From contig JANXWS010000078.1 of the NCBI GenBank assembly GCA_025351005.1, positions 1-55,684 of the forward strand: DNA of 55,684 nucleotides, in the 5' to 3' direction. Below the pieces are notes generated by a model. It saw only the letters and a list, made by a program, of their open reading frames with translations, did no database searches and was not told where the DNA came from. A program made the translations under genes and the position numbers. The stretch is from Pseudomonadota bacterium (lineage in GTDB: Bacteria; Pseudomonadota; Gammaproteobacteria; Steroidobacterales; Steroidobacteraceae). Shown piece by piece: positions 1 to 55,684 of this stretch; position 1 is the stretch's first letter, and every line of letters begins with the position of its first letter.

Positions 1-219
1 TTCATCATCAACCCCCGTTCGTGCAAGCGGTGGGCGCTGGGTGCGTCAGTTGAAGTGCCGGCGTGTAGTTCGTTGTTGTGGAACCCAGCCCGGGCAGCCC
101 CGGTCCCGCTCCAAGCTCACGACCGAAATATCCAGGATCTAGACCGCCCGGGGGAGATTGGAAGAAGCCCAGGTATCGCTTGCTCGACACGCCGCTCAGT
201 CCTTGAGCGCCGTCATAGG

Positions 220-239
220 GTGTCCATAGAAGTGTCCAT
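220..239. repeat. two direct copies of GTGTCCAT
   Basis: The octamer GTGTCCAT occurs at 220-227 and again at 232-239, a 12-base period, about 30 bases beyond the 3' end of tRNA-Pro. Integrases often use tRNA 3' ends, so this could be part of an att or regulatory region. No integrase gene and no duplication of the tRNA end is visible here. The rest of 1-268 holds nothing I can call a gene. Confidence 0.3.
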
Positions 240-268
240 GAACACTTTTCTCGACGCTCGTAAGTAAT

Positions 269-345
269 TGGTCGGGGCGGCGAGATTTGAACTCGCGACC
301 CCTTGCACCCCATGCAAGTGCGCTACCAGGCTGCGCCACGCCCCG
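269..345 (-). tRNA. tRNA-Pro (anticodon GGG)
   Basis: Read on the minus strand this is a 77-nt cloverleaf with CCA encoded at 269-271. The acceptor arm CGGGGCG pairs with CGCCCCG. The anticodon stem CTTGC/GCAAG encloses the loop ATGGGGT, giving anticodon GGG for proline CCC codons. The T-arm GCGAG-TTCAAAT-CTCGC is canonical. It lies downstream of the ihfA-merR pair in the same orientation, the usual position of this tRNA in many gammaproteobacteria, and may be co-transcribed with them. Confidence 0.97.
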
Positions 346-429
346 ACCGGAGGGAGCGCCGCACGTCGGGCGGCGCTATTCAGACCCGATGGATTCTAGT
401 CGAAGGCCGCGGCCGCGGCCACGCCGCCG

Positions 430-786
430 CTAGCGGCGCAGCGCCTTCAGCAGGTCTTCGAGCTCGGTGCGCACCTGGCGCACGATCTGCTGGCTCTGCG
501 ATACGTCCTCGCGCGCCTCGTCCCCGGCGAGCCGCTGGCGGGCACCGCCGATCGTGAAGCCCTGGTCGTACAGGAGGCTCCGGATCTGGCGGATCACGAG
601 CACGTCCTGGCGCTGGTAGTAACGGCGGTTGCCGCGCCGCTTGACCGGTTTCAGCTGCGGGAACTCCTGCTCCCAGTAGCGCAGCACGTGCGGCTTGACG
701 CCGCACAGCTCGCTCACCTCACCGATCGTGAAGTAGCGCTTGCCGGGAATCGCCGGCAGCTCGGCGTTATTGCTTGGTTCCAGCAT
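430..786 (-). CDS. MerR-family transcriptional regulator of the ihfA locus
   Basis: A 118-residue protein with an N-terminal MerR winged helix: [20 protein letters not shown] at about residues 18-37, followed by the wing R-x-GNRRYY. It is short and lacks the long dimerisation helix plus effector domain of metal-sensing MerR proteins, and I see no Cys cluster for metal. This small MerR protein directly after ihfA is a conserved gammaproteobacterial arrangement of unknown physiological role. Its ATG lies inside the end of ihfA (20-base overlap), suggesting translational coupling. The C-terminal third is charged and probably helical. Confidence 0.9.
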
Positions 787-1066
787 ACGCCTCGACTCGC
801 GCCTTGAGCTTCTGTCCCGGTCGGAAGGTCACGACGCGCCGCGCGCTGATCGGAATCTCCTCGCCGGTCTTCGGATTGCGCCCCGGGCGCTGGTTCTTGT
901 CGCGGAGATCGAAATTGCCGAAGCCCGAGAGCTTGACCTGGCCACCCTGCGACAGCGCCGCGCGCACTTCCTCGAAAAACAGGTCCACCAGCTCGCGCGC
1001 CTCGCGCTTGTTGAGGCCAAGCTGGTCGAACAGCGCCTCCGCCATTTCCGCCTTCGTGAGTGCCAT
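767..1066 (-). CDS. ihfA: integration host factor subunit alpha
   Basis: A 99-residue HU/IHF-family DNA-bending protein, partner of IhfB in the heterodimer that bends DNA in recombination, replication and sigma-54 transcription. The family signature is complete: [20 protein letters not shown] in the middle and an arm ending in the conserved proline that intercalates into DNA ([13 protein letters not shown]). The start was set at the internal ATG (MALTKAEM), where IhfA proteins normally begin; the upstream start would add seven residues and overlap pheT. The gene follows pheT by 17 bases, as in Escherichia coli. Confidence 0.97.
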
Positions 1067-1083
1067 CTGTCTCGCGCCCGTGC

Positions 1084-3462
1084 TCAATCGCGAATAGTCG
1101 CGTTCAGGTCCTGCTGCAGCCGCCGACGCACCGCCGTCATGACGGCGTCCACGTCCGCGTCGGTCAGGGTCTTAGATTTATCTTGCAAAATCAAGCCAAA
1201 AGCGACACTTTTTCGACCGGATTCGATCCCCTGCCCCCGGTAGACGTCGAACAGTTTGAGTTCGCGCAATAGGCTAGACGCGACGACAGTAACAGATTCG
1301 CGTAACTGGCTGAAAGTGCAATGTTCCTCGACGACGACTGCCAAATCCCGGCGAACCGACGGAAAGCGTGACAATTCCTGTGCCCGCGGCAGCGCTGCGG
1401 GCCCAGTTATGTCCAATTCGAGTTCGAACAGCAGCGGCGCGGGTGCAAGGTCGAGCTCGCGCACGACCTCGGGGTGCAGTTCGCCGATAGAGCCGCAGCA
1501 GCGCTCGCCCCTGTAAATCCGGGCCGCGCGCCCCGGATGCAGGCAACTCTGCGAGCCGGCGACGAACCGGAACTCGTCGGGCGCGCCGGTTAAGGCAAGC
1601 AGTGCCTCGACGTCGCCCTTGACGTCGTGGAAATCGACCGGCGTTTTCAATGCCCCCCATTGTTCCGGCAGCGCGGCGCCCCAGGCGACGCCTGCGATAC
1701 AGTCAATTTCTTTAAAATCATTATCTTGCATTATGAACTTCGCGCCATGCTCGAATAGCCGCACGCGCGCCTGCTGGCGCCGCAGGTTGTCGCCGAGCGC
1801 CTTCAGCAGCCCCGGCCACAGCGACACGCGCATCGCGGCGAGCTCGGCGGAGATCGGGTTCGAGAGTTGCAGTGCCGCGCTCTCCGGGAACAGACGTCGC
1901 TGCACCGCGGCGTCGACAAACGTGTAGGTGATGGCCTCGTGATAGCCGCGATCGACGAGCGCGAGCGTGAACCGCAGGACACCGACCTCGCCCTCAACAA
2001 CCGTAGCCGGCCGCTGCGGAATCGGCAGGTCGAGTTCGGGGATTTCGTTGTAGCCGTAGAGGCGCGCGACCTCCTCGACGAGGTCCGCCTCCTGGAGCAC
2101 GTCGAAGCGCCAGCTCGGCGGCGTGACCTGCCAGCCAACCGGCGCAGCGCTCACCGCCATGCCGAGCGCGCCGAGCATCGCCTCGACCCGCTCGTCTGGT
2201 ATGGCGATGCCGATCAGCCGTGCCAGGGACGCACGGCGAAGCCCGATCGGCACGCGCTGCGGCACGTGTGCGGGATCGACTGTGAGCTCGACCGGACCCG
2301 GCACGCCGCCCGCGATCTCGACCAGGAGCCGCGTCGCGCGCTCGATCGCGCGCTCCTGGCCCGCCGGATCGACGCCGCGCTCGAATCTCTGCGAGGCGTC
2401 GGTCAGCACGCCCTGCCGCCGGCCGCGGCCCGCGACCGCATCGGGCGCGAACCAGGCGCTCTCGAGGAACACGTCGGCCGTGTCCGCGGCGATGCCGCTC
2501 TTCGCGCCGCCCATGATGCCGGCGAGCCCGACCGGCGCGACGGCGTCGGCGATCACGAGCATGTCGGCCTCGAGCGCGACGCGGCTGCCGTCGAGGAGCT
2601 CGAGCGTCTCGCCCGCCGCCGCCCAGCGCACGTCGATGCGCTCCTGCAGCCGGCGCAGGTCGTAGGCGTGCATCGGCTGGCCGAGCTCGAGCATCACGTA
2701 GTTGGTCACGTCGACGAGCGGTCCCAGGCTCCTGAGCCCTGCGCGCCGCAGGCGCTCGCGCATCCAGAGCGGCGTCGGCCGGCCGGCGTCGACGCCGCGG
2801 ATCACGCGTCCCGCGAACCGGGCACAGGCGGCGGGCGCGAGCAGGCGCACCGGCAGCCGCTCGTGGCTGCCGGCCGGAACCGGCGCGGGCGCCGGCAGCG
2901 CGAGCGAGGTGCCGGCGAGCACGGCGAGCTCGCGCGCGAGGCCAAGCATCGACAGCGCATCGCCGCGGTTCGGCGTCAGGTTGATCTCGAGCACCGTGTC
3001 GTCGAGCGCAAGCACCGCGCGCAGGTCCGCGCCGGTCTCGAGCGCCGCCGGCAGCTCGAGGAGCCCATCCGCGTCGTCGCCGAGGCCGAGCTCGCGCGCC
3101 GAGCACAGCATGCCCGCCGACTCGACGCCGCGCAGCCGGGTCCGCTTGATCGTGATGCCGCCGGGAAGCGTCGCGCCGACGCGCGCGAGCGGCACCTTCA
3201 TCCCGGCGCGCGCATTCGGCGCACCGCAAACGACGGATATCGGCGCGCCCTCGCCGTCCGCGACGCGGCAAACCGTAAGTTTGTCGGCGTCCGGGTGACG
3301 CTCGGTCGCGATGACCTCGCCGACGACGACGCCCGCGAACGGTGGCGCGGCGGGTGCGCGGCCCTCGACCTCGAAACCCGCCATCGTGAGCCGCGCGGCG
3401 AGCGCACCGACGTCGGCCTCGAGCCTGACCCACTCGGCGAGCCACTCGAGACTGACCTTCAT
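1084..3462 (-). CDS. pheT: phenylalanine--tRNA ligase beta subunit
   Basis: A 792-residue beta subunit of the (alpha-beta)2 PheRS, the usual bacterial length. Visible domains: the N-terminal signature [12 protein letters not shown]; an OB-fold EMAP-like tRNA-binding domain at about residues 40-150 ([20 protein letters not shown]); the B3/B4 editing region; B5; the catalytic-like core; and a C-terminal ferredoxin-fold anticodon-binding domain ([17 protein letters not shown]). It starts 18 bases after the pheS stop in the same operon. Editing of misacylated Tyr-tRNA(Phe) is expected from the family. Nothing looks broken. Confidence 0.98.
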
Positions 3463-3480
3463 GGTGGCCGCCTCACCGCG

Positions 3481-4503
<1,023 letters not shown>

Positions 4504-4881
4504 CTACTTCGCGCTGGCGGCCACGGCGGGCACTGCCGCCTTGATCTGCTCGACGATGGCGCCGAACGCGGCCGGCTCGTTGACCGCGAGGTCGGCGAGC
4601 GCCTTGCGATCGACGCCGAGACCGAGCGTCTTCAGGCCCGCGATCAGGCGGCTGTAGCTCAGGCCGTAGGCGCGGGCCGCGGCATTGAGGCGCTGGATCC
4701 AGAGCGCGCGGTAGTCGCGCTTCTTTATCTTGCGACCCTTGTAGGCGTACTGGCCCGCCTTGATGACGGCCTGCTTCGCGGTGCGGAACACCTTGCGACG
4801 CGCGTTGTAGTAGCCCTTGGCCTTGCCGAGGACCTTCTTGTGCCGCCGACCCGCGACGACACCGCGTTTTACTCTTGCCAT
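4504..4881 (-). CDS. rplT: 50S ribosomal protein L20
   Basis: A 125-residue L20, slightly longer than the usual 117-119 because of an Ala-rich C-terminal tail. The N-terminus [20 protein letters not shown] is the basic extension that threads into 23S rRNA, followed by the family signature [20 protein letters not shown]. In E. coli L20 also represses its own operon by binding a structured leader upstream of rpmI; a strongly folded leader is present here too (5102-5292). The gene follows rpmI by 25 bases. Confidence 0.98.
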
Positions 4882-4906
4882 TTCGCTCTCCTAACGGTGG
4901 TGCCGG

Positions 4907-5101
4907 TCAATGGTTCGGCAGCAGCTGGGTGACCCGGTCGACGTCCGTACGGTGGACCATCTTCCCGGACCGCAGCTGCCGCTTACGCTTCGACGGCTTC
5001 TTCGTCAGGATGTGACGCTTGTGGGACTGGCCGCGCTTGAAGCCCTTCGCCGTCTTGCGAAAACGCTTCGCCGCAGCCCTGTTGGTCTTCAACTTGGGCA
5101 T
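4907..5101 (-). CDS. rpmI: 50S ribosomal protein L35
   Basis: A 64-residue L35, exactly the family size and very basic: [20 protein letters not shown] at the N-terminus and [13 protein letters not shown] in the centre. A good Shine-Dalgarno sequence (GGAGAG, five bases before ATG) supports the start. It lies between infC, 191 bases upstream, and rplT, 25 bases downstream. The long infC-rpmI gap is unusual within this otherwise tight operon and probably carries regulatory RNA structure. Confidence 0.97.
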
Positions 5102-5292
5102 CGACGCTCTCCTGCCGTGCGGCCACGCCGCCGGCGCTTTAATGACCCTGTCGCACCGTCCGCGACCTCGGCGGTCGCAGCGGGCTCGGGGCGGGCCTGC
5201 CGGGCCGCGTACCGTTGAAGGACGCGGCCCGGCCGGTCACTTGTGTCGCGGGCATCCGCCCGCGTCAACAACCGGTTCTCGCGCGCGAAGTC
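5102..5292 (-). promoter_or_regulatory. structured leader upstream of rpmI-rplT, candidate L20 control region
   Basis: Three perfect inverted repeats fall in this 191-base gap. 5199-5210 pairs with 5222-5233 (12-bp stem, 11-nt loop). 5247-5253 pairs with 5258-5264 (7-bp stem, ATCC loop). 5162-5167 pairs with 5173-5178 (6-bp stem, 5-nt loop). None has a following U-run, so they are not simple terminators. In E. coli and Bacillus, L20 represses its operon by binding a leader in this region; a similar role here is inferred from position. Confidence 0.55.
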
Positions 5293-5811
5293 TCACTTCT
5301 TCTTCGGCGCGAACATCATCACGAGCTGCTTGCCCTCCATCAGCGGGTTCTGCTCGACCACGGCGTGGACCAAGAGGTCCTGCCCCAGCCGATCGAGCAT
5401 CCGTCGTCCCACTTCCTGGTGGGCAAGCTCCCGGCCGCGGTAACGCAGCGTCACCTTGGCCTTATCGCCCTCGGCGAGGAACCGGATGATGTTACGCAGC
5501 TTGATCTGGTAATCATTCTCGTCGGTTCCCGGCCGGAACTTCACTTCCTTGACCTGGATCTGCTTCTGCTTGCGCTTCGCCGCGTGTGCCTTCTTGTTCT
5601 GTTCGAACAGGAATTTGCCGAAGTCCATGACCCGGCACACCGGCGGTTCGGCGGTCGGGGACACCTCGACGAGATCCAGTTCCTGCCCGGCGGCGAGCTG
5701 CAGGGCCTCGGCCCTGCTCATCACCCCTGCCTGGCTGCCGTCGGCAGCGATCACCCGCAGCTGCGGCGCGAGAATCTCTTCGTTGCGCCGGATGCGCTTC
5801 GTAGTTGAGAT
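5293..5811 (-). CDS. infC: translation initiation factor IF-3, AUC start codon
   Basis: IF-3 binds the 30S subunit, prevents premature 50S joining and checks start codons. The C-terminal domain is clear ([37 protein letters not shown], ending in FAPKKK). The first in-frame ATG or GTG (GTG at 5754) would remove conserved N-terminal sequence. Reading upstream to the thrS stop gives [20 protein letters not shown], which aligns with the normal IF-3 N-terminus. The only sensible start is ATC at 5809-5811, eight bases after a perfect GGAGG (5820-5824), giving 172 residues. E. coli infC uses AUU for autoregulation, and an AUC start fits the same logic. Confidence 0.93.
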
Positions 5812-5814
5812 AAG

Positions 5815-7740
5815 TCAATCCTCCAAAGAATGACGGCCGCGGCCCGCGATGTCGGACAGTATGAGGGTCGCCACTGCTTCCAGTGACAGCACCCCCAGAT
5901 CCTTGCCCGAACGCGTGCGCACGGCCAACGAGCGGGACTCGACTTCTCGGTCCCCCGCCACCAGCAGGTACGGGACCCGCCTGAGCGTATGGTCGCGAAT
6001 CTTAAAGCCGACCTTTTCGTTGCGCAAGTCGGATTCGACCCGAACCCCCTGATTTTTCAGGAAATCAGTACAATTCTGCACGTACGCCGCCTGCCGATCC
6101 GTGATATTGAGCACCACCGCCTGCGTCGGCGCGAGCCACGGGGGGAAACGCCCCGCGTGGTGCTCGATCAGGATCGCGATGAAGCGCTCGAAGGAGCCGA
6201 GGATCGCCCGGTGCAGCATCACCGGCCGCCGGCGGCTGCCGTCCGCGGCCACGTACTCCGCATCGAGACGCTCGGGCAGCACGAAGTCGACCTGCAGGGT
6301 GCCGCACTGCCAGTCGCGACCGATCGCGTCGCGCAGCACGAACTCGAGCTTCGGGCCGTAGAACGCGCCCTCGCCCGGATTGAGCGTGTAGTCGAGGCCT
6401 GCGGCCTCGACCGCGGCACGCAGCGCCCCCTCCGCCCGGTCCCACGTGTCGTCCGAGCCCGCGCGCTTCGGCGGCCGGTCCGAGAACTTGACCCGGACGT
6501 CGGTGAAGCCGAAGTCGGCATAGATGCCGCGCAGCAGCGCGCAGAACGCGACGGTCTCGGCGTTGATCTGCTCCTCGGTGCAGAAGATGTGCGCGTCGTC
6601 CTGCGTGAACGCGCGCACCCGCATCAGACCGTGCAGCGCGCCCGACGGCTCGTTCCTGTGGCACGAGCCGAACTCCGCGAGCCGCACCGGCAGGTCGCGG
6701 TAGCTCGTCATGCCCTGCTTGAAGATCAGCACGTGGCCTGGGCAGTTCATCGGCTTGACCGCGAGCATCCGGTGCTCCGACTCGGCGATGAACATGAGCT
6801 CGCGATAGTTGTCCCAGTGGCCGGTCCGCTCCCACAGCGAGCGGTCGAGCAGCTGCGGGCTCTTGACCTCGCGGTAGCCGGCCGCCGCCAGCCGCGTGCG
6901 CATGTAGGCCTCGATCTCGCGCCACAGCGTGTGGCCGTGCGGATGCCAGAAGACGCTGCCGACGGCCTCGTCCTGCTGGTGAAAGAGCCCGAGCTCGCGG
7001 CCGATGCGCCGGTGGTCGCGCTTCTCGGCCTGCTCGAGGCGCTCGAGGTACTCCTTGAGCTCCGCCTCGTTCCGCCAGGCGGTGCCGTAGACCCGCTGCA
7101 GCATCTCGTTCCTGGAGTCGCCGCGCCAGTAGGCGCCCGCGAGCTTCGTGAGCTTGAAGGCCTTGAGCCTGCCGGTCGAGGGCACGTGCGGTCCGCGGCA
7201 CAAGTCGATCCAGTCGCCCTGACCGTACAGGCTGATCGGCTGGTCCGCCGGAATCGCCGCGATGATCTCGGCCTTGTAGCGCTCGCCAATGCCGCGAAAG
7301 AACGCGACTGCGGCGTCCCGCTCCATCACGCGCCGCGTGACCGGCAGGTCCGCCTTGGCGAGCTCCTTCATCCGCAGCTCGAACTTCGCGAGGTCCTCCG
7401 GCGTGAACGGCCGCTCGAACGCAAAGTCGTAGTAGAAGCCGTCCTCGATGACCGGGCCGATCGTCACCTGCGCCGTCGGGTAGATCGACTGCACCGCCTG
7501 CGCCAGCAGGTGTGCGGTCGAGTGCCGGATCACCTCGAGCGCGGCCGGGTCCTTGTCGGTGACGATCGCGACCGTCGCATCGCGCTCGATCAGGAACGAG
7601 GTGTCGACGAGCCGGCCGTCGACCCGGCCAGCGAGCGCCGCCTTGGCGAGGCCCGGGCCGATCGCCGCCGCGATCTCGGCCACCGTGACCGGGCGGTCGA
7701 AGTGGCGCTGGCTGCCGTCCGGAAGGGTGATCGCAGGCAT
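5815..7740 (-). CDS. thrS: threonine--tRNA ligase
   Basis: A 641-residue ThrRS of full bacterial architecture. TGS domain at residues 1-60 ([14 protein letters not shown]); editing domain with the [11 protein letters not shown] metal-like motif and DLCRGPH; class II catalytic core with MNCPGH supplying the zinc-ligand Cys, motif 2 in [16 protein letters not shown], motif 3 in [12 protein letters not shown]; and the C-terminal anticodon-binding domain. The start was placed at the ATG giving MPAITLPDG, the usual ThrRS N-terminus; an upstream in-frame start would add seven unconserved residues. It is the first gene of the operon, just upstream of infC. Confidence 0.98.
5820..5824 (-). promoter_or_regulatory. 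Shine-Dalgarno sequence deciding the infC start
   Basis: GGAGG on the minus strand, eight bases upstream of the ATC at 5811 and embedded in the last codons of thrS. No comparable site precedes the GTG at 5754. The strong site paired with a weak start codon is what an IF-3 autoregulated initiation region needs. Confidence 0.85.
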
Positions 7741-7769
7741 GGTCCCGATCGAGTCGCGCAAAGCGCACG

Positions 7770-7775
7770 AGTATA
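7770..7775 (-). promoter_or_regulatory. candidate -10 element of the thrS operon promoter
   Basis: TATACT on the minus strand, 29 bases upstream of the thrS ATG, in the 48-base gap after the attH-like gene. It matches the sigma-70 -10 consensus at five of six positions. No good -35 hexamer sits 16-18 bases further upstream, so the call rests on the -10 and its position. Confidence 0.45.
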
Positions 7776-7788
7776 GAGGAACCGGATC

Positions 7789-8892
7789 TCAGCGTTCCTG
7801 CGGCTCACCGAGCGTCAGGCGCTCGCCGTAGCCGGTCAGCTCCAGGTAACCCCGGCCGATCAGCCGGCCCGCCGTGCGCGCCTCGACCGCGCCCTCCCAG
7901 TACACGGCGCCGGTCGTCAGCCGCGAGTCGCTGACCTGGTCGTCCATCAGCGGCGCGAGCGCGAAGCCCATGGGTCCTGCACGCACCTGCCACTCGACCG
8001 GATAGTCGGCGTCGTCCTGCACCGAGTGCCAGCGCCGACCGGGCACGAACTCGATCTCGGACGGTGCGAGTGCGCGCGTGGCCCCGTCCGCGGATCGCAG
8101 CGTGCCGCCCGCCCAGCGCGCCCGACCCTGCGCGTCGCGGATCCGGAACGCCATCAGCGCGCCGCCGTCGGTCAGGTTGAGCCCGATCCAGTCCCAGCCG
8201 ACCGACTCGGCGTCCAGGTAGCTCGACGACCACTCGTGGTCGAGCCAGGCGCTCCCGGTCACATCCTCCGCGCGACCGTCCCGAACGAGCCGCCCGCGCA
8301 CGCGCAGCTGCGGCAGGCTGTAATAAAGACTGGCCGAGGCCGGCGACGGTCCCTTCTGGCTGTAGCCGCGCGCGCCGTTCAGCAGCGGCGGCCCGGCCGG
8401 CTCGAGGGTGAGCTCGAACGCGAATCCCTCCGCGTGCACGACCGCCGTAAGCGCGCCGTCGCGCTCCTCGAGCACCCAGTCGCGGACGTGCACCGCGAGG
8501 CGTCCCTGTTCGGCCGCGGCGAGCCCGAGACCCTGGCGGGCGATCCGCTCGCCGTAGCGCAACCGGCCGCGGGCCGGATCGCTGACGGCCGCATGCGCGA
8601 TCAGCAGCTGGTGAGCCGCGAGCGCGCTTGGGTTGTCGCGCCCGGCCGCGGGCCGGATGCGGAAGAACGTGAGCTGGAACCCTCGCGGCTGCCGGCTCGC
8701 GGTCTCGAGCCAACCGGTCACGTACCACCACTCGATCCGAAAGTCCGGATGGGCGCCCGCGTCGGCGGGCAGGCTGACGGCGGCGGCCGGCGTCACGGCC
8801 GGGTATTCGGCCAGGTCGCCTGCCCGAGCGGCCGCGGCCGCCACCCCGAGCGCGGCCGACAGTGCGAGCGTCGCACCCGCCAGCCCTCTCAC
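7789..8892 (-). CDS. AttH/CrtC-like lipocalin-domain exported protein
   Basis: A 367-residue protein with a hydrophobic signal peptide (about residues 1-25). It has the family hallmarks of AttH and carotenoid 1,2-hydratase: FRIEWWYVTGWLE near the N-terminus, ARGYSQKG in the middle and SAWLDHEWSSSYL, the conserved DHEW stretch. The fold is a tandem lipocalin. Its GTG start overlaps the stop of the upstream permease by four bases (GTGA), so the two are coupled. Such proteins accompany AttEFG-type ABC systems and may handle a hydrophobic ligand in the periplasm. No carotenoid genes are nearby, so carotenoid hydratase activity is unlikely. Confidence 0.85.
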   Translation of the reverse strand: MRGLAGATLALSAALGVAAAAARAGDLAEYPAVTPAAAVSLPADAGAHPDFRIEWWYVTGWLETASRQPRGFQLTFFRIRPAAGRDNPSALAAHQLLIAHAAVSDPARGRLRYGERIARQGLGLAAAEQGRLAVHVRDWVLEERDGALTAVVHAEGFAFELTLEPAGPPLLNGARGYSQKGPSPASASLYYSLPQLRVRGRLVRDGRAEDVTGSAWLDHEWSSSYLDAESVGWDWIGLNLTDGGALMAFRIRDAQGRARWAGGTLRSADGATRALAPSEIEFVPGRRWHSVQDDADYPVEWQVRAGPMGFALAPLMDDQVSDSRLTTGAVYWEGAVEARTAGRLIGRGYLELTGYGERLTLGEPQER

Positions 8893-11392
8893 CAGTCCTC
8901 CCGGACCGCGCGCACGGCCGAGTCGCCGGTCGCGAGCCGGCCGGCGAGGCACGCCGTCAGCGCCGAGGACGCCACCAGCACGAGCGCGATCAGCCCGAGC
9001 TGCCCGAGCGGCACGACGTAGTCGAGACTCCAGTGGAACGACTGGCGGTTCACGGTGTAAACCAGCACGAGGCTGAGGACGGCGCCGACCAGGAGCCCGT
9101 AGCCAGCACCGACCGCGCCGAGCAGCGCGCCTTCGCCGGAGAGCATCGCGACCACGTCCCGTCGCCTCAGCCCGACGTGGCGCAGCATGCCGAACTCGGC
9201 ACGACGCGCGAGGGCCTGCATCGCGAACGCGAAGCCGACGCCGAGCAGCCCGATGCCGACCGCCACGGCCTCGAGCGCGTAGGTGATGGCGAACGCGCGG
9301 TCGAACGCAGCGAGCGAGCGACGCTTGAGATCGCCGGCCGCGACGAGCTGCAGCGCGGGCCCGATGCGCAGCGCCGTCCGGATACGGTCCGCGACGGCAG
9401 CCACCGTCGCTCGTGGCAGGAGCCAGACGCCGCCCTCGGAGTAGCGCTGCTCGCCGGCGAGCGCCTCGAAGGTCGAGCGCTCGATCACCACCGTGCCGTT
9501 GCTGCGGGCGTAGTCCCGCCATACCCCTGCGACGACGAAACGCCTCGCGACGCCGCCGATCGGCAGCTCGAGCACGGCGCCCGGCACCGCGCCATAGAGG
9601 TCCCGCATCCCCTCGGACACGTACGCGAACGGCAGCGCCGGGTCCGGGTTCGATGCGCGCTCGACGAGCGGCAGGCCGGCCGCGGCGCCGGCGAGCGGGC
9701 GCGCGATCAGCGTGACCGGCGGCCGCTCGGGCGCGAGCGAGACGGTGAGCGAGCGCCGCAGCTCCGCGCGCGCGACGCCCGGCAGCGTCGCGAGCAGGGC
9801 CGCATCGCCCGCGGTCAGGTAGCTCGTGTCGCTCGCCGGCCCGATCCGGAGATAGAGATCGGCCGGCAGCACCTCGCCCAGCCAGCGGTCGAACGAGTCG
9901 CGGAACGAGTGCACCATGATCGCCATCGCCACCATCAGGCTGAAGCTGACGACGATCGCGGCGAGGCTGACCGCCGACTGGGCGATGCCCTCCCGGAGCT
10001 TCGCAAGCACGAGCGCGGGAAGCGGACGGCGCGGTGGCGGCAGCCAGGCGAGCGCGCGGCCCGCGAACGCCGGGACCAGCAGCACCGCGCCGAGCAGCAG
10101 GAGCGCGATCGAGGCGTAGCCGAAGAGCGGCAGGCCGCGAACTGGCGGACCGAACGCGCAGCCGCTACCGGCGGCAAGGAGCGCGACCGCCAGCCACGGG
10201 CTTGCGTCCGCCTCGCCCGGCGACCCCGCGTCCCCGGCGCGCAGCGCCCGCGCTGGCGGTGCGGCCGCGGCGCGCGCCGCCGGCAGCCAGGCGCCTGCGA
10301 CCGCGACCAGCACTCCGAGGCCGACGAACGCGGCGAGCAGCAGCGGGCTTGCTACTACCGGCACCGCGGCCGAATCGAACAGCCCGGCGCCGAGATCCGC
10401 GCCAAGCGTCGCGAGCACGCCGCGCGCGACCAACCAGCCGAGCGCCGTGCCGAGCGCGCCGCCCGCAGCGCCGACGAGCGCCGCCTCCGCCAGCACCGCG
10501 AGCCGGACCTCGAAGCGGCGCACGCCGAGCGCCCGCAACAGGGCGAGTTGCTGGCGCCGCCGCAGCAACGCAAGCGCCTGGCTCGCGAACACCAGGAACG
10601 CGCCGGTCAGGAGGGCAACGAGCGCGAGCATGTCCAGGTTGACGCGGTAGGCGCGCGTCAGGCTGGTCGCACGACCCTCCTCCATCGCCGGCGTGACCGC
10701 GTCGACCCCGGCCGGCAGCGGGAGCGTGGCCCTGAAGCGCCCGGCGTCGACGCCCGGCGCGAGCGCGAGGTCGATGCGGTCGAGCCGCCCGAGCGCGCCA
10801 AGCGTCCACTGCGCCGAGCCTATGTCCATGATCCCGAGCCGACCGGCGTACACGCCCTCAGGCAGCACGACGACGACGCGCAGCCGACGGACGTCTTCGG
10901 CGACCCGCACCGCGAGCACTCCGCCGCGCCCGACGCGCAGCTCCGCCGCCGCGCGCGCGCTCAGTGCGATGGCGTCCGGCTCGAGCAGAGTGAGCAGGTG
11001 CCGCGCGAGGCTTGCGTACAGCGCCGGTTGCAGGGCGCCGGCGACGAACGGGTCAATGCCTCGCACCGGCAGCGTGCCGCCAGCGGCGAGCGACACCTCG
11101 CGCTCGACGACCGGGCTCGCGACGCGCACCTCGGGCCGGCGTGCGAGCTCCGCGTACAGCTCCTCGGGGAAGCCGCCGCGACCGCCGCGCACGGCGAGGT
11201 CCGCGGTGCCGGCGAGCTCGCGCGTCGCGCGTCCGAACTCGGCGAGCGCACTCTCGTTCAGCAGGTAGACACCCGCCGTCAGTGCGATGCCCAAGGCGAT
11301 CGCCACAATCGCGACGACGAGCCGTAGCGGCCGGTCGCGGAGCTGCGCCGCGAACACGGCGAGCGCAATCCGCGTGCCGCCGTCGCGGTCCA

Positions 11393-11396
<4 letters not shown>
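8889..11396 (-). CDS. FtsX/MacB-type ABC transporter permease (AttFG-like)
   Basis: An 835-residue inner-membrane protein with two FtsX-type permease units fused in one chain. One membrane segment lies at about residues 26-46, followed by a large periplasmic domain to about 250, a first cluster of segments around 255-385, more near 400-500, a second periplasmic domain, and a final cluster from about 700 to the end. This is the LolC/MacB-like mechanotransmission class rather than a channel importer. It overlaps the ATPase gene upstream (ATGA) and the lipocalin gene downstream (GTGA). Likely role: moving or releasing a lipid or lipoprotein-like substrate with the AttH-like protein. Confidence 0.88.
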
Positions 11397-12076
<680 letters not shown>

Positions 12077-13777
12077 CTAGCGCGCGCCGGCCGGGACGAA
12101 GTAGAGATCGATGCTCTTGCCGATCCGCTCGCGGCGCGGGTAGGCATCGAGCCAGCCGAAGCGCCCGGGCGCGCGGATGCGGGCGAGCGCGGTGATGGCG
12201 ATCCAGCCGGTCGCGCGCTGGTCCGGCGCGAGCAGCACGTACGGCGGCAGCCCCTCGTAGCGCAGGTCGGCGGTGCCGAGGTAGGCGAGCGACGCCGACG
12301 GTGCGCCGAGCTCGTGCAGGCGGCGCGCGAGCCGTTGCAGGTCCTGTCCCCAGTCGAGGTCGGAGTCGACGAGCACTCGCTCAGGCTCGGGGGCCAGCAC
12401 GTTAAAGTACGCGAGGTAGTCCGGCCAGCTCGCGGCGGTGATCACGAACTGCGCGCCGACGACGGCGACGAGTACCGCCCCGCCCGCCGCGCGCCCGGCA
12501 CCGGCCGGGCGCATCGCGAGCCAGGCTGCGGATTGCTCGACGATGACCGCCGCGCCGATCGCGAGCAGCGGATAGAGCACCAGCAGATGCCGGACGCCGA
12601 TGTTGATGTGGCTGACCGCGATCGCGAAGCCCATGACGAGGACGAACAGCAGCGGCAGCGCGAGCGCGCTGCCGCAGCGGTCGGCGAGGCCGCGGCGCAG
12701 CAGCAGCGCGAGCCCCGCGAGGCCCGTGAGCAGCAGCGGCAGCGGTGTCTTGACGAGCAGTGCGACCGGGTAGAAGTACCACCAGCCGGCGAGGCGCTGC
12801 TGGCCCAGCAGGTACGAGAGATGGCCGTTTTCGTTGTGGACCTGCAACGCCTCGATGCCGCCCAGCATCAGCGGCAGCGCTTCCGGCACGCGCACGCGCG
12901 CGAACAGGGCGTAGGCCCAGTCGTGCAGCGTGCCGCTGGCACCGAACAGGTACCAGAGCGCCTGGTTGAAGCGGTGCGTCTGGTCGGTCAGATAGATCAT
13001 CCGGCCGCCGTAGGCGGCGGTCAGCACGGCGACGACGAGGAGGCCTGCCGCGGCGGTGCCGCAGAGCCAGCCGGCCGGCCCGATGGGCTGGCGCGCATCG
13101 GCGAGACCGCGCCGCTCCCAGTACCGCAGGAGAAGCAGCACGCAGCCGCCGAGGCCGCAAAACGGCAGCGCCGAAAGCTTCGTGCCGAGCGCAAGGCCGA
13201 GGGCGAGCCCGAGGACAACCGCATCGCGGAGCCGGCCGGACTCGAGCCAGCGTCGCGTCGTCCAGAGAGCCAGCAGGCAGGTCGCCGCGGCGGCGACGTC
13301 GAGCGTCGCGAGCGCGCCGTGCCCGATCACGGCGGGCGTCGTCGCGACCAGGGCCGCCGCGAGCAGCGCGCCGCGGGCGCCGGTCACGGTTCGGCCCCAC
13401 AGATAGGTGACGACGATCAGGAGTGCGAGGAACGGCAGGGCCCCGGCGCGCGCCAGCGTCAGGTACAGGCCGTAGTGGCCGCTGTTATAGAGAATGGCCA
13501 CGCCCTCGGGCCGGCCGTCCGGTGGCGGGCTGCCCTGCGAGCGCGCGCCGGCGAGGTACGGGCCGATCGCGAGCAGCACGCGGGCGATCGGCGGATGCTG
13601 GATGTCGTAGCTGTAGTGGCCGCGGTCGAGGAGCGCCATGCCGGCCGCGATGTGCTCGGGCTCGTCCCAGGTGTGGCCGAATACATGCCAGGTCGAGGCG
13701 GCCAGACCGCAGCCGAGAGCGGTCACGAGCGCGAGCACGATCAGCGTCGTCCGGCGTGCGCGGGTGGACTCGGGCAT
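12077..13777 (-). CDS. GT-C fold glycosyltransferase, GT39/ArnT-like
   Basis: A 566-residue polytopic membrane protein with around a dozen hydrophobic segments. Near the N-terminus, after the first membrane segment, is the acidic motif HTWDEPEHIA, the catalytic DE-type motif of GT-C enzymes that use polyprenyl-phosphate sugars (PMT, ArnT, GT39). A second conserved patch, DSDLDWGQDLQRLARRL, lies in the C-terminal soluble region and is common in this dolichyl-phosphate-mannose-type family. Substrate and acceptor cannot be read. It is the first gene of the unit containing the ABC system, so it may glycosylate an envelope component handled by that system. Confidence 0.85.
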   Translation of the reverse strand: MPESTRARRTTLIVLALVTALGCGLAASTWHVFGHTWDEPEHIAAGMALLDRGHYSYDIQHPPIARVLLAIGPYLAGARSQGSPPPDGRPEGVAILYNSGHYGLYLTLARAGALPFLALLIVVTYLWGRTVTGARGALLAAALVATTPAVIGHGALATLDVAAAATCLLALWTTRRWLESGRLRDAVVLGLALGLALGTKLSALPFCGLGGCVLLLLRYWERRGLADARQPIGPAGWLCGTAAAGLLVVAVLTAAYGGRMIYLTDQTHRFNQALWYLFGASGTLHDWAYALFARVRVPEALPLMLGGIEALQVHNENGHLSYLLGQQRLAGWWYFYPVALLVKTPLPLLLTGLAGLALLLRRGLADRCGSALALPLLFVLVMGFAIAVSHINIGVRHLLVLYPLLAIGAAVIVEQSAAWLAMRPAGAGRAAGGAVLVAVVGAQFVITAASWPDYLAYFNVLAPEPERVLVDSDLDWGQDLQRLARRLHELGAPSASLAYLGTADLRYEGLPPYVLLAPDQRATGWIAITALARIRAPGRFGWLDAYPRRERIGKSIDLYFVPAGAR

Positions 13778-13859
13778 GAACGACGACCGGATGGCAGGGA
13801 TGCCATGATAACGACTACGGCGTGAAGACCGGCCCGAGATTCACTATCCTTGGCCCCGG

Positions 13860-14438
13860 ATGGAAGCATTCCTCGTCTCGGCAGGCGTGGTGGCGCTCGC
13901 CGAGGTCGGCGACAAGACGCAGCTGCTCGCGTTCGTGCTCGCGGCCCGGTTCCGGAAGCCCGGCCCCGTGATCGCCGGCATCCTGACCGCGACGCTGATC
14001 AATCACTCGATCGCCGGTGCCGTCGGTGGCTGGGTGGTGCACGTGCTCGGCCCCGACGTGCTTCGGTTCGTGCTGGCGGCCTCGTTCCTGGGCATGGCCG
14101 GGTGGTGCCTGATTCCGGACCGTCTCGAGCCCGATGCAGGGCGGGCCGCCCCGCGCTATGGCGCCTACGGCACAACGGTGATGACGTTCTTCCTGGCCGA
14201 GATGGGCGACAAGACGCAGCTCGCGACCGTGGCGCTCGCTGCCAAGTACGCGACCGTCTACGCGGTCGTCGCCGGCACGACCGTCGGCATGCTGCTCGCC
14301 GACGTGCCCGCGGTGCTGCTCGGGGACCGGCTGGCCGGCCGACTGCCGTCCCGCCCGGTACGGGCGGTCGCGGCGCTCGTGTTCGCGGCGCTCGGAGCGG
14401 TTGTCCTGGTGAACGGGGCGGGCGGATTGCTGGGCTAG
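13860..14438 (+). CDS. GDT1/TMEM165 (UPF0016) family divalent-cation exporter
   Basis: A 192-residue membrane protein built as two homologous halves of three segments, each carrying the family motif E-x-G-D-K-T-Q: EVGDKTQLLA at about residue 15 and EMGDKTQLAT at about 115. Bacterial relatives (MneA of Vibrio, Mnx of cyanobacteria) export manganese, and eukaryotic ones move Mn or Ca with protons. I see no yybP-ykoY manganese riboswitch in the 80 bases upstream. It is monocistronic, divergent from the glycosyltransferase and followed by tRNA-Val. Confidence 0.93.
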   Translation: MEAFLVSAGVVALAEVGDKTQLLAFVLAARFRKPGPVIAGILTATLINHSIAGAVGGWVVHVLGPDVLRFVLAASFLGMAGWCLIPDRLEPDAGRAAPRYGAYGTTVMTFFLAEMGDKTQLATVALAAKYATVYAVVAGTTVGMLLADVPAVLLGDRLAGRLPSRPVRAVAALVFAALGAVVLVNGAGGLLG

Positions 14439-14475
14439 GATCGGTCCAGTATCCTTGCCCGCCGCAATCGGGTCC

Positions 14476-14550
14476 GGGCGCGTAGCTCAGCGGTAGAGCA
14501 CTTCCTTGACATGGAAGGGGTCACAGGTTCGATCCCTGTCGCGCCCACCA
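14476..14550 (+). tRNA. tRNA-Val (anticodon GAC)
   Basis: A 75-nt cloverleaf with encoded CCA (14548-14550). The acceptor GGGCGCG pairs with CGCGCCC. The anticodon stem CTTCC/GGAAG closes the loop TTGACAT, giving GAC. The T-arm is ACAGG-TTCGATC-CCTGT. An accessory patch of unrelated small genes begins immediately downstream, as often seen at tRNA integration sites. Confidence 0.97.
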
Positions 14551-14655
14551 AAAACAAGGACTTACATCTACACCGGCGGTTCATACGGCATTGGTAGGGC
14601 ATATTGACCCTCGCAGAATGAACTCGGGGGAGTAGGCCATACCGTTTTGAGCGGA

Positions 14656-14692
14656 TTGACATCCCCGCGAGGAACCTATCATATTGATAGGT
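14656..14692 (+). promoter_or_regulatory. toxin-antitoxin promoter with overlapping palindromic operator
   Basis: TTGACA at 14656-14661 is a consensus -35 hexamer; a -10 region such as TCATAT (14679-14684) lies 17 bases downstream. Overlapping the -10 is a perfect 19-base palindrome, ACCTATCA-TAT-TGATAGGT (14674-14692), ending 20 bases before the toxin ATG. An inverted repeat over the -10 is the usual place for a type II antitoxin to bind and repress its own operon. Confidence 0.8.
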
Positions 14693-14712
14693 GCCCTACG
14701 GAAGCGACGGCG

Positions 14713-15042
14713 ATGTCCGATCAGAATGTGGTAGCCAAATTCAGGCTGACGGCGGCGAAGGCTCAAGAGCGGATCCGACAAGCGGCGACGAACTCGGCGA
14801 ATGTCGTGATCACGGAGCACGCGGAGAAGCGTCTCCAACAGCGCGGCCTGACGACTCGGGACCTGAGGACGATTCTGACGGACGGCTACGTGGACGACCC
14901 TCCCGACGAAACGGAGTCTCATGACTGGAAGTGCAAGGTGACACGAACGATGCCCGGCGGCCGAATCGCCGGTGCGATTACGGTGATCGTCGCAGGCGGA
15001 CGATTGATCGTCATAACAGCGGAATGGGAGGACGGAAAGTGA
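14713..15042 (+). CDS. DUF4258-type putative toxin of a type II toxin-antitoxin pair
   Basis: A 109-residue protein. The core HAEKRLQQRGLTTRDLRTIL (about residues 36-55) followed by a beta-rich C-terminal part (GRIAGAITVIVAGGRLIVIT) matches the DUF4258 pattern, a RelE-like fold often found as toxin. The start at ATG 14713 has a GGAAG ribosome site eight bases upstream; an earlier in-frame start would run through the operator. Its stop TGA overlaps the GTG of the next gene, an HTH protein, giving the coupled toxin-then-antitoxin order of MqsRA/HigBA-type loci. Ribonuclease activity is inferred from the family only. Confidence 0.75.
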   Translation: MSDQNVVAKFRLTAAKAQERIRQAATNSANVVITEHAEKRLQQRGLTTRDLRTILTDGYVDDPPDETESHDWKCKVTRTMPGGRIAGAITVIVAGGRLIVITAEWEDGK

Positions 15043-15536
15043 CCACCACGAAGACCGTCCGACATGTGGGCGAGGCGGATGTCCAGCCGTTCCACTACAC
15101 GGCGTGCGGCCTGGACAACGTGTGGCTGCTTAGCGGCTACGAGAGGGAAACTACTTCGTACGGCGATGGTGTGTCGATTCGACACATGGACCACCTCCAC
15201 GAGATGATTGCGCGCGGCCTGATTACGGAAAAAAAGACTTTGAGCGGAAAGGAATTCAGGTTCCTGCGCAAGGAGATGGGCCTGTCGCAGCTTGAGCTGG
15301 CCAAGCGAATGCGGATGAGCGACCAACAACTCGCGCGGTGGGAGAAGGCCGAGAGCGAGTTGCCGGGCCCCGCTGATCTCCTCGTGCGCGTGCTGTACTG
15401 CGAGTCTCTTGGGATCAATCTGCCGATGAAATTCAACGAGCTTGCCGATGCGCTCGCGGAGATGGATTCGGCGCCGGACGCCCGCGTTGAATTTTTCGAG
15501 ACGAAGAAGGGTTGGCGCGAAAAGAAGGCGGCCTGA
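15039..15536 (+). CDS. HTH (Xre-like) antitoxin and autoregulator
   Basis: A 165-residue protein starting at a GTG that overlaps the toxin stop (GTGA). The N-terminal part, FHYTACGLDNVWLLSGYE, is the domain usually found in front of the HTH in this antitoxin group. The Xre helix-turn-helix is at about residues 65-110: FRFLRKEMGLSQLELAKRM and then MSDQQLARWEKAESELP. The N-terminal domain lacks the two CxxC pairs of MqsA zinc fingers. It probably neutralises the upstream DUF4258 protein and binds the 14674-14692 palindrome. Confidence 0.8.
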   Translation: MTTTKTVRHVGEADVQPFHYTACGLDNVWLLSGYERETTSYGDGVSIRHMDHLHEMIARGLITEKKTLSGKEFRFLRKEMGLSQLELAKRMRMSDQQLARWEKAESELPGPADLLVRVLYCESLGINLPMKFNELADALAEMDSAPDARVEFFETKKGWREKKAA

Positions 15537-15563
15537 GACTCACGGATCACGGAGGATGGTTGT

Positions 15564-15851
15564 ATTGCCAGGAAGACGGTCGACTTCAATGAGTCGGGTA
15601 TCAGCAAGTTACCGAACGACAAGCCCGCGACGTATCACATTCAGACGGACGGCGGCCGCACCAACTACGTCGGCGTAGCGAAGCGCGGCCGTCTTCAGGA
15701 TCGGCTCACCGAGCACCTGCCGGGTGCAACGGACGCCATACCCGGCTCACGCGTTCAGATTCGGCAGCACAATTCGATCGAAGCCGCGAAATCGCATGAG
15801 ACGCGCGTCATTGCGCGAACGAAACCGCGGCACAACGTGCAAGGGACATAG
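15564..15851 (+). CDS. small GIY-YIG-like protein with apparent ATT start
   Basis: A 95-residue frame in the antitoxin's reading frame, 27 bases after its stop. It shows TYHIQTDGG...NYVGVAKRGRLQDRLTEHL, then E-T-R-V-I-A-R-T-K-P-R-H-N, the order of GIY-YIG elements (degenerate GIY, YxG, catalytic Arg, late Glu and Asn). No ATG, GTG or TTG exists in frame before the domain. A perfect GGAGG (15551-15555) sits eight bases before ATT at 15564, followed by A-R-K-T-V-D, the place where I would expect M-A-R-K. Either ATT is used as a start or a point change has silenced the gene. It may be a third member of the toxin-antitoxin operon. Confidence 0.6.
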   Translation: MARKTVDFNESGISKLPNDKPATYHIQTDGGRTNYVGVAKRGRLQDRLTEHLPGATDAIPGSRVQIRQHNSIEAAKSHETRVIARTKPRHNVQGT

Positions 15852-15952
15852 TCCGCGCTGTTTGACGCGACGGACACGAGAGCCATAGGGTTCCGCCCGC
15901 GAAACGTCCGCCGCCGCCAAACGGAAAGAGATGTCCGGCCAGGTAGCGCGGC

Positions 15953-16279
15953 CTACGCCGCCTCCCTGAGCCCCTCGCCGAACAGCTTGAGGAAGACGTC
16001 GACGCTCGGATGCCTCGGCGCCTGGCGCCACTGCGTTGGCCGCATCAGGTAGATCGCGAACGCCCTGCAGGCCTCCCCTCTTGAGCATCTGTCGCGATGC
16101 CGGCACCCATCGCATGGTGCTGGCTCGACAAGGGGCACGTCGTCGAACGGCGCTCGCGGGATCTGGATCGGCTCTGACGTCCGATCGGCCGGCGGCGCTC
16201 CATGCTTGGCGCGAATCGCCGCGAGTGTCGCTTCGACGTCGGCGTCGGTGAACGGCCGCGACGCCGTGCTGGAACCCAT
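15953..16279 (-). CDS. small Cys-cluster protein, phage/ICE-like, unknown function
   Basis: A 108-residue protein with four cysteines, C56-x2-C59-x5-C65-x5-C71 (CDGCRHRDRCSRGEAC), which could bind zinc or an iron-sulfur cluster, followed by an aromatic patch (FAIYLMRPTQWRQAPRHPS). This Cys pattern followed by a Trp/Pro stretch recurs in small proteins of prophages and integrative elements; I know of no assigned function. The start was taken at the internal ATG giving MGSSTASRPF, because the longer frame would overlap the next gene. It is the last gene of a minus-strand group. Confidence 0.55.
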   Translation of the reverse strand: MGSSTASRPFTDADVEATLAAIRAKHGAPPADRTSEPIQIPRAPFDDVPLVEPAPCDGCRHRDRCSRGEACRAFAIYLMRPTQWRQAPRHPSVDVFLKLFGEGLREAA

Positions 16280-16316
16280 CTTCCTCACGTCCCACAGCCT
16301 AGCTGAGCTGGCCCGC

Positions 16317-16604
16317 TCACGGCTGTGCGCTTGGGCTCGGCGCGGTTCGAGAATCTTCAAACATTGCCTTGGTGCCGTCGACCATCTTCTCGACCACTGG
16401 CTTCTTGAACGGCTTCCATCCCGACAGCATCTTACAGCCCTCCGGCGAGATGCCCCCGTTCCGAGTGATACGGAACACTTCCTCCGTCAGGAGGTTGATC
16501 GTCAGCGTCGTGGAGGCGCACAGCGCGGCCGTTTCGGCTACTACTTCCTGCTTCGTCCAGCTCGTCACTATATAGTCCGTCAGCTCCACGTCGAGGTAAT
16601 TCAC
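16317..16604 (-). CDS. hypothetical protein, 95 residues
   Basis: I do not recognise the family. The protein starts at GTG (NYLDVELTDYIVTSWTKQEV) with a GAGG ribosome site about eight bases upstream. It overlaps the stop of the preceding gene by four bases (GTGA), which supports a real coupled gene. It is mainly polar and probably helical (AALCASTTLTINLLTEEVFR) with no membrane segment. Its neighbours are a short exported protein and the Cys-cluster protein. Confidence 0.5.
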   Translation of the reverse strand: MNYLDVELTDYIVTSWTKQEVVAETAALCASTTLTINLLTEEVFRITRNGGISPEGCKMLSGWKPFKKPVVEKMVDGTKAMFEDSRTAPSPSAQP

Positions 16605-16921
16605 GTGTTGTAGCCTCGCCCACGCCTCAGTGCATCGCGCCGCTGCGCTTTCTCACAGATAATCCGTGCGGTATTCACCGGATCAGCGATCCGCTCCCCC
16701 GGCGTTCGCGAGTCAGGGATCGTCCACGTACCTCTAGCCTGCACACCGATGTCGATCTCGGTCACGAGAAATGGCCCCCCGCTGACGCCGCGAGCCTCCG
16801 GCGGCGCGTCATCGCCGCGAGCCGCGCTCGCGATGTGCCCAATTGCGACGGCGAACGCCAGCGCGATCCGCAGCCGTGTTCGCCAAGCCCTGCCCCGCGC
16901 CGGCAGTGCACACCTAAGCAC
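16601..16921 (-). CDS. putative exported small protein, 106 residues
   Basis: GTG-started frame with an Arg-rich n-region, a hydrophobic core (IALAFAVAIGHIASAARG, about residues 18-35) and a likely signal-peptidase site, leaving about 70 mature residues. The family is unknown. The mature part contains FLVTEIDIGVQARGTW and no cysteine cluster. It overlaps the next gene by four bases, so both are probably translated from one message. The start is uncertain because no ATG is available in frame. Confidence 0.4.
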   Translation of the reverse strand: MLRCALPARGRAWRTRLRIALAFAVAIGHIASAARGDDAPPEARGVSGGPFLVTEIDIGVQARGTWTIPDSRTPGERIADPVNTARIICEKAQRRDALRRGRGYNT

Positions 16922-16986
16922 TCAGGCTCCGGGAGCGACGTCGCGCCGGCTCGCGTTAGCGCGTCGTGTCGGAACCCGTGCGCTGT

Positions 16987-17328
16987 TCATGGCTTGGTCT
17001 CCGGTTGCACCGTGGTGACCCCGTTGTCCGGTCGCATTACGACCGCGCCGGCATGCTGGACGCACTTAAACGTTATCGACGCCCCCCCGAAGCGGACGCC
17101 AGGCACATTGTTCTGCATCGATTGGGTGACGAGCTCGAACTCTCGACCCTGTGCGGCGCAAAACTGGTTGCCCTCAACCATCAATTTCCCGGCGACAGCG
17201 CTGACGTCACCGAAAATACCCGCCGTGTTGGTCTTCGCGGCATAGTACGTATCCGCGCCGATCCTCGTAGGCGCCGTACTTGCGCAGCCCGCGAGCGTCG
17301 CGGTGACAATTACGAGTATGCGTCGCAT
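16987..17328 (-). CDS. small lipoprotein of unknown function
   Basis: A 113-residue protein with a textbook lipobox, MRRILVIVTATLAGCAS, the lipidated Cys being residue 15. A GGAG site eight bases upstream supports the ATG. The mature part contains TYYAAKTNTAGIFGDVSAVA and two cysteines that could form a disulfide (Q-F-C-A-A and T-F-K-C-V). Similar short lipoproteins are scattered in proteobacterial genomes without known role. It diverges from the HNH gene. Confidence 0.7.
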   Translation of the reverse strand: MRRILVIVTATLAGCASTAPTRIGADTYYAAKTNTAGIFGDVSAVAGKLMVEGNQFCAAQGREFELVTQSMQNNVPGVRFGGASITFKCVQHAGAVVMRPDNGVTTVQPETKP

Positions 17329-17497
17329 GTTTGTCGCTCCTTGCGCCTCCGCGCGTCGCTTTCAAGCCCCTTCACCGACGTGTGGGGCGCGCCTCGGGCG
17401 CCGACGCTCGTCGACTCTCCGGAGCCAGAGACGTTGAGCCTCACGCCCGGGAGCATCGTCAAGCGGCAGCGAAGGCCCATGCGCCGAGTCTACCGCG

Positions 17498-18241
17498 GTG
17501 CTAAAGCTCAGGCGGGTGGGCGAGATCCGCGGACCAGCACCGCAATACTGGACGGACGAGCGCTACCGCGCAATCGTCGCCGCGCACGTCGAGCCCCTCG
17601 AGACGGCGGCCAAGTTCGAGGCCCACGTCAACGCCAAGCGGCGCGAAATCGTCAACGCCGCGGTGAGCGTCCGCCGGGCGCGGGCGCTGTCACGAGTGCG
17701 CCGATTCCTTGGGCTCACCGTGCCGGTCGCCGTGATGCTCCTGCTCGTCTACGCCTTCCCACGGTACTGGCCGATCGCCATCGCGGCGGGGTTTGCGCTG
17801 CGCTACGTACTCGCGAGGCTCAAGAGTGTTACCACGGCGGCATCACGACGCGCCGAGGCTTCGGCCCTCGAGGAAGCGCGACCGATCCTTCAGCCGATGG
17901 AATCCTTACTCGCGCACGCAATCTGCCGGCGCGACTCTGCTTCGTCCGCGATCTGGCAGGCATGGGATGCGTATTGCGTGAGCTTCCCCGGTTATCCGCC
18001 CGACTGGGACGAGCGCAGCCGCGCCGTCCGCAATCGCGACGGGCGCGCCTGCACTCGCTGCGGGTGGCCCCGCGGCTACCGAATCCGCCGGCGCAATCTC
18101 CACGCGCACCACAGAGTCCCGCTGTCACGCGGCGGCGACAACTCATTCGAGAATCTCGTGACGCTGTGCCACATTTGCCACCGCGCCGAGGACGGTCCCG
18201 GACACAAAGCGATCATATATCGGCGGCGTGCTCGTCAATGA
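17498..18241 (+). CDS. membrane-anchored HNH-domain protein
   Basis: A 247-residue protein. Residues 1-70 are soluble, basic and helical. Residues 72-105 are hydrophobic (LTVPVAVMLLLVYAFPRYWP then IAIAAGFALRYVLA), one or two membrane passes. Residues 180-240 form an HNH endonuclease domain: C185-x2-C188, then LHAHHRVPLSRGGDNSFENL, then C224-x2-C227 with His236, so all metal and catalytic positions appear present. The start is GTG with a weak ribosome site and is not certain. HNH domains behind a membrane anchor are uncommon; an effector or DNA-uptake role is conceivable but unsupported. The next frame overlaps its last 14 bases. Confidence 0.7.
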   Translation: MLKLRRVGEIRGPAPQYWTDERYRAIVAAHVEPLETAAKFEAHVNAKRREIVNAAVSVRRARALSRVRRFLGLTVPVAVMLLLVYAFPRYWPIAIAAGFALRYVLARLKSVTTAASRRAEASALEEARPILQPMESLLAHAICRRDSASSAIWQAWDAYCVSFPGYPPDWDERSRAVRNRDGRACTRCGWPRGYRIRRRNLHAHHRVPLSRGGDNSFENLVTLCHICHRAEDGPGHKAIIYRRRARQ

Positions 18242-18545
18242 AGCGCTCGGGTTCGAACTGACGCTGTGGTCAGGGCGTCGTGATCTAACCCACGGCGTCA
18301 GCGACGACTACAAACTCGGCACGCCAGCCCTGAGGAACTATCGGCGCACGGTCGGGCACACTGATTCGACAGAGGCTTTCAACCTAAGTGACGGCACGGC
18401 GAGAACGGAAGTGCGAACCCATTATTTCGATGATGGGTCGAGTGAAATCTATTCTGCCGCCGTCGTCCCGACGTGGGAGCCAGTGTCTCCGGACACTGTC
18501 CACGACAAATTGATGCGGTACGGACGCGCGTTGACGGCCTCATAG
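18228..18545 (+). CDS. hypothetical protein overlapping the HNH gene
   Basis: A 105-residue GTG-started frame overlapping the HNH gene by 14 bases. The composition is protein-like rather than that of a shadow frame: GVSDDYKLGTPALRNYRR, then VRTHYFDDGSSEIYSAAVVP. It has no signal peptide or membrane segment and I recognise no family. The overlap suggests translational coupling with the membrane-anchored HNH protein, so the two could be a pair. Confidence 0.5.
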   Translation: MLVNEALGFELTLWSGRRDLTHGVSDDYKLGTPALRNYRRTVGHTDSTEAFNLSDGTARTEVRTHYFDDGSSEIYSAAVVPTWEPVSPDTVHDKLMRYGRALTAS

Positions 18546-18864
18546 GATTCGACGGTATCGAGGTCCAGGTTGGGCCCCCACCCTCCCACAAGCCAGCACA
18601 CCTTTGCGGACGTCGCCCGCCACCGTCATGTTTCGGGCGTGTGGTGCGCAACGTATCAGTGCTGGACAGATCTCAACCGAGTCGAGCTCACGCTCCCGTC
18701 GCTCGATACACATCAAGGTCAGCGCGCTTGCCCGCACCTGGCCCGGACTGAAGCTAACGCTGCGCAACAAACCGCGGCAGAGCGCGGACCGATCGAGCGG
18801 CCCTTACCGAGCTCGATCAATTCGCCGGCCGCGGCCGGGAACCCCGGCCGCGCCAACGAGGCGT
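18546..18864. other. intergenic region, 319 bases
   Basis: Lies between the end of the island genes and the convergent DUF885 gene. Only short frames with no recognisable domain are present. The clear element is the hairpin at 18830-18852. No copy of the tRNA-Val end is found here. Confidence 0.5.
18830..18852 (-). terminator. GC-rich hairpin downstream of the DUF885 gene
   Basis: A perfect 10-bp stem (18830-18839 with 18843-18852) and a 3-nt loop, 12 bases after the DUF885 stop. No U-run follows, so it is either a weak intrinsic terminator or an mRNA 3'-end stabiliser. Confidence 0.4.
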
Positions 18865-20703
18865 TCAGGCTGAACCGCCGCCCCTAGCGATCCATTCGTC
18901 GACGAGCTTGTCGAGCAGTGTCAGCGGCACGGCGCCGTTCTCGAGGACGACCGCGTGGAAGTCCTTGAGCTTGAACTTGTCGCCGAGGGCCAGCTTGGCG
19001 CGGTCCCTTAGCTCGAGGATCTTGAGCTGGCCGACCTTGTAGGCACACGCCTGCCCGGGCAGCGACATGTAGCGTTCGACCTCGGTGACGACCTCGGTCT
19101 CGGGCATGCCGGTGTGGCTCACCTCGAAGGCAATCGCCTGTTCGCGCGTCCAGCCTTTCGCGTGCAGGCCGGTGTCGGCAACGAGGCGAACGGCACGAAG
19201 CATCTCGTCGCGCAACCGACCGAGGTCACCCCACGGGTCGCCCTGGTACATGCCAATCTCCGCCGCCAGCCGCTCCGCGTACAGCGCCCAGCCCTCCGCA
19301 TACGCCGAATACAGCGTCTGCTGTCGGATCAGCGGCACGCCCTTCAGGTTCTGCGCGGTCGAGATCTGGAAATGATGGTCGGGGATGCCCTCGTGGTAGG
19401 TCACGCTCTTCATCGACCACATCGGAATCTCGTTGGTGTCCCTCAGGTTCGCAAAGTAGGTCCCGGGCCGCGAGCCATCCATCGCGCCCGGCTGGTAGTA
19501 GGCGCCCGCCGACCCCTTCTCGGCGGAGACCGGGACGCGTTCGACCGTCAGGCGCGTCGGCGGCAGCGTGCGGAAGTACTCGGGCATCCGTGCGCTGACC
19601 TCGTCCAGGATCTGCTGGTAACGCGCGAGCGCCTGCTTCCTGCCGTCATCCGTGTTCGGGTAGAGGAAGCGGGGATCCTTGGCGAGCGCCTGCACCCGTT
19701 CGGCGACGCTGCCCGCGGTCATGCCCTGGGAGCGCAGCAGCGCGTCCATCTCTGAATCGATGCGCGCCACCTCGGCGAGGCCGAGCTCGTGGATCTTGTC
19801 GGGCGAGTAGTCGGTGGTCGTCATCTCGCGCAGCGCGCGCGCGTAGTAGGCGGCGCCGTCCGGCAGCCGTCCGACGCCGGCGCTCTGCAGCGCCGCTTCG
19901 GGCCGTAGCGCCTCGAGGGCCGCGCTCATGCGCGCGTAGGCGGGATAGACGCCGGTCGTCAGCGCCGCGACTGCCGCCCGCTCGAGTTCGGCCTTGAGCG
20001 GATCGTCCAGCCCCTTGGCGCTCTTCATGCGAGTGACGAAGCTCGTCACCAGCGCGTTCTCCTCCGGCTTCGGCCTGACCGTATCGGCGATCACGGCCTC
20101 GGACTTCTCGAGCAGGGAAATCGGCAGCACGACCCCGGCCTTCGCCTGCCGCTGCATCTCGGCCGTCAGTGCGTCGAGCTTGCCTCCCATCGCCTCGAGC
20201 CGCTTGACGTAGTTGCGCGCCGTCTTCTCGTTCTTCACAACGTGGGACGACTGCAGGAAGCTCGCCAGCTGCACTTCCGTGCCGAACATCGGGCTGATCG
20301 GATACAGCCCCTCGGATGACAGCCAATCGAACGGCTTGTACGAGAGCCCGGTCTCCTCCAGGTCGACCAGGATGTCGTAAGTAATCTGCTCCTGGCGGTC
20401 GAGCTTCGCCCGGTCGAACTCGTGGACCTCCTTGAGGAAACGCTCCGCGAGCGCATAGTCATCGTCACGCTTGGCAACGCCGACGGCGGCGAGCTTGCCC
20501 GAGTGATGATCGAAGATGGTGCCGTCGGCGATGCCGACCTGCGTGAACAACTCCGGGTTCCTGACGAGCGTCTCGATCATCTGGCGGTTGGCGAGCAGGT
20601 TGAGCGTAAACGGCTTGCCCCACACGATCTTGTAGGCCGCGAAGCCGACGACCACCGCGAGCGCGAGTGCCGTCCAGCCGGCGATGCGCCATGCTTTTTT
20701 CAT
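18865..20703 (-). CDS. DUF885 family zinc-metallopeptidase-like protein
   Basis: A 612-residue protein anchored by an N-terminal membrane segment (WRIAGWTALALAVVVGFAAY, about residues 5-24). DUF885 proteins are distant M2/M32-like metallopeptidases; the metal site is visible as TYHEGIPDHHFQ, with a downstream Glu in YAEGWALYAERLA. The family usually reads HEGxPGHH, so the Asp here is a variant. The start ATG at 20703 (MKKAWRIAG) has GGGAG about ten bases upstream; a longer in-frame start adds a basic extension without support. It stands alone and probably acts in the periplasm on peptides. Confidence 0.85.
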   Translation of the reverse strand: MKKAWRIAGWTALALAVVVGFAAYKIVWGKPFTLNLLANRQMIETLVRNPELFTQVGIADGTIFDHHSGKLAAVGVAKRDDDYALAERFLKEVHEFDRAKLDRQEQITYDILVDLEETGLSYKPFDWLSSEGLYPISPMFGTEVQLASFLQSSHVVKNEKTARNYVKRLEAMGGKLDALTAEMQRQAKAGVVLPISLLEKSEAVIADTVRPKPEENALVTSFVTRMKSAKGLDDPLKAELERAAVAALTTGVYPAYARMSAALEALRPEAALQSAGVGRLPDGAAYYARALREMTTTDYSPDKIHELGLAEVARIDSEMDALLRSQGMTAGSVAERVQALAKDPRFLYPNTDDGRKQALARYQQILDEVSARMPEYFRTLPPTRLTVERVPVSAEKGSAGAYYQPGAMDGSRPGTYFANLRDTNEIPMWSMKSVTYHEGIPDHHFQISTAQNLKGVPLIRQQTLYSAYAEGWALYAERLAAEIGMYQGDPWGDLGRLRDEMLRAVRLVADTGLHAKGWTREQAIAFEVSHTGMPETEVVTEVERYMSLPGQACAYKVGQLKILELRDRAKLALGDKFKLKDFHAVVLENGAVPLTLLDKLVDEWIARGGGSA

Positions 20704-21248
20704 CTTGAGATTCTCCCGTGGGTAAAGCGGCACGCGGCGGCGTTGGCCCATCTCGCGACCGTAGTAAAGCGATTATCCCTGTGCCGCAGCGCACGGTTCA
20801 AGCGCGGAGCACCGTTCGTCGCACGCGGGAGGCCAGCCGTCGCAACGCCGCAGTCGCGGGCGTCCCGCCAGGGTGGCTTTGACCGTGGTTAACACCATCC
20901 ACCACGCGTGGGTGATCTGCGGTCTGGCCGCCCCCGGACGCCGCTCTGGGGGGCGTCGGGGCGTCCCCGTCCGCCCCCGTGCCCGGCAGGCCGGCGGTCG
21001 TCCGCGTAGCGTGCGGGACCGGACCGAGAGGTGGGCGCCGCGGACGGCTACCGACACGGGCGCGCTTCGTTCGCCGACGTGAATGCGGATTCCGGGCCGG
21101 ATGCGCAGCGAGCGGCGGCAGCGGGGGAACCCCATGCGGTACTGTCCGCCCGCCTCGCCGCTCGGGTTACGTCGGACCCTCTGCCGCCGACTGCGGGCCC
21201 GCCTCCGGGCACCCGTCCAGCCGGACGGTCGCCTCGACCGGGCCGCCG
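20704..21248. other. intergenic region, 545 bases
   Basis: Open frames cross on both strands but are Arg/Pro-rich artefacts of high GC with no domain. It contains GGTTAACACC near 20889 (also present near 27785) and a strong imperfect hairpin around 20932-20965 (GACGCC with GGCGTC, flanked by C- and G-runs). The latter could end transcription of the NagX-like gene, which lies upstream on the minus strand. Confidence 0.4.
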
Positions 21249-22364
21249 CTACAGCTTGATGTAAATCCTGTTTCGGTCGAGGGCGTAGGCCGCCACCCAG
21301 CAGAACGCCATGAACGCGATGGCGTACAGCAGCGAGCCGGGCTTGTCACCGGCCCACGACGCGAACCCTCCCTCGTACAGCCACCGGAACAGAGATTGCT
21401 GCCCGACATGAATGACGAACAGCATCACCATCGCGACCTCGCTCACCACATACACGAACAGCGCATTGCGGCCGAACACTTCGAAGAAATACGTCCAGCT
21501 CCGCGTCGGCAGCAGATCGACGAGATATAGAAGCGTCGCAAGGGCGCCGAGGTCGATGCCGACGGTGCAGAGCACGTACGAGCTGGTCCAGAGCTTCTTG
21601 TTCATCGGAAATGCCGGGTTCCAGCAGATCGCGACGATCACGCAGGCGGCACCAACCATCAGCAGCTTGGCAATCGTCTCGTAGCTCGCACCCCGTTCGC
21701 GGACGAAGCAGCCGGCCAGATAGCCGGCGAGGACGTTGACGACGGCCGGCAGCGTACTCAGGATGCCTTCCGGGTCAAAGGCGATGCCTTCGCCGTGGTA
21801 CAGGTGGGCCTCGCCGAGCAGCAGCCGGTCGAGCTTGAGTTCCGCGTTGCCGGTGAGCGAGTAGTCGCCGAAGGTACCGAGCAGCCACCAGTACCCGAGC
21901 AAAGCGGCGATGCCGAACGTCACGGCACCGGTGCGCCGGCCGAAATGCACGATCAGTGCGGCGATCCCGTAGCCGAGCGCGATCCGCTGCAATACGCCGA
22001 GAATGCGCGTGTGCGCGACCGGCGCGAACGCCATCTGTCCCGTGGCATCCGTCCGGAAGAACGGAAACCAGTACAGCAGGTAACCGCACAGGAAAAGGAA
22101 CACCGTCCGCGTCAATATCTTGCGCAGGACCGCGCCGTCTCCCAGGCGCTCGTGCTTGTCGAGGGAAAAGCTGAGCGCGGCACCGACGACGAACATGAAC
22201 GTCGGGAACACGAGGTCGGTCAGCGTCAGGCCGTGCCAGGCGGCGTGCAGCAGCGGCGCATAGGACCGGGTGTCGCTGATCGACATGTTGACGACGATCA
22301 TCAGCGCGACCGTGAGTCCGCGCAGCACGTCGAGCGCCCGGAACCGGGTCCCCAAGTCGGCCAT
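21249..22364 (-). CDS. NagX/HGSNAT-like membrane acyltransferase (DUF5009)
   Basis: A 371-residue polytopic membrane protein with about ten segments. The N-terminal signature FRALDVLRGLTVALMIVVNM and then LTLTDLVFPTFMFVVGAALS is typical of the heparan-alpha-glucosaminide N-acetyltransferase/NagX family, where the conserved Asp and the following loop His transfer acetyl groups across the membrane. Bacterial members are often found with N-acetylglucosamine utilisation genes, but none is nearby, so the substrate is open. It is monocistronic on the minus strand. Confidence 0.85.
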   Translation of the reverse strand: MADLGTRFRALDVLRGLTVALMIVVNMSISDTRSYAPLLHAAWHGLTLTDLVFPTFMFVVGAALSFSLDKHERLGDGAVLRKILTRTVFLFLCGYLLYWFPFFRTDATGQMAFAPVAHTRILGVLQRIALGYGIAALIVHFGRRTGAVTFGIAALLGYWWLLGTFGDYSLTGNAELKLDRLLLGEAHLYHGEGIAFDPEGILSTLPAVVNVLAGYLAGCFVRERGASYETIAKLLMVGAACVIVAICWNPAFPMNKKLWTSSYVLCTVGIDLGALATLLYLVDLLPTRSWTYFFEVFGRNALFVYVVSEVAMVMLFVIHVGQQSLFRWLYEGGFASWAGDKPGSLLYAIAFMAFCWVAAYALDRNRIYIKL

Positions 22365-22672
22365 TGCGCCGCGCCCCCAAGCACGCAGTCCGTTCCGTCG
22401 CTTGTCGACCGTTAGATCAACATCCTACAAGATAACTGGAGGGCCGAGGCCCGCTTGAGCTCGCGCGCGAAATGCCGGGCACCGCGATGTCCCCTGGATC
22501 GGCTGGTCCGACGAAGGGAACCCATCCGGGCACGGATGCGGCGTGCGGTGACGCAGGAGCGGATGATCTGCCGAAGAATCTTTCGGGCGCCCGCATCAGG
22601 TAGGCGCCGACGGGCGATCGTGCAGGTGGAGTTCGGCGGTCCGTCGTCATTCACGCCCGAGCCGCGCGTACT
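22365..22672. other. intergenic region, 308 bases
   Basis: Between the NagX-like gene and the small Cys-rich gene, both on the minus strand. No credible gene, tRNA or terminator is seen. It must contain the NagX promoter, but I cannot pick convincing -35/-10 hexamers. Confidence 0.4.
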
Positions 22673-22945
22673 TCAGTTCTTCGTCGATCGACGGCCCCCC
22701 GTCGTCCGTCGTTCGGGCCCGTTGTACCAGGCACTGGTCTCGGACGCGTGGAAGGCCCGCCGGTCGTCGCCTTCGCGTCGGTCGGCGTGCTTCGCGAAGC
22801 GGCACCGGCACTGGTCCGGCATCGAGCAGTCGGGCAACGGCAGGCGCAGGGCCTGCTTGCAGATGGTGCGATTGGCCCGCTGCGCCCTGGCCGCATCGCA
22901 GCACGCTCCCACCGTGACGATCGACACTGCACTGAAGCTCTTCAT
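22673..22945 (-). CDS. small Cys/Arg-rich conserved protein
   Basis: A 90-residue protein with a pattern recurring in small gammaproteobacterial proteins: MKSFSAVSIVT, then LPLPDCSMPDQCRCRFAKH, then DRREGDDRR and a second Arg-rich end (ERRTTGGRR). Four cysteines in a tight cluster suggest a metal site. The start was placed at the ATG giving MKSFSAVSIV because homolog-like N-termini begin there; a longer frame would add 23 residues. Function unknown. Confidence 0.65.
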   Translation of the reverse strand: MKSFSAVSIVTVGACCDAARAQRANRTICKQALRLPLPDCSMPDQCRCRFAKHADRREGDDRRAFHASETSAWYNGPERRTTGGRRSTKN

Positions 22946-23035
22946 TTCGCGGTTCGGCTGTCTACCGGATGCCGTGGTAACGTGAGTGTCCGACTCGGCG
23001 GCCGACGACTCCACTCACTGCGTCTCAGTTTGACG

Positions 23036-23302
23036 ATGACCAGACCGGCGCGGCCCCGCGGTCGATGCGCCGCGGAGCCGGAGCAGCGAGGTGCCGGGTT
23101 GGAACTGCAGAGCGAACTGACGTGCCCTCATTGCCGGCACCGGCATACGGCGAAGATGCCGACCGACGCCTGCCAGTACTTTTTCGACTGTCCGGCGTGC
23201 GGCGCAGTGCTCCGGCCGCGGCCCGGAGACTGTTGCGTGTTCTGCTCCTACGGCACCGTGAAATGCCCGCCACGTCAGGCCGGGGGTCCGGCCTGCGGGT
23301 AG
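23036..23302 (+). CDS. small zinc-ribbon-like protein (GDCCVFCSYG motif)
   Basis: An 88-residue protein whose core is a widely distributed short protein: LELQSELTCPHCRHRHTAKM, CQYFFDCPACGAVLRPRPG and GDCCVFCSYGTVKCPP. Three Cys pairs and an extra CC-x2-C suggest binding of one or two metal ions. Relatives are often found beside heavy-metal transport genes, but none is here. The core may start at TTG near 23099; the ATG at 23036 adds an Arg/Pro-rich leader that looks less conserved. Confidence 0.65.
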   Translation: MTRPARPRGRCAAEPEQRGAGLELQSELTCPHCRHRHTAKMPTDACQYFFDCPACGAVLRPRPGDCCVFCSYGTVKCPPRQAGGPACG

Positions 23303-23371
23303 CCTGCGCTCGACCCAGCCCGCGTCCCGGATGACTCGCCGCCGGCCCAGGCGACGGCGCCCGGCCAGCGG

Positions 23372-24109
23372 CTACTTGAAGGTCAGGGCCGTGCCACCGA
23401 CGGTCACCGTGACCGAATAAAGCGCGGCATTTCCCGACGCGTCCACCGTGTAGCAATCCATTTCCGTGCCGTTCACCAGGCCGTCGAGCGTGCCTTGCGC
23501 CGTGACGCCGGACACCGTCGCGTTGAAGCACAGGAACAGCGTCGTTGCATTATTGGCGCTGACGGCATAAGTGTCCGCCTCGTCGGCGTCGACGGTCGCC
23601 TTGCTCGAGTCGTGATAGTAGGTCAGGTTTTGGAATGCGCCGGAGCCTCCGGTGCTGATCGTCGCCGGCAACGGCATCGAGCTCGTGACGATCGCATACG
23701 GCGTGCCCGAGCTCGCTGCCTTCCCGAGCGGAACAAACGGGTTCAGCATGAAGTACGACGTCGAGACGCTGCTGGCGACCATCGCACCGTTCTTGTTGAT
23801 CGTCAGGGTATCGGCGTCGCTGTACGCGGGCGAGGAGCCGTTGAACGTCGTCGGCATGGCGTTGGCGACGGCGTTGAGTTGCAGCGTGTAGTTGTTGCCC
23901 GAGTTGCTCGCCATCAACGACGATTGATGGTTCGTCAGGACATACGCGTTCAATGTCGCTGCCCCGGGCGCCGAGGACAGGTAGCCACCGCCATTGCCAC
24001 CACCGTAGCCACCACCACCACCGCCTCCGCCACTGCCGTAGCCGCCGCCACAGCCGCACAGAACGAGCAGCAGGCCCGCGCCGATGCCGCCATTGATAGT
24101 TCCCGACAT
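23372..24109 (-). CDS. Gly-rich putative lipoprotein of unknown function
   Basis: A 245-residue exported protein. The signal peptide ends at a Cys-rich site (LLLVLCGCGGG), likely a lipobox, followed by a tract of about 25 Gly/Tyr/Ser residues acting as a spacer, then a Ser/Thr/Asn-rich beta domain with two cysteines (LFLCFNATV and MDCYTV). Two ATGs are close together; the GAGGAG site is one base from the first but seven from the second, so the second (24109) is chosen. Codon use contains more A/T than neighbouring genes. Confidence 0.65.
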   Translation of the reverse strand: MSGTINGGIGAGLLLVLCGCGGGYGSGGGGGGGGYGGGNGGGYLSSAPGAATLNAYVLTNHQSSLMASNSGNNYTLQLNAVANAMPTTFNGSSPAYSDADTLTINKNGAMVASSVSTSYFMLNPFVPLGKAASSGTPYAIVTSSMPLPATISTGGSGAFQNLTYYHDSSKATVDADEADTYAVSANNATTLFLCFNATVSGVTAQGTLDGLVNGTEMDCYTVDASGNAALYSVTVTVGGTALTFK

Positions 24110-24367
24110 GGCCATGCTCCTCGTGTCCCGCAGCCTGAATGGGTCCCCGCTTCGCCGGTCCTCGACCAGGTGCCGTCGCCGTGCCAGGCAACCGAACGGC
24201 GTGCTCCGCGTCTCCGGATGACGGCTACCGGCGCTCCTGTGTTTGGTAAGTACCGCGAGATGTCGGCCCGGTTCAATCGGCGGGAAAGCGTCCGGAAGTA
24301 CCAGTGCGCACGCCGCGCAGTGGTCGCTCGTTCGCGGACGGCTACCGCGAAGCCCGACCGCCCCGAA

Positions 24368-25648
24368 TCACGTCGCCGGCTTGGCGCCGGCCGCGTCAAC
24401 TACGCTGCACAGGCCGCGATGCAGGAGCAGGGTGAGAGCCGCACAGGCGTTCGGTCCGGTCGAGCGTCCGGCCGCGCTTGCGTCGAGCAGCGACTCTGCC
24501 TCGCGCCCTGTCAGCCGCGGACGCTCGGACCGCAGCAGCGCGATGACTCCGGACACTTCCGCGGCCGCGAGCGAGCTGCCGGAGAAGAAGTCGTAGTGCC
24601 CGTCGGGTGCGAGCGACAGCACGTCGCGCCCCGGTGCCAGCACGACACCCGCAGCGGCGTGCCCTGCTTCGAGCGTGTCGGCCGCAATCACACCCTCGAT
24701 GCCGACGGCGAAGCCGCTGCGCCGGCCGTCGCGGGGCATCGCGGCGACGACGATCGAGCCGGCCGCGAGCGCGCGTTCGACGAGCCGCGACAGCAGCGGG
24801 TCGCTGGGCCCCGCCAGGCTGAGGTTGATGATGTCGGCCCGCGCTTCGATCGCCGCGGACAGCGCCTGCGCCAGCGTGAAAGTGTTGCAGACGGCCGGAA
24901 CGCCGCCGCTCGTCGCCCGCCAGCACGCCTTGTAGACCAGCAGCTCGACGTCTGGTGCGATGCCGACGATACCGACGCCGTTGTTGGGCACCGCGCCGAT
25001 GACGCCCGCGACCGAGGTGCCGTGCAGGTCGGCGCGAAAACCCGCGGTGTCCGCGTCGACGAAGTTCCGGGTGGTCGCCGCGTGCGGCCTGAGATCCGGA
25101 TGCCCGACGTCGGCGCCGGTGTCGATGACGGCGACGCGGACGCCGGCGCCGCGACTGAACACCTGCGCCTCGGAAATCGCCATCTGCGCGACGTTCTGCT
25201 GCAGGCCGGCGTACGGGTCGTTGTACGCGACGGACTCCGTGTTGAACGCCTGTAATGGCTGTACCGACTCGACGCGGCGGTCGCGCTGCAGGGCGACGGC
25301 GAGTGCGCCGCGGTCCGCGCCCCTTGGAATCCCGTAGACGAGGCAGTGCACGCGGAGCAGCGCTATCGGCCAGCTCGACACCTCGGTGAGGCCGTAGTCG
25401 GCGGCGAGACCGCGGCCTGCCGCGCGCGCATCCCCTCCGGCGATGTACGGGTTGACGGTGTCGTAGCCGCGGGGCGTCGACGCCGCCGGGCCGGGTGCCC
25501 GGACAACCGTGTTGCGAATCGTCACGACGAGGTAATCGCCGGGCGCCGCGCGGGCAAAGACCGGCAGCGTCGCGCTCGGCGGCAGCGCCGGGTCTGTGGC
25601 GCAGCCGGCAACCAGCGCGACGACGAGCGCGAGTACCGGCGCCCTCAC
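24368..25648 (-). CDS. S8-family (subtilase-like) lipoprotein linked to an ECF sigma factor
   Basis: A 426-residue protein with lipobox LVALVAGC (Cys16). Residues 87-135 look like a propeptide-type domain (LLRVHCLVYGIPRG, then RRVESVQPLQAFNT). The catalytic triad is visible: Asp176 in VAVIDTGAD, His209 in DLHGTSVAG, Ser359 in FSGSSLAAAEVSG. The stretch where the oxyanion-hole Asn is expected reads VVAAMPRDG, with no Asn. Its ATG overlaps the anti-sigma stop by four bases. The sigma/anti-sigma/protease operon suggests the protease senses or feeds back on envelope stress. Confidence 0.85.
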   Translation of the reverse strand: MRAPVLALVVALVAGCATDPALPPSATLPVFARAAPGDYLVVTIRNTVVRAPGPAASTPRGYDTVNPYIAGGDARAAGRGLAADYGLTEVSSWPIALLRVHCLVYGIPRGADRGALAVALQRDRRVESVQPLQAFNTESVAYNDPYAGLQQNVAQMAISEAQVFSRGAGVRVAVIDTGADVGHPDLRPHAATTRNFVDADTAGFRADLHGTSVAGVIGAVPNNGVGIVGIAPDVELLVYKACWRATSGGVPAVCNTFTLAQALSAAIEARADIINLSLAGPSDPLLSRLVERALAAGSIVVAAMPRDGRRSGFAVGIEGVIAADTLEAGHAAAGVVLAPGRDVLSLAPDGHYDFFSGSSLAAAEVSGVIALLRSERPRLTGREAESLLDASAAGRSTGPNACAALTLLLHRGLCSVVDAAGAKPAT

Positions 25649-26337
25649 CGTTGCGCCGTCTCGCCGCTCGCCGGCTCCGCGAACAGCACGAGTGGATCGC
25701 TGCGCACGCTCGCGAGCAGCGCGTCGAGCCCGTCGCGATCGGGCGTCGCACCGATCGCTCCCAGCGTGAAGACTCCGGCGGCGCTCGGGCCCGCCACGAT
25801 CTGCAGCCGGTGGCTCGCGAGCAGCGTCTGCAGATCGCCGACCGTCATCGGGCGCGCGAACACGGCCCGGATCCGGGCACCGTTCGCGGCTGGAACCGGC
25901 GACGACAGTGTCTCGTAGCGAGCGCGATCGGTGGCGGGCCGTCCGAGCAACGAGCCGCCGAGCAGTCCGAGCCCGATGGCCTGCACGATGACCGCCGCCG
26001 CGAGCCAGCGCGTCGCCGTCAGTTTGCGCCGGGCCGGCGGACCGGCGTCATCCCCGGCGACGCCGGCCGGCGCCGGCGGCGCCTCGCGCGTCAGCTCGTC
26101 GATACGCGCAAGCGTCTTCGCCAGTCCCGCCTGCGGCGCGTACTCGATCGGTCCGTCGTCCTTCAGCATCGCCCGCAGCGCTCGCTCGTGGGTCGCGTCA
26201 CCCCGGCAGACCTCGCAGCCCTCGAGATGCCGGCTCACCCGCTCGCCATCCGCCGCCGACAGGCTGCCGGTCACGAACCACGGCAGCAGCCGCGCCGCCT
26301 CGGAGTCGCAGACCACTCCTTCGAGTTCAACGCTCAC
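25645..26337 (-). CDS. zinc-finger anti-sigma factor with propeptide-like periplasmic domain
   Basis: A 230-residue single-pass protein starting at GTG with an excellent GGGAGGG site. The cytoplasmic zinc-binding anti-sigma domain carries Cys10 and His37-x3-Cys41-x2-Cys44 (RHLEGCEVCRG). The membrane segment is at about 110-132. The periplasmic part (140-230) ends with a ferredoxin-like pattern, GVFTLGAIGATPDRDGLDAL and SVRSDPLVLFAEPA, which resembles subtilase propeptide or I9-type inhibitor domains. It overlaps sigma by 11 bases and the protease by four, so the three products are tightly coupled. Confidence 0.85.
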   Translation of the reverse strand: MSVELEGVVCDSEAARLLPWFVTGSLSAADGERVSRHLEGCEVCRGDATHERALRAMLKDDGPIEYAPQAGLAKTLARIDELTREAPPAPAGVAGDDAGPPARRKLTATRWLAAAVIVQAIGLGLLGGSLLGRPATDRARYETLSSPVPAANGARIRAVFARPMTVGDLQTLLASHRLQIVAGPSAAGVFTLGAIGATPDRDGLDALLASVRSDPLVLFAEPASGETAQR

Positions 26338-26935
26338 GTCGCCCTCCCGCGCCGCACGCGGCGTCCTCGCCAAGGACCATGCGCAGCTTGCGGCGCGCCT
26401 GGAACATCCGGCTCTTCACGGTATTCACGGGGCATTCCATGATCTCGGCAATCTCCTCGCACGAGTGATCCAGGTAGTAGGTGAACTCGAGCACCAGGCG
26501 TTGCTCGAGCGGCAGCGTTGCGAGGCCCCGTTCGAGCAGCTGGCGGCTGGCCGTTGCCTCCACCGCGTCGCTCACGCTCTGCTCCGCGTCACTGATCTCA
26601 AGCGTCATCGCCCGGGCGTGCGTGACCGCCCGCCGGATCAGTTTGAGGGCCCGACGGTAGGCGATGCCCATGATCCACGTCGAGACGCGCGAGGCATTGC
26701 GAAAGTCGCCGGCGCGCTGCCAGACGATCCACAGGGTGTCATTGATGATTTCCTCGGCGTCCTCGCGGCTCCGCGTCAGGCGGGCGAGGAAGCGGGCCAG
26801 CCGTCGGTGGTAGCGGACGTACAGGTCCCGGAACGCGTCCCGGTCGCCCGCGCTGATGCGGCGCAGCAACTCGCGTTCAAGGTCGTTCGCCGCGCAAAGC
26901 GGGCTACCGCCGACGACATTGTCCAATGGATCCAT
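26327..26935 (-). CDS. ECF-type RNA polymerase sigma factor
   Basis: A 202-residue sigma-70 family protein with only regions 2 and 4. Region 2 includes LYVRYHRRLARFLARLTRSR and DAEEIINDTLWIVWQRAGDF; region 4 includes LPLEQRLVLEFTYYLDHSCE and MECPVNTVKSRMFQARRKLR. It starts at the ATG at 26935 (MDPLDNVVGG); the open frame extends 58 codons upstream into the TorF-like gene region and is not credible there. First gene of the sigma/anti-sigma/subtilase operon, probably with its own promoter in 26936-27029, and likely autoregulated. Confidence 0.92.
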   Translation of the reverse strand: MDPLDNVVGGSPLCAANDLERELLRRISAGDRDAFRDLYVRYHRRLARFLARLTRSREDAEEIINDTLWIVWQRAGDFRNASRVSTWIMGIAYRRALKLIRRAVTHARAMTLEISDAEQSVSDAVEATASRQLLERGLATLPLEQRLVLEFTYYLDHSCEEIAEIMECPVNTVKSRMFQARRKLRMVLGEDAACGAGGRRER

Positions 26936-27029
26936 ACCTTGACTCGCCGCTGCGGCGTCCAGACTAAAGCCAGTCGCCGTAGGTACCGCGGGAGGCTCGG
27001 CCGGTTCAATCCGACCCGCTCCGCGGTGC

Positions 27030-27767
27030 TCAGAAATGCCAGACGGCGGTCGCAACCCACCGACCGTCGGCCGAGGCGTCTTGGAACAGTAGCCGCACTG
27101 TCCGGTCACCCATGAAACGCGCCAGATCGACTTGGAGCCGACCGCGCGCGTAGCTTGCTCCTGCGCTTCCAGACCAGTATCCGACGCCGTACAGGTGCGT
27201 GAGGTCGTAGTACCCGACGCCGCCGATCAGCGCGAAATGGCGCGGCAGCGGCCAGCGGCCGGTAAGCTCATAGGCGGCCGACGGGCGGTCGCGTACGTAG
27301 CCCGGTGTCGCGTACGCGGTCCGGTCGGGCTGGTAGGAGATCGAGGCCGCGAGTCGGTCCTCGAAGGCGATCGAAACCGAGAACTCACCGTAATCGTACG
27401 CCGCGGGCCTGCGATCCCGGGCGTACAGGTAGCGCGTGTAGTTCGCTCGCGCGGTCCATTCCGGACTCAACGCCCAGCCATATCCGCCGTAGAGGTTGAC
27501 CTCTGCCGCGTCCATGCGCGAGGGATATGGGGCAACGTTCGACGCCCACCCGCCGGCGAACCAGCCACCCGGGCTGCGGTAGTTGAGGCTGCCTTGCAGC
27601 GCAGCGCCGCCATCGGTCTGCGAGACGCCGCGGAACACGTAGTCGGTCGTCGCCACGACCGTCCCGCTCCACGGCCCGTCGGCACGACAGCACGGGCCGG
27701 CGGCAACCAGCGCGGTCAAACAGAAAAGCGCGTCCCGACGGACGTGCCGGCGACGGCAGCGACTCAT
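27030..27767 (-). CDS. TorF-family (TIGR02001-like) putative outer-membrane porin
   Basis: A 245-residue protein with signal peptide (RRDALFCLTALVAAGPCCRADG) and the family opening WSGTVVATTDYVFRGVSQTD, followed by alternating aromatic/polar beta strands and a C-terminal Phe (VATAVWHF), the outer-membrane beta-barrel signature. It starts at the ATG at 27767. Its substrate is unknown. It lies 95 bases upstream of the ECF sigma gene in the same direction, so read-through is possible. Confidence 0.85.
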   Translation of the reverse strand: MSRCRRRHVRRDALFCLTALVAAGPCCRADGPWSGTVVATTDYVFRGVSQTDGGAALQGSLNYRSPGGWFAGGWASNVAPYPSRMDAAEVNLYGGYGWALSPEWTARANYTRYLYARDRRPAAYDYGEFSVSIAFEDRLAASISYQPDRTAYATPGYVRDRPSAAYELTGRWPLPRHFALIGGVGYYDLTHLYGVGYWSGSAGASYARGRLQVDLARFMGDRTVRLLFQDASADGRWVATAVWHF

Positions 27768-27897
27768 GGTCCGGGCACCATACACGGTTAACACCGGGTA
27801 GCCGTCTGCGCGTACCGGCAGGATGGCGCCGGCAACGTCCGGATCGCTGGCGTGATCCCGTCGGGGCGGAAGTGCGGACCGAACGGCGAACGAAATC

Positions 27898-27939
27898 TCG
27901 TCCGGTCCCCGGACGACAGACGAGTTAACTTTCCTTAAC
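27898..27939. promoter_or_regulatory. palindrome and paired TTAAC motifs upstream of the YXWGXW lipoprotein
   Basis: An 8-bp inverted repeat with a 3-nt loop, TCGTCCGG-TCC-CCGGACGA (27898-27916), is followed by TTAAC at 27925-27929 and 27935-27939, exactly one helical turn apart. Another GTTAAC lies at 27786-27791 beside the TorF-like gene start. Spacing and position suggest regulator binding in the shared divergent promoter region. Confidence 0.35.
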
Positions 27940-28059
27940 CTGAAATGTCCGCCGTACGACGGTGTGCTATCAGGAACGCTACATCAGAGCCGCATAGCAA
28001 TGCGCGACCGAAGTCGCCCCACCAGGCTGGTCTCTTGGGAACTATCTAAGGAGCCGATC

Positions 28060-29136
28060 GTGACGCATCCAGGACCGAACCGAATTCTTCTCGTCCTAGC
28101 GCTCGTCGCGGCCGTCGCCGGCTGCGCCGTGCAGAGCAGGGTCGTCGTGCCGGCGCCCGTCGCCGTCGTCAGCGTGACCGTGGCCCCGCCGTCGCTGCCG
28201 GTCTACGAGCAGCCGCCGCTGCCCGCCGTCGGCTACATCTGGGCTCCGGGTTTCTGGCACTACGGCCCGGCCGGCTACTACTGGGTGCCGGGCACCTGGG
28301 TGATGCCACCGCGCGTGGGCGTGCTGTGGACCCCTGGCTACTGGGGCTTCGTCGGCGGCGCCTACGTTTTCCGCGAAGGCTACTGGGGTCCGACCGTCGG
28401 GTTCTACGGCGGCGTCAATTATGGTGGCGGCTACGTCGGCGTCGGGTATTTCGGCGGCCGCTGGGTCAACAACCAGATCCAGTACAACACCGCCGTCTCG
28501 AATGTGAACATCACGAACGTCCACAACACCTACAACCAGACCATCGTCAACAACACGACCGTCGTCAACAACGTCAGCTATGCGGGCGGCACCGGTGGCA
28601 CGGCCGCGAAGCCGACGCCGCAGGAAGTTGCAGCCGGCAACCAGGCGCACCTGCCGCCGACCGCCGACCAGCAGCAGCACCTGCAGCTCGCGCGCAGCAA
28701 TCCGACGCTGCTCGCGAGCCACAACCAGGGCCATCCGCCGATCGCGGCGACGCCGCGCCCGAGCGCCTTCAACGCGCCGCAGGTAACGGCGGCGCACCCG
28801 CCCGCGGCTGCGCCGCAGTCGCGGCCGGCCGTGAACGAGCCGACACATTCGCCGGCCGCGGCCGCCGCACCCGCCGCGTTGCCAGCGCCGGCCGCGAAGG
28901 CCGCAGTGCCGCCTCCGGCTCCCGCCGCGAGCCCGGCTCCGGCCGCCACGCCGCCGAAGACCGCGCCCGCGCCGAATGCGCCGCCGGCCGTCAAGGCCGC
29001 GAACGGGCCGAGGTCCGGTCAGGCGCCCAAGGCTGGGCAGGGAAAGAAGCCGAAGACGCCGAAGAAGCCGCCGGCGAAGCCCAAGGACAAGGCAGCGAAA
29101 GAGAAGGACAAGGAAAAGGAAGGCGTGCGCCAGTAG
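28060..29136 (+). CDS. YXWGXW-type repeat lipoprotein with Pro/Ala- and Lys-rich tail
   Basis: A 358-residue lipoprotein (LVLALVAAVAGCAVQ, Cys about residue 23) starting at GTG with AAGGAG six bases upstream. It carries repeats of aromatic-Pro-Gly-aromatic-Trp: IWAPGFW, WVPGTW, WTPGYWGF, then FREGYWGP, as in the BcpO/YXWGXW family. An Asn/Val-rich segment (NVNITNVHNTYNQ, VNNTTVVNNVSY) follows, then a low-complexity Ala/Pro region and a Lys-rich tail. Likely an envelope-associated structural protein; the charged tail may contact peptidoglycan or anionic polymers. Function is not established. Confidence 0.8.
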   Translation: MTHPGPNRILLVLALVAAVAGCAVQSRVVVPAPVAVVSVTVAPPSLPVYEQPPLPAVGYIWAPGFWHYGPAGYYWVPGTWVMPPRVGVLWTPGYWGFVGGAYVFREGYWGPTVGFYGGVNYGGGYVGVGYFGGRWVNNQIQYNTAVSNVNITNVHNTYNQTIVNNTTVVNNVSYAGGTGGTAAKPTPQEVAAGNQAHLPPTADQQQHLQLARSNPTLLASHNQGHPPIAATPRPSAFNAPQVTAAHPPAAAPQSRPAVNEPTHSPAAAAAPAALPAPAAKAAVPPPAPAASPAPAATPPKTAPAPNAPPAVKAANGPRSGQAPKAGQGKKPKTPKKPPAKPKDKAAKEKDKEKEGVRQ

Positions 29137-29272
29137 AGTCGCGACGCCCTGGGCGGCGCGCCGTCGGTCCCCTCCCCGCGCACGGGCGAGCAGCGGCTGC
29201 GGGCGACCCGGGGTTCGAACCGGCCGGCGTGCCCGGCCGCTGCGGCGCGGCGCTATCGCGCGCGGGCAGCGC

Positions 29273-30730
29273 TCAGGCGGCCGATCGGTGCGCGGCTGCG
29301 GGACCGGCGAGGCGGCGCCGGATCGCATAGCTGAGCGCCATCGCGCAGGCGCTCGTGATCCCGAACAGCAGCGGCGCGCGCTGATCCGGGATGAACCCCA
29401 TTGCGGCGACGATGCCCAGCATCGCCGCGATCGCGACGATCGTCAGGTACGGATAACCCCACATCCGCACCCGCAGCTGCTGCGGCGCCTCCCGTTCCAG
29501 GCGCGCGCGCAGGCGCAGTTCGGCGAGCGCGATCAACAGGTAGACGAAGATCGCGACCGTGCCATAGGAATTCACCAGAAACGCGAACACCTTGTCGGGC
29601 GAGACGTAGCTCATGACCACCGCCAGGTAGCCGAATGCGGTCCCGGCGAGGATCGCCGGCACCGGCACGCCGCGGGAACTGAGCCGCGCGAACGCCGGCG
29701 GCGCGTCATTGCGCCGCGCGAGTGCCATCAGCATCCGCGATGACGCGAACAGGCCGCAGTTGAGCGCCGACAGGACGGCGGTCAGGATGACGCCATTCAT
29801 GATCTGCGCCGCGCCCGGGACGCGGAGCACCTCGAGCGCGCTGACGTACGGGCGCGACATGCCCGGGTCGTCCCACGGCAGGATCATGACGACGACGAAC
29901 ACGGAACCCACGTAGAAAACGAGCACGCGGGACACGACCGACTGCATGGCCCGCGCGACCGCCCGCTCCGGCGCAGCCGACTCGGCCGCGGCAATCGTGA
30001 CGATCTCGGACCCGAAGTAGAAGCCCGTCGCCGCCACCGCGCCGGTCAGCACCGGCGCGATGCCCTTCGGCAGGAAGCCGCCATGCGCGGTCAGGTTGGC
30101 GATGCCACCGGCCGCACCCGGCCACAGGCCAAAGGCGAACGCTACGCCGATAGCGAGGAACACGACGATCGCAGCGACCTTTATCGACGCGAACCAGTAT
30201 TCGGCCTCACCCCAAACGCGAACCGAGAGCAGGTTGAGTACCGTGAACAGCAGGATCAGGCCGAGCGTGAAGACCCAGCCCGGGACGCCCGGGACCCAGT
30301 AGGCCAGCAGCTGGGCCCCGGCGACCGCCTCGAGCGCGACCACGATCACCCAGAAATACCAGTACATCCAGCCGGTCATGAAACCGGCAAGCTCGCCGAG
30401 TGCCTCGCGGTTGTACTCGTAGAAGCCGCCGATCGCCGGGTGCGCGGCAGCCATCTCGGCCAGCATCCGCATTACGAGCACGACCAGCGCGCCCGTCAGC
30501 GCGAACGAGAGGACTGCGCCGGGGCCGGCCGCCTTCACGACCACGCCGCTGCCGACGAACAGGCCCGCGCCGATCACTCCGCCGAGCGCGATCATCTGCA
30601 TGTGGCGGCTCTGCAGCGTATGGCGCAGACCGCTGGGCGCGTGGTCGCCGCTGGCCTCGGGGCGGAGATCGGATTGCGGCGCGGTTCCCACTCGCGCCGG
30701 ATTGTGACCCATCGGGGCGACACTGGCCAT
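29273..30730 (-). CDS. APC-superfamily amino-acid permease (GabP/AnsP-like)
   Basis: A 485-residue, 12-segment transporter of the amino acid/polyamine/organocation superfamily. The helix 1 motif is IALGGVIGAGLFVGSGVVV; conserved blocks FYEYNREALGELAGF and FYFGSEIVTIAAAESAAPER match the AAT family of GabP, AnsP and ProY. The N-terminal 40 residues are a soluble extension. It diverges from xsc, sharing about 178 bases of upstream DNA. Amino sulfonates such as taurine resemble GABA and beta-alanine, so import of an amino sulfonate is possible but inferred only from the neighbouring xsc. Confidence 0.88.
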   Translation of the reverse strand: MASVAPMGHNPARVGTAPQSDLRPEASGDHAPSGLRHTLQSRHMQMIALGGVIGAGLFVGSGVVVKAAGPGAVLSFALTGALVVLVMRMLAEMAAAHPAIGGFYEYNREALGELAGFMTGWMYWYFWVIVVALEAVAGAQLLAYWVPGVPGWVFTLGLILLFTVLNLLSVRVWGEAEYWFASIKVAAIVVFLAIGVAFAFGLWPGAAGGIANLTAHGGFLPKGIAPVLTGAVAATGFYFGSEIVTIAAAESAAPERAVARAMQSVVSRVLVFYVGSVFVVVMILPWDDPGMSRPYVSALEVLRVPGAAQIMNGVILTAVLSALNCGLFASSRMLMALARRNDAPPAFARLSSRGVPVPAILAGTAFGYLAVVMSYVSPDKVFAFLVNSYGTVAIFVYLLIALAELRLRARLEREAPQQLRVRMWGYPYLTIVAIAAMLGIVAAMGFIPDQRAPLLFGITSACAMALSYAIRRRLAGPAAAHRSAA

Positions 30731-30908
30731 GGACGATGCGTCCGAGGGCGGCCGGCTGCGTCGCCGCGCCGTACGTCAGCACCGCCGCCGAACGCCCGCC
30801 GCCACCGACCGCCCGGGTCGGGATGCCGGCGCAGCCAGCCCGGTGCTAACCTCCCGCGGCCCGCCAGCCTGCACCGGCGGGTCGGTACGACATCGAGGGA
30901 GCCTGAGG

Positions 30909-32666
30909 ATGACAGTCACCAGACAGCGCATGACGCCGTCCGAGGCGCTCGTCGAGACGCTCGCGTCCCGCGGCGTGCGCGACGTGTTCGGCATCGTCGG
31001 CTCCGCGTTCATGGACGCGCTCGACATCTTCCCGGCCGCCGGCATCCGCTTCATCCCGGTCGCCCACGAGCAGGGCGCCGCGCACATGGCCGATGGCTAC
31101 GCGCGCGTCTCCGGACGGCACGGCGTGTGCATCGCCCAGAACGGTCCGGGCGTCACCAACTTTGTCACGGGCATCGCGGCCGCGTACTGGGCGCATTCCC
31201 CGGTCGTGTTCATCACGCCCGAGACCGGCTCGATGACGCTCGGCCTCGGCGGCTTCCAGGAGACTGAGCAGCTGCCTATCTTCTCGAAGATCACGAAGTA
31301 CCAGGGCCACGTCAATAACGCGGCGCGGATGGCCGAAATCACCGGACGCTGCTTCGACCGGGCCATGCTCGAGATGGGACCGGCGCAGCTCAACATTCCA
31401 CGCGACTACTTCTACGGCGACATCGAGACGTCGATCCCGGCGCCGATCCGGATCGGGCGCGGGCCGGGCGACCCGGCCGCGCTCGATGAAGCTGCCGATC
31501 TTCTCGCCGCCGCGAAATTCCCGGTCATCCTCGCCGGCGGCGGTGTCATCATGAGCGAGGGCACCGCCGAGGCTGTCACCCTCGCCGAGCTGCTCGACGC
31601 TCCGGTCTGCAACAGCTACCTGCACAACGACTCGTTCCCGGCGACGCACCGCCTGTGGGCCGGGCCGCTCGGCTACCAGGGATCGAAGGCCGCGATGAAG
31701 CTGATCGCGCAGGCCGACGTCGTGCTCGCGCTCGGCACGCGGCTGGGGCCGTTCGGAACGCTGGCGCAGCATGGGATCGACTACTGGCCGAAGACAGCCA
31801 AGGTCGTCCAGGTCGACGCCGATGCCCGGATGCTCGGGCTCGTCAAGCCGATCTCGGTAGGGATCAACGGCGACGCGCGCGCCGCCGCTGCCGCGCTCGC
31901 CGATCGCCTGCGCTCGCGCGCGCTCGCAGCGAATGCGAACCGCGGCGAGCGACTGGCGCGGATCGCCGCCGAGAAGCAGGCCTGGGAAGGCGAGCTCGAC
32001 GCCTGGCGGCACGAGCGGGACCCCTACTCGCTCGAGGTCGCGAAGGAGTCGAGCTACATGCACCCGCGCGAGCTGCTGCGCGAGCTCGAACGCGCGATGC
32101 CTGCCGACGCGATGGTCTCGACTGACATCGGCAACATCTGCTCGGTCGCGAACTCCTACCTGCGCTTCGACCGGCCGCGGTCGATGTTCGCGGCGATGAG
32201 CTTCGGCAACTGCGGATACGCGTTCCCCGTCATCTGCGGCGCCAAGGTGGCGGCGCCGGACCGGCCCGCGATCGCCTACGTTGGCGACGGTGCCTGGGGA
32301 ATCAGCTTCAACGAACTCCTGACCTGCGTCCGCGAGCGGCTCGGCGTCACCGTCGTCGTCTTCAACAACGAGCAGTGGGGCGCCGAGAAGAAGAACCACG
32401 TCGACTTCTATTCGCGCCGCTACCAGGCCGTGAACCTCAAGAATCCAAGCTGGGCTGGCATCGCACGCTCCTTCGGTTGCGACGGCGTAACCGTCGACCG
32501 GCTCGCCGACGTGGGCCCTGCGCTGCGCGCGGCCTGCAAGGGCCAGGCGGACGGTCGAACGACGGTCCTCGAGATGATGGTGACCAAGGAGCTCGGCGAC
32601 CCGTTCCGGCGTGACGCGCTGTCGAAGCCGGTCCGGCACCTGCAGAAGTACCAGGACTACGTCTGA
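30909..32666 (+). CDS. xsc: sulfoacetaldehyde acetyltransferase
   Basis: A 585-residue thiamine-diphosphate enzyme converting sulfoacetaldehyde plus phosphate to acetyl phosphate and sulfite. Visible: the Pyr-domain Glu in FIPVAHEQGAAHMADGYARV, the TPP motif GDGAWGISFNE closing with VVVFNNEQWGAEKKN, and the Xsc-specific end TKELGDPFRRDALSKPVRHL. The ATG at 30909 is preceded by GGGAG and GAGG. The usual partners tpa, tauXY or pta are absent from the window. The gene ends 10 bases into the tail of the convergent FAD oxidoreductase gene, a likely functional neighbour. Other TPP enzymes are less likely given the C-terminal signature. Confidence 0.92.
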   Translation: MTVTRQRMTPSEALVETLASRGVRDVFGIVGSAFMDALDIFPAAGIRFIPVAHEQGAAHMADGYARVSGRHGVCIAQNGPGVTNFVTGIAAAYWAHSPVVFITPETGSMTLGLGGFQETEQLPIFSKITKYQGHVNNAARMAEITGRCFDRAMLEMGPAQLNIPRDYFYGDIETSIPAPIRIGRGPGDPAALDEAADLLAAAKFPVILAGGGVIMSEGTAEAVTLAELLDAPVCNSYLHNDSFPATHRLWAGPLGYQGSKAAMKLIAQADVVLALGTRLGPFGTLAQHGIDYWPKTAKVVQVDADARMLGLVKPISVGINGDARAAAAALADRLRSRALAANANRGERLARIAAEKQAWEGELDAWRHERDPYSLEVAKESSYMHPRELLRELERAMPADAMVSTDIGNICSVANSYLRFDRPRSMFAAMSFGNCGYAFPVICGAKVAAPDRPAIAYVGDGAWGISFNELLTCVRERLGVTVVVFNNEQWGAEKKNHVDFYSRRYQAVNLKNPSWAGIARSFGCDGVTVDRLADVGPALRAACKGQADGRTTVLEMMVTKELGDPFRRDALSKPVRHLQKYQDYV

Positions 32667-33877
32667 CGGCGACGCCCCGTCGGCGGTCGGCGCCGTAGCG
32701 GCCCGGTTGGCTCCGGGCCAAACAGGCTCGCGATGACTTCTTCGCCGATCGCAAACGCGGTCGAGGCCCCGGAGCCGCTGGTAACGATCGCGATGCGAAC
32801 CGAGGACTCCGGCGCGTCGATCAACACCGGCCGATCGTCGGCGGACGCGTAGGTGCCGATCCATCGATCGATCGCCGGCGGCGGCTCAATGCCGAGTGCC
32901 GCGCGGAACTCGTCGAGGATGAGGTCGTCGACCTCTCGGGAGCGGTGCGGGTCCGGGATCGGCGCGTACTGATGGCTGTCGCCGGCAACCAGGCTGCCGT
33001 CCGCACTCTGCGCCACGATGAGGTGCACCCCGTGCCGCACCTGTTCGGGCTGTTCCGCGGCGAGACGGGCCTTGAGCGCCGCTGCCGCCGGCAGCGCCGT
33101 GAATCCCGGGTAGCGGCCGAGTCCCAGGTCGGACATCAGCGTGCCGGGCAGCGTGAAGCCGGGGTCGGCCAGTCGCAACATCTGCAGCTTGCAGCGGGTG
33201 AGCGCGTAGGCGGCTAGGCGCTCCGGATAGAGTCCGCGGTAATCATCTCCCGGGCAGACAGCCACCCGGTCGGCCTCGACGAGACCGCGCGAGGTCTCGA
33301 GGCGCGGTGGGTCGATCGCCGTGACGGCGGTTGCGCGCATGAAGGCGACGCCATGCGCACCCGCGAGCCACGCCGCGAGCTGCGGCACGGCCTCGCGGGA
33401 CTCGACGCGAAGTTCGATCGTGCTCTCCAGCACCGCCAGCAGGTCGGGCGCGGCGAGCGGCGGGCAGCGACGCCGCGCCTCGGCAGCGGTCAGCAGGCTG
33501 CAGCCCGCCGCCATGTCGGTCTGCATGAACGATTCCAGCACGGCGACCGACTCGGCCCGGCGGGCCGTCATCCAGACGCCTGTCTGCACGATCGGGATGC
33601 CGGCGGCTGCGGCGACCTCGCGCCAGACGTCGTGGCTGCGCCGTGCACGCGCCCACATCGCTCCGGCCGCCTGCCCGGTTACCGTGACGAAGCCGAAATT
33701 GCGTACCGAGGCGCCGTTCGCGCTCGCGTCACGGTCAATCACGACGATGCGCAGCCGGCGGCGGGCACCGGCTAGCGCCGTCGCAAGACCGACGATGCCG
33801 GCGCCGACCACCGCGAGATCGAAGCGCCCGGCCGGCGGGCGTGGCGTCGAGGTGTCACGCACGGTGGCCATCGGCAT
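32657..33877 (-). CDS. TIGR03364-type FAD-dependent amine oxidoreductase
   Basis: A 406-residue DAO-fold flavoprotein. FAD-binding Rossmann motif FDLAVVGAGIVGLATALAGA at about residues 19-38, second-strand acidic residue in VVIDRDASANG, then the subfamily signature GASVRNFGFVTVTGQ. The C-terminal FAD motif is in GSGASTAFAIGEEV. Relatives are found with phosphonate-catabolism genes and oxidise aminoalkylphosphonates; 2-aminoethylphosphonate is the phosphonate analogue of taurine. Next to xsc, oxidation of an amino sulfonate to sulfoacetaldehyde is a reasonable hypothesis. Divergent from the DUF5690 transporter by 80 bases and tail-to-tail with xsc. Confidence 0.82.
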   Translation of the reverse strand: MPMATVRDTSTPRPPAGRFDLAVVGAGIVGLATALAGARRRLRIVVIDRDASANGASVRNFGFVTVTGQAAGAMWARARRSHDVWREVAAAAGIPIVQTGVWMTARRAESVAVLESFMQTDMAAGCSLLTAAEARRRCPPLAAPDLLAVLESTIELRVESREAVPQLAAWLAGAHGVAFMRATAVTAIDPPRLETSRGLVEADRVAVCPGDDYRGLYPERLAAYALTRCKLQMLRLADPGFTLPGTLMSDLGLGRYPGFTALPAAAALKARLAAEQPEQVRHGVHLIVAQSADGSLVAGDSHQYAPIPDPHRSREVDDLILDEFRAALGIEPPPAIDRWIGTYASADDRPVLIDAPESSVRIAIVTSGSGASTAFAIGEEVIASLFGPEPTGPLRRRPPTGRRRQT

Positions 33878-33957
33878 TCAGTATAGGCGGCGGCGCGGGC
33901 ACGCCCGCTTGCCGCCCGGCGGTCGGTGTCATCAGCCTGTAACACTTGAGCGGCCTG

Positions 33958-35280
33958 ATGACAGCACCATCCGTCACCCACGGTTCTGACATGCCGCGCA
34001 CGCTCGCCCAGTGGCTTCGCACTGCGTCGCCTGCGGCCTTCACGATCTTTGCGTCGCTGGCCGGATTCTCGACGTACTTCTGCATGTACGCGTTCCGCAA
34101 ACCGTTTGCGGCGGCGACCTTCGGCAGCGTCGACGGCTGGCATTTCACGCTTGATTTCAAGATTGCGCTGGTAATCGCACAGGTGCTGGGATACGCCACG
34201 GCCAAGTTCGTGGGCATCAAGGTCATCTCCGCGATGCCGGCCGGCCACCGGGCGCGGGCGATCCTTGGACTGATCGGCGGGTCTTGGGTCGCGCTCGTGG
34301 CATTTGCGGTAGCGCCGGCGCTCCTCAAGGTGCCGGCCATGTTCCTAAACGGCCTGTGCCTCGGAATGATTTGGGGGCTCGTGTTCGGCTACATGGAGGG
34401 CAGGCGCACCTCCGAGATTCTGGGCGCGGTGTTGTGCGCGAGCTTCATCGTCTCGTCCGGCATCGTCAAATCGGTCGGCATACTGCTGATTCAGGTCGTC
34501 CATGTCCCGGTATTCTGGATGCCCGCCGCCGCGGGGCTCGTATTCGTGCCGCTTCTGTTCCTGTCGGTGTGGGGCCTCGCATCGTTGCCGCCGCCGAGCG
34601 CCGCGGACGAAGCGGCGCGGATTCGGCGCGCGCCGATGACGATGCGGGAGGTGCGGGAGTTCCTCGTCGACTACGGACTCGGCGTGGCCCTGCTCGTCGT
34701 GACGTACGTGTTCGCGACCGCGCTCCGCGACTTCCGCGACAACTTCGCGGCGGAGCTCTGGACCGCGCTTGGCTACGCCAACCCGGCCGCGGTGTTCACA
34801 TCGACCGAGCTCCCGGTCGCGGCTGTCGCGCTCATCGCGATGGGCGTCATCGTCCGCGTCCAGAACAACGTACGGGCGCTCGCCGTGATCCACGGCGTGA
34901 TACTCGCCGGCCTCGTGCTGCTCGGCGCATCGACACTGGCGTTTGACGCCGGCTGGCTCGGTCCGATGCCGTGGATGATCGCGAGCGGCGCCGGGCTCTA
35001 CGTCGTCTATACGCCGTTCAACGCCATGCTGTTCGATCGCCTCGTGGCGGTTAGCGGCCGGGTGGCGACGGCGGGATTCCTGATCTACGTCGCGGACTCG
35101 GCCGGCTACGCCGGCAGCTGCGCGTTGCTGCTGTGGCGGAACTTCACGTTGCTCCGGGTCGAGTGGCTGACCGTGTTCAGGTACGCAGCCTACGCGACCT
35201 CGGCAGCGGGACTGGTGCTCGTGTCGCTGTCGCTCCTCTATTTCAACGGCCGCGCGCGCGCTGCAACCGCGCCCGCGTAA
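33958..35280 (+). CDS. DUF5690-family MFS-type transporter
   Basis: A 440-residue, roughly 12-segment membrane protein. The first helix and loop, FTIFASLAGFSTYFCMYAFR followed by KPFAAATF, resemble organophosphate/phosphonate MFS carriers and the DUF5690 family. GMIWGLVFGYMEGRRTSEIL is another recognisable block. DUF5690 genes are often neighbours of TIGR03364 oxidoreductases, as here. Probable role: uptake of the oxidoreductase substrate (amino-phosphonate or amino-sulfonate). The ATG at 33958 was chosen; a TTG 12 bases earlier and an ATG at 33991 are alternatives. Confidence 0.8.
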   Translation: MTAPSVTHGSDMPRTLAQWLRTASPAAFTIFASLAGFSTYFCMYAFRKPFAAATFGSVDGWHFTLDFKIALVIAQVLGYATAKFVGIKVISAMPAGHRARAILGLIGGSWVALVAFAVAPALLKVPAMFLNGLCLGMIWGLVFGYMEGRRTSEILGAVLCASFIVSSGIVKSVGILLIQVVHVPVFWMPAAAGLVFVPLLFLSVWGLASLPPPSAADEAARIRRAPMTMREVREFLVDYGLGVALLVVTYVFATALRDFRDNFAAELWTALGYANPAAVFTSTELPVAAVALIAMGVIVRVQNNVRALAVIHGVILAGLVLLGASTLAFDAGWLGPMPWMIASGAGLYVVYTPFNAMLFDRLVAVSGRVATAGFLIYVADSAGYAGSCALLLWRNFTLLRVEWLTVFRYAAYATSAAGLVLVSLSLLYFNGRARAATAPA

Positions 35281-35309
35281 CAAGGTTCGGCATTCCGCGC
35301 TCGATTCTT

Positions 35310-35552
35310 CCCAAGAGATCGCTGGTGGTAGCCGGCGCCGAGCAGCATGTCCGGCTCGCCGGCGCTCCGGACCCACGCCGAGTCGCTGACGATCAAATGA
35401 TGCGAGATCAGGTGCTCCGCCCCCTGAAACTTGGCTCCGACGACGGATTCGCCGCCCGGGGTTTCCGCTACCCACGGATCGCTGGCCTGTACGTCGAAAA
35501 AGAACGCTCCCGAGAGCCGAACTGCGCGCAGCACGTCTGACAGAGCATCCCT
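35310..35552 (-). pseudogene. fragment of an AraC-family regulator (N-terminal cupin)
   Basis: On the minus strand the frame reads DALSDVLRAVRLSGAFFFDV, then AEHLISHHLIVSDSAWV, the start of the AraC cupin_6 sensor domain. Where the initiating Met would stand the codon is AGG (35550-35552). Similarity fades after about 60-80 residues, and no HTH half exists downstream, where the DUF5690 gene ends. It is therefore a 5' remnant with both a lost start and a missing C-terminus. An alternative GTG start exists at 35534 but would still give a truncated protein. Confidence 0.6.
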
Positions 35553-35672
35553 CAGGCGCTCCGCGGACGAACGAGCAAGTGATCCGGCCGCTCAGTCTTT
35601 CAGGCGGAGGATCGCGCGGGCTAAGATAGTACCCTCGGCGAGCATTCCGCCATCCTACCCGGAGACTTCGCT

Positions 35673-36095
35673 ATGGCGCACTCAGGTCAATGCTTTTGCG
35701 GGGAAGTCCAGTTCGAGGTTGCGGGCGAGCCGGTCGCAATGGGTTACTGTCATTGCGAATCCTGTCGCCACTGGTCGGCAGGTCCGGTCAACGCGTTCAG
35801 CCTCTGGAAGCCGGAAGCTCTCGGGGTGAAACGGGGTGCGAACCTGATCGGCACCTTCAACAAGACACCGATCAGTTACCGTAAGTGGTGTACGCGGTGC
35901 GGCGGCCATGTGTTCACCGACCATCCCACGATGGGTCTCGTGGACGTGTATGCCGCTCTGCTGCCCACACTGCGATTCCAGCCGGGTGTCCACGTGAACT
36001 ACCATGAGACCGTCCTGCACATCCACGACGGCGTGGCCAAAATGAAGGACATGCCTCAGGAGATGGGCGGCTCCGGGGTTACGCTACCGGACTGA
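35673..36095 (+). CDS. GFA-family (CENP-V/Gfa fold) zinc protein
   Basis: A 140-residue protein with the complete GFA cysteine pattern: GQCFCGEVQFEV near the N-terminus, then GYCHCESCRHWSAG, and later WCTRCGGHVFTDHP. These residues bind two zinc ions in glutathione-dependent formaldehyde-activating enzyme relatives. Most bacterial paralogues are uncharacterised and may act as S-hydroxymethylglutathione synthase or thiol-adduct enzymes. A GGAGA site eight bases upstream supports the ATG. TAAGAT at 35622-35627 is a possible -10 hexamer. Confidence 0.88.
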   Translation: MAHSGQCFCGEVQFEVAGEPVAMGYCHCESCRHWSAGPVNAFSLWKPEALGVKRGANLIGTFNKTPISYRKWCTRCGGHVFTDHPTMGLVDVYAALLPTLRFQPGVHVNYHETVLHIHDGVAKMKDMPQEMGGSGVTLPD

Positions 36096-36464
36096 GCATT
36101 GAGTATCCTGCCTCGTGCGGATCTCCCGCGTGCCCCGTGGGAGCCTACGCCGGCACCTCCGTATTGCTGCTCATTACCGTGAGTCCCGCGAGCGCTATTC
36201 GCCGGGAACGGCCGTGCGTGAAATCTGAATGAGTTCGTCTCCAGTACCGCCCGCGGCGCAGTGCCTGCTGCGGCGTGTCGGTGACAGTCTGGGGACGAGC
36301 CGCAGGGTCGCGATGGCTCGCTGTGTCGCCGTCAATCGGGTCTCGCGGGACAGCGTCGGACGAAGGAGGTTAAGCTCCGTAGCCCACGGGCGACCAGCCC
36401 GTGAGAACAAGTTCTTTAACTTTATAAAACATATAGTTGGCGTAACAATATCAGGGGGTTTGAT
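36096..36464. other. intergenic region, 369 bases, with an AT-rich promoter part
   Basis: The first 270 bases hold no credible gene. The last 100 bases, before the MAPEG gene, are unusually AT-rich for this genome (36410-36455) with TATAAA and TATAGT boxes usable as -10 elements, but no clear -35. Just upstream are nested inverted repeats: the REP-like palindrome 36385-36403 and AGAAC-AA-GTTCT at 36404-36415. Confidence 0.5.
36385..36403. repeat. REP-like palindrome
   Basis: CACGGGC-GACCA-GCCCGTG, a perfect 7-bp stem with a 5-nt loop. The flanking GTAGCC before it and GAGAAC after it recall REP elements mobilised by RAYT transposases. Only this one copy is seen in the window and no RAYT gene is present. 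Confidence 0.4.
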
Positions 36465-36854
36465 ATGACGACCGAGCTCAAGTACCTCGCGTGGGTCTCC
36501 GTGCTCACCGCACTCGCGTGGGTTCCCTACATCCTGAACACGATCGCCGTCCGCGGCCTGATGGACGCCGTCGGCTATCCCGAGAACCCTAAGCCGCTCG
36601 CGCCGTGGGCGCACCGCATGAAGGCCGCGCACTACAATGCAGTCGAGAATCTCGCGGTGTTCGCGGCGCTCGTGCTGACGGCACACGCGGCGGGCATCAG
36701 CAATGCGGCAATCGCCGGCTCAGCGACGGTGTATTTCTGGGCGCGGCTGGTGCACCTTGGCGCCTATACCTTCGGAATACCCTGGCTCCGCACCGGTGCC
36801 TTCGTGGTCGGATTCGGTTGTCAGCTCTGCATCGCCTGGCACGTGCTGGCCTGA
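36465..36854 (+). CDS. MAPEG-family membrane protein
   Basis: A 129-residue, four-segment membrane protein. The family features are NPKPLAPWAHRMKAAHYNAV followed by ENLAVFAALVLTAHAAG and the late ARLVHLGAYTFGIPWLRTG. MAPEG proteins include microsomal glutathione transferases and eicosanoid enzymes; bacterial members are mostly of unknown substrate. It starts at ATG with a G-rich ribosome site. The gene is single, following an AT-rich leader. Confidence 0.9.
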   Translation: MTTELKYLAWVSVLTALAWVPYILNTIAVRGLMDAVGYPENPKPLAPWAHRMKAAHYNAVENLAVFAALVLTAHAAGISNAAIAGSATVYFWARLVHLGAYTFGIPWLRTGAFVVGFGCQLCIAWHVLA

Positions 36855-37018
36855 GCGTCCGCCCCGCACGCCCGAGTTCTTGCGCACGATCGCGCCGCAG
36901 AGCCTGGCGGCGCGCCAACTCGCAACCGGCGCCGCGACCGCGAGGCCGCCGCGCCGGCTGCGAAGTCCATCCGCCGCGCGCACGCCGTCGCGTCGCGCGA
37001 TCGGCGGAACGAGCGACC

Positions 37019-37432
37019 TCACTTGGCCTTGGCCGCCTTGTGCTTGCCCTTGACCTCGACGAGGATCAGCTCAAACGCCTTGTCGCCGACGTTTTCGGGC
37101 AGATGCTTGCCTGCGTCCGACCACTGGGTCGTGCCCGCCTTGAACGGAGCATCGACGGTCTTGCCGTCCGGCAGCGTGAACTTGCCCGAACCGTCGTTCA
37201 GGAACACGGCAAGGCTGCCCGGGTGCTCGTGCATGACCGACTTCTCGTGCGGCCCGTACATGATGCGCAGGACGCGCACCTGGTCGTTCTCGAACTCGAC
37301 CTTGTAGTGCTTGGCGTCGACCTTGACCGGATCCTGGGCGGCGGCCGGTGCCACCGAGGCGAGTTGCAGCGCGAGCAGCGCGCCTACTGGGATCGCGAGG
37401 CTCCGGACGACGGGAAACGATTTTGCATTCAT
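37019..37432 (-). CDS. exported cupin-domain protein
   Basis: A 137-residue protein with a cleavable signal peptide (VGALLALQLASVAPAAAQ, cleavage near residue 33) and a small cupin barrel: VKVDAKHYKVEFENDQVRVL, then PHEKSVMHEHPGSLAVFL with three His that can hold a metal ion. A Lys-rich tail ends the protein. The start at the ATG at 37432 is fixed by AGAGG six bases upstream. The family is common in proteobacteria, with no defined reaction. Confidence 0.82.
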   Translation of the reverse strand: MNAKSFPVVRSLAIPVGALLALQLASVAPAAAQDPVKVDAKHYKVEFENDQVRVLRIMYGPHEKSVMHEHPGSLAVFLNDGSGKFTLPDGKTVDAPFKAGTTQWSDAGKHLPENVGDKAFELILVEVKGKHKAAKAK

Positions 37433-37744
37433 GTTGAACCTCTGTGGTGTTCTTGGAATCACAACGCTGGGCGCCGAACCGGGCCAGCGCACGCCGTACG
37501 ATGCCGGGCCAAGCCCTCGAGCGCAAGCCGGGCCGCGCAGCCAGTCGGCGCGGCGTGCCGATGCAGGGGAACGCGGGGCCGCCCGGTGCAGTCGCACTTT
37601 GCACTGCAGCGCGCCGTTCGATCGGCCCGCCGGCGTGACGGCCTCGATCGGACGGGCGGCGCTTCCGGAATCGGCCGTTCTGGACTATCGTGCCCGTCGA
37701 TGGCCGAGAACGACTGATTCCTGCTGTCCCTACGCCGCAGTTCC
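37433..37744. other. divergent intergenic region between cupin gene and phhA, 312 bases
   Basis: It must hold promoters for both directions. No gene is supported. I see no clear sigma-54 (GG-N10-GC) or paired TyrR/PhhR-type box that I could defend. Confidence 0.4.
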
Positions 37745-38623
37745 ATGATCACGAGCGCCGACCACCGCACGCCAGGACCCCCCGCAGGTGCCGCGGCCGA
37801 CTGGACGATCCCGCAGCGGTGGCGCGACTACACGCCGGCCGAGCACGCGATGTGGGACCGCCTCTATGCGCGCCAGACGGCACAGCTACCCGGCCGCGTC
37901 GTGCCCGCATTCCTCGAAGGGATCGAGCGACTGGGTTTTGCCGAGCGCGGGATTCCGGACTTCGCCCGACTCTCGGCGCGCCTCGGCGCGCTGACCGGCT
38001 GGTCGGTGGTCACGGTCCCGGGCCTGGTGCCGGAAGCCGTCTTTTTCGAGCATCTCTCGCAGCGGCGCTTCGTCGCCGGCCGCTTCATCCGGACACCGGA
38101 GCAGATCGACTACCTCGAGGAACCGGACATCTTTCACGACGTGTTCGGCCACGTGCCGTTGCTCGCGCACCCGGTCTTCGCCGACTACATGCAGGCCTAC
38201 GGCGAGGGCGGCCTGCGGGCGCTCCGGTTCGGCTCGATCCACCGGCTGGCGCGGCTCTACTGGTACACGGTCGAGTTCGGGCTGATCCGCGACGGCGCGG
38301 CGCTCCGCATCTACGGTGCCGGCATCGTCTCCTCGCACGGCGAGTCGCTGTACGCGCTCGACGACCCGGCGCCACGCCGGATCGCATTCGACCTGCGACG
38401 CACGATGCAGACTCGCTACCGGATCGACGACTACCAGACCAACTACTTCGTCATCGACAGCTTCGAAGATCTGCTGCGGCAGACGGTCGAAACGGACTTC
38501 GCGCCGCTCTACCGCGAGCTCGAGACGCTGCCGGAGATCGAGCCGGGCGTGGTGCTGCCGGGCGATCGCGTGCTGCCGCCGAATCCACCATCCGGTGCCG
38601 ACTCCGGGAGGCGCGCACCGTGA
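37745..38623 (+). CDS. phhA: phenylalanine 4-monooxygenase
   Basis: A 292-residue iron- and tetrahydropterin-dependent aromatic amino-acid hydroxylase, making tyrosine from phenylalanine. The iron ligands sit in EEPDIFHDVFGHVPLLAHPV (two His) and a Glu in YWYTVEFGLI. The substrate-binding block YGAGIVSSHGE and the C-terminal YRIDDYQTNYFVIDSF are also intact. Length fits bacterial PhhA without the mammalian regulatory domain. First gene of an operon with an SDR (gap 51 bases) and phhB, which recycle the pterin cofactor. Confidence 0.96.
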   Translation: MITSADHRTPGPPAGAAADWTIPQRWRDYTPAEHAMWDRLYARQTAQLPGRVVPAFLEGIERLGFAERGIPDFARLSARLGALTGWSVVTVPGLVPEAVFFEHLSQRRFVAGRFIRTPEQIDYLEEPDIFHDVFGHVPLLAHPVFADYMQAYGEGGLRALRFGSIHRLARLYWYTVEFGLIRDGAALRIYGAGIVSSHGESLYALDDPAPRRIAFDLRRTMQTRYRIDDYQTNYFVIDSFEDLLRQTVETDFAPLYRELETLPEIEPGVVLPGDRVLPPNPPSGADSGRRAP

Positions 38624-38674
38624 GCGGATCCGGCAGCGACGGCCGCCCGCGCGGCGCGGGCACGGCGAACGCCG

Positions 38675-39373
38675 ATGTCTGAGCCGCGGCCACGGGCCGT
38701 GGTGATCACGGGCGGCTCGGGCGCACTTGCGCCGGTCGTCGCCGCGACCTTCGTCGCCGCGGGTTACCGCGCGGCGCTCCTCGGCCGCAGTCCGCCGCCG
38801 GGCGCGCCCCCGGAACGACGGGCGGATCGACTCTACGCGGTGGGCGCCGGCGACCTCGCCGACCCCGCCGCGGCCGAGGCGGCGCTCGCGAGCGCGGCCG
38901 ACGTCCTGCAGGGCTGCGACGTGCTGGTCAACGTCGCCGGCAGCTTCCGCTGGGAGCGCATTGCCGGCGGCTCGACCGCGACCTGGGAGACGCTCTACGC
39001 GAGCAATCTGAAGACCGCGCTCAACATGTCGCGCGCCGCCATTCAGCGGCTCGCCGCTGGCGGGCGGATCATCAACATCGGTGCCGCCGCGAGCGCGCAG
39101 GCGGCGGCCGGAATGGGCGCCTACGCGGCGGCCAAGTCGGCAGTCGCACGCCTGACCGAGAGCCTCGCGGCCGAGCTCCGCGACCGCGACATCACCGTCA
39201 ACGCGGTGCTGCCGAATGTCATCGACACGCCCCGCAACCGCGCCGACATGCCGACCACCGACCGCTCGGCGTGGACTTCGCCGGCGGCGATCGCGGACGT
39301 GATCCTGTTCCTCGCCTCGCCCGCGGCGCGAGCGATCAGCGGCGCGCTGCTGCCGGTCACCCGGCCGGCGTGA
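38675..39373 (+). CDS. SDR-family protein, probable dihydropteridine reductase (QDPR-like)
   Basis: A 232-residue short-chain dehydrogenase. Nucleotide loop VVITGGSGALAPVVA at about residues 9-23; NVAG at about 87; catalytic YAAAK (Tyr at about 149). The C-terminal part VLPNVIDTPRNRADMP followed by TTDRSAWTSP closely follows the vertebrate quinonoid dihydropteridine reductase pattern TP-x-NR-x2-MP-x2-D-x-S-x-WT. Placed between phhA and phhB, reduction of quinonoid dihydropterin with NADH or NADPH is the natural role. Other SDR activities cannot be excluded. Confidence 0.75.
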   Translation: MSEPRPRAVVITGGSGALAPVVAATFVAAGYRAALLGRSPPPGAPPERRADRLYAVGAGDLADPAAAEAALASAADVLQGCDVLVNVAGSFRWERIAGGSTATWETLYASNLKTALNMSRAAIQRLAAGGRIINIGAAASAQAAAGMGAYAAAKSAVARLTESLAAELRDRDITVNAVLPNVIDTPRNRADMPTTDRSAWTSPAAIADVILFLASPAARAISGALLPVTRPA

Positions 39374-39389
39374 CCCGGAGCGGCGCCTC

Positions 39390-39683
39390 ATGGCAACGAC
39401 CCTGGTGAGCACCGCCGAGCGCGACGTGCGGCTCGCCGGGCTTCCGGGCTGGAGCTACGACGCGGCGCACGGCGCGATCTCGAAGTCGTTCCGCTTCCCG
39501 GACTTCGTCGCGGCCTTCGGCTTCATGGCGCGGGTCGCACTCGTCGCCGAGCGCGCCGGACATCACCCGGACTGGAACAACGTCTATGACCGCGTCGACA
39601 TCCGCCTCACGACCCACGACGCCGGCGGCCTGACGCAGCGGGACTTCGAACTCGCGCAAGCGATCGAGCTGCTCGCCGACTGA
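39390..39683 (+). CDS. phhB: pterin-4a-carbinolamine dehydratase
   Basis: A 97-residue PCD/DCoH protein. The active-site stretch is AERAGHHPDWNNVYDRVDIR followed by LTTHDAGGLTQRDFELA, including the conserved His pair and the T-x-HDAGG loop. It dehydrates the 4a-hydroxy-pterin produced by PhhA to quinonoid dihydropterin. A GGAG site lies ten bases before the ATG, 16 bases after the SDR stop. It completes a three-gene hydroxylase and recycling operon. Confidence 0.96.
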   Translation: MATTLVSTAERDVRLAGLPGWSYDAAHGAISKSFRFPDFVAAFGFMARVALVAERAGHHPDWNNVYDRVDIRLTTHDAGGLTQRDFELAQAIELLAD

Positions 39684-39848
39684 CCGCGCTCGCCGCCAGC
39701 GCCGACGGCGCTCCGCCCACCAACCACCGCCCGGCGATCGACTTCCTACCGTGACGCAGCCAGCACGAGCGCGGTGGCACGCTCCGCGCTCGCGCACTCC
39801 CGCGACGAAGATCCGGTCGGTTGCAAATTCCGGGCGATCAACTGCCCG

Positions 39849-39882
39849 ATGTCACGATATTGACATCTTATATTTCTAGAGT
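39849..39882 (+). promoter_or_regulatory. candidate Pho box and -10 of the pst operon
   Basis: ATGTCAC (39849-39855) and TTGACAT (39860-39866) are two direct half-sites with the canonical 11-base period of PhoB repeats (consensus CTGTCAT); each matches five of seven. Ten bases after the box comes TAGAGT (39877-39882), the same spacing as in E. coli phoA between its Pho box and -10. The same DNA also contains the palindrome GATGTCA-N6-TGACATC (39848-39867). It precedes pstS by about 65 bases. Confidence 0.65.
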
Positions 39883-39947
39883 CATCGAGACCGGCCCGCG
39901 TTCGCCAATGCACGTCGCGGTCAAGATTCCACCATAAGGGGTTCAGC

Positions 39948-40982
39948 ATGTCGTCCGTCTCCACCACGCTGCGGCGCATCGCGCTGCCCGTACTCGCCGG
40001 CCTGTCGTTCGTGCCGGCCGTCAGCGCCGACGAGATCACCGGCGCCGGATCCTCGTTCGCCTATCCGATCCTGTCGAAGTGGTCGACGGACTACAACGCA
40101 AAGACCGGCGACAAGCTCAACTACCAGTCGATCGGCTCGGGCGCCGGCATCGCGCAGATCAAGGCGGCAACGGTGACCTTCGGTGCGTCCGACAAGCCGC
40201 TGACGCCGGAGGAACTCAGCAGCGCGGGCCTCGCGCAGTTCCCGGTCGTGATCGGCGGGGTCGTGCCGGTATTCAATCTGGACGGCGTCGAACCCGGCAA
40301 GCTCAAGCTCAGCGGCGCCGTGCTCGCCGGCATCTTTCTCGGCAGCATCACAAAGTGGGACGACCCGGCGATCGTGAAGCTGAACGCCGGACTCAAGCTC
40401 CCCGACGCCGCGATCACCGTCGTGCACCGCTCGGATTCCTCCGGCACGACCTTCAACTTCGTGAACTACCTGTCGAAAGTCAGCCCCGAATGGAAGAGCA
40501 AGGTGGGCGAGGGAACAGCCGTCTCCTGGCCGGTCGGCATCGGCGGCAAGGGCAACGAAGGCGTCGCCGGCTACGTCAGACAGATCAAGAACTCCATCGG
40601 CTACGTCGAGTACGCCTACGTCAAGCAGAACAAGATGGACTACGCGCAAGTGCAGAACCACGCGGGCAAGTTCATCCAACCGAGCGGCGACTCGTTCCAG
40701 GCCGCCGCCGTCACGGCCGACTGGAAAAACGCGCAGGACTTCAACCTCGTAATAACCGACGCGCCGGGCCCGGACGCCTACCCGATCGCCGCGTCGGTGT
40801 TCGTCATCATGTACCGGGAGCCGAAGGACGCTCCGGTATCCAAGGCGGCGCTCAAGTTCTTCCGGTGGGTGCTCGAGAACGGCCAGCCGCAGGCCACGGA
40901 ACTCGACTACGTCGCGCTGCCGCCGGCGCTCGTCAAAATGATCGAGGCCTACTGGAAGCAGAATATAAAGGTTACGCTGTAA
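39948..40982 (+). CDS. pstS: phosphate ABC transporter, periplasmic binding protein
   Basis: A 344-residue PstS with signal peptide (LRRIALPVLAGLSFVPAVSA). Phosphate-binding loops are visible: ITGAGSSFAYPILSKW, then ATVTFGASDKPL, then VVHRSDSSGTTFNF. Length and motifs match the E. coli-type protein. AAGGGG seven bases before ATG is a good ribosome site. First gene of pstSCAB, behind a candidate Pho box and followed by a stable hairpin before pstC, which may raise PstS levels over the membrane parts. Confidence 0.97.
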   Translation: MSSVSTTLRRIALPVLAGLSFVPAVSADEITGAGSSFAYPILSKWSTDYNAKTGDKLNYQSIGSGAGIAQIKAATVTFGASDKPLTPEELSSAGLAQFPVVIGGVVPVFNLDGVEPGKLKLSGAVLAGIFLGSITKWDDPAIVKLNAGLKLPDAAITVVHRSDSSGTTFNFVNYLSKVSPEWKSKVGEGTAVSWPVGIGGKGNEGVAGYVRQIKNSIGYVEYAYVKQNKMDYAQVQNHAGKFIQPSGDSFQAAAVTADWKNAQDFNLVITDAPGPDAYPIAASVFVIMYREPKDAPVSKAALKFFRWVLENGQPQATELDYVALPPALVKMIEAYWKQNIKVTL

Positions 40983-40987
40983 GTCGC

Positions 40988-41019
40988 GGTCGGGGTCCCG
41001 GCGGCCCGGAGCCCCGACC
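40988..41019 (+). terminator. hairpin between pstS and pstC
   Basis: GGTCGGGG (40988-40995) pairs with CCCCGACC (41012-41019), an 8-bp GC-rich stem starting five bases after the pstS stop. It lacks a U-tract. Such an element can act as a partial terminator or protect the pstS 3' end, giving more PstS than PstCAB. Confidence 0.5.
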
Positions 41020-41109
41020 CGCCTCCTCATGTCCGCGGCGCGCCCGGAGCGCCAGTGGAGACGATGCGGGGAACGGCGCAAGCTTCCTGGTCCACACCCG
41101 AATGCCCCC

Positions 41110-42126
41110 ATGAGCGAGACGGCCAACGCTGATGCACCGCCGGGCCCGCGGCACGGGCCGGCCCCGGCACCGCCGCGGCCGCGACGGCGCCGGTCGTCGG
41201 ACACTGCGGCGGACGGTCTCTTCCACGTGCTCGCCGCCGGTGCCGGCTACCTGGTGCTCGGCATCCTGCTGGCCGCCGCACTGTCGATGCTGTGGGGCGG
41301 GCGCAAGGCCTTCGCGACCTTCGGACTGCACTTTTTCACGAGCACGCAGTGGGACGCGGTTGCGCAGAAGTTCGGGGCGGTGGTGCCGATCTACGGCACC
41401 GTCGTCAGCTCGACGATCGCGATCATCATCGCGGTACCGATCAGCCTCGGCATCGCGATCTTCCTCACCGAAATCGCGCCGCGCTGGCTGCGGGTACCCG
41501 TCGGCACCGCGATCGAGCTGCTGGCGGCGATTCCCAGCATCATCTACGGTATGTGGGGCCTGTTCGTGTTCGTGCCGTTCATGGCGACGTACATCCAGCC
41601 CTGGCTGATCGCGCACCTGGGCCCGCTGCCGGCCTTCGGTGCGCTCTTCCGCGGCGCGCCTATCGGCATCGGCATGCTGACCGCGGGCATCATCCTCGCG
41701 ATCATGATCATCCCGTTCATCACCGCCGTCATGCGCGACGTGTTCCTGGCGGTGCCGAACGGCCTCAAGGACGGCTGCATCGCGATGGGCTCGACCACCT
41801 GGGAGGTGATCCGCCACGTCGTGCTGCCGTACACGCGTTCCGCGGTCATCGGCGCCATCTTCCTCGGCCTCGGCCGGGCGCTCGGCGAGACGATGGCGGT
41901 GACCTTCGTGCTCGGCAACACCCACGACCTCAAGCTGTCGCTGCTCGAGCCGGGCAACTCGATCGCGGCGACGCTGGCAAACGAATTCACGGAGGCTGAC
42001 TCGGACATGTACCTGTCGTCGCTGATCGCGCTCGGCTTCGTGCTGTTCCTCGTGACCCTGGTCACGCTGGCCATCGCCAAGCTGCTGCTGCTGACCGTCG
42101 ACCAGCGCAAGCTGCAGCGCCGGTAA
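41110..42126 (+). CDS. pstC: phosphate ABC transporter permease PstC
   Basis: A 338-residue permease with six segments and the BPD transport motif near DVFLAVPNGLKDGCIAMGST and LGRALGETMAVTFVLG. The N-terminal 35 residues are a Pro/Arg-rich cytoplasmic extension (PAPAPPRPRRRRSSD). The start at the ATG at 41110 was preferred over a further upstream frame running through the intergenic hairpin region. It pairs with PstA. Confidence 0.96.
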   Translation: MSETANADAPPGPRHGPAPAPPRPRRRRSSDTAADGLFHVLAAGAGYLVLGILLAAALSMLWGGRKAFATFGLHFFTSTQWDAVAQKFGAVVPIYGTVVSSTIAIIIAVPISLGIAIFLTEIAPRWLRVPVGTAIELLAAIPSIIYGMWGLFVFVPFMATYIQPWLIAHLGPLPAFGALFRGAPIGIGMLTAGIILAIMIIPFITAVMRDVFLAVPNGLKDGCIAMGSTTWEVIRHVVLPYTRSAVIGAIFLGLGRALGETMAVTFVLGNTHDLKLSLLEPGNSIAATLANEFTEADSDMYLSSLIALGFVLFLVTLVTLAIAKLLLLTVDQRKLQRR

Positions 42127-42131
42127 CGCCC

Positions 42132-42977
42132 GTGCTCGGCCTCCGCACCCGCCGCCAGATCGCCAATCGCGCGATGGTCGGCCTGTCGATGCTGGCGACT
42201 GCCGTCGGCCTGTTCTGGCTCGGCTGGATCATGCTGACGACGCTGCGCTACGGCCTCGGCGCTCTCAGCACCCGCCTGTTCACGCAGATGACGCCGCCAC
42301 CCGGCAGCGAGGGCGGCCTGCTGAACGCCTTCTACGGCAGCTTCGTGATGGTGCTGATCGCGATCGTCCTCGGCACGCCGATAGGCGTGCTGGCCGGAAC
42401 CTTCCTCGCCGAGTACCACCGCCAGACGCGCACCGGCGCCGTGATCCGCTTCGTCAACGACATCCTGCTGAGCGCTCCGTCGATCGTCATCGGCCTGTTC
42501 GTCTACGAGCTGCTGATCCGGCGCATCGGGCATTTCTCGGGCTGGGGCGGCGGCATCGCGCTCGCGATCATCATGCTGCCGGTCATCGTCCGCACGACTG
42601 ACGAGATGCTGCAGCTGCTGCCGGCCAATCTGCGCGAGGCCGCCTTCGCGCTCGGCATCCCGCGCTGGAAAGTCGTCTCGGCCGTGCTGTACCGGGCCGC
42701 CAGCGCCGGCATCCTGACCGGCGTGCTGCTGGCAGTCGCCCGCATCAGCGGCGAAACCGCCCCGCTGCTGTTCACGGCCCTCAACAACCAGTACTGGTCG
42801 AGCAGCCCGAACGGGCCGCTGGCGAACGTCCCGGTCGTCATCTTCCAGTTCGCGATGAGCCCCTATGACAGCTGGCACGAACTCGCCTGGGCGGGCGCCT
42901 TCATCGTGACGATGTTTGTGCTCGCGCTCGCCGTCACCTCGCGGGCACTGCTCGCGAAGGGCAAGCGCGGCCAATGA
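42132..42977 (+). CDS. pstA: phosphate ABC transporter permease PstA
   Basis: A 281-residue permease starting at GTG, five bases after pstC. PstA hallmarks: [20 protein letters not shown], the EAA-loop region [20 protein letters not shown], and [20 protein letters not shown]. Six membrane segments. Its stop overlaps the pstB start (ATGA), coupling translation. Confidence 0.96.
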
Positions 42978-43813
42978 ACGAGGGCAGCCCGGGCGCGCCG
43001 CGCGCGCAGCCAGCGGACGAGTTGCGCAAGCCCGCGGCCGCCGAGCCCGCGACGGCGTCGGCGCCGCGTCTGTCGGCGCGCGGCGTCAACTTCTACTACG
43101 GCAAGCACCTCGCGCTTGATAACGTCTCGCTGGACTTCGAGGACCGCAAGATCAGCGCGATCATCGGTCCGTCCGGCTGCGGCAAGTCGACGCTGCTGCG
43201 GATCTTCAACCGGATCTACTCGCTCTACCCCGGGCAGCGCGCCACGGGCAGCGTGGTGCTCGACGGCGAGGACATCCTGGCCCGCGAGACGCCCGTCAAC
43301 GAGCTGCGGGCCAAGGTCGGCATGGTGCTGCAGACGCCGACTCCGTTCCCGATGTCGATCCAGGACAACGTCGCGCTCGCGATCCGCTACCACGAGAAGC
43401 TGAGCCGCGTCGACCTCGACGAGCGCGTCGAGAACGCCTTGCGGCAGGCGGCCCTGTGGGACGAGGTCAAGGACGTGCTCAAGAAGAGCGCGCTGTCGCT
43501 CTCCGGCGGCCAGCAGCAGCGCCTCTGCATCGCGCGCGCCGTCGCAGTGGAGCCGCAGATACTGCTGATGGACGAGCCGACCGCGGCGCTCGACCCGATC
43601 GCGACCCTGAAGATCGAGGACCTGCTGAGCGATCTCGAGCAGCGCTACACGATCATCATCGTGACGCACAACCTGCAGCAGGCCGCGCGGGTCTCGGATC
43701 TGACCGCCTTCATGCTGATGGGCCGGCTGATCGAGTTCGGGCCGACCGAGCGGATTTTCACCGACCCGGTCTCGAAGGAGACCAACGCCTACGTCACGGG
43801 ACGGTTCGGATGA
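42974..43813 (+). CDS. pstB: phosphate ABC transporter ATP-binding protein
   Basis: A 279-residue ATPase with a 30-residue Ala/Pro-rich leader before the domain. Walker [11 protein letters not shown]-loop [15 protein letters not shown] (Thr where most PstB have Lys), signature [15 protein letters not shown], Walker [21 protein letters not shown] and switch His in [13 protein letters not shown]. Other PstB usually read DEPCSALDPIST, so this is a slightly divergent branch. No phoU follows; an ArsR-type gene takes its place. Confidence 0.96.
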
Positions 43814-43829
43814 CGGCGGGCGCGCACCG

Positions 43830-44174
43830 ATGAAGACGGCGCACGCCCTCGCCTCGCTCGCGGCGCTGGCGCAGGACTCGCGCCTGGCCCTCTACCGCCT
43901 GCTGATGCGGCGCGGACCCGTCGGCTACTCGGCCGGCGAGATCGGCCGCCGGCTCGCCATTCCGACCGGCACGCTGTCGTTTCACCTGAAGGAACTGGCG
44001 CGCGCCGGGCTGATCGAGGCGCGCCGCGACGGCCGATACATCTATTACTGCGCAAACCTCGAACGCATGAGCGAACTCGTCGGCTTTCTGACGAACCACC
44101 GGGTCGGCGCCGCGTCTGGCACCAATGGCTCGGCGCGCGCGGCGGAGGCGCTGCTGCGGCGGACGCGCGCCTGA
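43830..44174 (+). CDS. ArsR-family HTH regulator without the usual metal cysteines
   Basis: A 114-residue winged-helix protein of the ArsR/SmtB type: EIGRRLAIPTGTLSFHLKEL, the recognition helix, then the wing ARRDGRYIYYCANLERM. It resembles ArsR1-type arsenic regulators, in which C-terminal cysteines bind As(III), but here the end reads TNHRVGAASG and only one Cys (in YYCAN) remains. It follows pstB by 16 bases, so it is probably part of the pst transcript. Arsenate enters through Pst, so the link may be ancestral. The ligand is unknown. Confidence 0.82.
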   Translation: MKTAHALASLAALAQDSRLALYRLLMRRGPVGYSAGEIGRRLAIPTGTLSFHLKELARAGLIEARRDGRYIYYCANLERMSELVGFLTNHRVGAASGTNGSARAAEALLRRTRA

Positions 44175-44302
44175 CGAGATAGTCCGGCCCAGACCACCCG
44201 ACGCAGCGCGTTCGGTGGCGGGGCCGGCTGCGCCGGCGGCCCGACCACGCAACCCCTCGAACCGGCGCCGATGTCGCACTCTGGACTAGGATGCGCAGTC
44301 CC

Positions 44303-46639
44303 ATGCGCAGCCGCGATCCCAACGCCACCGACCGCCGCCGCGCCGGCGCCATCGCGGCGCTGGCCGGGCTGCTGTTGCCGCTCGCGGCGCTGCGGGCCGC
44401 GGCGCTGCCGGAGCCGGCGGTCGCACTCGGCCTCGGCCGTTATTACACCGCGCCGAAGGGCGGGCTCTCGGGCGCGGATGTCGTGCCGCCGGCGGCCGCC
44501 TACCGCAGCGGCGCGGCGCTCGGCCGGGCGGCACCGACCAACCAATGGTACTCGTCGGTGATGTTCGGCCGGTGGTCGTACCCGATCATGGCCCACCCGA
44601 TGAGCTACCGGACCAGCGAGGCCGGCTTCGAGCTGGGCCTGCCTGCGAAGCGGTTCGCGGTCATCGCAGGCACGGAGCGGCGCGAGCTCGCTTATCCGCA
44701 CGTGGCGGCGGTCACCATCGCGCCGCTCGGCTTCCGGCCGCGTGACTCGCGACTCTCCGGTTTCTCGGACTGGCTCGCCGAAATCAGCCTCGCGGCCGGC
44801 GACGGCAAGACGCTGAAGGCGACCGTGCTGCACGGCAGCCCGTTCGCCTACTTCGAATGCTCGAGCGGCGACGTGCGCTTCCATCTGGCGGAACGGCCGG
44901 TGGTGCTCGCCGACCCGACGGCGAAGGGCCTCGATCCGCGCGTCGCCTCGTTCACGGTCGCGGGGCGCAGCTACGCGATCTTCGCGCCGCAGGGCGCGCG
45001 CTGGGACTGGTCGCGGCCGACCGACCTGGTGCTGCGGCTGCCGGGCGACCGCCGCTACTTCTCGGTCGCCGGGCTGCCCGACGCGAGCGCCGCGACCCGC
45101 GCCGACTTCCTCGCCGTGGCGTATGCATTCCCGACGGAGACGCGCGTCGCCTGGCGCTACGACGAACAGGCTCACGTGGTGCGGACGACGTTCCGGGTGT
45201 CGACGGTGGCCAGGGAAGGCGGCAACCGGACCACGTTCATGGGTCTCTATCCTCACCAATGGTCGAGCGTCGTGCCCGCGCGGCAGGCCCGCTACCGGTA
45301 CGAGTCGGTGCGCGGCCAGATCCGGCTGATCGCCGCCAACAGCTTCGTCACCGAGCGCGCCTTTCACGGCCTGCTGCCGTCCTGGGCGGGCCTCGAGAAC
45401 CCCGGCAGCCGCGTCGCGCTCGCGAGCCTTCTGCGCCAGGACCTCGCGGACGCCGATCGGCTGGTGCCGGCGGACGGTCGCGGTACCTACTGGTTCGGCA
45501 AGAGCCTCGGCGCGCTCGCGCAGCTGCTCGCGGTCGCGGAGACCGAGGGCGAGACGGCGATGCGGGACCGACTGCTGCAGCTCCTGCAGGACCGCCTCGA
45601 GTCGTGGTTCGACGGCCGGCACGCCGGGTACTTCGTCGCGGACGCCCGCCTCGGTACGTTCGTCGCCATCCCGCAGGAATACAACAGCATCCTCGCGATG
45701 AACGATCACCACTTCCACTACGGCTACTGGCTGCAGGCCGCGGCGCAGGTGGCGCTGCGCGACCCTGCGTGGGCGGCGGCGGATCACTGGGGCGGCATGG
45801 TCGGCAGGCTCGCCGCCGACATCGCCAACGACGACCGCGGTCGCCGCGACGTTCCGTTCCTGCGCAACTTCGACGCCTACGAGGGCCACTCCTGGGCCTC
45901 CGGGATCGCCCAGCTCGAGGACGGCAACAACCAGGAATCCTCCTCCGAGGCCGTCAACGCCTGGTCCGGCCTCGCGCTCTGGGGAGCGGCCACCGGCAAC
46001 CGCCGGCTGCGCGACCTCGGCGTCTACCTCTACACGACCGAGGTCGCCTCGGCCGAGCAGTACTGGTTCGATCCAGACCGCCAGGTGCTCGCGCCCGAGT
46101 TCGGCAAGCCGTTCGCGAGCATGGTTTTCGGCGGCAAGTACGCCTACGGCACCTGGTGGACCGACGAGCCGCGCCAGGTCCTCGGCATCAACGTGCTGCC
46201 GATCACGCCGGCGTCGACCTACCTCGGCGCCAACCCGGCGTACCTCCGCGCGCTCGTCGGCGCCCTGCCCGACGAGACCCGGGCGTATCGCGACCGCGGG
46301 CGCAGCGACGGCACGGCGCCCGACATCTGGCAGGACGTCATCGCCTGCTACCTGGCGCTCGCCGACGCAGATGCAGGACTCGCGCGGTGGGACCGGCAGG
46401 GATCGGTGGAGGCCGGCGAGACGCGCTCGCACACGCTCTACTGGCTGTCGAGCCTCGCGGAGATGGGCCGGCCGGATTTCTCGGTGACGGCCGACACCGC
46501 GTTCTACGCCGTGTTCAAGGACCAGAGCGCCGCCCGCACCTACCTCGCCTACAACCCCGGCAGCGCGCCGCTGCGGGTGTCGTTCAGCACCGGCAAGGTG
46601 ATCGAGGTGGCGCCGCGCTCGCTCGCGCGCGGCCGCTGA
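44303..46639 (+). CDS. glycoside hydrolase family 81, endo-1,3-beta-glucanase
   Basis: About 778 residues, exported (IAALAGLLLPLAALRAAA signal). GH81 signatures are well preserved: LAMNDHHFHYGYWLQAAAQV, FLRNFDAYEGHSWASG, LEDGNNQESSSEAVNAW with the catalytic Glu residues, and WWTDEPRQVLGINVLPITP. The N-terminal beta-sandwich has TNQWYSSVMFG. The expected reaction is hydrolysis of beta-1,3-glucan such as laminarin or fungal/algal wall glucan. Two ATGs (44291 and 44303) are possible. The gene stands alone, and no other polysaccharide gene lies in the window. Confidence 0.93.
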   Translation: MRSRDPNATDRRRAGAIAALAGLLLPLAALRAAALPEPAVALGLGRYYTAPKGGLSGADVVPPAAAYRSGAALGRAAPTNQWYSSVMFGRWSYPIMAHPMSYRTSEAGFELGLPAKRFAVIAGTERRELAYPHVAAVTIAPLGFRPRDSRLSGFSDWLAEISLAAGDGKTLKATVLHGSPFAYFECSSGDVRFHLAERPVVLADPTAKGLDPRVASFTVAGRSYAIFAPQGARWDWSRPTDLVLRLPGDRRYFSVAGLPDASAATRADFLAVAYAFPTETRVAWRYDEQAHVVRTTFRVSTVAREGGNRTTFMGLYPHQWSSVVPARQARYRYESVRGQIRLIAANSFVTERAFHGLLPSWAGLENPGSRVALASLLRQDLADADRLVPADGRGTYWFGKSLGALAQLLAVAETEGETAMRDRLLQLLQDRLESWFDGRHAGYFVADARLGTFVAIPQEYNSILAMNDHHFHYGYWLQAAAQVALRDPAWAAADHWGGMVGRLAADIANDDRGRRDVPFLRNFDAYEGHSWASGIAQLEDGNNQESSSEAVNAWSGLALWGAATGNRRLRDLGVYLYTTEVASAEQYWFDPDRQVLAPEFGKPFASMVFGGKYAYGTWWTDEPRQVLGINVLPITPASTYLGANPAYLRALVGALPDETRAYRDRGRSDGTAPDIWQDVIACYLALADADAGLARWDRQGSVEAGETRSHTLYWLSSLAEMGRPDFSVTADTAFYAVFKDQSAARTYLAYNPGSAPLRVSFSTGKVIEVAPRSLARGR

Positions 46640-46655
46640 GGCGCCGTGCGCCGGC

Positions 46656-47324
46656 TCAGCCCCGGCCGGCTGCGCCGCGTTGCGCCGCCCGTTTCGTGGG
46701 CTTCGGCAAGGTCCTGCGGAGCGCCTCGACCGCGCTCTTCAGCGACGCGAGGTCGACGTCTGGCAGGCGCTCAAGGTAGCCCGTCACCAGCGTGCGTAGC
46801 GCCGGCAGCGCATGCACGAGCCGGGCGCGTTCCACGAGCGGCGTGAAATGGCGGTCGAGGAACTGCGCCGACTGCAGCACCTTGAGTTCGGCCGGGCGCT
46901 CCTGCACCGCGAAGAACTGCGCGCGCGTCACGTACGACAGCACCGCCGGCGTCAACGCCGCGTTGAAGCAGCCCTCGCGCTCGGTGCAGATGCGCATGCG
47001 AGAGTAAATCTCGCTCTCGAGCATCGGCCGCGCCTGCGGCAAGCCGCCGAGCGAGGGATCGGCGAGCAGCTGCTCGAAGGCCAGCCACGCCTCGCTCTTG
47101 CGGCCGCTCCGGTGCAGCAGCAGCGCGTCGCGGATTCGAGCCGCGGCCGCCGCGACGCCGGCGCCGTAGTGCCGCTCGAGCGCCTCGAGACCCGGGGACC
47201 CGCCGGTCGTGCGGCGCACGGCCGCGTCGCGAGCGGCGGCCGGCGCGCGTTCAGCGACCGGCGGCAGCGACGCCGCGCGGGTGCGCTCCGGGCGCACGGC
47301 CCGCAGCAGTTGCATGACGCCCAT
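46656..47324 (-). CDS. hypothetical protein, 222 residues
   Basis: I do not recognise the family. After a disordered Arg/Ala/Pro N-terminus (about 50 residues) the protein is mostly helical: LEALERHYGAGVAAAAARIR, SGRKSEAWLAFEQLLADP, ESEIYSRMRICTEREGC and VLQSAQFLDRHFTPLVERAR. Repeated amphipathic helices suggest an alpha-solenoid or TPR-like fold. No signal peptide or membrane segment. It converges with the GH81 gene with a 16-base gap. An alternative ATG lies three codons in (MQLLRAV). Confidence 0.6.
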   Translation of the reverse strand: MGVMQLLRAVRPERTRAASLPPVAERAPAAARDAAVRRTTGGSPGLEALERHYGAGVAAAAARIRDALLLHRSGRKSEAWLAFEQLLADPSLGGLPQARPMLESEIYSRMRICTEREGCFNAALTPAVLSYVTRAQFFAVQERPAELKVLQSAQFLDRHFTPLVERARLVHALPALRTLVTGYLERLPDVDLASLKSAVEALRRTLPKPTKRAAQRGAAGRG

Positions 47325-47698
47325 CGGTGACCCGTCTCCTACTCATCCCGGCGTGGTGCAGGCCGGTGAACTACGATCGTTGTCGCGATCGGCCTGCCGG
47401 TCAAGCGCGTAGCTGTCGGCAGCCGGCGACTTTGGCCGGGAGCGCGGCGCGCGACCGGCGACCTTCTTGTACGCCTTCGCGGCACGCCGTCCTGCGGATG
47501 CAGTCACGAAATGACCATCCGCGCGGGCACGCGGGCGGCGGCGGTGGGCGACGCTGCGCCGATAGGGCATAATTCGCCGCTCTTTTTTTCCAGGATCAAT
47601 CGGTTAGGCCCGCCCGGGGAGGCCTGCCGCGTCGACCTGGCACCCGCCCGCCCGGGGGCCGCTGCCGACCCGACGCCTGCCGCCAGGTGCGCCCGCCG
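47325..47698. other. divergent intergenic region, 374 bases
   Basis: Between the hypothetical gene and the MFS gene. A possible -10, CATAAT at 47568-47573, points toward the MFS gene, followed by a T-tract (CTTTTTTT near 47581). A 75-codon minus-strand frame (47343-47570) is basic and low-complexity and shows no domain, so it is not called. Confidence 0.4.
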
Positions 47699-49054
47699 AT
47701 GAGTCCCGCGTCCCCGATCGTCACGCCGAACCGCGCGCGCGGCAACGCCGCGGGCAGCGCCGCGGGCGGCGCCCTGCCGTGGCGCGTGGCGCCGCCGCTC
47801 ATCAGCACCGCGCTCATCTACATAGGCTCGGGCGTCCTCAGCACGCTCTTGCCGCTGCGGTTCTCGGCGCAGGGCCTGTCGCCGACGGTGATCGGCCTGC
47901 TGGCCACCGCTGAGGCGCTCGGTTTCCTGGTCGGCTGCCTGCACGCCCACCGCATCATCGGGCCGGTCGGCCTAGAGCGCGCCTACGCGGCGTTCGCCGG
48001 CATGAAGGCGGTCGCGATTCTCGCGATGCATTTCGCTCCGGGCGCGCTGTGGCTCGCAGCCTGCCGCTTCCTGATGGGGCTGAACGCCGCCGGGCTGTCG
48101 GTCATCGTCGAGAGCTGGCTCAACGCGCTCGTGCCGAACCACCTGCGCGGCCGCGTGCTGACGATCTACGTGCTCGTGATCGGGCTCTTCTACGGCGGCG
48201 GCCAGCTGCTCGGCAGCGGCCTCAACGTCCGCGGACCGGAGCTGCTGTTCCTGGCCGGCATCGCGACCACGCTCGCGCTCGTGCCGCTCGCCGGCATCGA
48301 CGTCCGCGCGCCGCAGCCACCGCACGTGGTCGACCTGCAGATACTCAAGGCGGTACGGAATTCGCCGGTCAGCGTGCTCGCCTGCCTGCTGAACGGGCTG
48401 ATTCTGACCGCGTTCACGACGGTCGGACCGTTGTTCGGCGAGCGCATCGGCCTCGGGCAGAGCCAGATCATCCTGCTGATGGCCTGCGTCTCGCTCGGCG
48501 GCCTGTTCCTGCAGTTCCCGATCGGCTACCTGTCGGACAAGGTCGACCGCCTGCACGCGCTGATCGTGCTCGGCGCCGGCACGCTCCTGGTCGTCACCGC
48601 GCTCGTGACGGTCGACCGCTACACGCCGTTCATCGTGCTGGCGGCCCTGTTCGCGGCCTTCGGCGGCTTTGCCGAGAGCCTGTATGCGGTCGGCGTCGCG
48701 CATGCGAACGACCGCGCCGAGTCCTGCGACTACGTGGCGCTGTCCTCGACGCTCCTGTTCGTCTGGTCGCTAGGCGCCGCCATCGGCCCGACCACCGGCA
48801 CGCTCGCGATCGAGCTGACGGCGCCATGGGCGTTCTTCGCCTACGCCATGGCGCTGGCGCTCGCGTTCACGCTCTTCGCGCTCTACCGGCTGCGCCGCCG
48901 CCGCAGCGAGCGGCCGCTCGAGACGCGCGAGGAGTTCCTGACCTACCCGCACTCCTCGCCCGAGATCTATGCCTGGATCCCGTATCACCGCGACGCGCCG
49001 GAGCCTCAGGAGACCCCGCCGCGGGCCCCGCCAGGCACCGGCGGCGGGCCGTGA
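47699..49054 (+). CDS. MFS transporter, YcaD-type
   Basis: A 451-residue, 12-segment major facilitator. The pattern LLPLRFSAQGLSPTVIGLLA, RFLMGLNAAGLSVIVESWLN and FPIGYLSDKVDRLHALIVLG is that of the YcaD/UPF0226 group of putative efflux or uptake carriers. The C-terminal cytoplasmic tail ends in a Pro-rich stretch. The start ATG at 47699 gives MSPASPIVT; a slightly longer frame is possible. Substrate unknown. Confidence 0.85.
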   Translation: MSPASPIVTPNRARGNAAGSAAGGALPWRVAPPLISTALIYIGSGVLSTLLPLRFSAQGLSPTVIGLLATAEALGFLVGCLHAHRIIGPVGLERAYAAFAGMKAVAILAMHFAPGALWLAACRFLMGLNAAGLSVIVESWLNALVPNHLRGRVLTIYVLVIGLFYGGGQLLGSGLNVRGPELLFLAGIATTLALVPLAGIDVRAPQPPHVVDLQILKAVRNSPVSVLACLLNGLILTAFTTVGPLFGERIGLGQSQIILLMACVSLGGLFLQFPIGYLSDKVDRLHALIVLGAGTLLVVTALVTVDRYTPFIVLAALFAAFGGFAESLYAVGVAHANDRAESCDYVALSSTLLFVWSLGAAIGPTTGTLAIELTAPWAFFAYAMALALAFTLFALYRLRRRRSERPLETREEFLTYPHSSPEIYAWIPYHRDAPEPQETPPRAPPGTGGGP

Positions 49055-49058
49055 ACGG

Positions 49059-50168
49059 CTAGCGGCTGCGCGCCAGCACGTCCGGCAGCGGTGGCGCCGC
49101 GGCCGGCTTGGCCGCCCGGAAATCCTCGCCGACGAACGCAGCGACCGTCGCGGCGATCTGCGACTGGGTCACGAGCGGCGTGTCGTGCCGTTCGCCGAGC
49201 GGCGGCGTGTCGGGCCCGATCACCGCGATCCAGATGTTTCCGGAGCCCGCCTGCTGGACGCCGTGGTCCTTCCAGTCGACGGTGCCGCTGCCGCGCCCGT
49301 GGTCGCAGGTGACGATGAAGGTCGTCTTGCCGCGGTACGCGGGCAGCGCCTGCATCTGCTGCCACAGATCACCGACGAAGGCATCGAAGCTGTGCGCCGT
49401 GTCGAGCGTCGCGTCGTAGCGGCCCATGTGCGCCCAGCTGTCGGTGTCGCCGTAGCCCACGAACAGCACCCGCGGCCGGTGCGTGGCCAGGTGCGCACGC
49501 AGCGCCACGTGCACGAACGAGTCGAGCGGATCGTCACCCTCGAGCCTGGTGGTCGTGCGGTAGAGCTCCTCGAGCAGTCTGCCCTGCGGGCTCTCGTCGC
49601 CGCGGTCGACCAGCGTCGCGCCGGCCCGGATCGGCAGGTGGCTGCGCTTGCCGTTGAAGATGTCGTGAAACGTGCTCCAGGCGCCAAAGATGTCGACCTT
49701 GCGGCGGAACAGGGGCCGCGAGTTCAGCCACTCGAAGACCGTCTGGTTCGGGTTCGGGCCGAACTCGTTTCTGTCGATGCGCGGATCGGCGAGCCCGCTC
49801 GCCATCTCGTTGTAGCCCGGATAGGAGAACCAGAACCCGTTCGTGACCTCCGCCTTGCTGCCGGCGAGCTGGTTGCCGAACAGCTGGCCCTGCTTTGCGA
49901 TCGTGCCCCAGATGAACGGCAGCAGCAGCCTGCGGCGCTCGCGCGGATCCTCGTGCCAGTATTTCTGCTTGAGCGCCGCGACCGGCGTCCAGCCCTGCTG
50001 CTCGACGTCCGGCAGCAGCAGCGGGTCGAGGCCCGTGAACACCTCCTGCCAGCGCAGACCGTCGCTGATGATCAGCACGACGTTCTCGGTCTTGCGCGGC
50101 GCCGCCACCGCGGGCAGCAGGATGGCCGTCGCGAGCACCGCGACCAGGGCCTTGAGCGAGGTCTTCAT
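49059..50168 (-). CDS. exported alkaline-phosphatase-superfamily hydrolase
   Basis: A 369-residue protein with signal peptide (MKTSLKALVAVLATAILLPA). The superfamily metal site is visible: VVLIISDGLRWQEVF at about residues 30-44, VGYGDTDSWAHMGRYD in the middle and FIVTCDHGRGSG with paired Asp and His late. This is the type I phosphodiesterase/phosphatase/sulfatase fold; the nucleophile position suggests phosphate or sulfate ester hydrolysis, but the substrate cannot be read. It converges with the MFS gene (gap 4 bases) and diverges from the S33 peptidase gene. Confidence 0.85.
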   Translation of the reverse strand: MKTSLKALVAVLATAILLPAVAAPRKTENVVLIISDGLRWQEVFTGLDPLLLPDVEQQGWTPVAALKQKYWHEDPRERRRLLLPFIWGTIAKQGQLFGNQLAGSKAEVTNGFWFSYPGYNEMASGLADPRIDRNEFGPNPNQTVFEWLNSRPLFRRKVDIFGAWSTFHDIFNGKRSHLPIRAGATLVDRGDESPQGRLLEELYRTTTRLEGDDPLDSFVHVALRAHLATHRPRVLFVGYGDTDSWAHMGRYDATLDTAHSFDAFVGDLWQQMQALPAYRGKTTFIVTCDHGRGSGTVDWKDHGVQQAGSGNIWIAVIGPDTPPLGERHDTPLVTQSQIAATVAAFVGEDFRAAKPAAAPPLPDVLARSR

Positions 50169-50261
50169 GCGGAGGTTCCCCCTTGTCGATGGCCGGGCGG
50201 CACTGGAAGGGACGGCCCGGCCGACCGAGAATAGTGCCTCGACGGCCGCGGGGGAATCCTT

Positions 50262-52205
50262 ATGGCGCGAGCGTTCCGTGTCGGAGCCTGGCTGCTGGTC
50301 GCAGCGCTGCCCGCCGCCGCGGAACCCGCCCGGTTGACGGTTGGCGCGCTCAGCCTGCAGCGCTGCCCACCCGCCGGTGCGTACTGCGGGCGGCTCGAGC
50401 GGCCGCTCGACCCTAGCGGGCGCGTCGCGGGCACGATCGGCATCCACTTCGAGTTCTACCCGGCGACCGGCGCCGCGCGAACCGGCACAGTGGTCGCCGC
50501 CGACGGCGGACCCGGCTACCCTGCAACCGGTTCACGGACGGCGTACCTGGCGCTCCTCGGCTCGCTCCGCGCCGACCACGACCTGCTCCTGATGGACAAT
50601 CGCGGCACCGGCCGCTCCGGCGCCGTCGACTGCACGCGGCTCCAGCAGGCGCCGCTGCTCTCGATCGCCGACATCGGCGCCTGCGGCCGCGCGCTCGGCG
50701 CGGCGGCACCGCTCTACGGCACGGCCCATGCCGCGGACGACCTGGACGCCATTCTCGGCCTGCTCGCACTCGGCCCGGTCGACCTGTACGGCAACTCCTA
50801 CGGCACGTTCTTCGCTCAGGTGTTCGCTGTCCGCCACCCGGACCGCCTGCGCTCGCTGGTGCTCGACGGGGCGTACCCGCTCGATGCTCCCGACCTCGCC
50901 TGGTACCCCGCCTATGCGCCCGCGGTGCGCTCCAAGCTGAACCTGAGCTGCGCGCGCTCCCCCTCCTGCGCGGCCGTGCCCGGCTCCTCGCTCGAGCACC
51001 TCGCGCCCGCGCTCGCCGAGCTGCGGCGCAGGCCGCGCCGCGCGCGTTCTTTCGACGCCGACGGCGTCGTCCAGGAATTCACGGCCGACGCGACCGCGCT
51101 CGCGCTGGTGCTGTTCGGCTCGGCGCCGCCGTTCGCGACGCTGCGCGAGGCCGACGCCGCGGCGCAGGCCTACGCGCGCGGCGACCCGGCGCCGCTCTGG
51201 CGCCTGATGGCCGAGGCGCAGTCGGCGGTCGATTCGCGCGACCCGAGCCACGACCCGGCGCAGTTCAGCCAGGGGCTCGCGATGGCCGTCACCTGCGGCG
51301 ACACGCCGCAGATCTTCGACATGGGCCTCCCGCCCGCCCAGCGCCGCGCCGACCGCGAGCGCGTGCTCGCGCTCCGCCGTAGCCAGGCCCCCGACACCTA
51401 CGCGCCGTTCGCCATCGACGAGTTCCGCGGCATGGTGCCGGACTACAGCTTCATCGACGAGTGCATCGACTGGCCGGCGCAGCAGCCGGACCGTCCACCG
51501 GCGTACATCGCCGCCCGGGCGCAGGGTTTCCCGCCGCTGCCGGTGCTGGTGCTGTCGGGCGAGTTCGACAACATGACGAGCGCCGTCGACGGCGATCTGG
51601 CCGCGCGGCAGTTCTCGAACGCGCGCCACGTCGTGCTCGCCAACAGCCTGCATGTCAACGCGCTGCCGCAGGCCCGCAGCCCCTGCGGCGCAGGGCTCGT
51701 GCGCCGCTTCCTCGCGACGCTGGACCCCGGTGACACCGGCTGCGCGCAGGCGGTGCCGCCGCTCCGGCTCGCGCCGCCATTCGCGCGGCATTACCGCGAC
51801 GTGCCGGCCGCGACTGCGCTCGCCGGCAATTCCGTCGACCGCCGCGCCCTCAGTGCCGCCGCGGCGGCGCTCGCCACGACCGGCGACCTGCTGGGCCGGC
51901 TCGAGGCGAACGGCAGCGGGCGCGGGCGCGGCCTGCGGGGCGGCTCGTTCTCGGTGGCCGCGCAGGGCTCGCGCCTACGGGCGACGCTCGCGCGCGTGCG
52001 CTGGACGGAGGACCTCGACGTCTCGGGCACGCTCGAGGTCGAGCCGGGCGGCGGGGCCGGCGAGGCGACGCTGCGCTTCCGCGACCGTGGCGGCCTCGAG
52101 GGCACGCTGGTCGCGAGCTGGCCGGCCGGCGGACCGGAGGCCCGCGCGCGCCTCGTGGGCCAGAGCGGCGGCCTGGCGCTCGCGGCCGAAACCGCGGCGC
52201 CCTGA
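50262..52205 (+). CDS. exported S33-family alpha/beta-hydrolase peptidase
   Basis: A 647-residue secreted protein (signal WLLVAALPAAAEP) resembling tripeptidyl or prolyl aminopeptidases (TAP). The oxyanion region is VVAADGGPGYPATG, the nucleophile elbow LYGNSYGTFFAQV, the acid in VLVLSGEFDNMTS and the His in VLANSLHVNALPQ. The last 130 residues form an extra beta-rich domain (VEPGGGAGEATLRFRDRGGL) not present in all TAP proteins. GGGGGAA upstream of ATG is a good ribosome site. It probably clips N-terminal peptides in the periplasm or medium. Confidence 0.87.
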   Translation: MARAFRVGAWLLVAALPAAAEPARLTVGALSLQRCPPAGAYCGRLERPLDPSGRVAGTIGIHFEFYPATGAARTGTVVAADGGPGYPATGSRTAYLALLGSLRADHDLLLMDNRGTGRSGAVDCTRLQQAPLLSIADIGACGRALGAAAPLYGTAHAADDLDAILGLLALGPVDLYGNSYGTFFAQVFAVRHPDRLRSLVLDGAYPLDAPDLAWYPAYAPAVRSKLNLSCARSPSCAAVPGSSLEHLAPALAELRRRPRRARSFDADGVVQEFTADATALALVLFGSAPPFATLREADAAAQAYARGDPAPLWRLMAEAQSAVDSRDPSHDPAQFSQGLAMAVTCGDTPQIFDMGLPPAQRRADRERVLALRRSQAPDTYAPFAIDEFRGMVPDYSFIDECIDWPAQQPDRPPAYIAARAQGFPPLPVLVLSGEFDNMTSAVDGDLAARQFSNARHVVLANSLHVNALPQARSPCGAGLVRRFLATLDPGDTGCAQAVPPLRLAPPFARHYRDVPAATALAGNSVDRRALSAAAAALATTGDLLGRLEANGSGRGRGLRGGSFSVAAQGSRLRATLARVRWTEDLDVSGTLEVEPGGGAGEATLRFRDRGGLEGTLVASWPAGGPEARARLVGQSGGLALAAETAAP

Positions 52206-52210
52206 GCCGC

Positions 52211-54253
52211 TCAGCCGGCGCGGCGGCCGTCGAGGCCGAGGCCGGCCTTGCGCAATTGCACCAGCTCGTCGCGCACCCGCGCCGCGGCCTCGAATTCGAG
52301 GTTGCGCGCGAGCTTCATCATCTCGGCCTCGAGCTTGCGGATGCGCTTGACGATCTGCTCGGGTGAGAGCGCCGCGAGTGCGTCGGCGCCGGGGCCGCGA
52401 CCCCGCTCCTCGCTCCAGCGCGCGCCCTCCATGACGTCCTGCACCGCCTTGACGATGCCGACCGGCGTGATGCCGTGGAGCTTGTTGTAGGCAACCTGGC
52501 GGCTGCGGCGCCGGTCGGTCTCGTCGATGGCGCGGCGCATCGACCCGGTCACCACGTCCGCGTACAGGATCGCGCGGCCGTTGACGTGGCGGGCGGCGCG
52601 GCCGATCGTCTGGATCAGCGAGCCCTCCGAGCGCAGGAAGCCTTCCTTGTCGGCGTCGAGGATCGCGACCAGCGACACCTCGGGCAGGTCCAGTCCCTCG
52701 CGCAGCAGGTTGATGCCCACGACGACGTCGAACGTGCCGAGCCTGAGGTCGCGGATGATCTCGACGCGCTCGACAGTCTCGATATCGGAGTGCAGATAGC
52801 GGACCTTGACGCCGTGCTCGCGCAGGTAGTCGGTCAGGTCCTCGGCCATGCGCTTGGTCAGCGTCGTGATCAGCACGCGCTCGCCGCGCGCGACCGTACG
52901 GTTGATCTCGGACAGCACGTCGTCGACCTGGGTCCGGACCGCGCGCACGTCGACCGCCGGGTCGACGAGGCCGGTCGGGCGCACCACCTGCTCGACGACG
53001 GACCCCACGGAATGCTTCAGCTCGTAGGGTCCGGGAGTCGCCGACACGAAGATCATCTGCGGCGCCAGCCGCTCCCACTCGTCGAAGCGCAATGGCCGGT
53101 TGTCGAGCGCGGACGGCAGCCGGAAGCCGTACGCGACCAGCGTCTCCTTGCGCGAGCGGTCGCCACGGTACATGCCGCCGAGCTGCGGCACCGTCACGTG
53201 GCTCTCGTCGACGACCAGCAGCGCGTCCGGCGGCAGGTAGTCGAACAGGCACGGCGGCGGCTCGCCGGGCGCACGCCCCGACAGGTAGCGCGAATAGTTC
53301 TCGATCCCGGAGCAGTAGCCGACCTCGTTCATCATCTCGAGGTCGTACAGCGTCCGCTGCTCGAGGCGCTGTGCCTCGACCAGCTTCGAGTCCGCCCGGA
53401 GCTCGACCAGCCGCGCGCGAAGCTCCTCCTTGATTTCGTCGAGCACGCTGACGAGCCGCTCGCGCGGCGTCACGTAGTGCGAGGACGGGAACACCGTAAG
53501 CCGCGGCACCTTGCGGACGACCTCGCCGGTCAGCGGGTCGAAGAACGCGAGCGAGGCGATCTCGTCGTCGTACAGCTGCACGCGCACCGCCTCGCGCTCG
53601 GAGTCGGCCGGGAAGATGTCGACGACGTCGCCGCGCACGCGGTAGGTTCCCTGCGACAGGTCGACCTCGTTGCGCGTGTACTGCATGTCGGTGAGACGGT
53701 GCAGCAGCTTGCGCTGGTCGATACGCTCGCCGCGCACCAGGTGCAGCACCATCGCGAGGTAGGCCTGCGGGTCGCCGAGGCCGTAGATCGACGATACCGT
53801 CGCGACGATGATCGAGTCCGGCCGCTCGAGCAGTGCCTTGGTCGCCGACAGGCGCATCTGCTCGATGTGCTCGTTGATCGAGGCATCCTTCTCGATGTAG
53901 GTGTCCGACGACGGTACGTAGGCCTCCGGCTGGTAGTAGTCGTAGTAGGACACGAAGTACTCGACGGCGTTCTCGGGGAAGAACTCGCGGAGTTCGCCGT
54001 ACAGCTGCGCCGCCAGCGTCTTGTTGTGGGCGAGCACGATCGTCGGCCGCTGCAGCGCCTGGATCACGTTCGCGATCGTGAAGGTCTTGCCGGAGCCGGT
54101 GACGCCGAGCAGCGTCTGGTGACGGAGGCCGCTCTGCACATTGTCGAGCAGCGCCGCGATCGCCTCCGGCTGGTCGCCGGCCGGCTGGTAGTCGGCCGCG
54201 AGCCGGAAGCGCCGCGGCGGTCCTTCGGCAGGCGCTGCGCGAATGGCGCTCAT
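52211..54253 (-). CDS. uvrB: UvrABC excision nuclease subunit B
   Basis: A 680-residue UvrB of normal length. Walker A GVTGSGKT at about residues 49-56; beta-hairpin [20 protein letters not shown]; helicase motif II VVDESH; motif [15 protein letters not shown]; and the C-terminal UVR motif [20 protein letters not shown]. It verifies DNA damage delivered by UvrA and loads UvrC. Divergent from the aspartate aminotransferase gene. I do not see a convincing LexA box in the short shared region. Confidence 0.98.
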
Positions 54254-54318
54254 CGGATTTGATCCGGGCCTGGATTTCCTAGAGAATCCGTCGTCTTTTG
54301 CACTGCAGTGAGACCTCG

Positions 54319-55545
54319 TTGACCATCGCCCTGTCGCAGCGCGTCCGGCGCATCAAGCCCTCGCCGACCCTCGCCGTGACCGCCCGCGCCGCGCGGCTCA
54401 AGGCGGAGGGCCGGGACGTCATCGGGCTCGGCGTCGGCGAGCCCGACTTCGACACGCCCGCGCACATCGCCGCGGCGGGCATCGCCGCGATCGGCGCGGG
54501 CTTCACGCGCTACACCAATGCGGACGGCATCCCCGAGCTCAAGGACGCCATTATCGCCAAGTTCGGGCGCGACAACGGCCTCAGCTACCGGCGCGACCAG
54601 GTGCTGGTGTCGGCCGGCGCCAAGCACACGATCTTCAACCTGATGCAGGCGCTGCTCGATGGCGGCGACGAGGTCGTGATCCCGGCGCCCTACTGGGTCT
54701 CGTACCCGGACATGGCGCTGCTCGCCGACGGCGTCCCGGTCATCGTCAATGCGGGCCCGGAGCAGGGTTACAAGATCACCCCTGCCCAGCTCGCGGCCGC
54801 GATCACGCCGCGCACCCGCCTGTTCATCCTCAACAGCCCGTCGAACCCGACCGGCGCCGCCTACACGCGCCGCGAGCTGGAAGCGCTCGGGGCCGTGCTG
54901 CTCCGCCACCCGCAGGTCGTCATCGGTACGGACGACATGTACGAGCACATCTGGTGGGGCTCCGAGCCGTTCTGCAGCCTGGTCACTGCGTGCCCACGCC
55001 TCTACGACCGTACCGTCACGATCAACGGCGTCTCGAAGAGCTATGCGATGACCGGCTGGCGGATCGGCTACTGCGGAGGGCCGCTCGAGCTGGTACAGGC
55101 AATGGCGACGATCCAGGGCCAGTCGACCTCGAACCCATCGTCCATCAGCCAGAAGGCGGCGGTGGCGGCACTGAACGGCGACCAGTCCTGCGTCGCCGAG
55201 ATGAACCGGGCGTTCAAGGAACGCCACGACTTCGTGGTCGCGGGCCTCAACACGCTCGCGGGCGTGTCGTGCCTGCCCGGCTTCGGCACGTTCTATGCGT
55301 TCGCCGACGTCAGCGCGGCAATCTCAAACCTCGGGCTTGCGGATGACAACGCGTTCGCGGAGCAGCTGATCTCAACGGCGCTGGTTGCAGTCGTCCCGGG
55401 ATCAGCCTTCGGTGCTCCAGGGCACATCCGGCTGTCGTTTGCCTGCTCGAAGGCGACGCTCGAGCTGGCGCTCGAGCGCATGCGGTCGATGCTGGGAAGC
55501 GCGTTGGCGCCGTCCAGGCGGGCGCGGAGCCGCGCAAGTCCTTGA
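54319..55545 (+). CDS. aspartate aminotransferase (class I, AspC-like)
   Basis: A 408-residue PLP enzyme. Visible: [20 protein letters not shown] at the N-terminus, [25 protein letters not shown] with the PLP Asp and Tyr, and the PLP Lys in [19 protein letters not shown]. This is the alpha-proteobacterial/thermophile-like AspAT subgroup Ib. No ATG begins the conserved region; TTG at 54319 gives L-T-I-A-L-S-Q-R, matching the usual N-terminus, and is chosen. A TTG at 54298 would add seven residues. Followed by tRNA-Asn. Confidence 0.92.
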
Positions 55546-55607
55546 CTTGCCGGGAGGCGCTCGGGAGAATGCGCCGCCTTCCAGGGCACCCCGATCGTTC
55601 CTGCCGT

Positions 55608-55683
55608 TCCCCGGTAGCTCAGCTGGTAGAGCAAGCGACTGTTAATCGCTGGGTCGTTGGTTCGAGTCCAACCCGGGGAGCCA
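55608..55683 (+). tRNA. tRNA-Asn (anticodon GTT)
   Basis: A 76-nt cloverleaf with encoded CCA (55681-55683). The acceptor TCCCCGG pairs with CCGGGGA. The anticodon arm GCGA-CTGTTAA-TCGC gives GTT. The T-arm is GTTGG-TTCGAGT-CCAAC. It is transcribed in the same direction as the aminotransferase, 62 bases after its stop. Confidence 0.97.
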
Positions 55684-55684
55684 A

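Follow-up and report, generated by a model that had tools for sequence, protein, structure and literature searches.

Pterin recycling and the phh operon

The phh operon of the Pseudomonas type consists of phhA followed by phhB, and to our knowledge no dedicated gene has been assigned to the enzyme by which bacteria reduce the spent pterin of phenylalanine hydroxylase; a literature search found none. Two quinonoid pteridine reductases of E. coli, presumably Hmp and a nitroreductase, are flavoproteins rather than SDRs, and are not known to lie in a phh operon. That two such enzymes exist, carrying out the reduction of quinonoid dihydropterin in a bacterium, is stated in one paper (PMC1971073), and another has engineers giving E. 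coli human PCD and DHPR for monapterin recycling (PMC10354952). In other bacteria, according to two papers, tetrahydromonapterin for PhhA is supplied by FolM (PMC5587915, PMC13259868). In the open-access literature searched, including the accessible portions of PMC9048412 and PMC3223725, we did not find a QDPR (dihydropteridine reductase) in a phh operon.

The window analyzed here is the whole stretch of 55,684 nucleotides of contig JANXWS010000078.1, from a gammaproteobacterium of the Steroidobacteraceae. Like the Pseudomonas-type operon it has phhA and phhB together, but it adds a reductase gene between them. We consider it likely that the product of this added gene is a bacterial quinonoid-dihydropterin reductase, belonging to the SDR lineage that lies behind or beside eukaryotic QDPR.

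Gene content of the operon

As the initial annotation had proposed, three open reading frames on the plus strand at 37745-39683 form a phhA-SDR-phhB arrangement, with the families matched by Pfam and NCBIfam. The first (37745..38623, 292 aa) is phhA, encoding a monomeric phenylalanine 4-monooxygenase that matches Pfam Biopterin_H at 5.5e-44 and exceeds two NCBIfam phenylalanine 4-monooxygenase cut-offs, including that of TIGR01267 (311.4 bits, cut-off 264.75). It contains H131DVFGH136, which we take to be the phenylalanine hydroxylase signature. The second (38675..39373, 232 aa) is an SDR (Pfam adh_short, 1.1e-33) that trees, motifs and NCBIfam matches assign to the QDPR lineage, as described below. 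The third (39390..39683, 97 aa) is phhB, encoding a pterin-4a-carbinolamine dehydratase (Pfam Pterin_4a, 2.7e-33) that is above two 4a-hydroxytetrahydrobiopterin dehydratase cut-offs (NF002018, 126.2 bits, cut-off 108) and has, starting at residue 54, the full ExxxHHPx5Yx9H pattern, presumably the PCD active-site signature. The gaps are 51 nt between phhA and the SDR gene and 16 nt between the SDR gene and phhB. PhhA and PhhB are both intact and encoded on one strand.

The genome is 2.7 Mb in 90 contigs and 86% complete, and phhA is its single match to PF00351. The window SDR is not part of a set of close copies, because its 11 further matches in the same genome are only 28-36% identical to it. 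Downstream of the operon, at 39948-43813, we noted by eye an apparent phosphate ABC transporter set (binding protein, two permeases, ATPase), which is unrelated.

Motifs and residues of the SDR

The C-terminal motif of the window SDR, D184TPRNRADMPTTDRSAW200, has as its counterpart in human QDPR DTPMNRKSMPEADFSSW, and the general pattern LPxxxDTPxNRxxMP...W is common to the window SDR and the eukaryotic QDPRs, for which we used the structures PDB 1hdr, 1ooe and 3orf. Judged from the alignments, this likeness is beyond chance, yet it is not QDPR-specific: all 22 aligned bacterial relatives from the order sample have D184, T185, N188, R189, M192, P193 and W200 without exception. The animal-type motif pointed out in the initial annotation is present, but its core is common to these SDR relatives, and we rejected the motif alone as proof of QDPR identity. 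Since it belongs to the whole bacterial clade, the QDPR claim rests on other tests.

The window SDR also has GGxGAL and GMxxYxxxK in common with eukaryotic QDPR, and three active-site positions align with human QDPR: Ala137 at the site of the usual catalytic Ser, Tyr150 and Lys154. By alignment column, the Ser site is Ala in 19 of the 22 clade members and Ser in the other three, two of which sit in phh operons; when one instead counts 13 residues back from the Tyr, the residue reads Gly or Pro in loci L043, L046, L049 and L060.

The differences from eukaryotic QDPR are also clear. The window SDR is bacterial, lies inside a phh operon and is only 27% identical to human QDPR, and the AGGW(A/S)GG(N/S)A segment (AGGWAGGNA) reads AGSFRWE. 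QDPR has, where its second strand ends, an Asp that goes with NADH use; Gly37-Arg38 takes its place in the window SDR, which suggests NADPH as the coenzyme, while a sister sequence (L040) has the Asp.

Profile search and phylogeny

We searched the 249 genomes of the phylum sample with a profile built from three eukaryotic QDPRs, scoring no more than 11 candidates in any genome; across our SDR and QDPR genome surveys this number was 9-11 at most, and weaker relatives may be missed. At 1e-8 the profile matched 27 of the 249 genomes with 32 matches in total, and the best 22 of the 32 were all members of the bacterial SDR clade to which the window SDR (4.3e-17) belongs; the first match outside the clade came at 2.6e-12. 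Scores overlap slightly, clade rows spanning 43.7-100.9 bits and the best other SDR reaching 47.8 bits. Clade membership was defined as at least 200 bits with a profile of the bacterial SDR clade, or at least 170 bits for the 78-row tree described next.

In a tree of 65 rows, a branch with support of 100/99 separates 34 bacterial clade rows and the three eukaryotic QDPRs from the 28 rows of other SDRs, among which are E. coli FolM and two FabGs (two of the 28 rows, L006 and L193, are the same gene). The split is retained at 99/92 after removal of four motif stretches, and again at 100/99 in the tree of 78 rows, which has 14 further clade rows. In that larger tree, QDPR falls together with the window SDR within a core of 29 rows (97/97). 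The 14 added rows come from the class sample; 11 of them make one sub-branch (100/98), and the QDPR profile gives the added sequences 49-87 bits. An earlier tree of 94 rows gave the same split (SH-aLRT 99), as did a tree from which 19 other-SDR rows, either long branches or near-copies, had been left out (99, or 87 without motif columns). Another 12 rows (10 clade and 2 other), near-copies or thinned, were left out of the 65- and 78-row trees. The stem leading to eukaryotic QDPR is long, and in the AU test a bacterial clade without QDPR was not rejected (p 0.139), making nested and sister placement both compatible with the data.

The SDR thus did not fall into an unrelated clade, an outcome that had been named as counting against the QDPR reading; relative to the other SDRs sampled, it groups with eukaryotic QDPR with or without the motif columns. 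By its sequence, the window SDR belongs to the QDPR lineage and is not a member of the animal QDPR family in the strict sense. The label "vertebrate QDPR-like" accordingly holds as to lineage, while "vertebrate" overstates the case for a protein with 27% identity, without the coenzyme Asp and the AGGWAGG segment, and from a wide bacterial lineage.

Linkage with phhA and phhB

We surveyed phhA neighborhoods in three samples of related genomes that overlap. In the order sample, the SDR was found in 22 of 296 genomes (E <= 1e-30) and phhA in 54, with both in 11. The SDR adjoins phhA in six of these 11 genomes, and in the other five the two genes are on different contigs. Besides the window, then, five genomes of the order have the SDR beside phhA and phhB, in two gene orders: phhA-SDR-phhB in the window and G285, and phhA-phhB-SDR in G113, G121, G234 and G280. 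Four of these genomes (G285, G121, G234 and G280) have a gene for an Lrp/AsnC-type regulator running divergently from phhA, and in G234 a class V aminotransferase gene follows the SDR. In the phylum sample, the SDR was present in 22 of 249 genomes, phhA in 61 and both in 15, and the genes were adjacent in two, the window and the more distant G520, of another family. The latter has the order HPPD-phhA-SDR (contig C15, 4231-7116), with no phhB seen within about 1.5 kb; here an SDR of this kind belongs to a cluster for phenylalanine/tyrosine catabolism. The three-gene linkage described in the initial annotation thus recurs in two gene orders, with G520 as a third setting. Six of 51 rows are linked, a distribution that takes three changes on the tree to explain.

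Linkage is rare among genomes with phhA (6/54 in the order, 2/61 in the phylum and 1/46 in the class sample), and many genomes with the SDR lack phhA (11/22, 7/22 and 12/15, respectively). As to co-occurrence, the order sample has phhA in 11 of 22 SDR genomes vs 43 of the 274 without the SDR, and the phylum sample has it in 15 of 22 vs 46 of 227. In the class sample, where the SDR is in 15 of 293 genomes, phhA in 46 and both in three (one of them weak), the figures are 3/15 vs 43/278, with no enrichment (p 0.43). With this result, and with genomes that are related and samples that overlap, we dropped co-occurrence as a main argument. Because the class sample shows no phhA enrichment, the SDR lineage as a whole cannot be tied to PhhA: beyond PhhA, its members either have another substrate or maintain tetrahydropterin in its reduced form where cells put it to a different use.

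These counts bear on the possibility that the window SDR, though related to QDPR, acts on a different substrate, being a dehydrogenase of phenylalanine/tyrosine catabolism or a general SDR picked up by the operon, with QDPR activity being eukaryotic only. Many clade members do occur in genomes without phhA and beside genes that, read by eye, have no evident pterin link, and in G520 the SDR follows HPPD and phhA in a tyrosine-catabolism setting. We nevertheless find this explanation unlikely: the SDR gene is found between phhA and phhB or next to them, and the pterin is what the chemistry of their two products has in common; moreover, the protein in the window groups with QDPR and has lost the Ser.

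Some other surroundings of QDPR-lineage SDR genes were noted. Within a few kb of such a gene, open reading frames resembling tryptophan 2,3-dioxygenase and kynureninase (L180, in G330) or kynureninase (L188, in G203) were seen by eye. In G716 (contig C1, 1912157-1942564), one full and two short SDR copies (L210, L212 and L213; the short ones 163 aa, with the same score) lie within about 30 kb.

Pterin supply and FolM

The window genome also has a FolM-like SDR with the sequence TGGGRRLG, located about 600 bp from a FolB/FolX-type gene on the opposite strand (loci L193 and L197, contig C63, 63216-64851). De novo supply of tetrahydropterin is plausibly covered by these two genes, which would therefore leave the operon SDR free for recycling.

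A reductase of 7,8-dihydropterin of the FolM/PruA/PTR1 kind, making the tetrahydropterin cofactor de novo, would be another way for an SDR to serve PhhA. The window SDR is in the same family and has a probable pterin substrate, NCBIfam TmpR (dihydropteridine/dihydrofolate reductase) is among its weaker matches (85.6 of 325 bits), and FolM is, according to two papers, the known SDR behind the tetrahydromonapterin of PhhA (PMC13259868, PMC5587915). The mark of pteridine reductases given in one of these is TGX3RXG (PMC13259868); it is absent from the window SDR, which reads TGGSGALA, whereas the genome's separate FolM-like gene carries TGGGRRLG near its folB-type neighbor. FolM is also placed elsewhere on the tree, among the other SDRs, and we think a FolM-type role very unlikely for the operon gene.

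Database models and the FabG name

Among 18,950 NCBIfam models, the best for both the window SDR and human QDPR is NF004204, named "3-oxoacyl-ACP reductase FabG" (the model PRK05653.2-5, and perhaps the same as CDD model PRK12828). Human QDPR scores 71.7 bits with it and 42.5 bits with the next model. All 22 clade members and all three QDPRs, including those of a nematode and Dictyostelium, match NF004204, as they do some other models, and the window SDR is below its cut-off (226.5 of 352 bits). The FabG name is ill-suited to a protein that has lost the Ser, and is probably misleading.

The top PDB match of the single window SDR was a FabG-type SDR, and the solved QDPR 8b5t came 20th among the 60 matches listed (2.3e-17). 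With the clade profile, the 60 PDB matches listed were FabG-like and other classical SDRs, with no QDPR; Foldseek with the AlphaFold model of the window SDR (pLDDT 91.4, pTM 0.90) likewise gave FabG-like and classical SDRs and no QDPR among 50 listed matches. PDB sequence rank and Foldseek did not separate QDPR from FabG, and we rejected them as discriminators. A contig scan with the single SDR protein gave at least 30 loci with SDRs 25-37% identical, which served as other-SDR rows; at 1e-6, none of the loci listed had a match to phhA or phhB.

An ordinary FabG-type 3-ketoacyl-ACP reductase that lies beside phhA by chance would agree with the name of the best NCBIfam model and with the top PDB and Foldseek matches among those listed, but is extremely improbable for a protein that is below the NF004204 cut-off, has Ala at the Ser site of the Ser-Tyr-Lys triad found in FabG, splits from two FabGs at 100/99 and belongs to a lineage that adjoins phhA in three separate places on the tree.

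Proposed function and significance

We propose that the window SDR is probably a dedicated quinonoid-dihydropterin reductase, with NADPH as its coenzyme. PhhA would hydroxylate phenylalanine and leave a 4a-hydroxy-tetrahydropterin, which PhhB would dehydrate to the quinonoid dihydropterin; the SDR would then return this to the tetrahydro form with hydride from NAD(P)H via Tyr150 and Lys154 and, like QDPR, would do so with no Ser at the usual catalytic site. Monapterin would be the most likely pterin, and phhA, the SDR gene and phhB would be expected to be co-transcribed. Three neighboring genes may thus encode the complete cofactor cycle.

The presence of a QDPR-lineage gene in phh operons provides a direct candidate for the pterin-recharging reductase of bacterial phenylalanine hydroxylase, and the assignment would correct a misleading FabG name. 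The lineage of the window SDR is also a bacterial relative that bears on the origin of animal QDPR. More tentatively, and as a reading less likely than not, we suggest that this bacterial SDR lineage gave rise to eukaryotic QDPR, that the operon is a living bacterial example of the full cycle, and that a large group of proteins best matched by a FabG model consists of pterin recyclers, also where phhA is absent. If this is true, the SDRs in bacteria without phhA would guard tetrahydromonapterin against oxidation.
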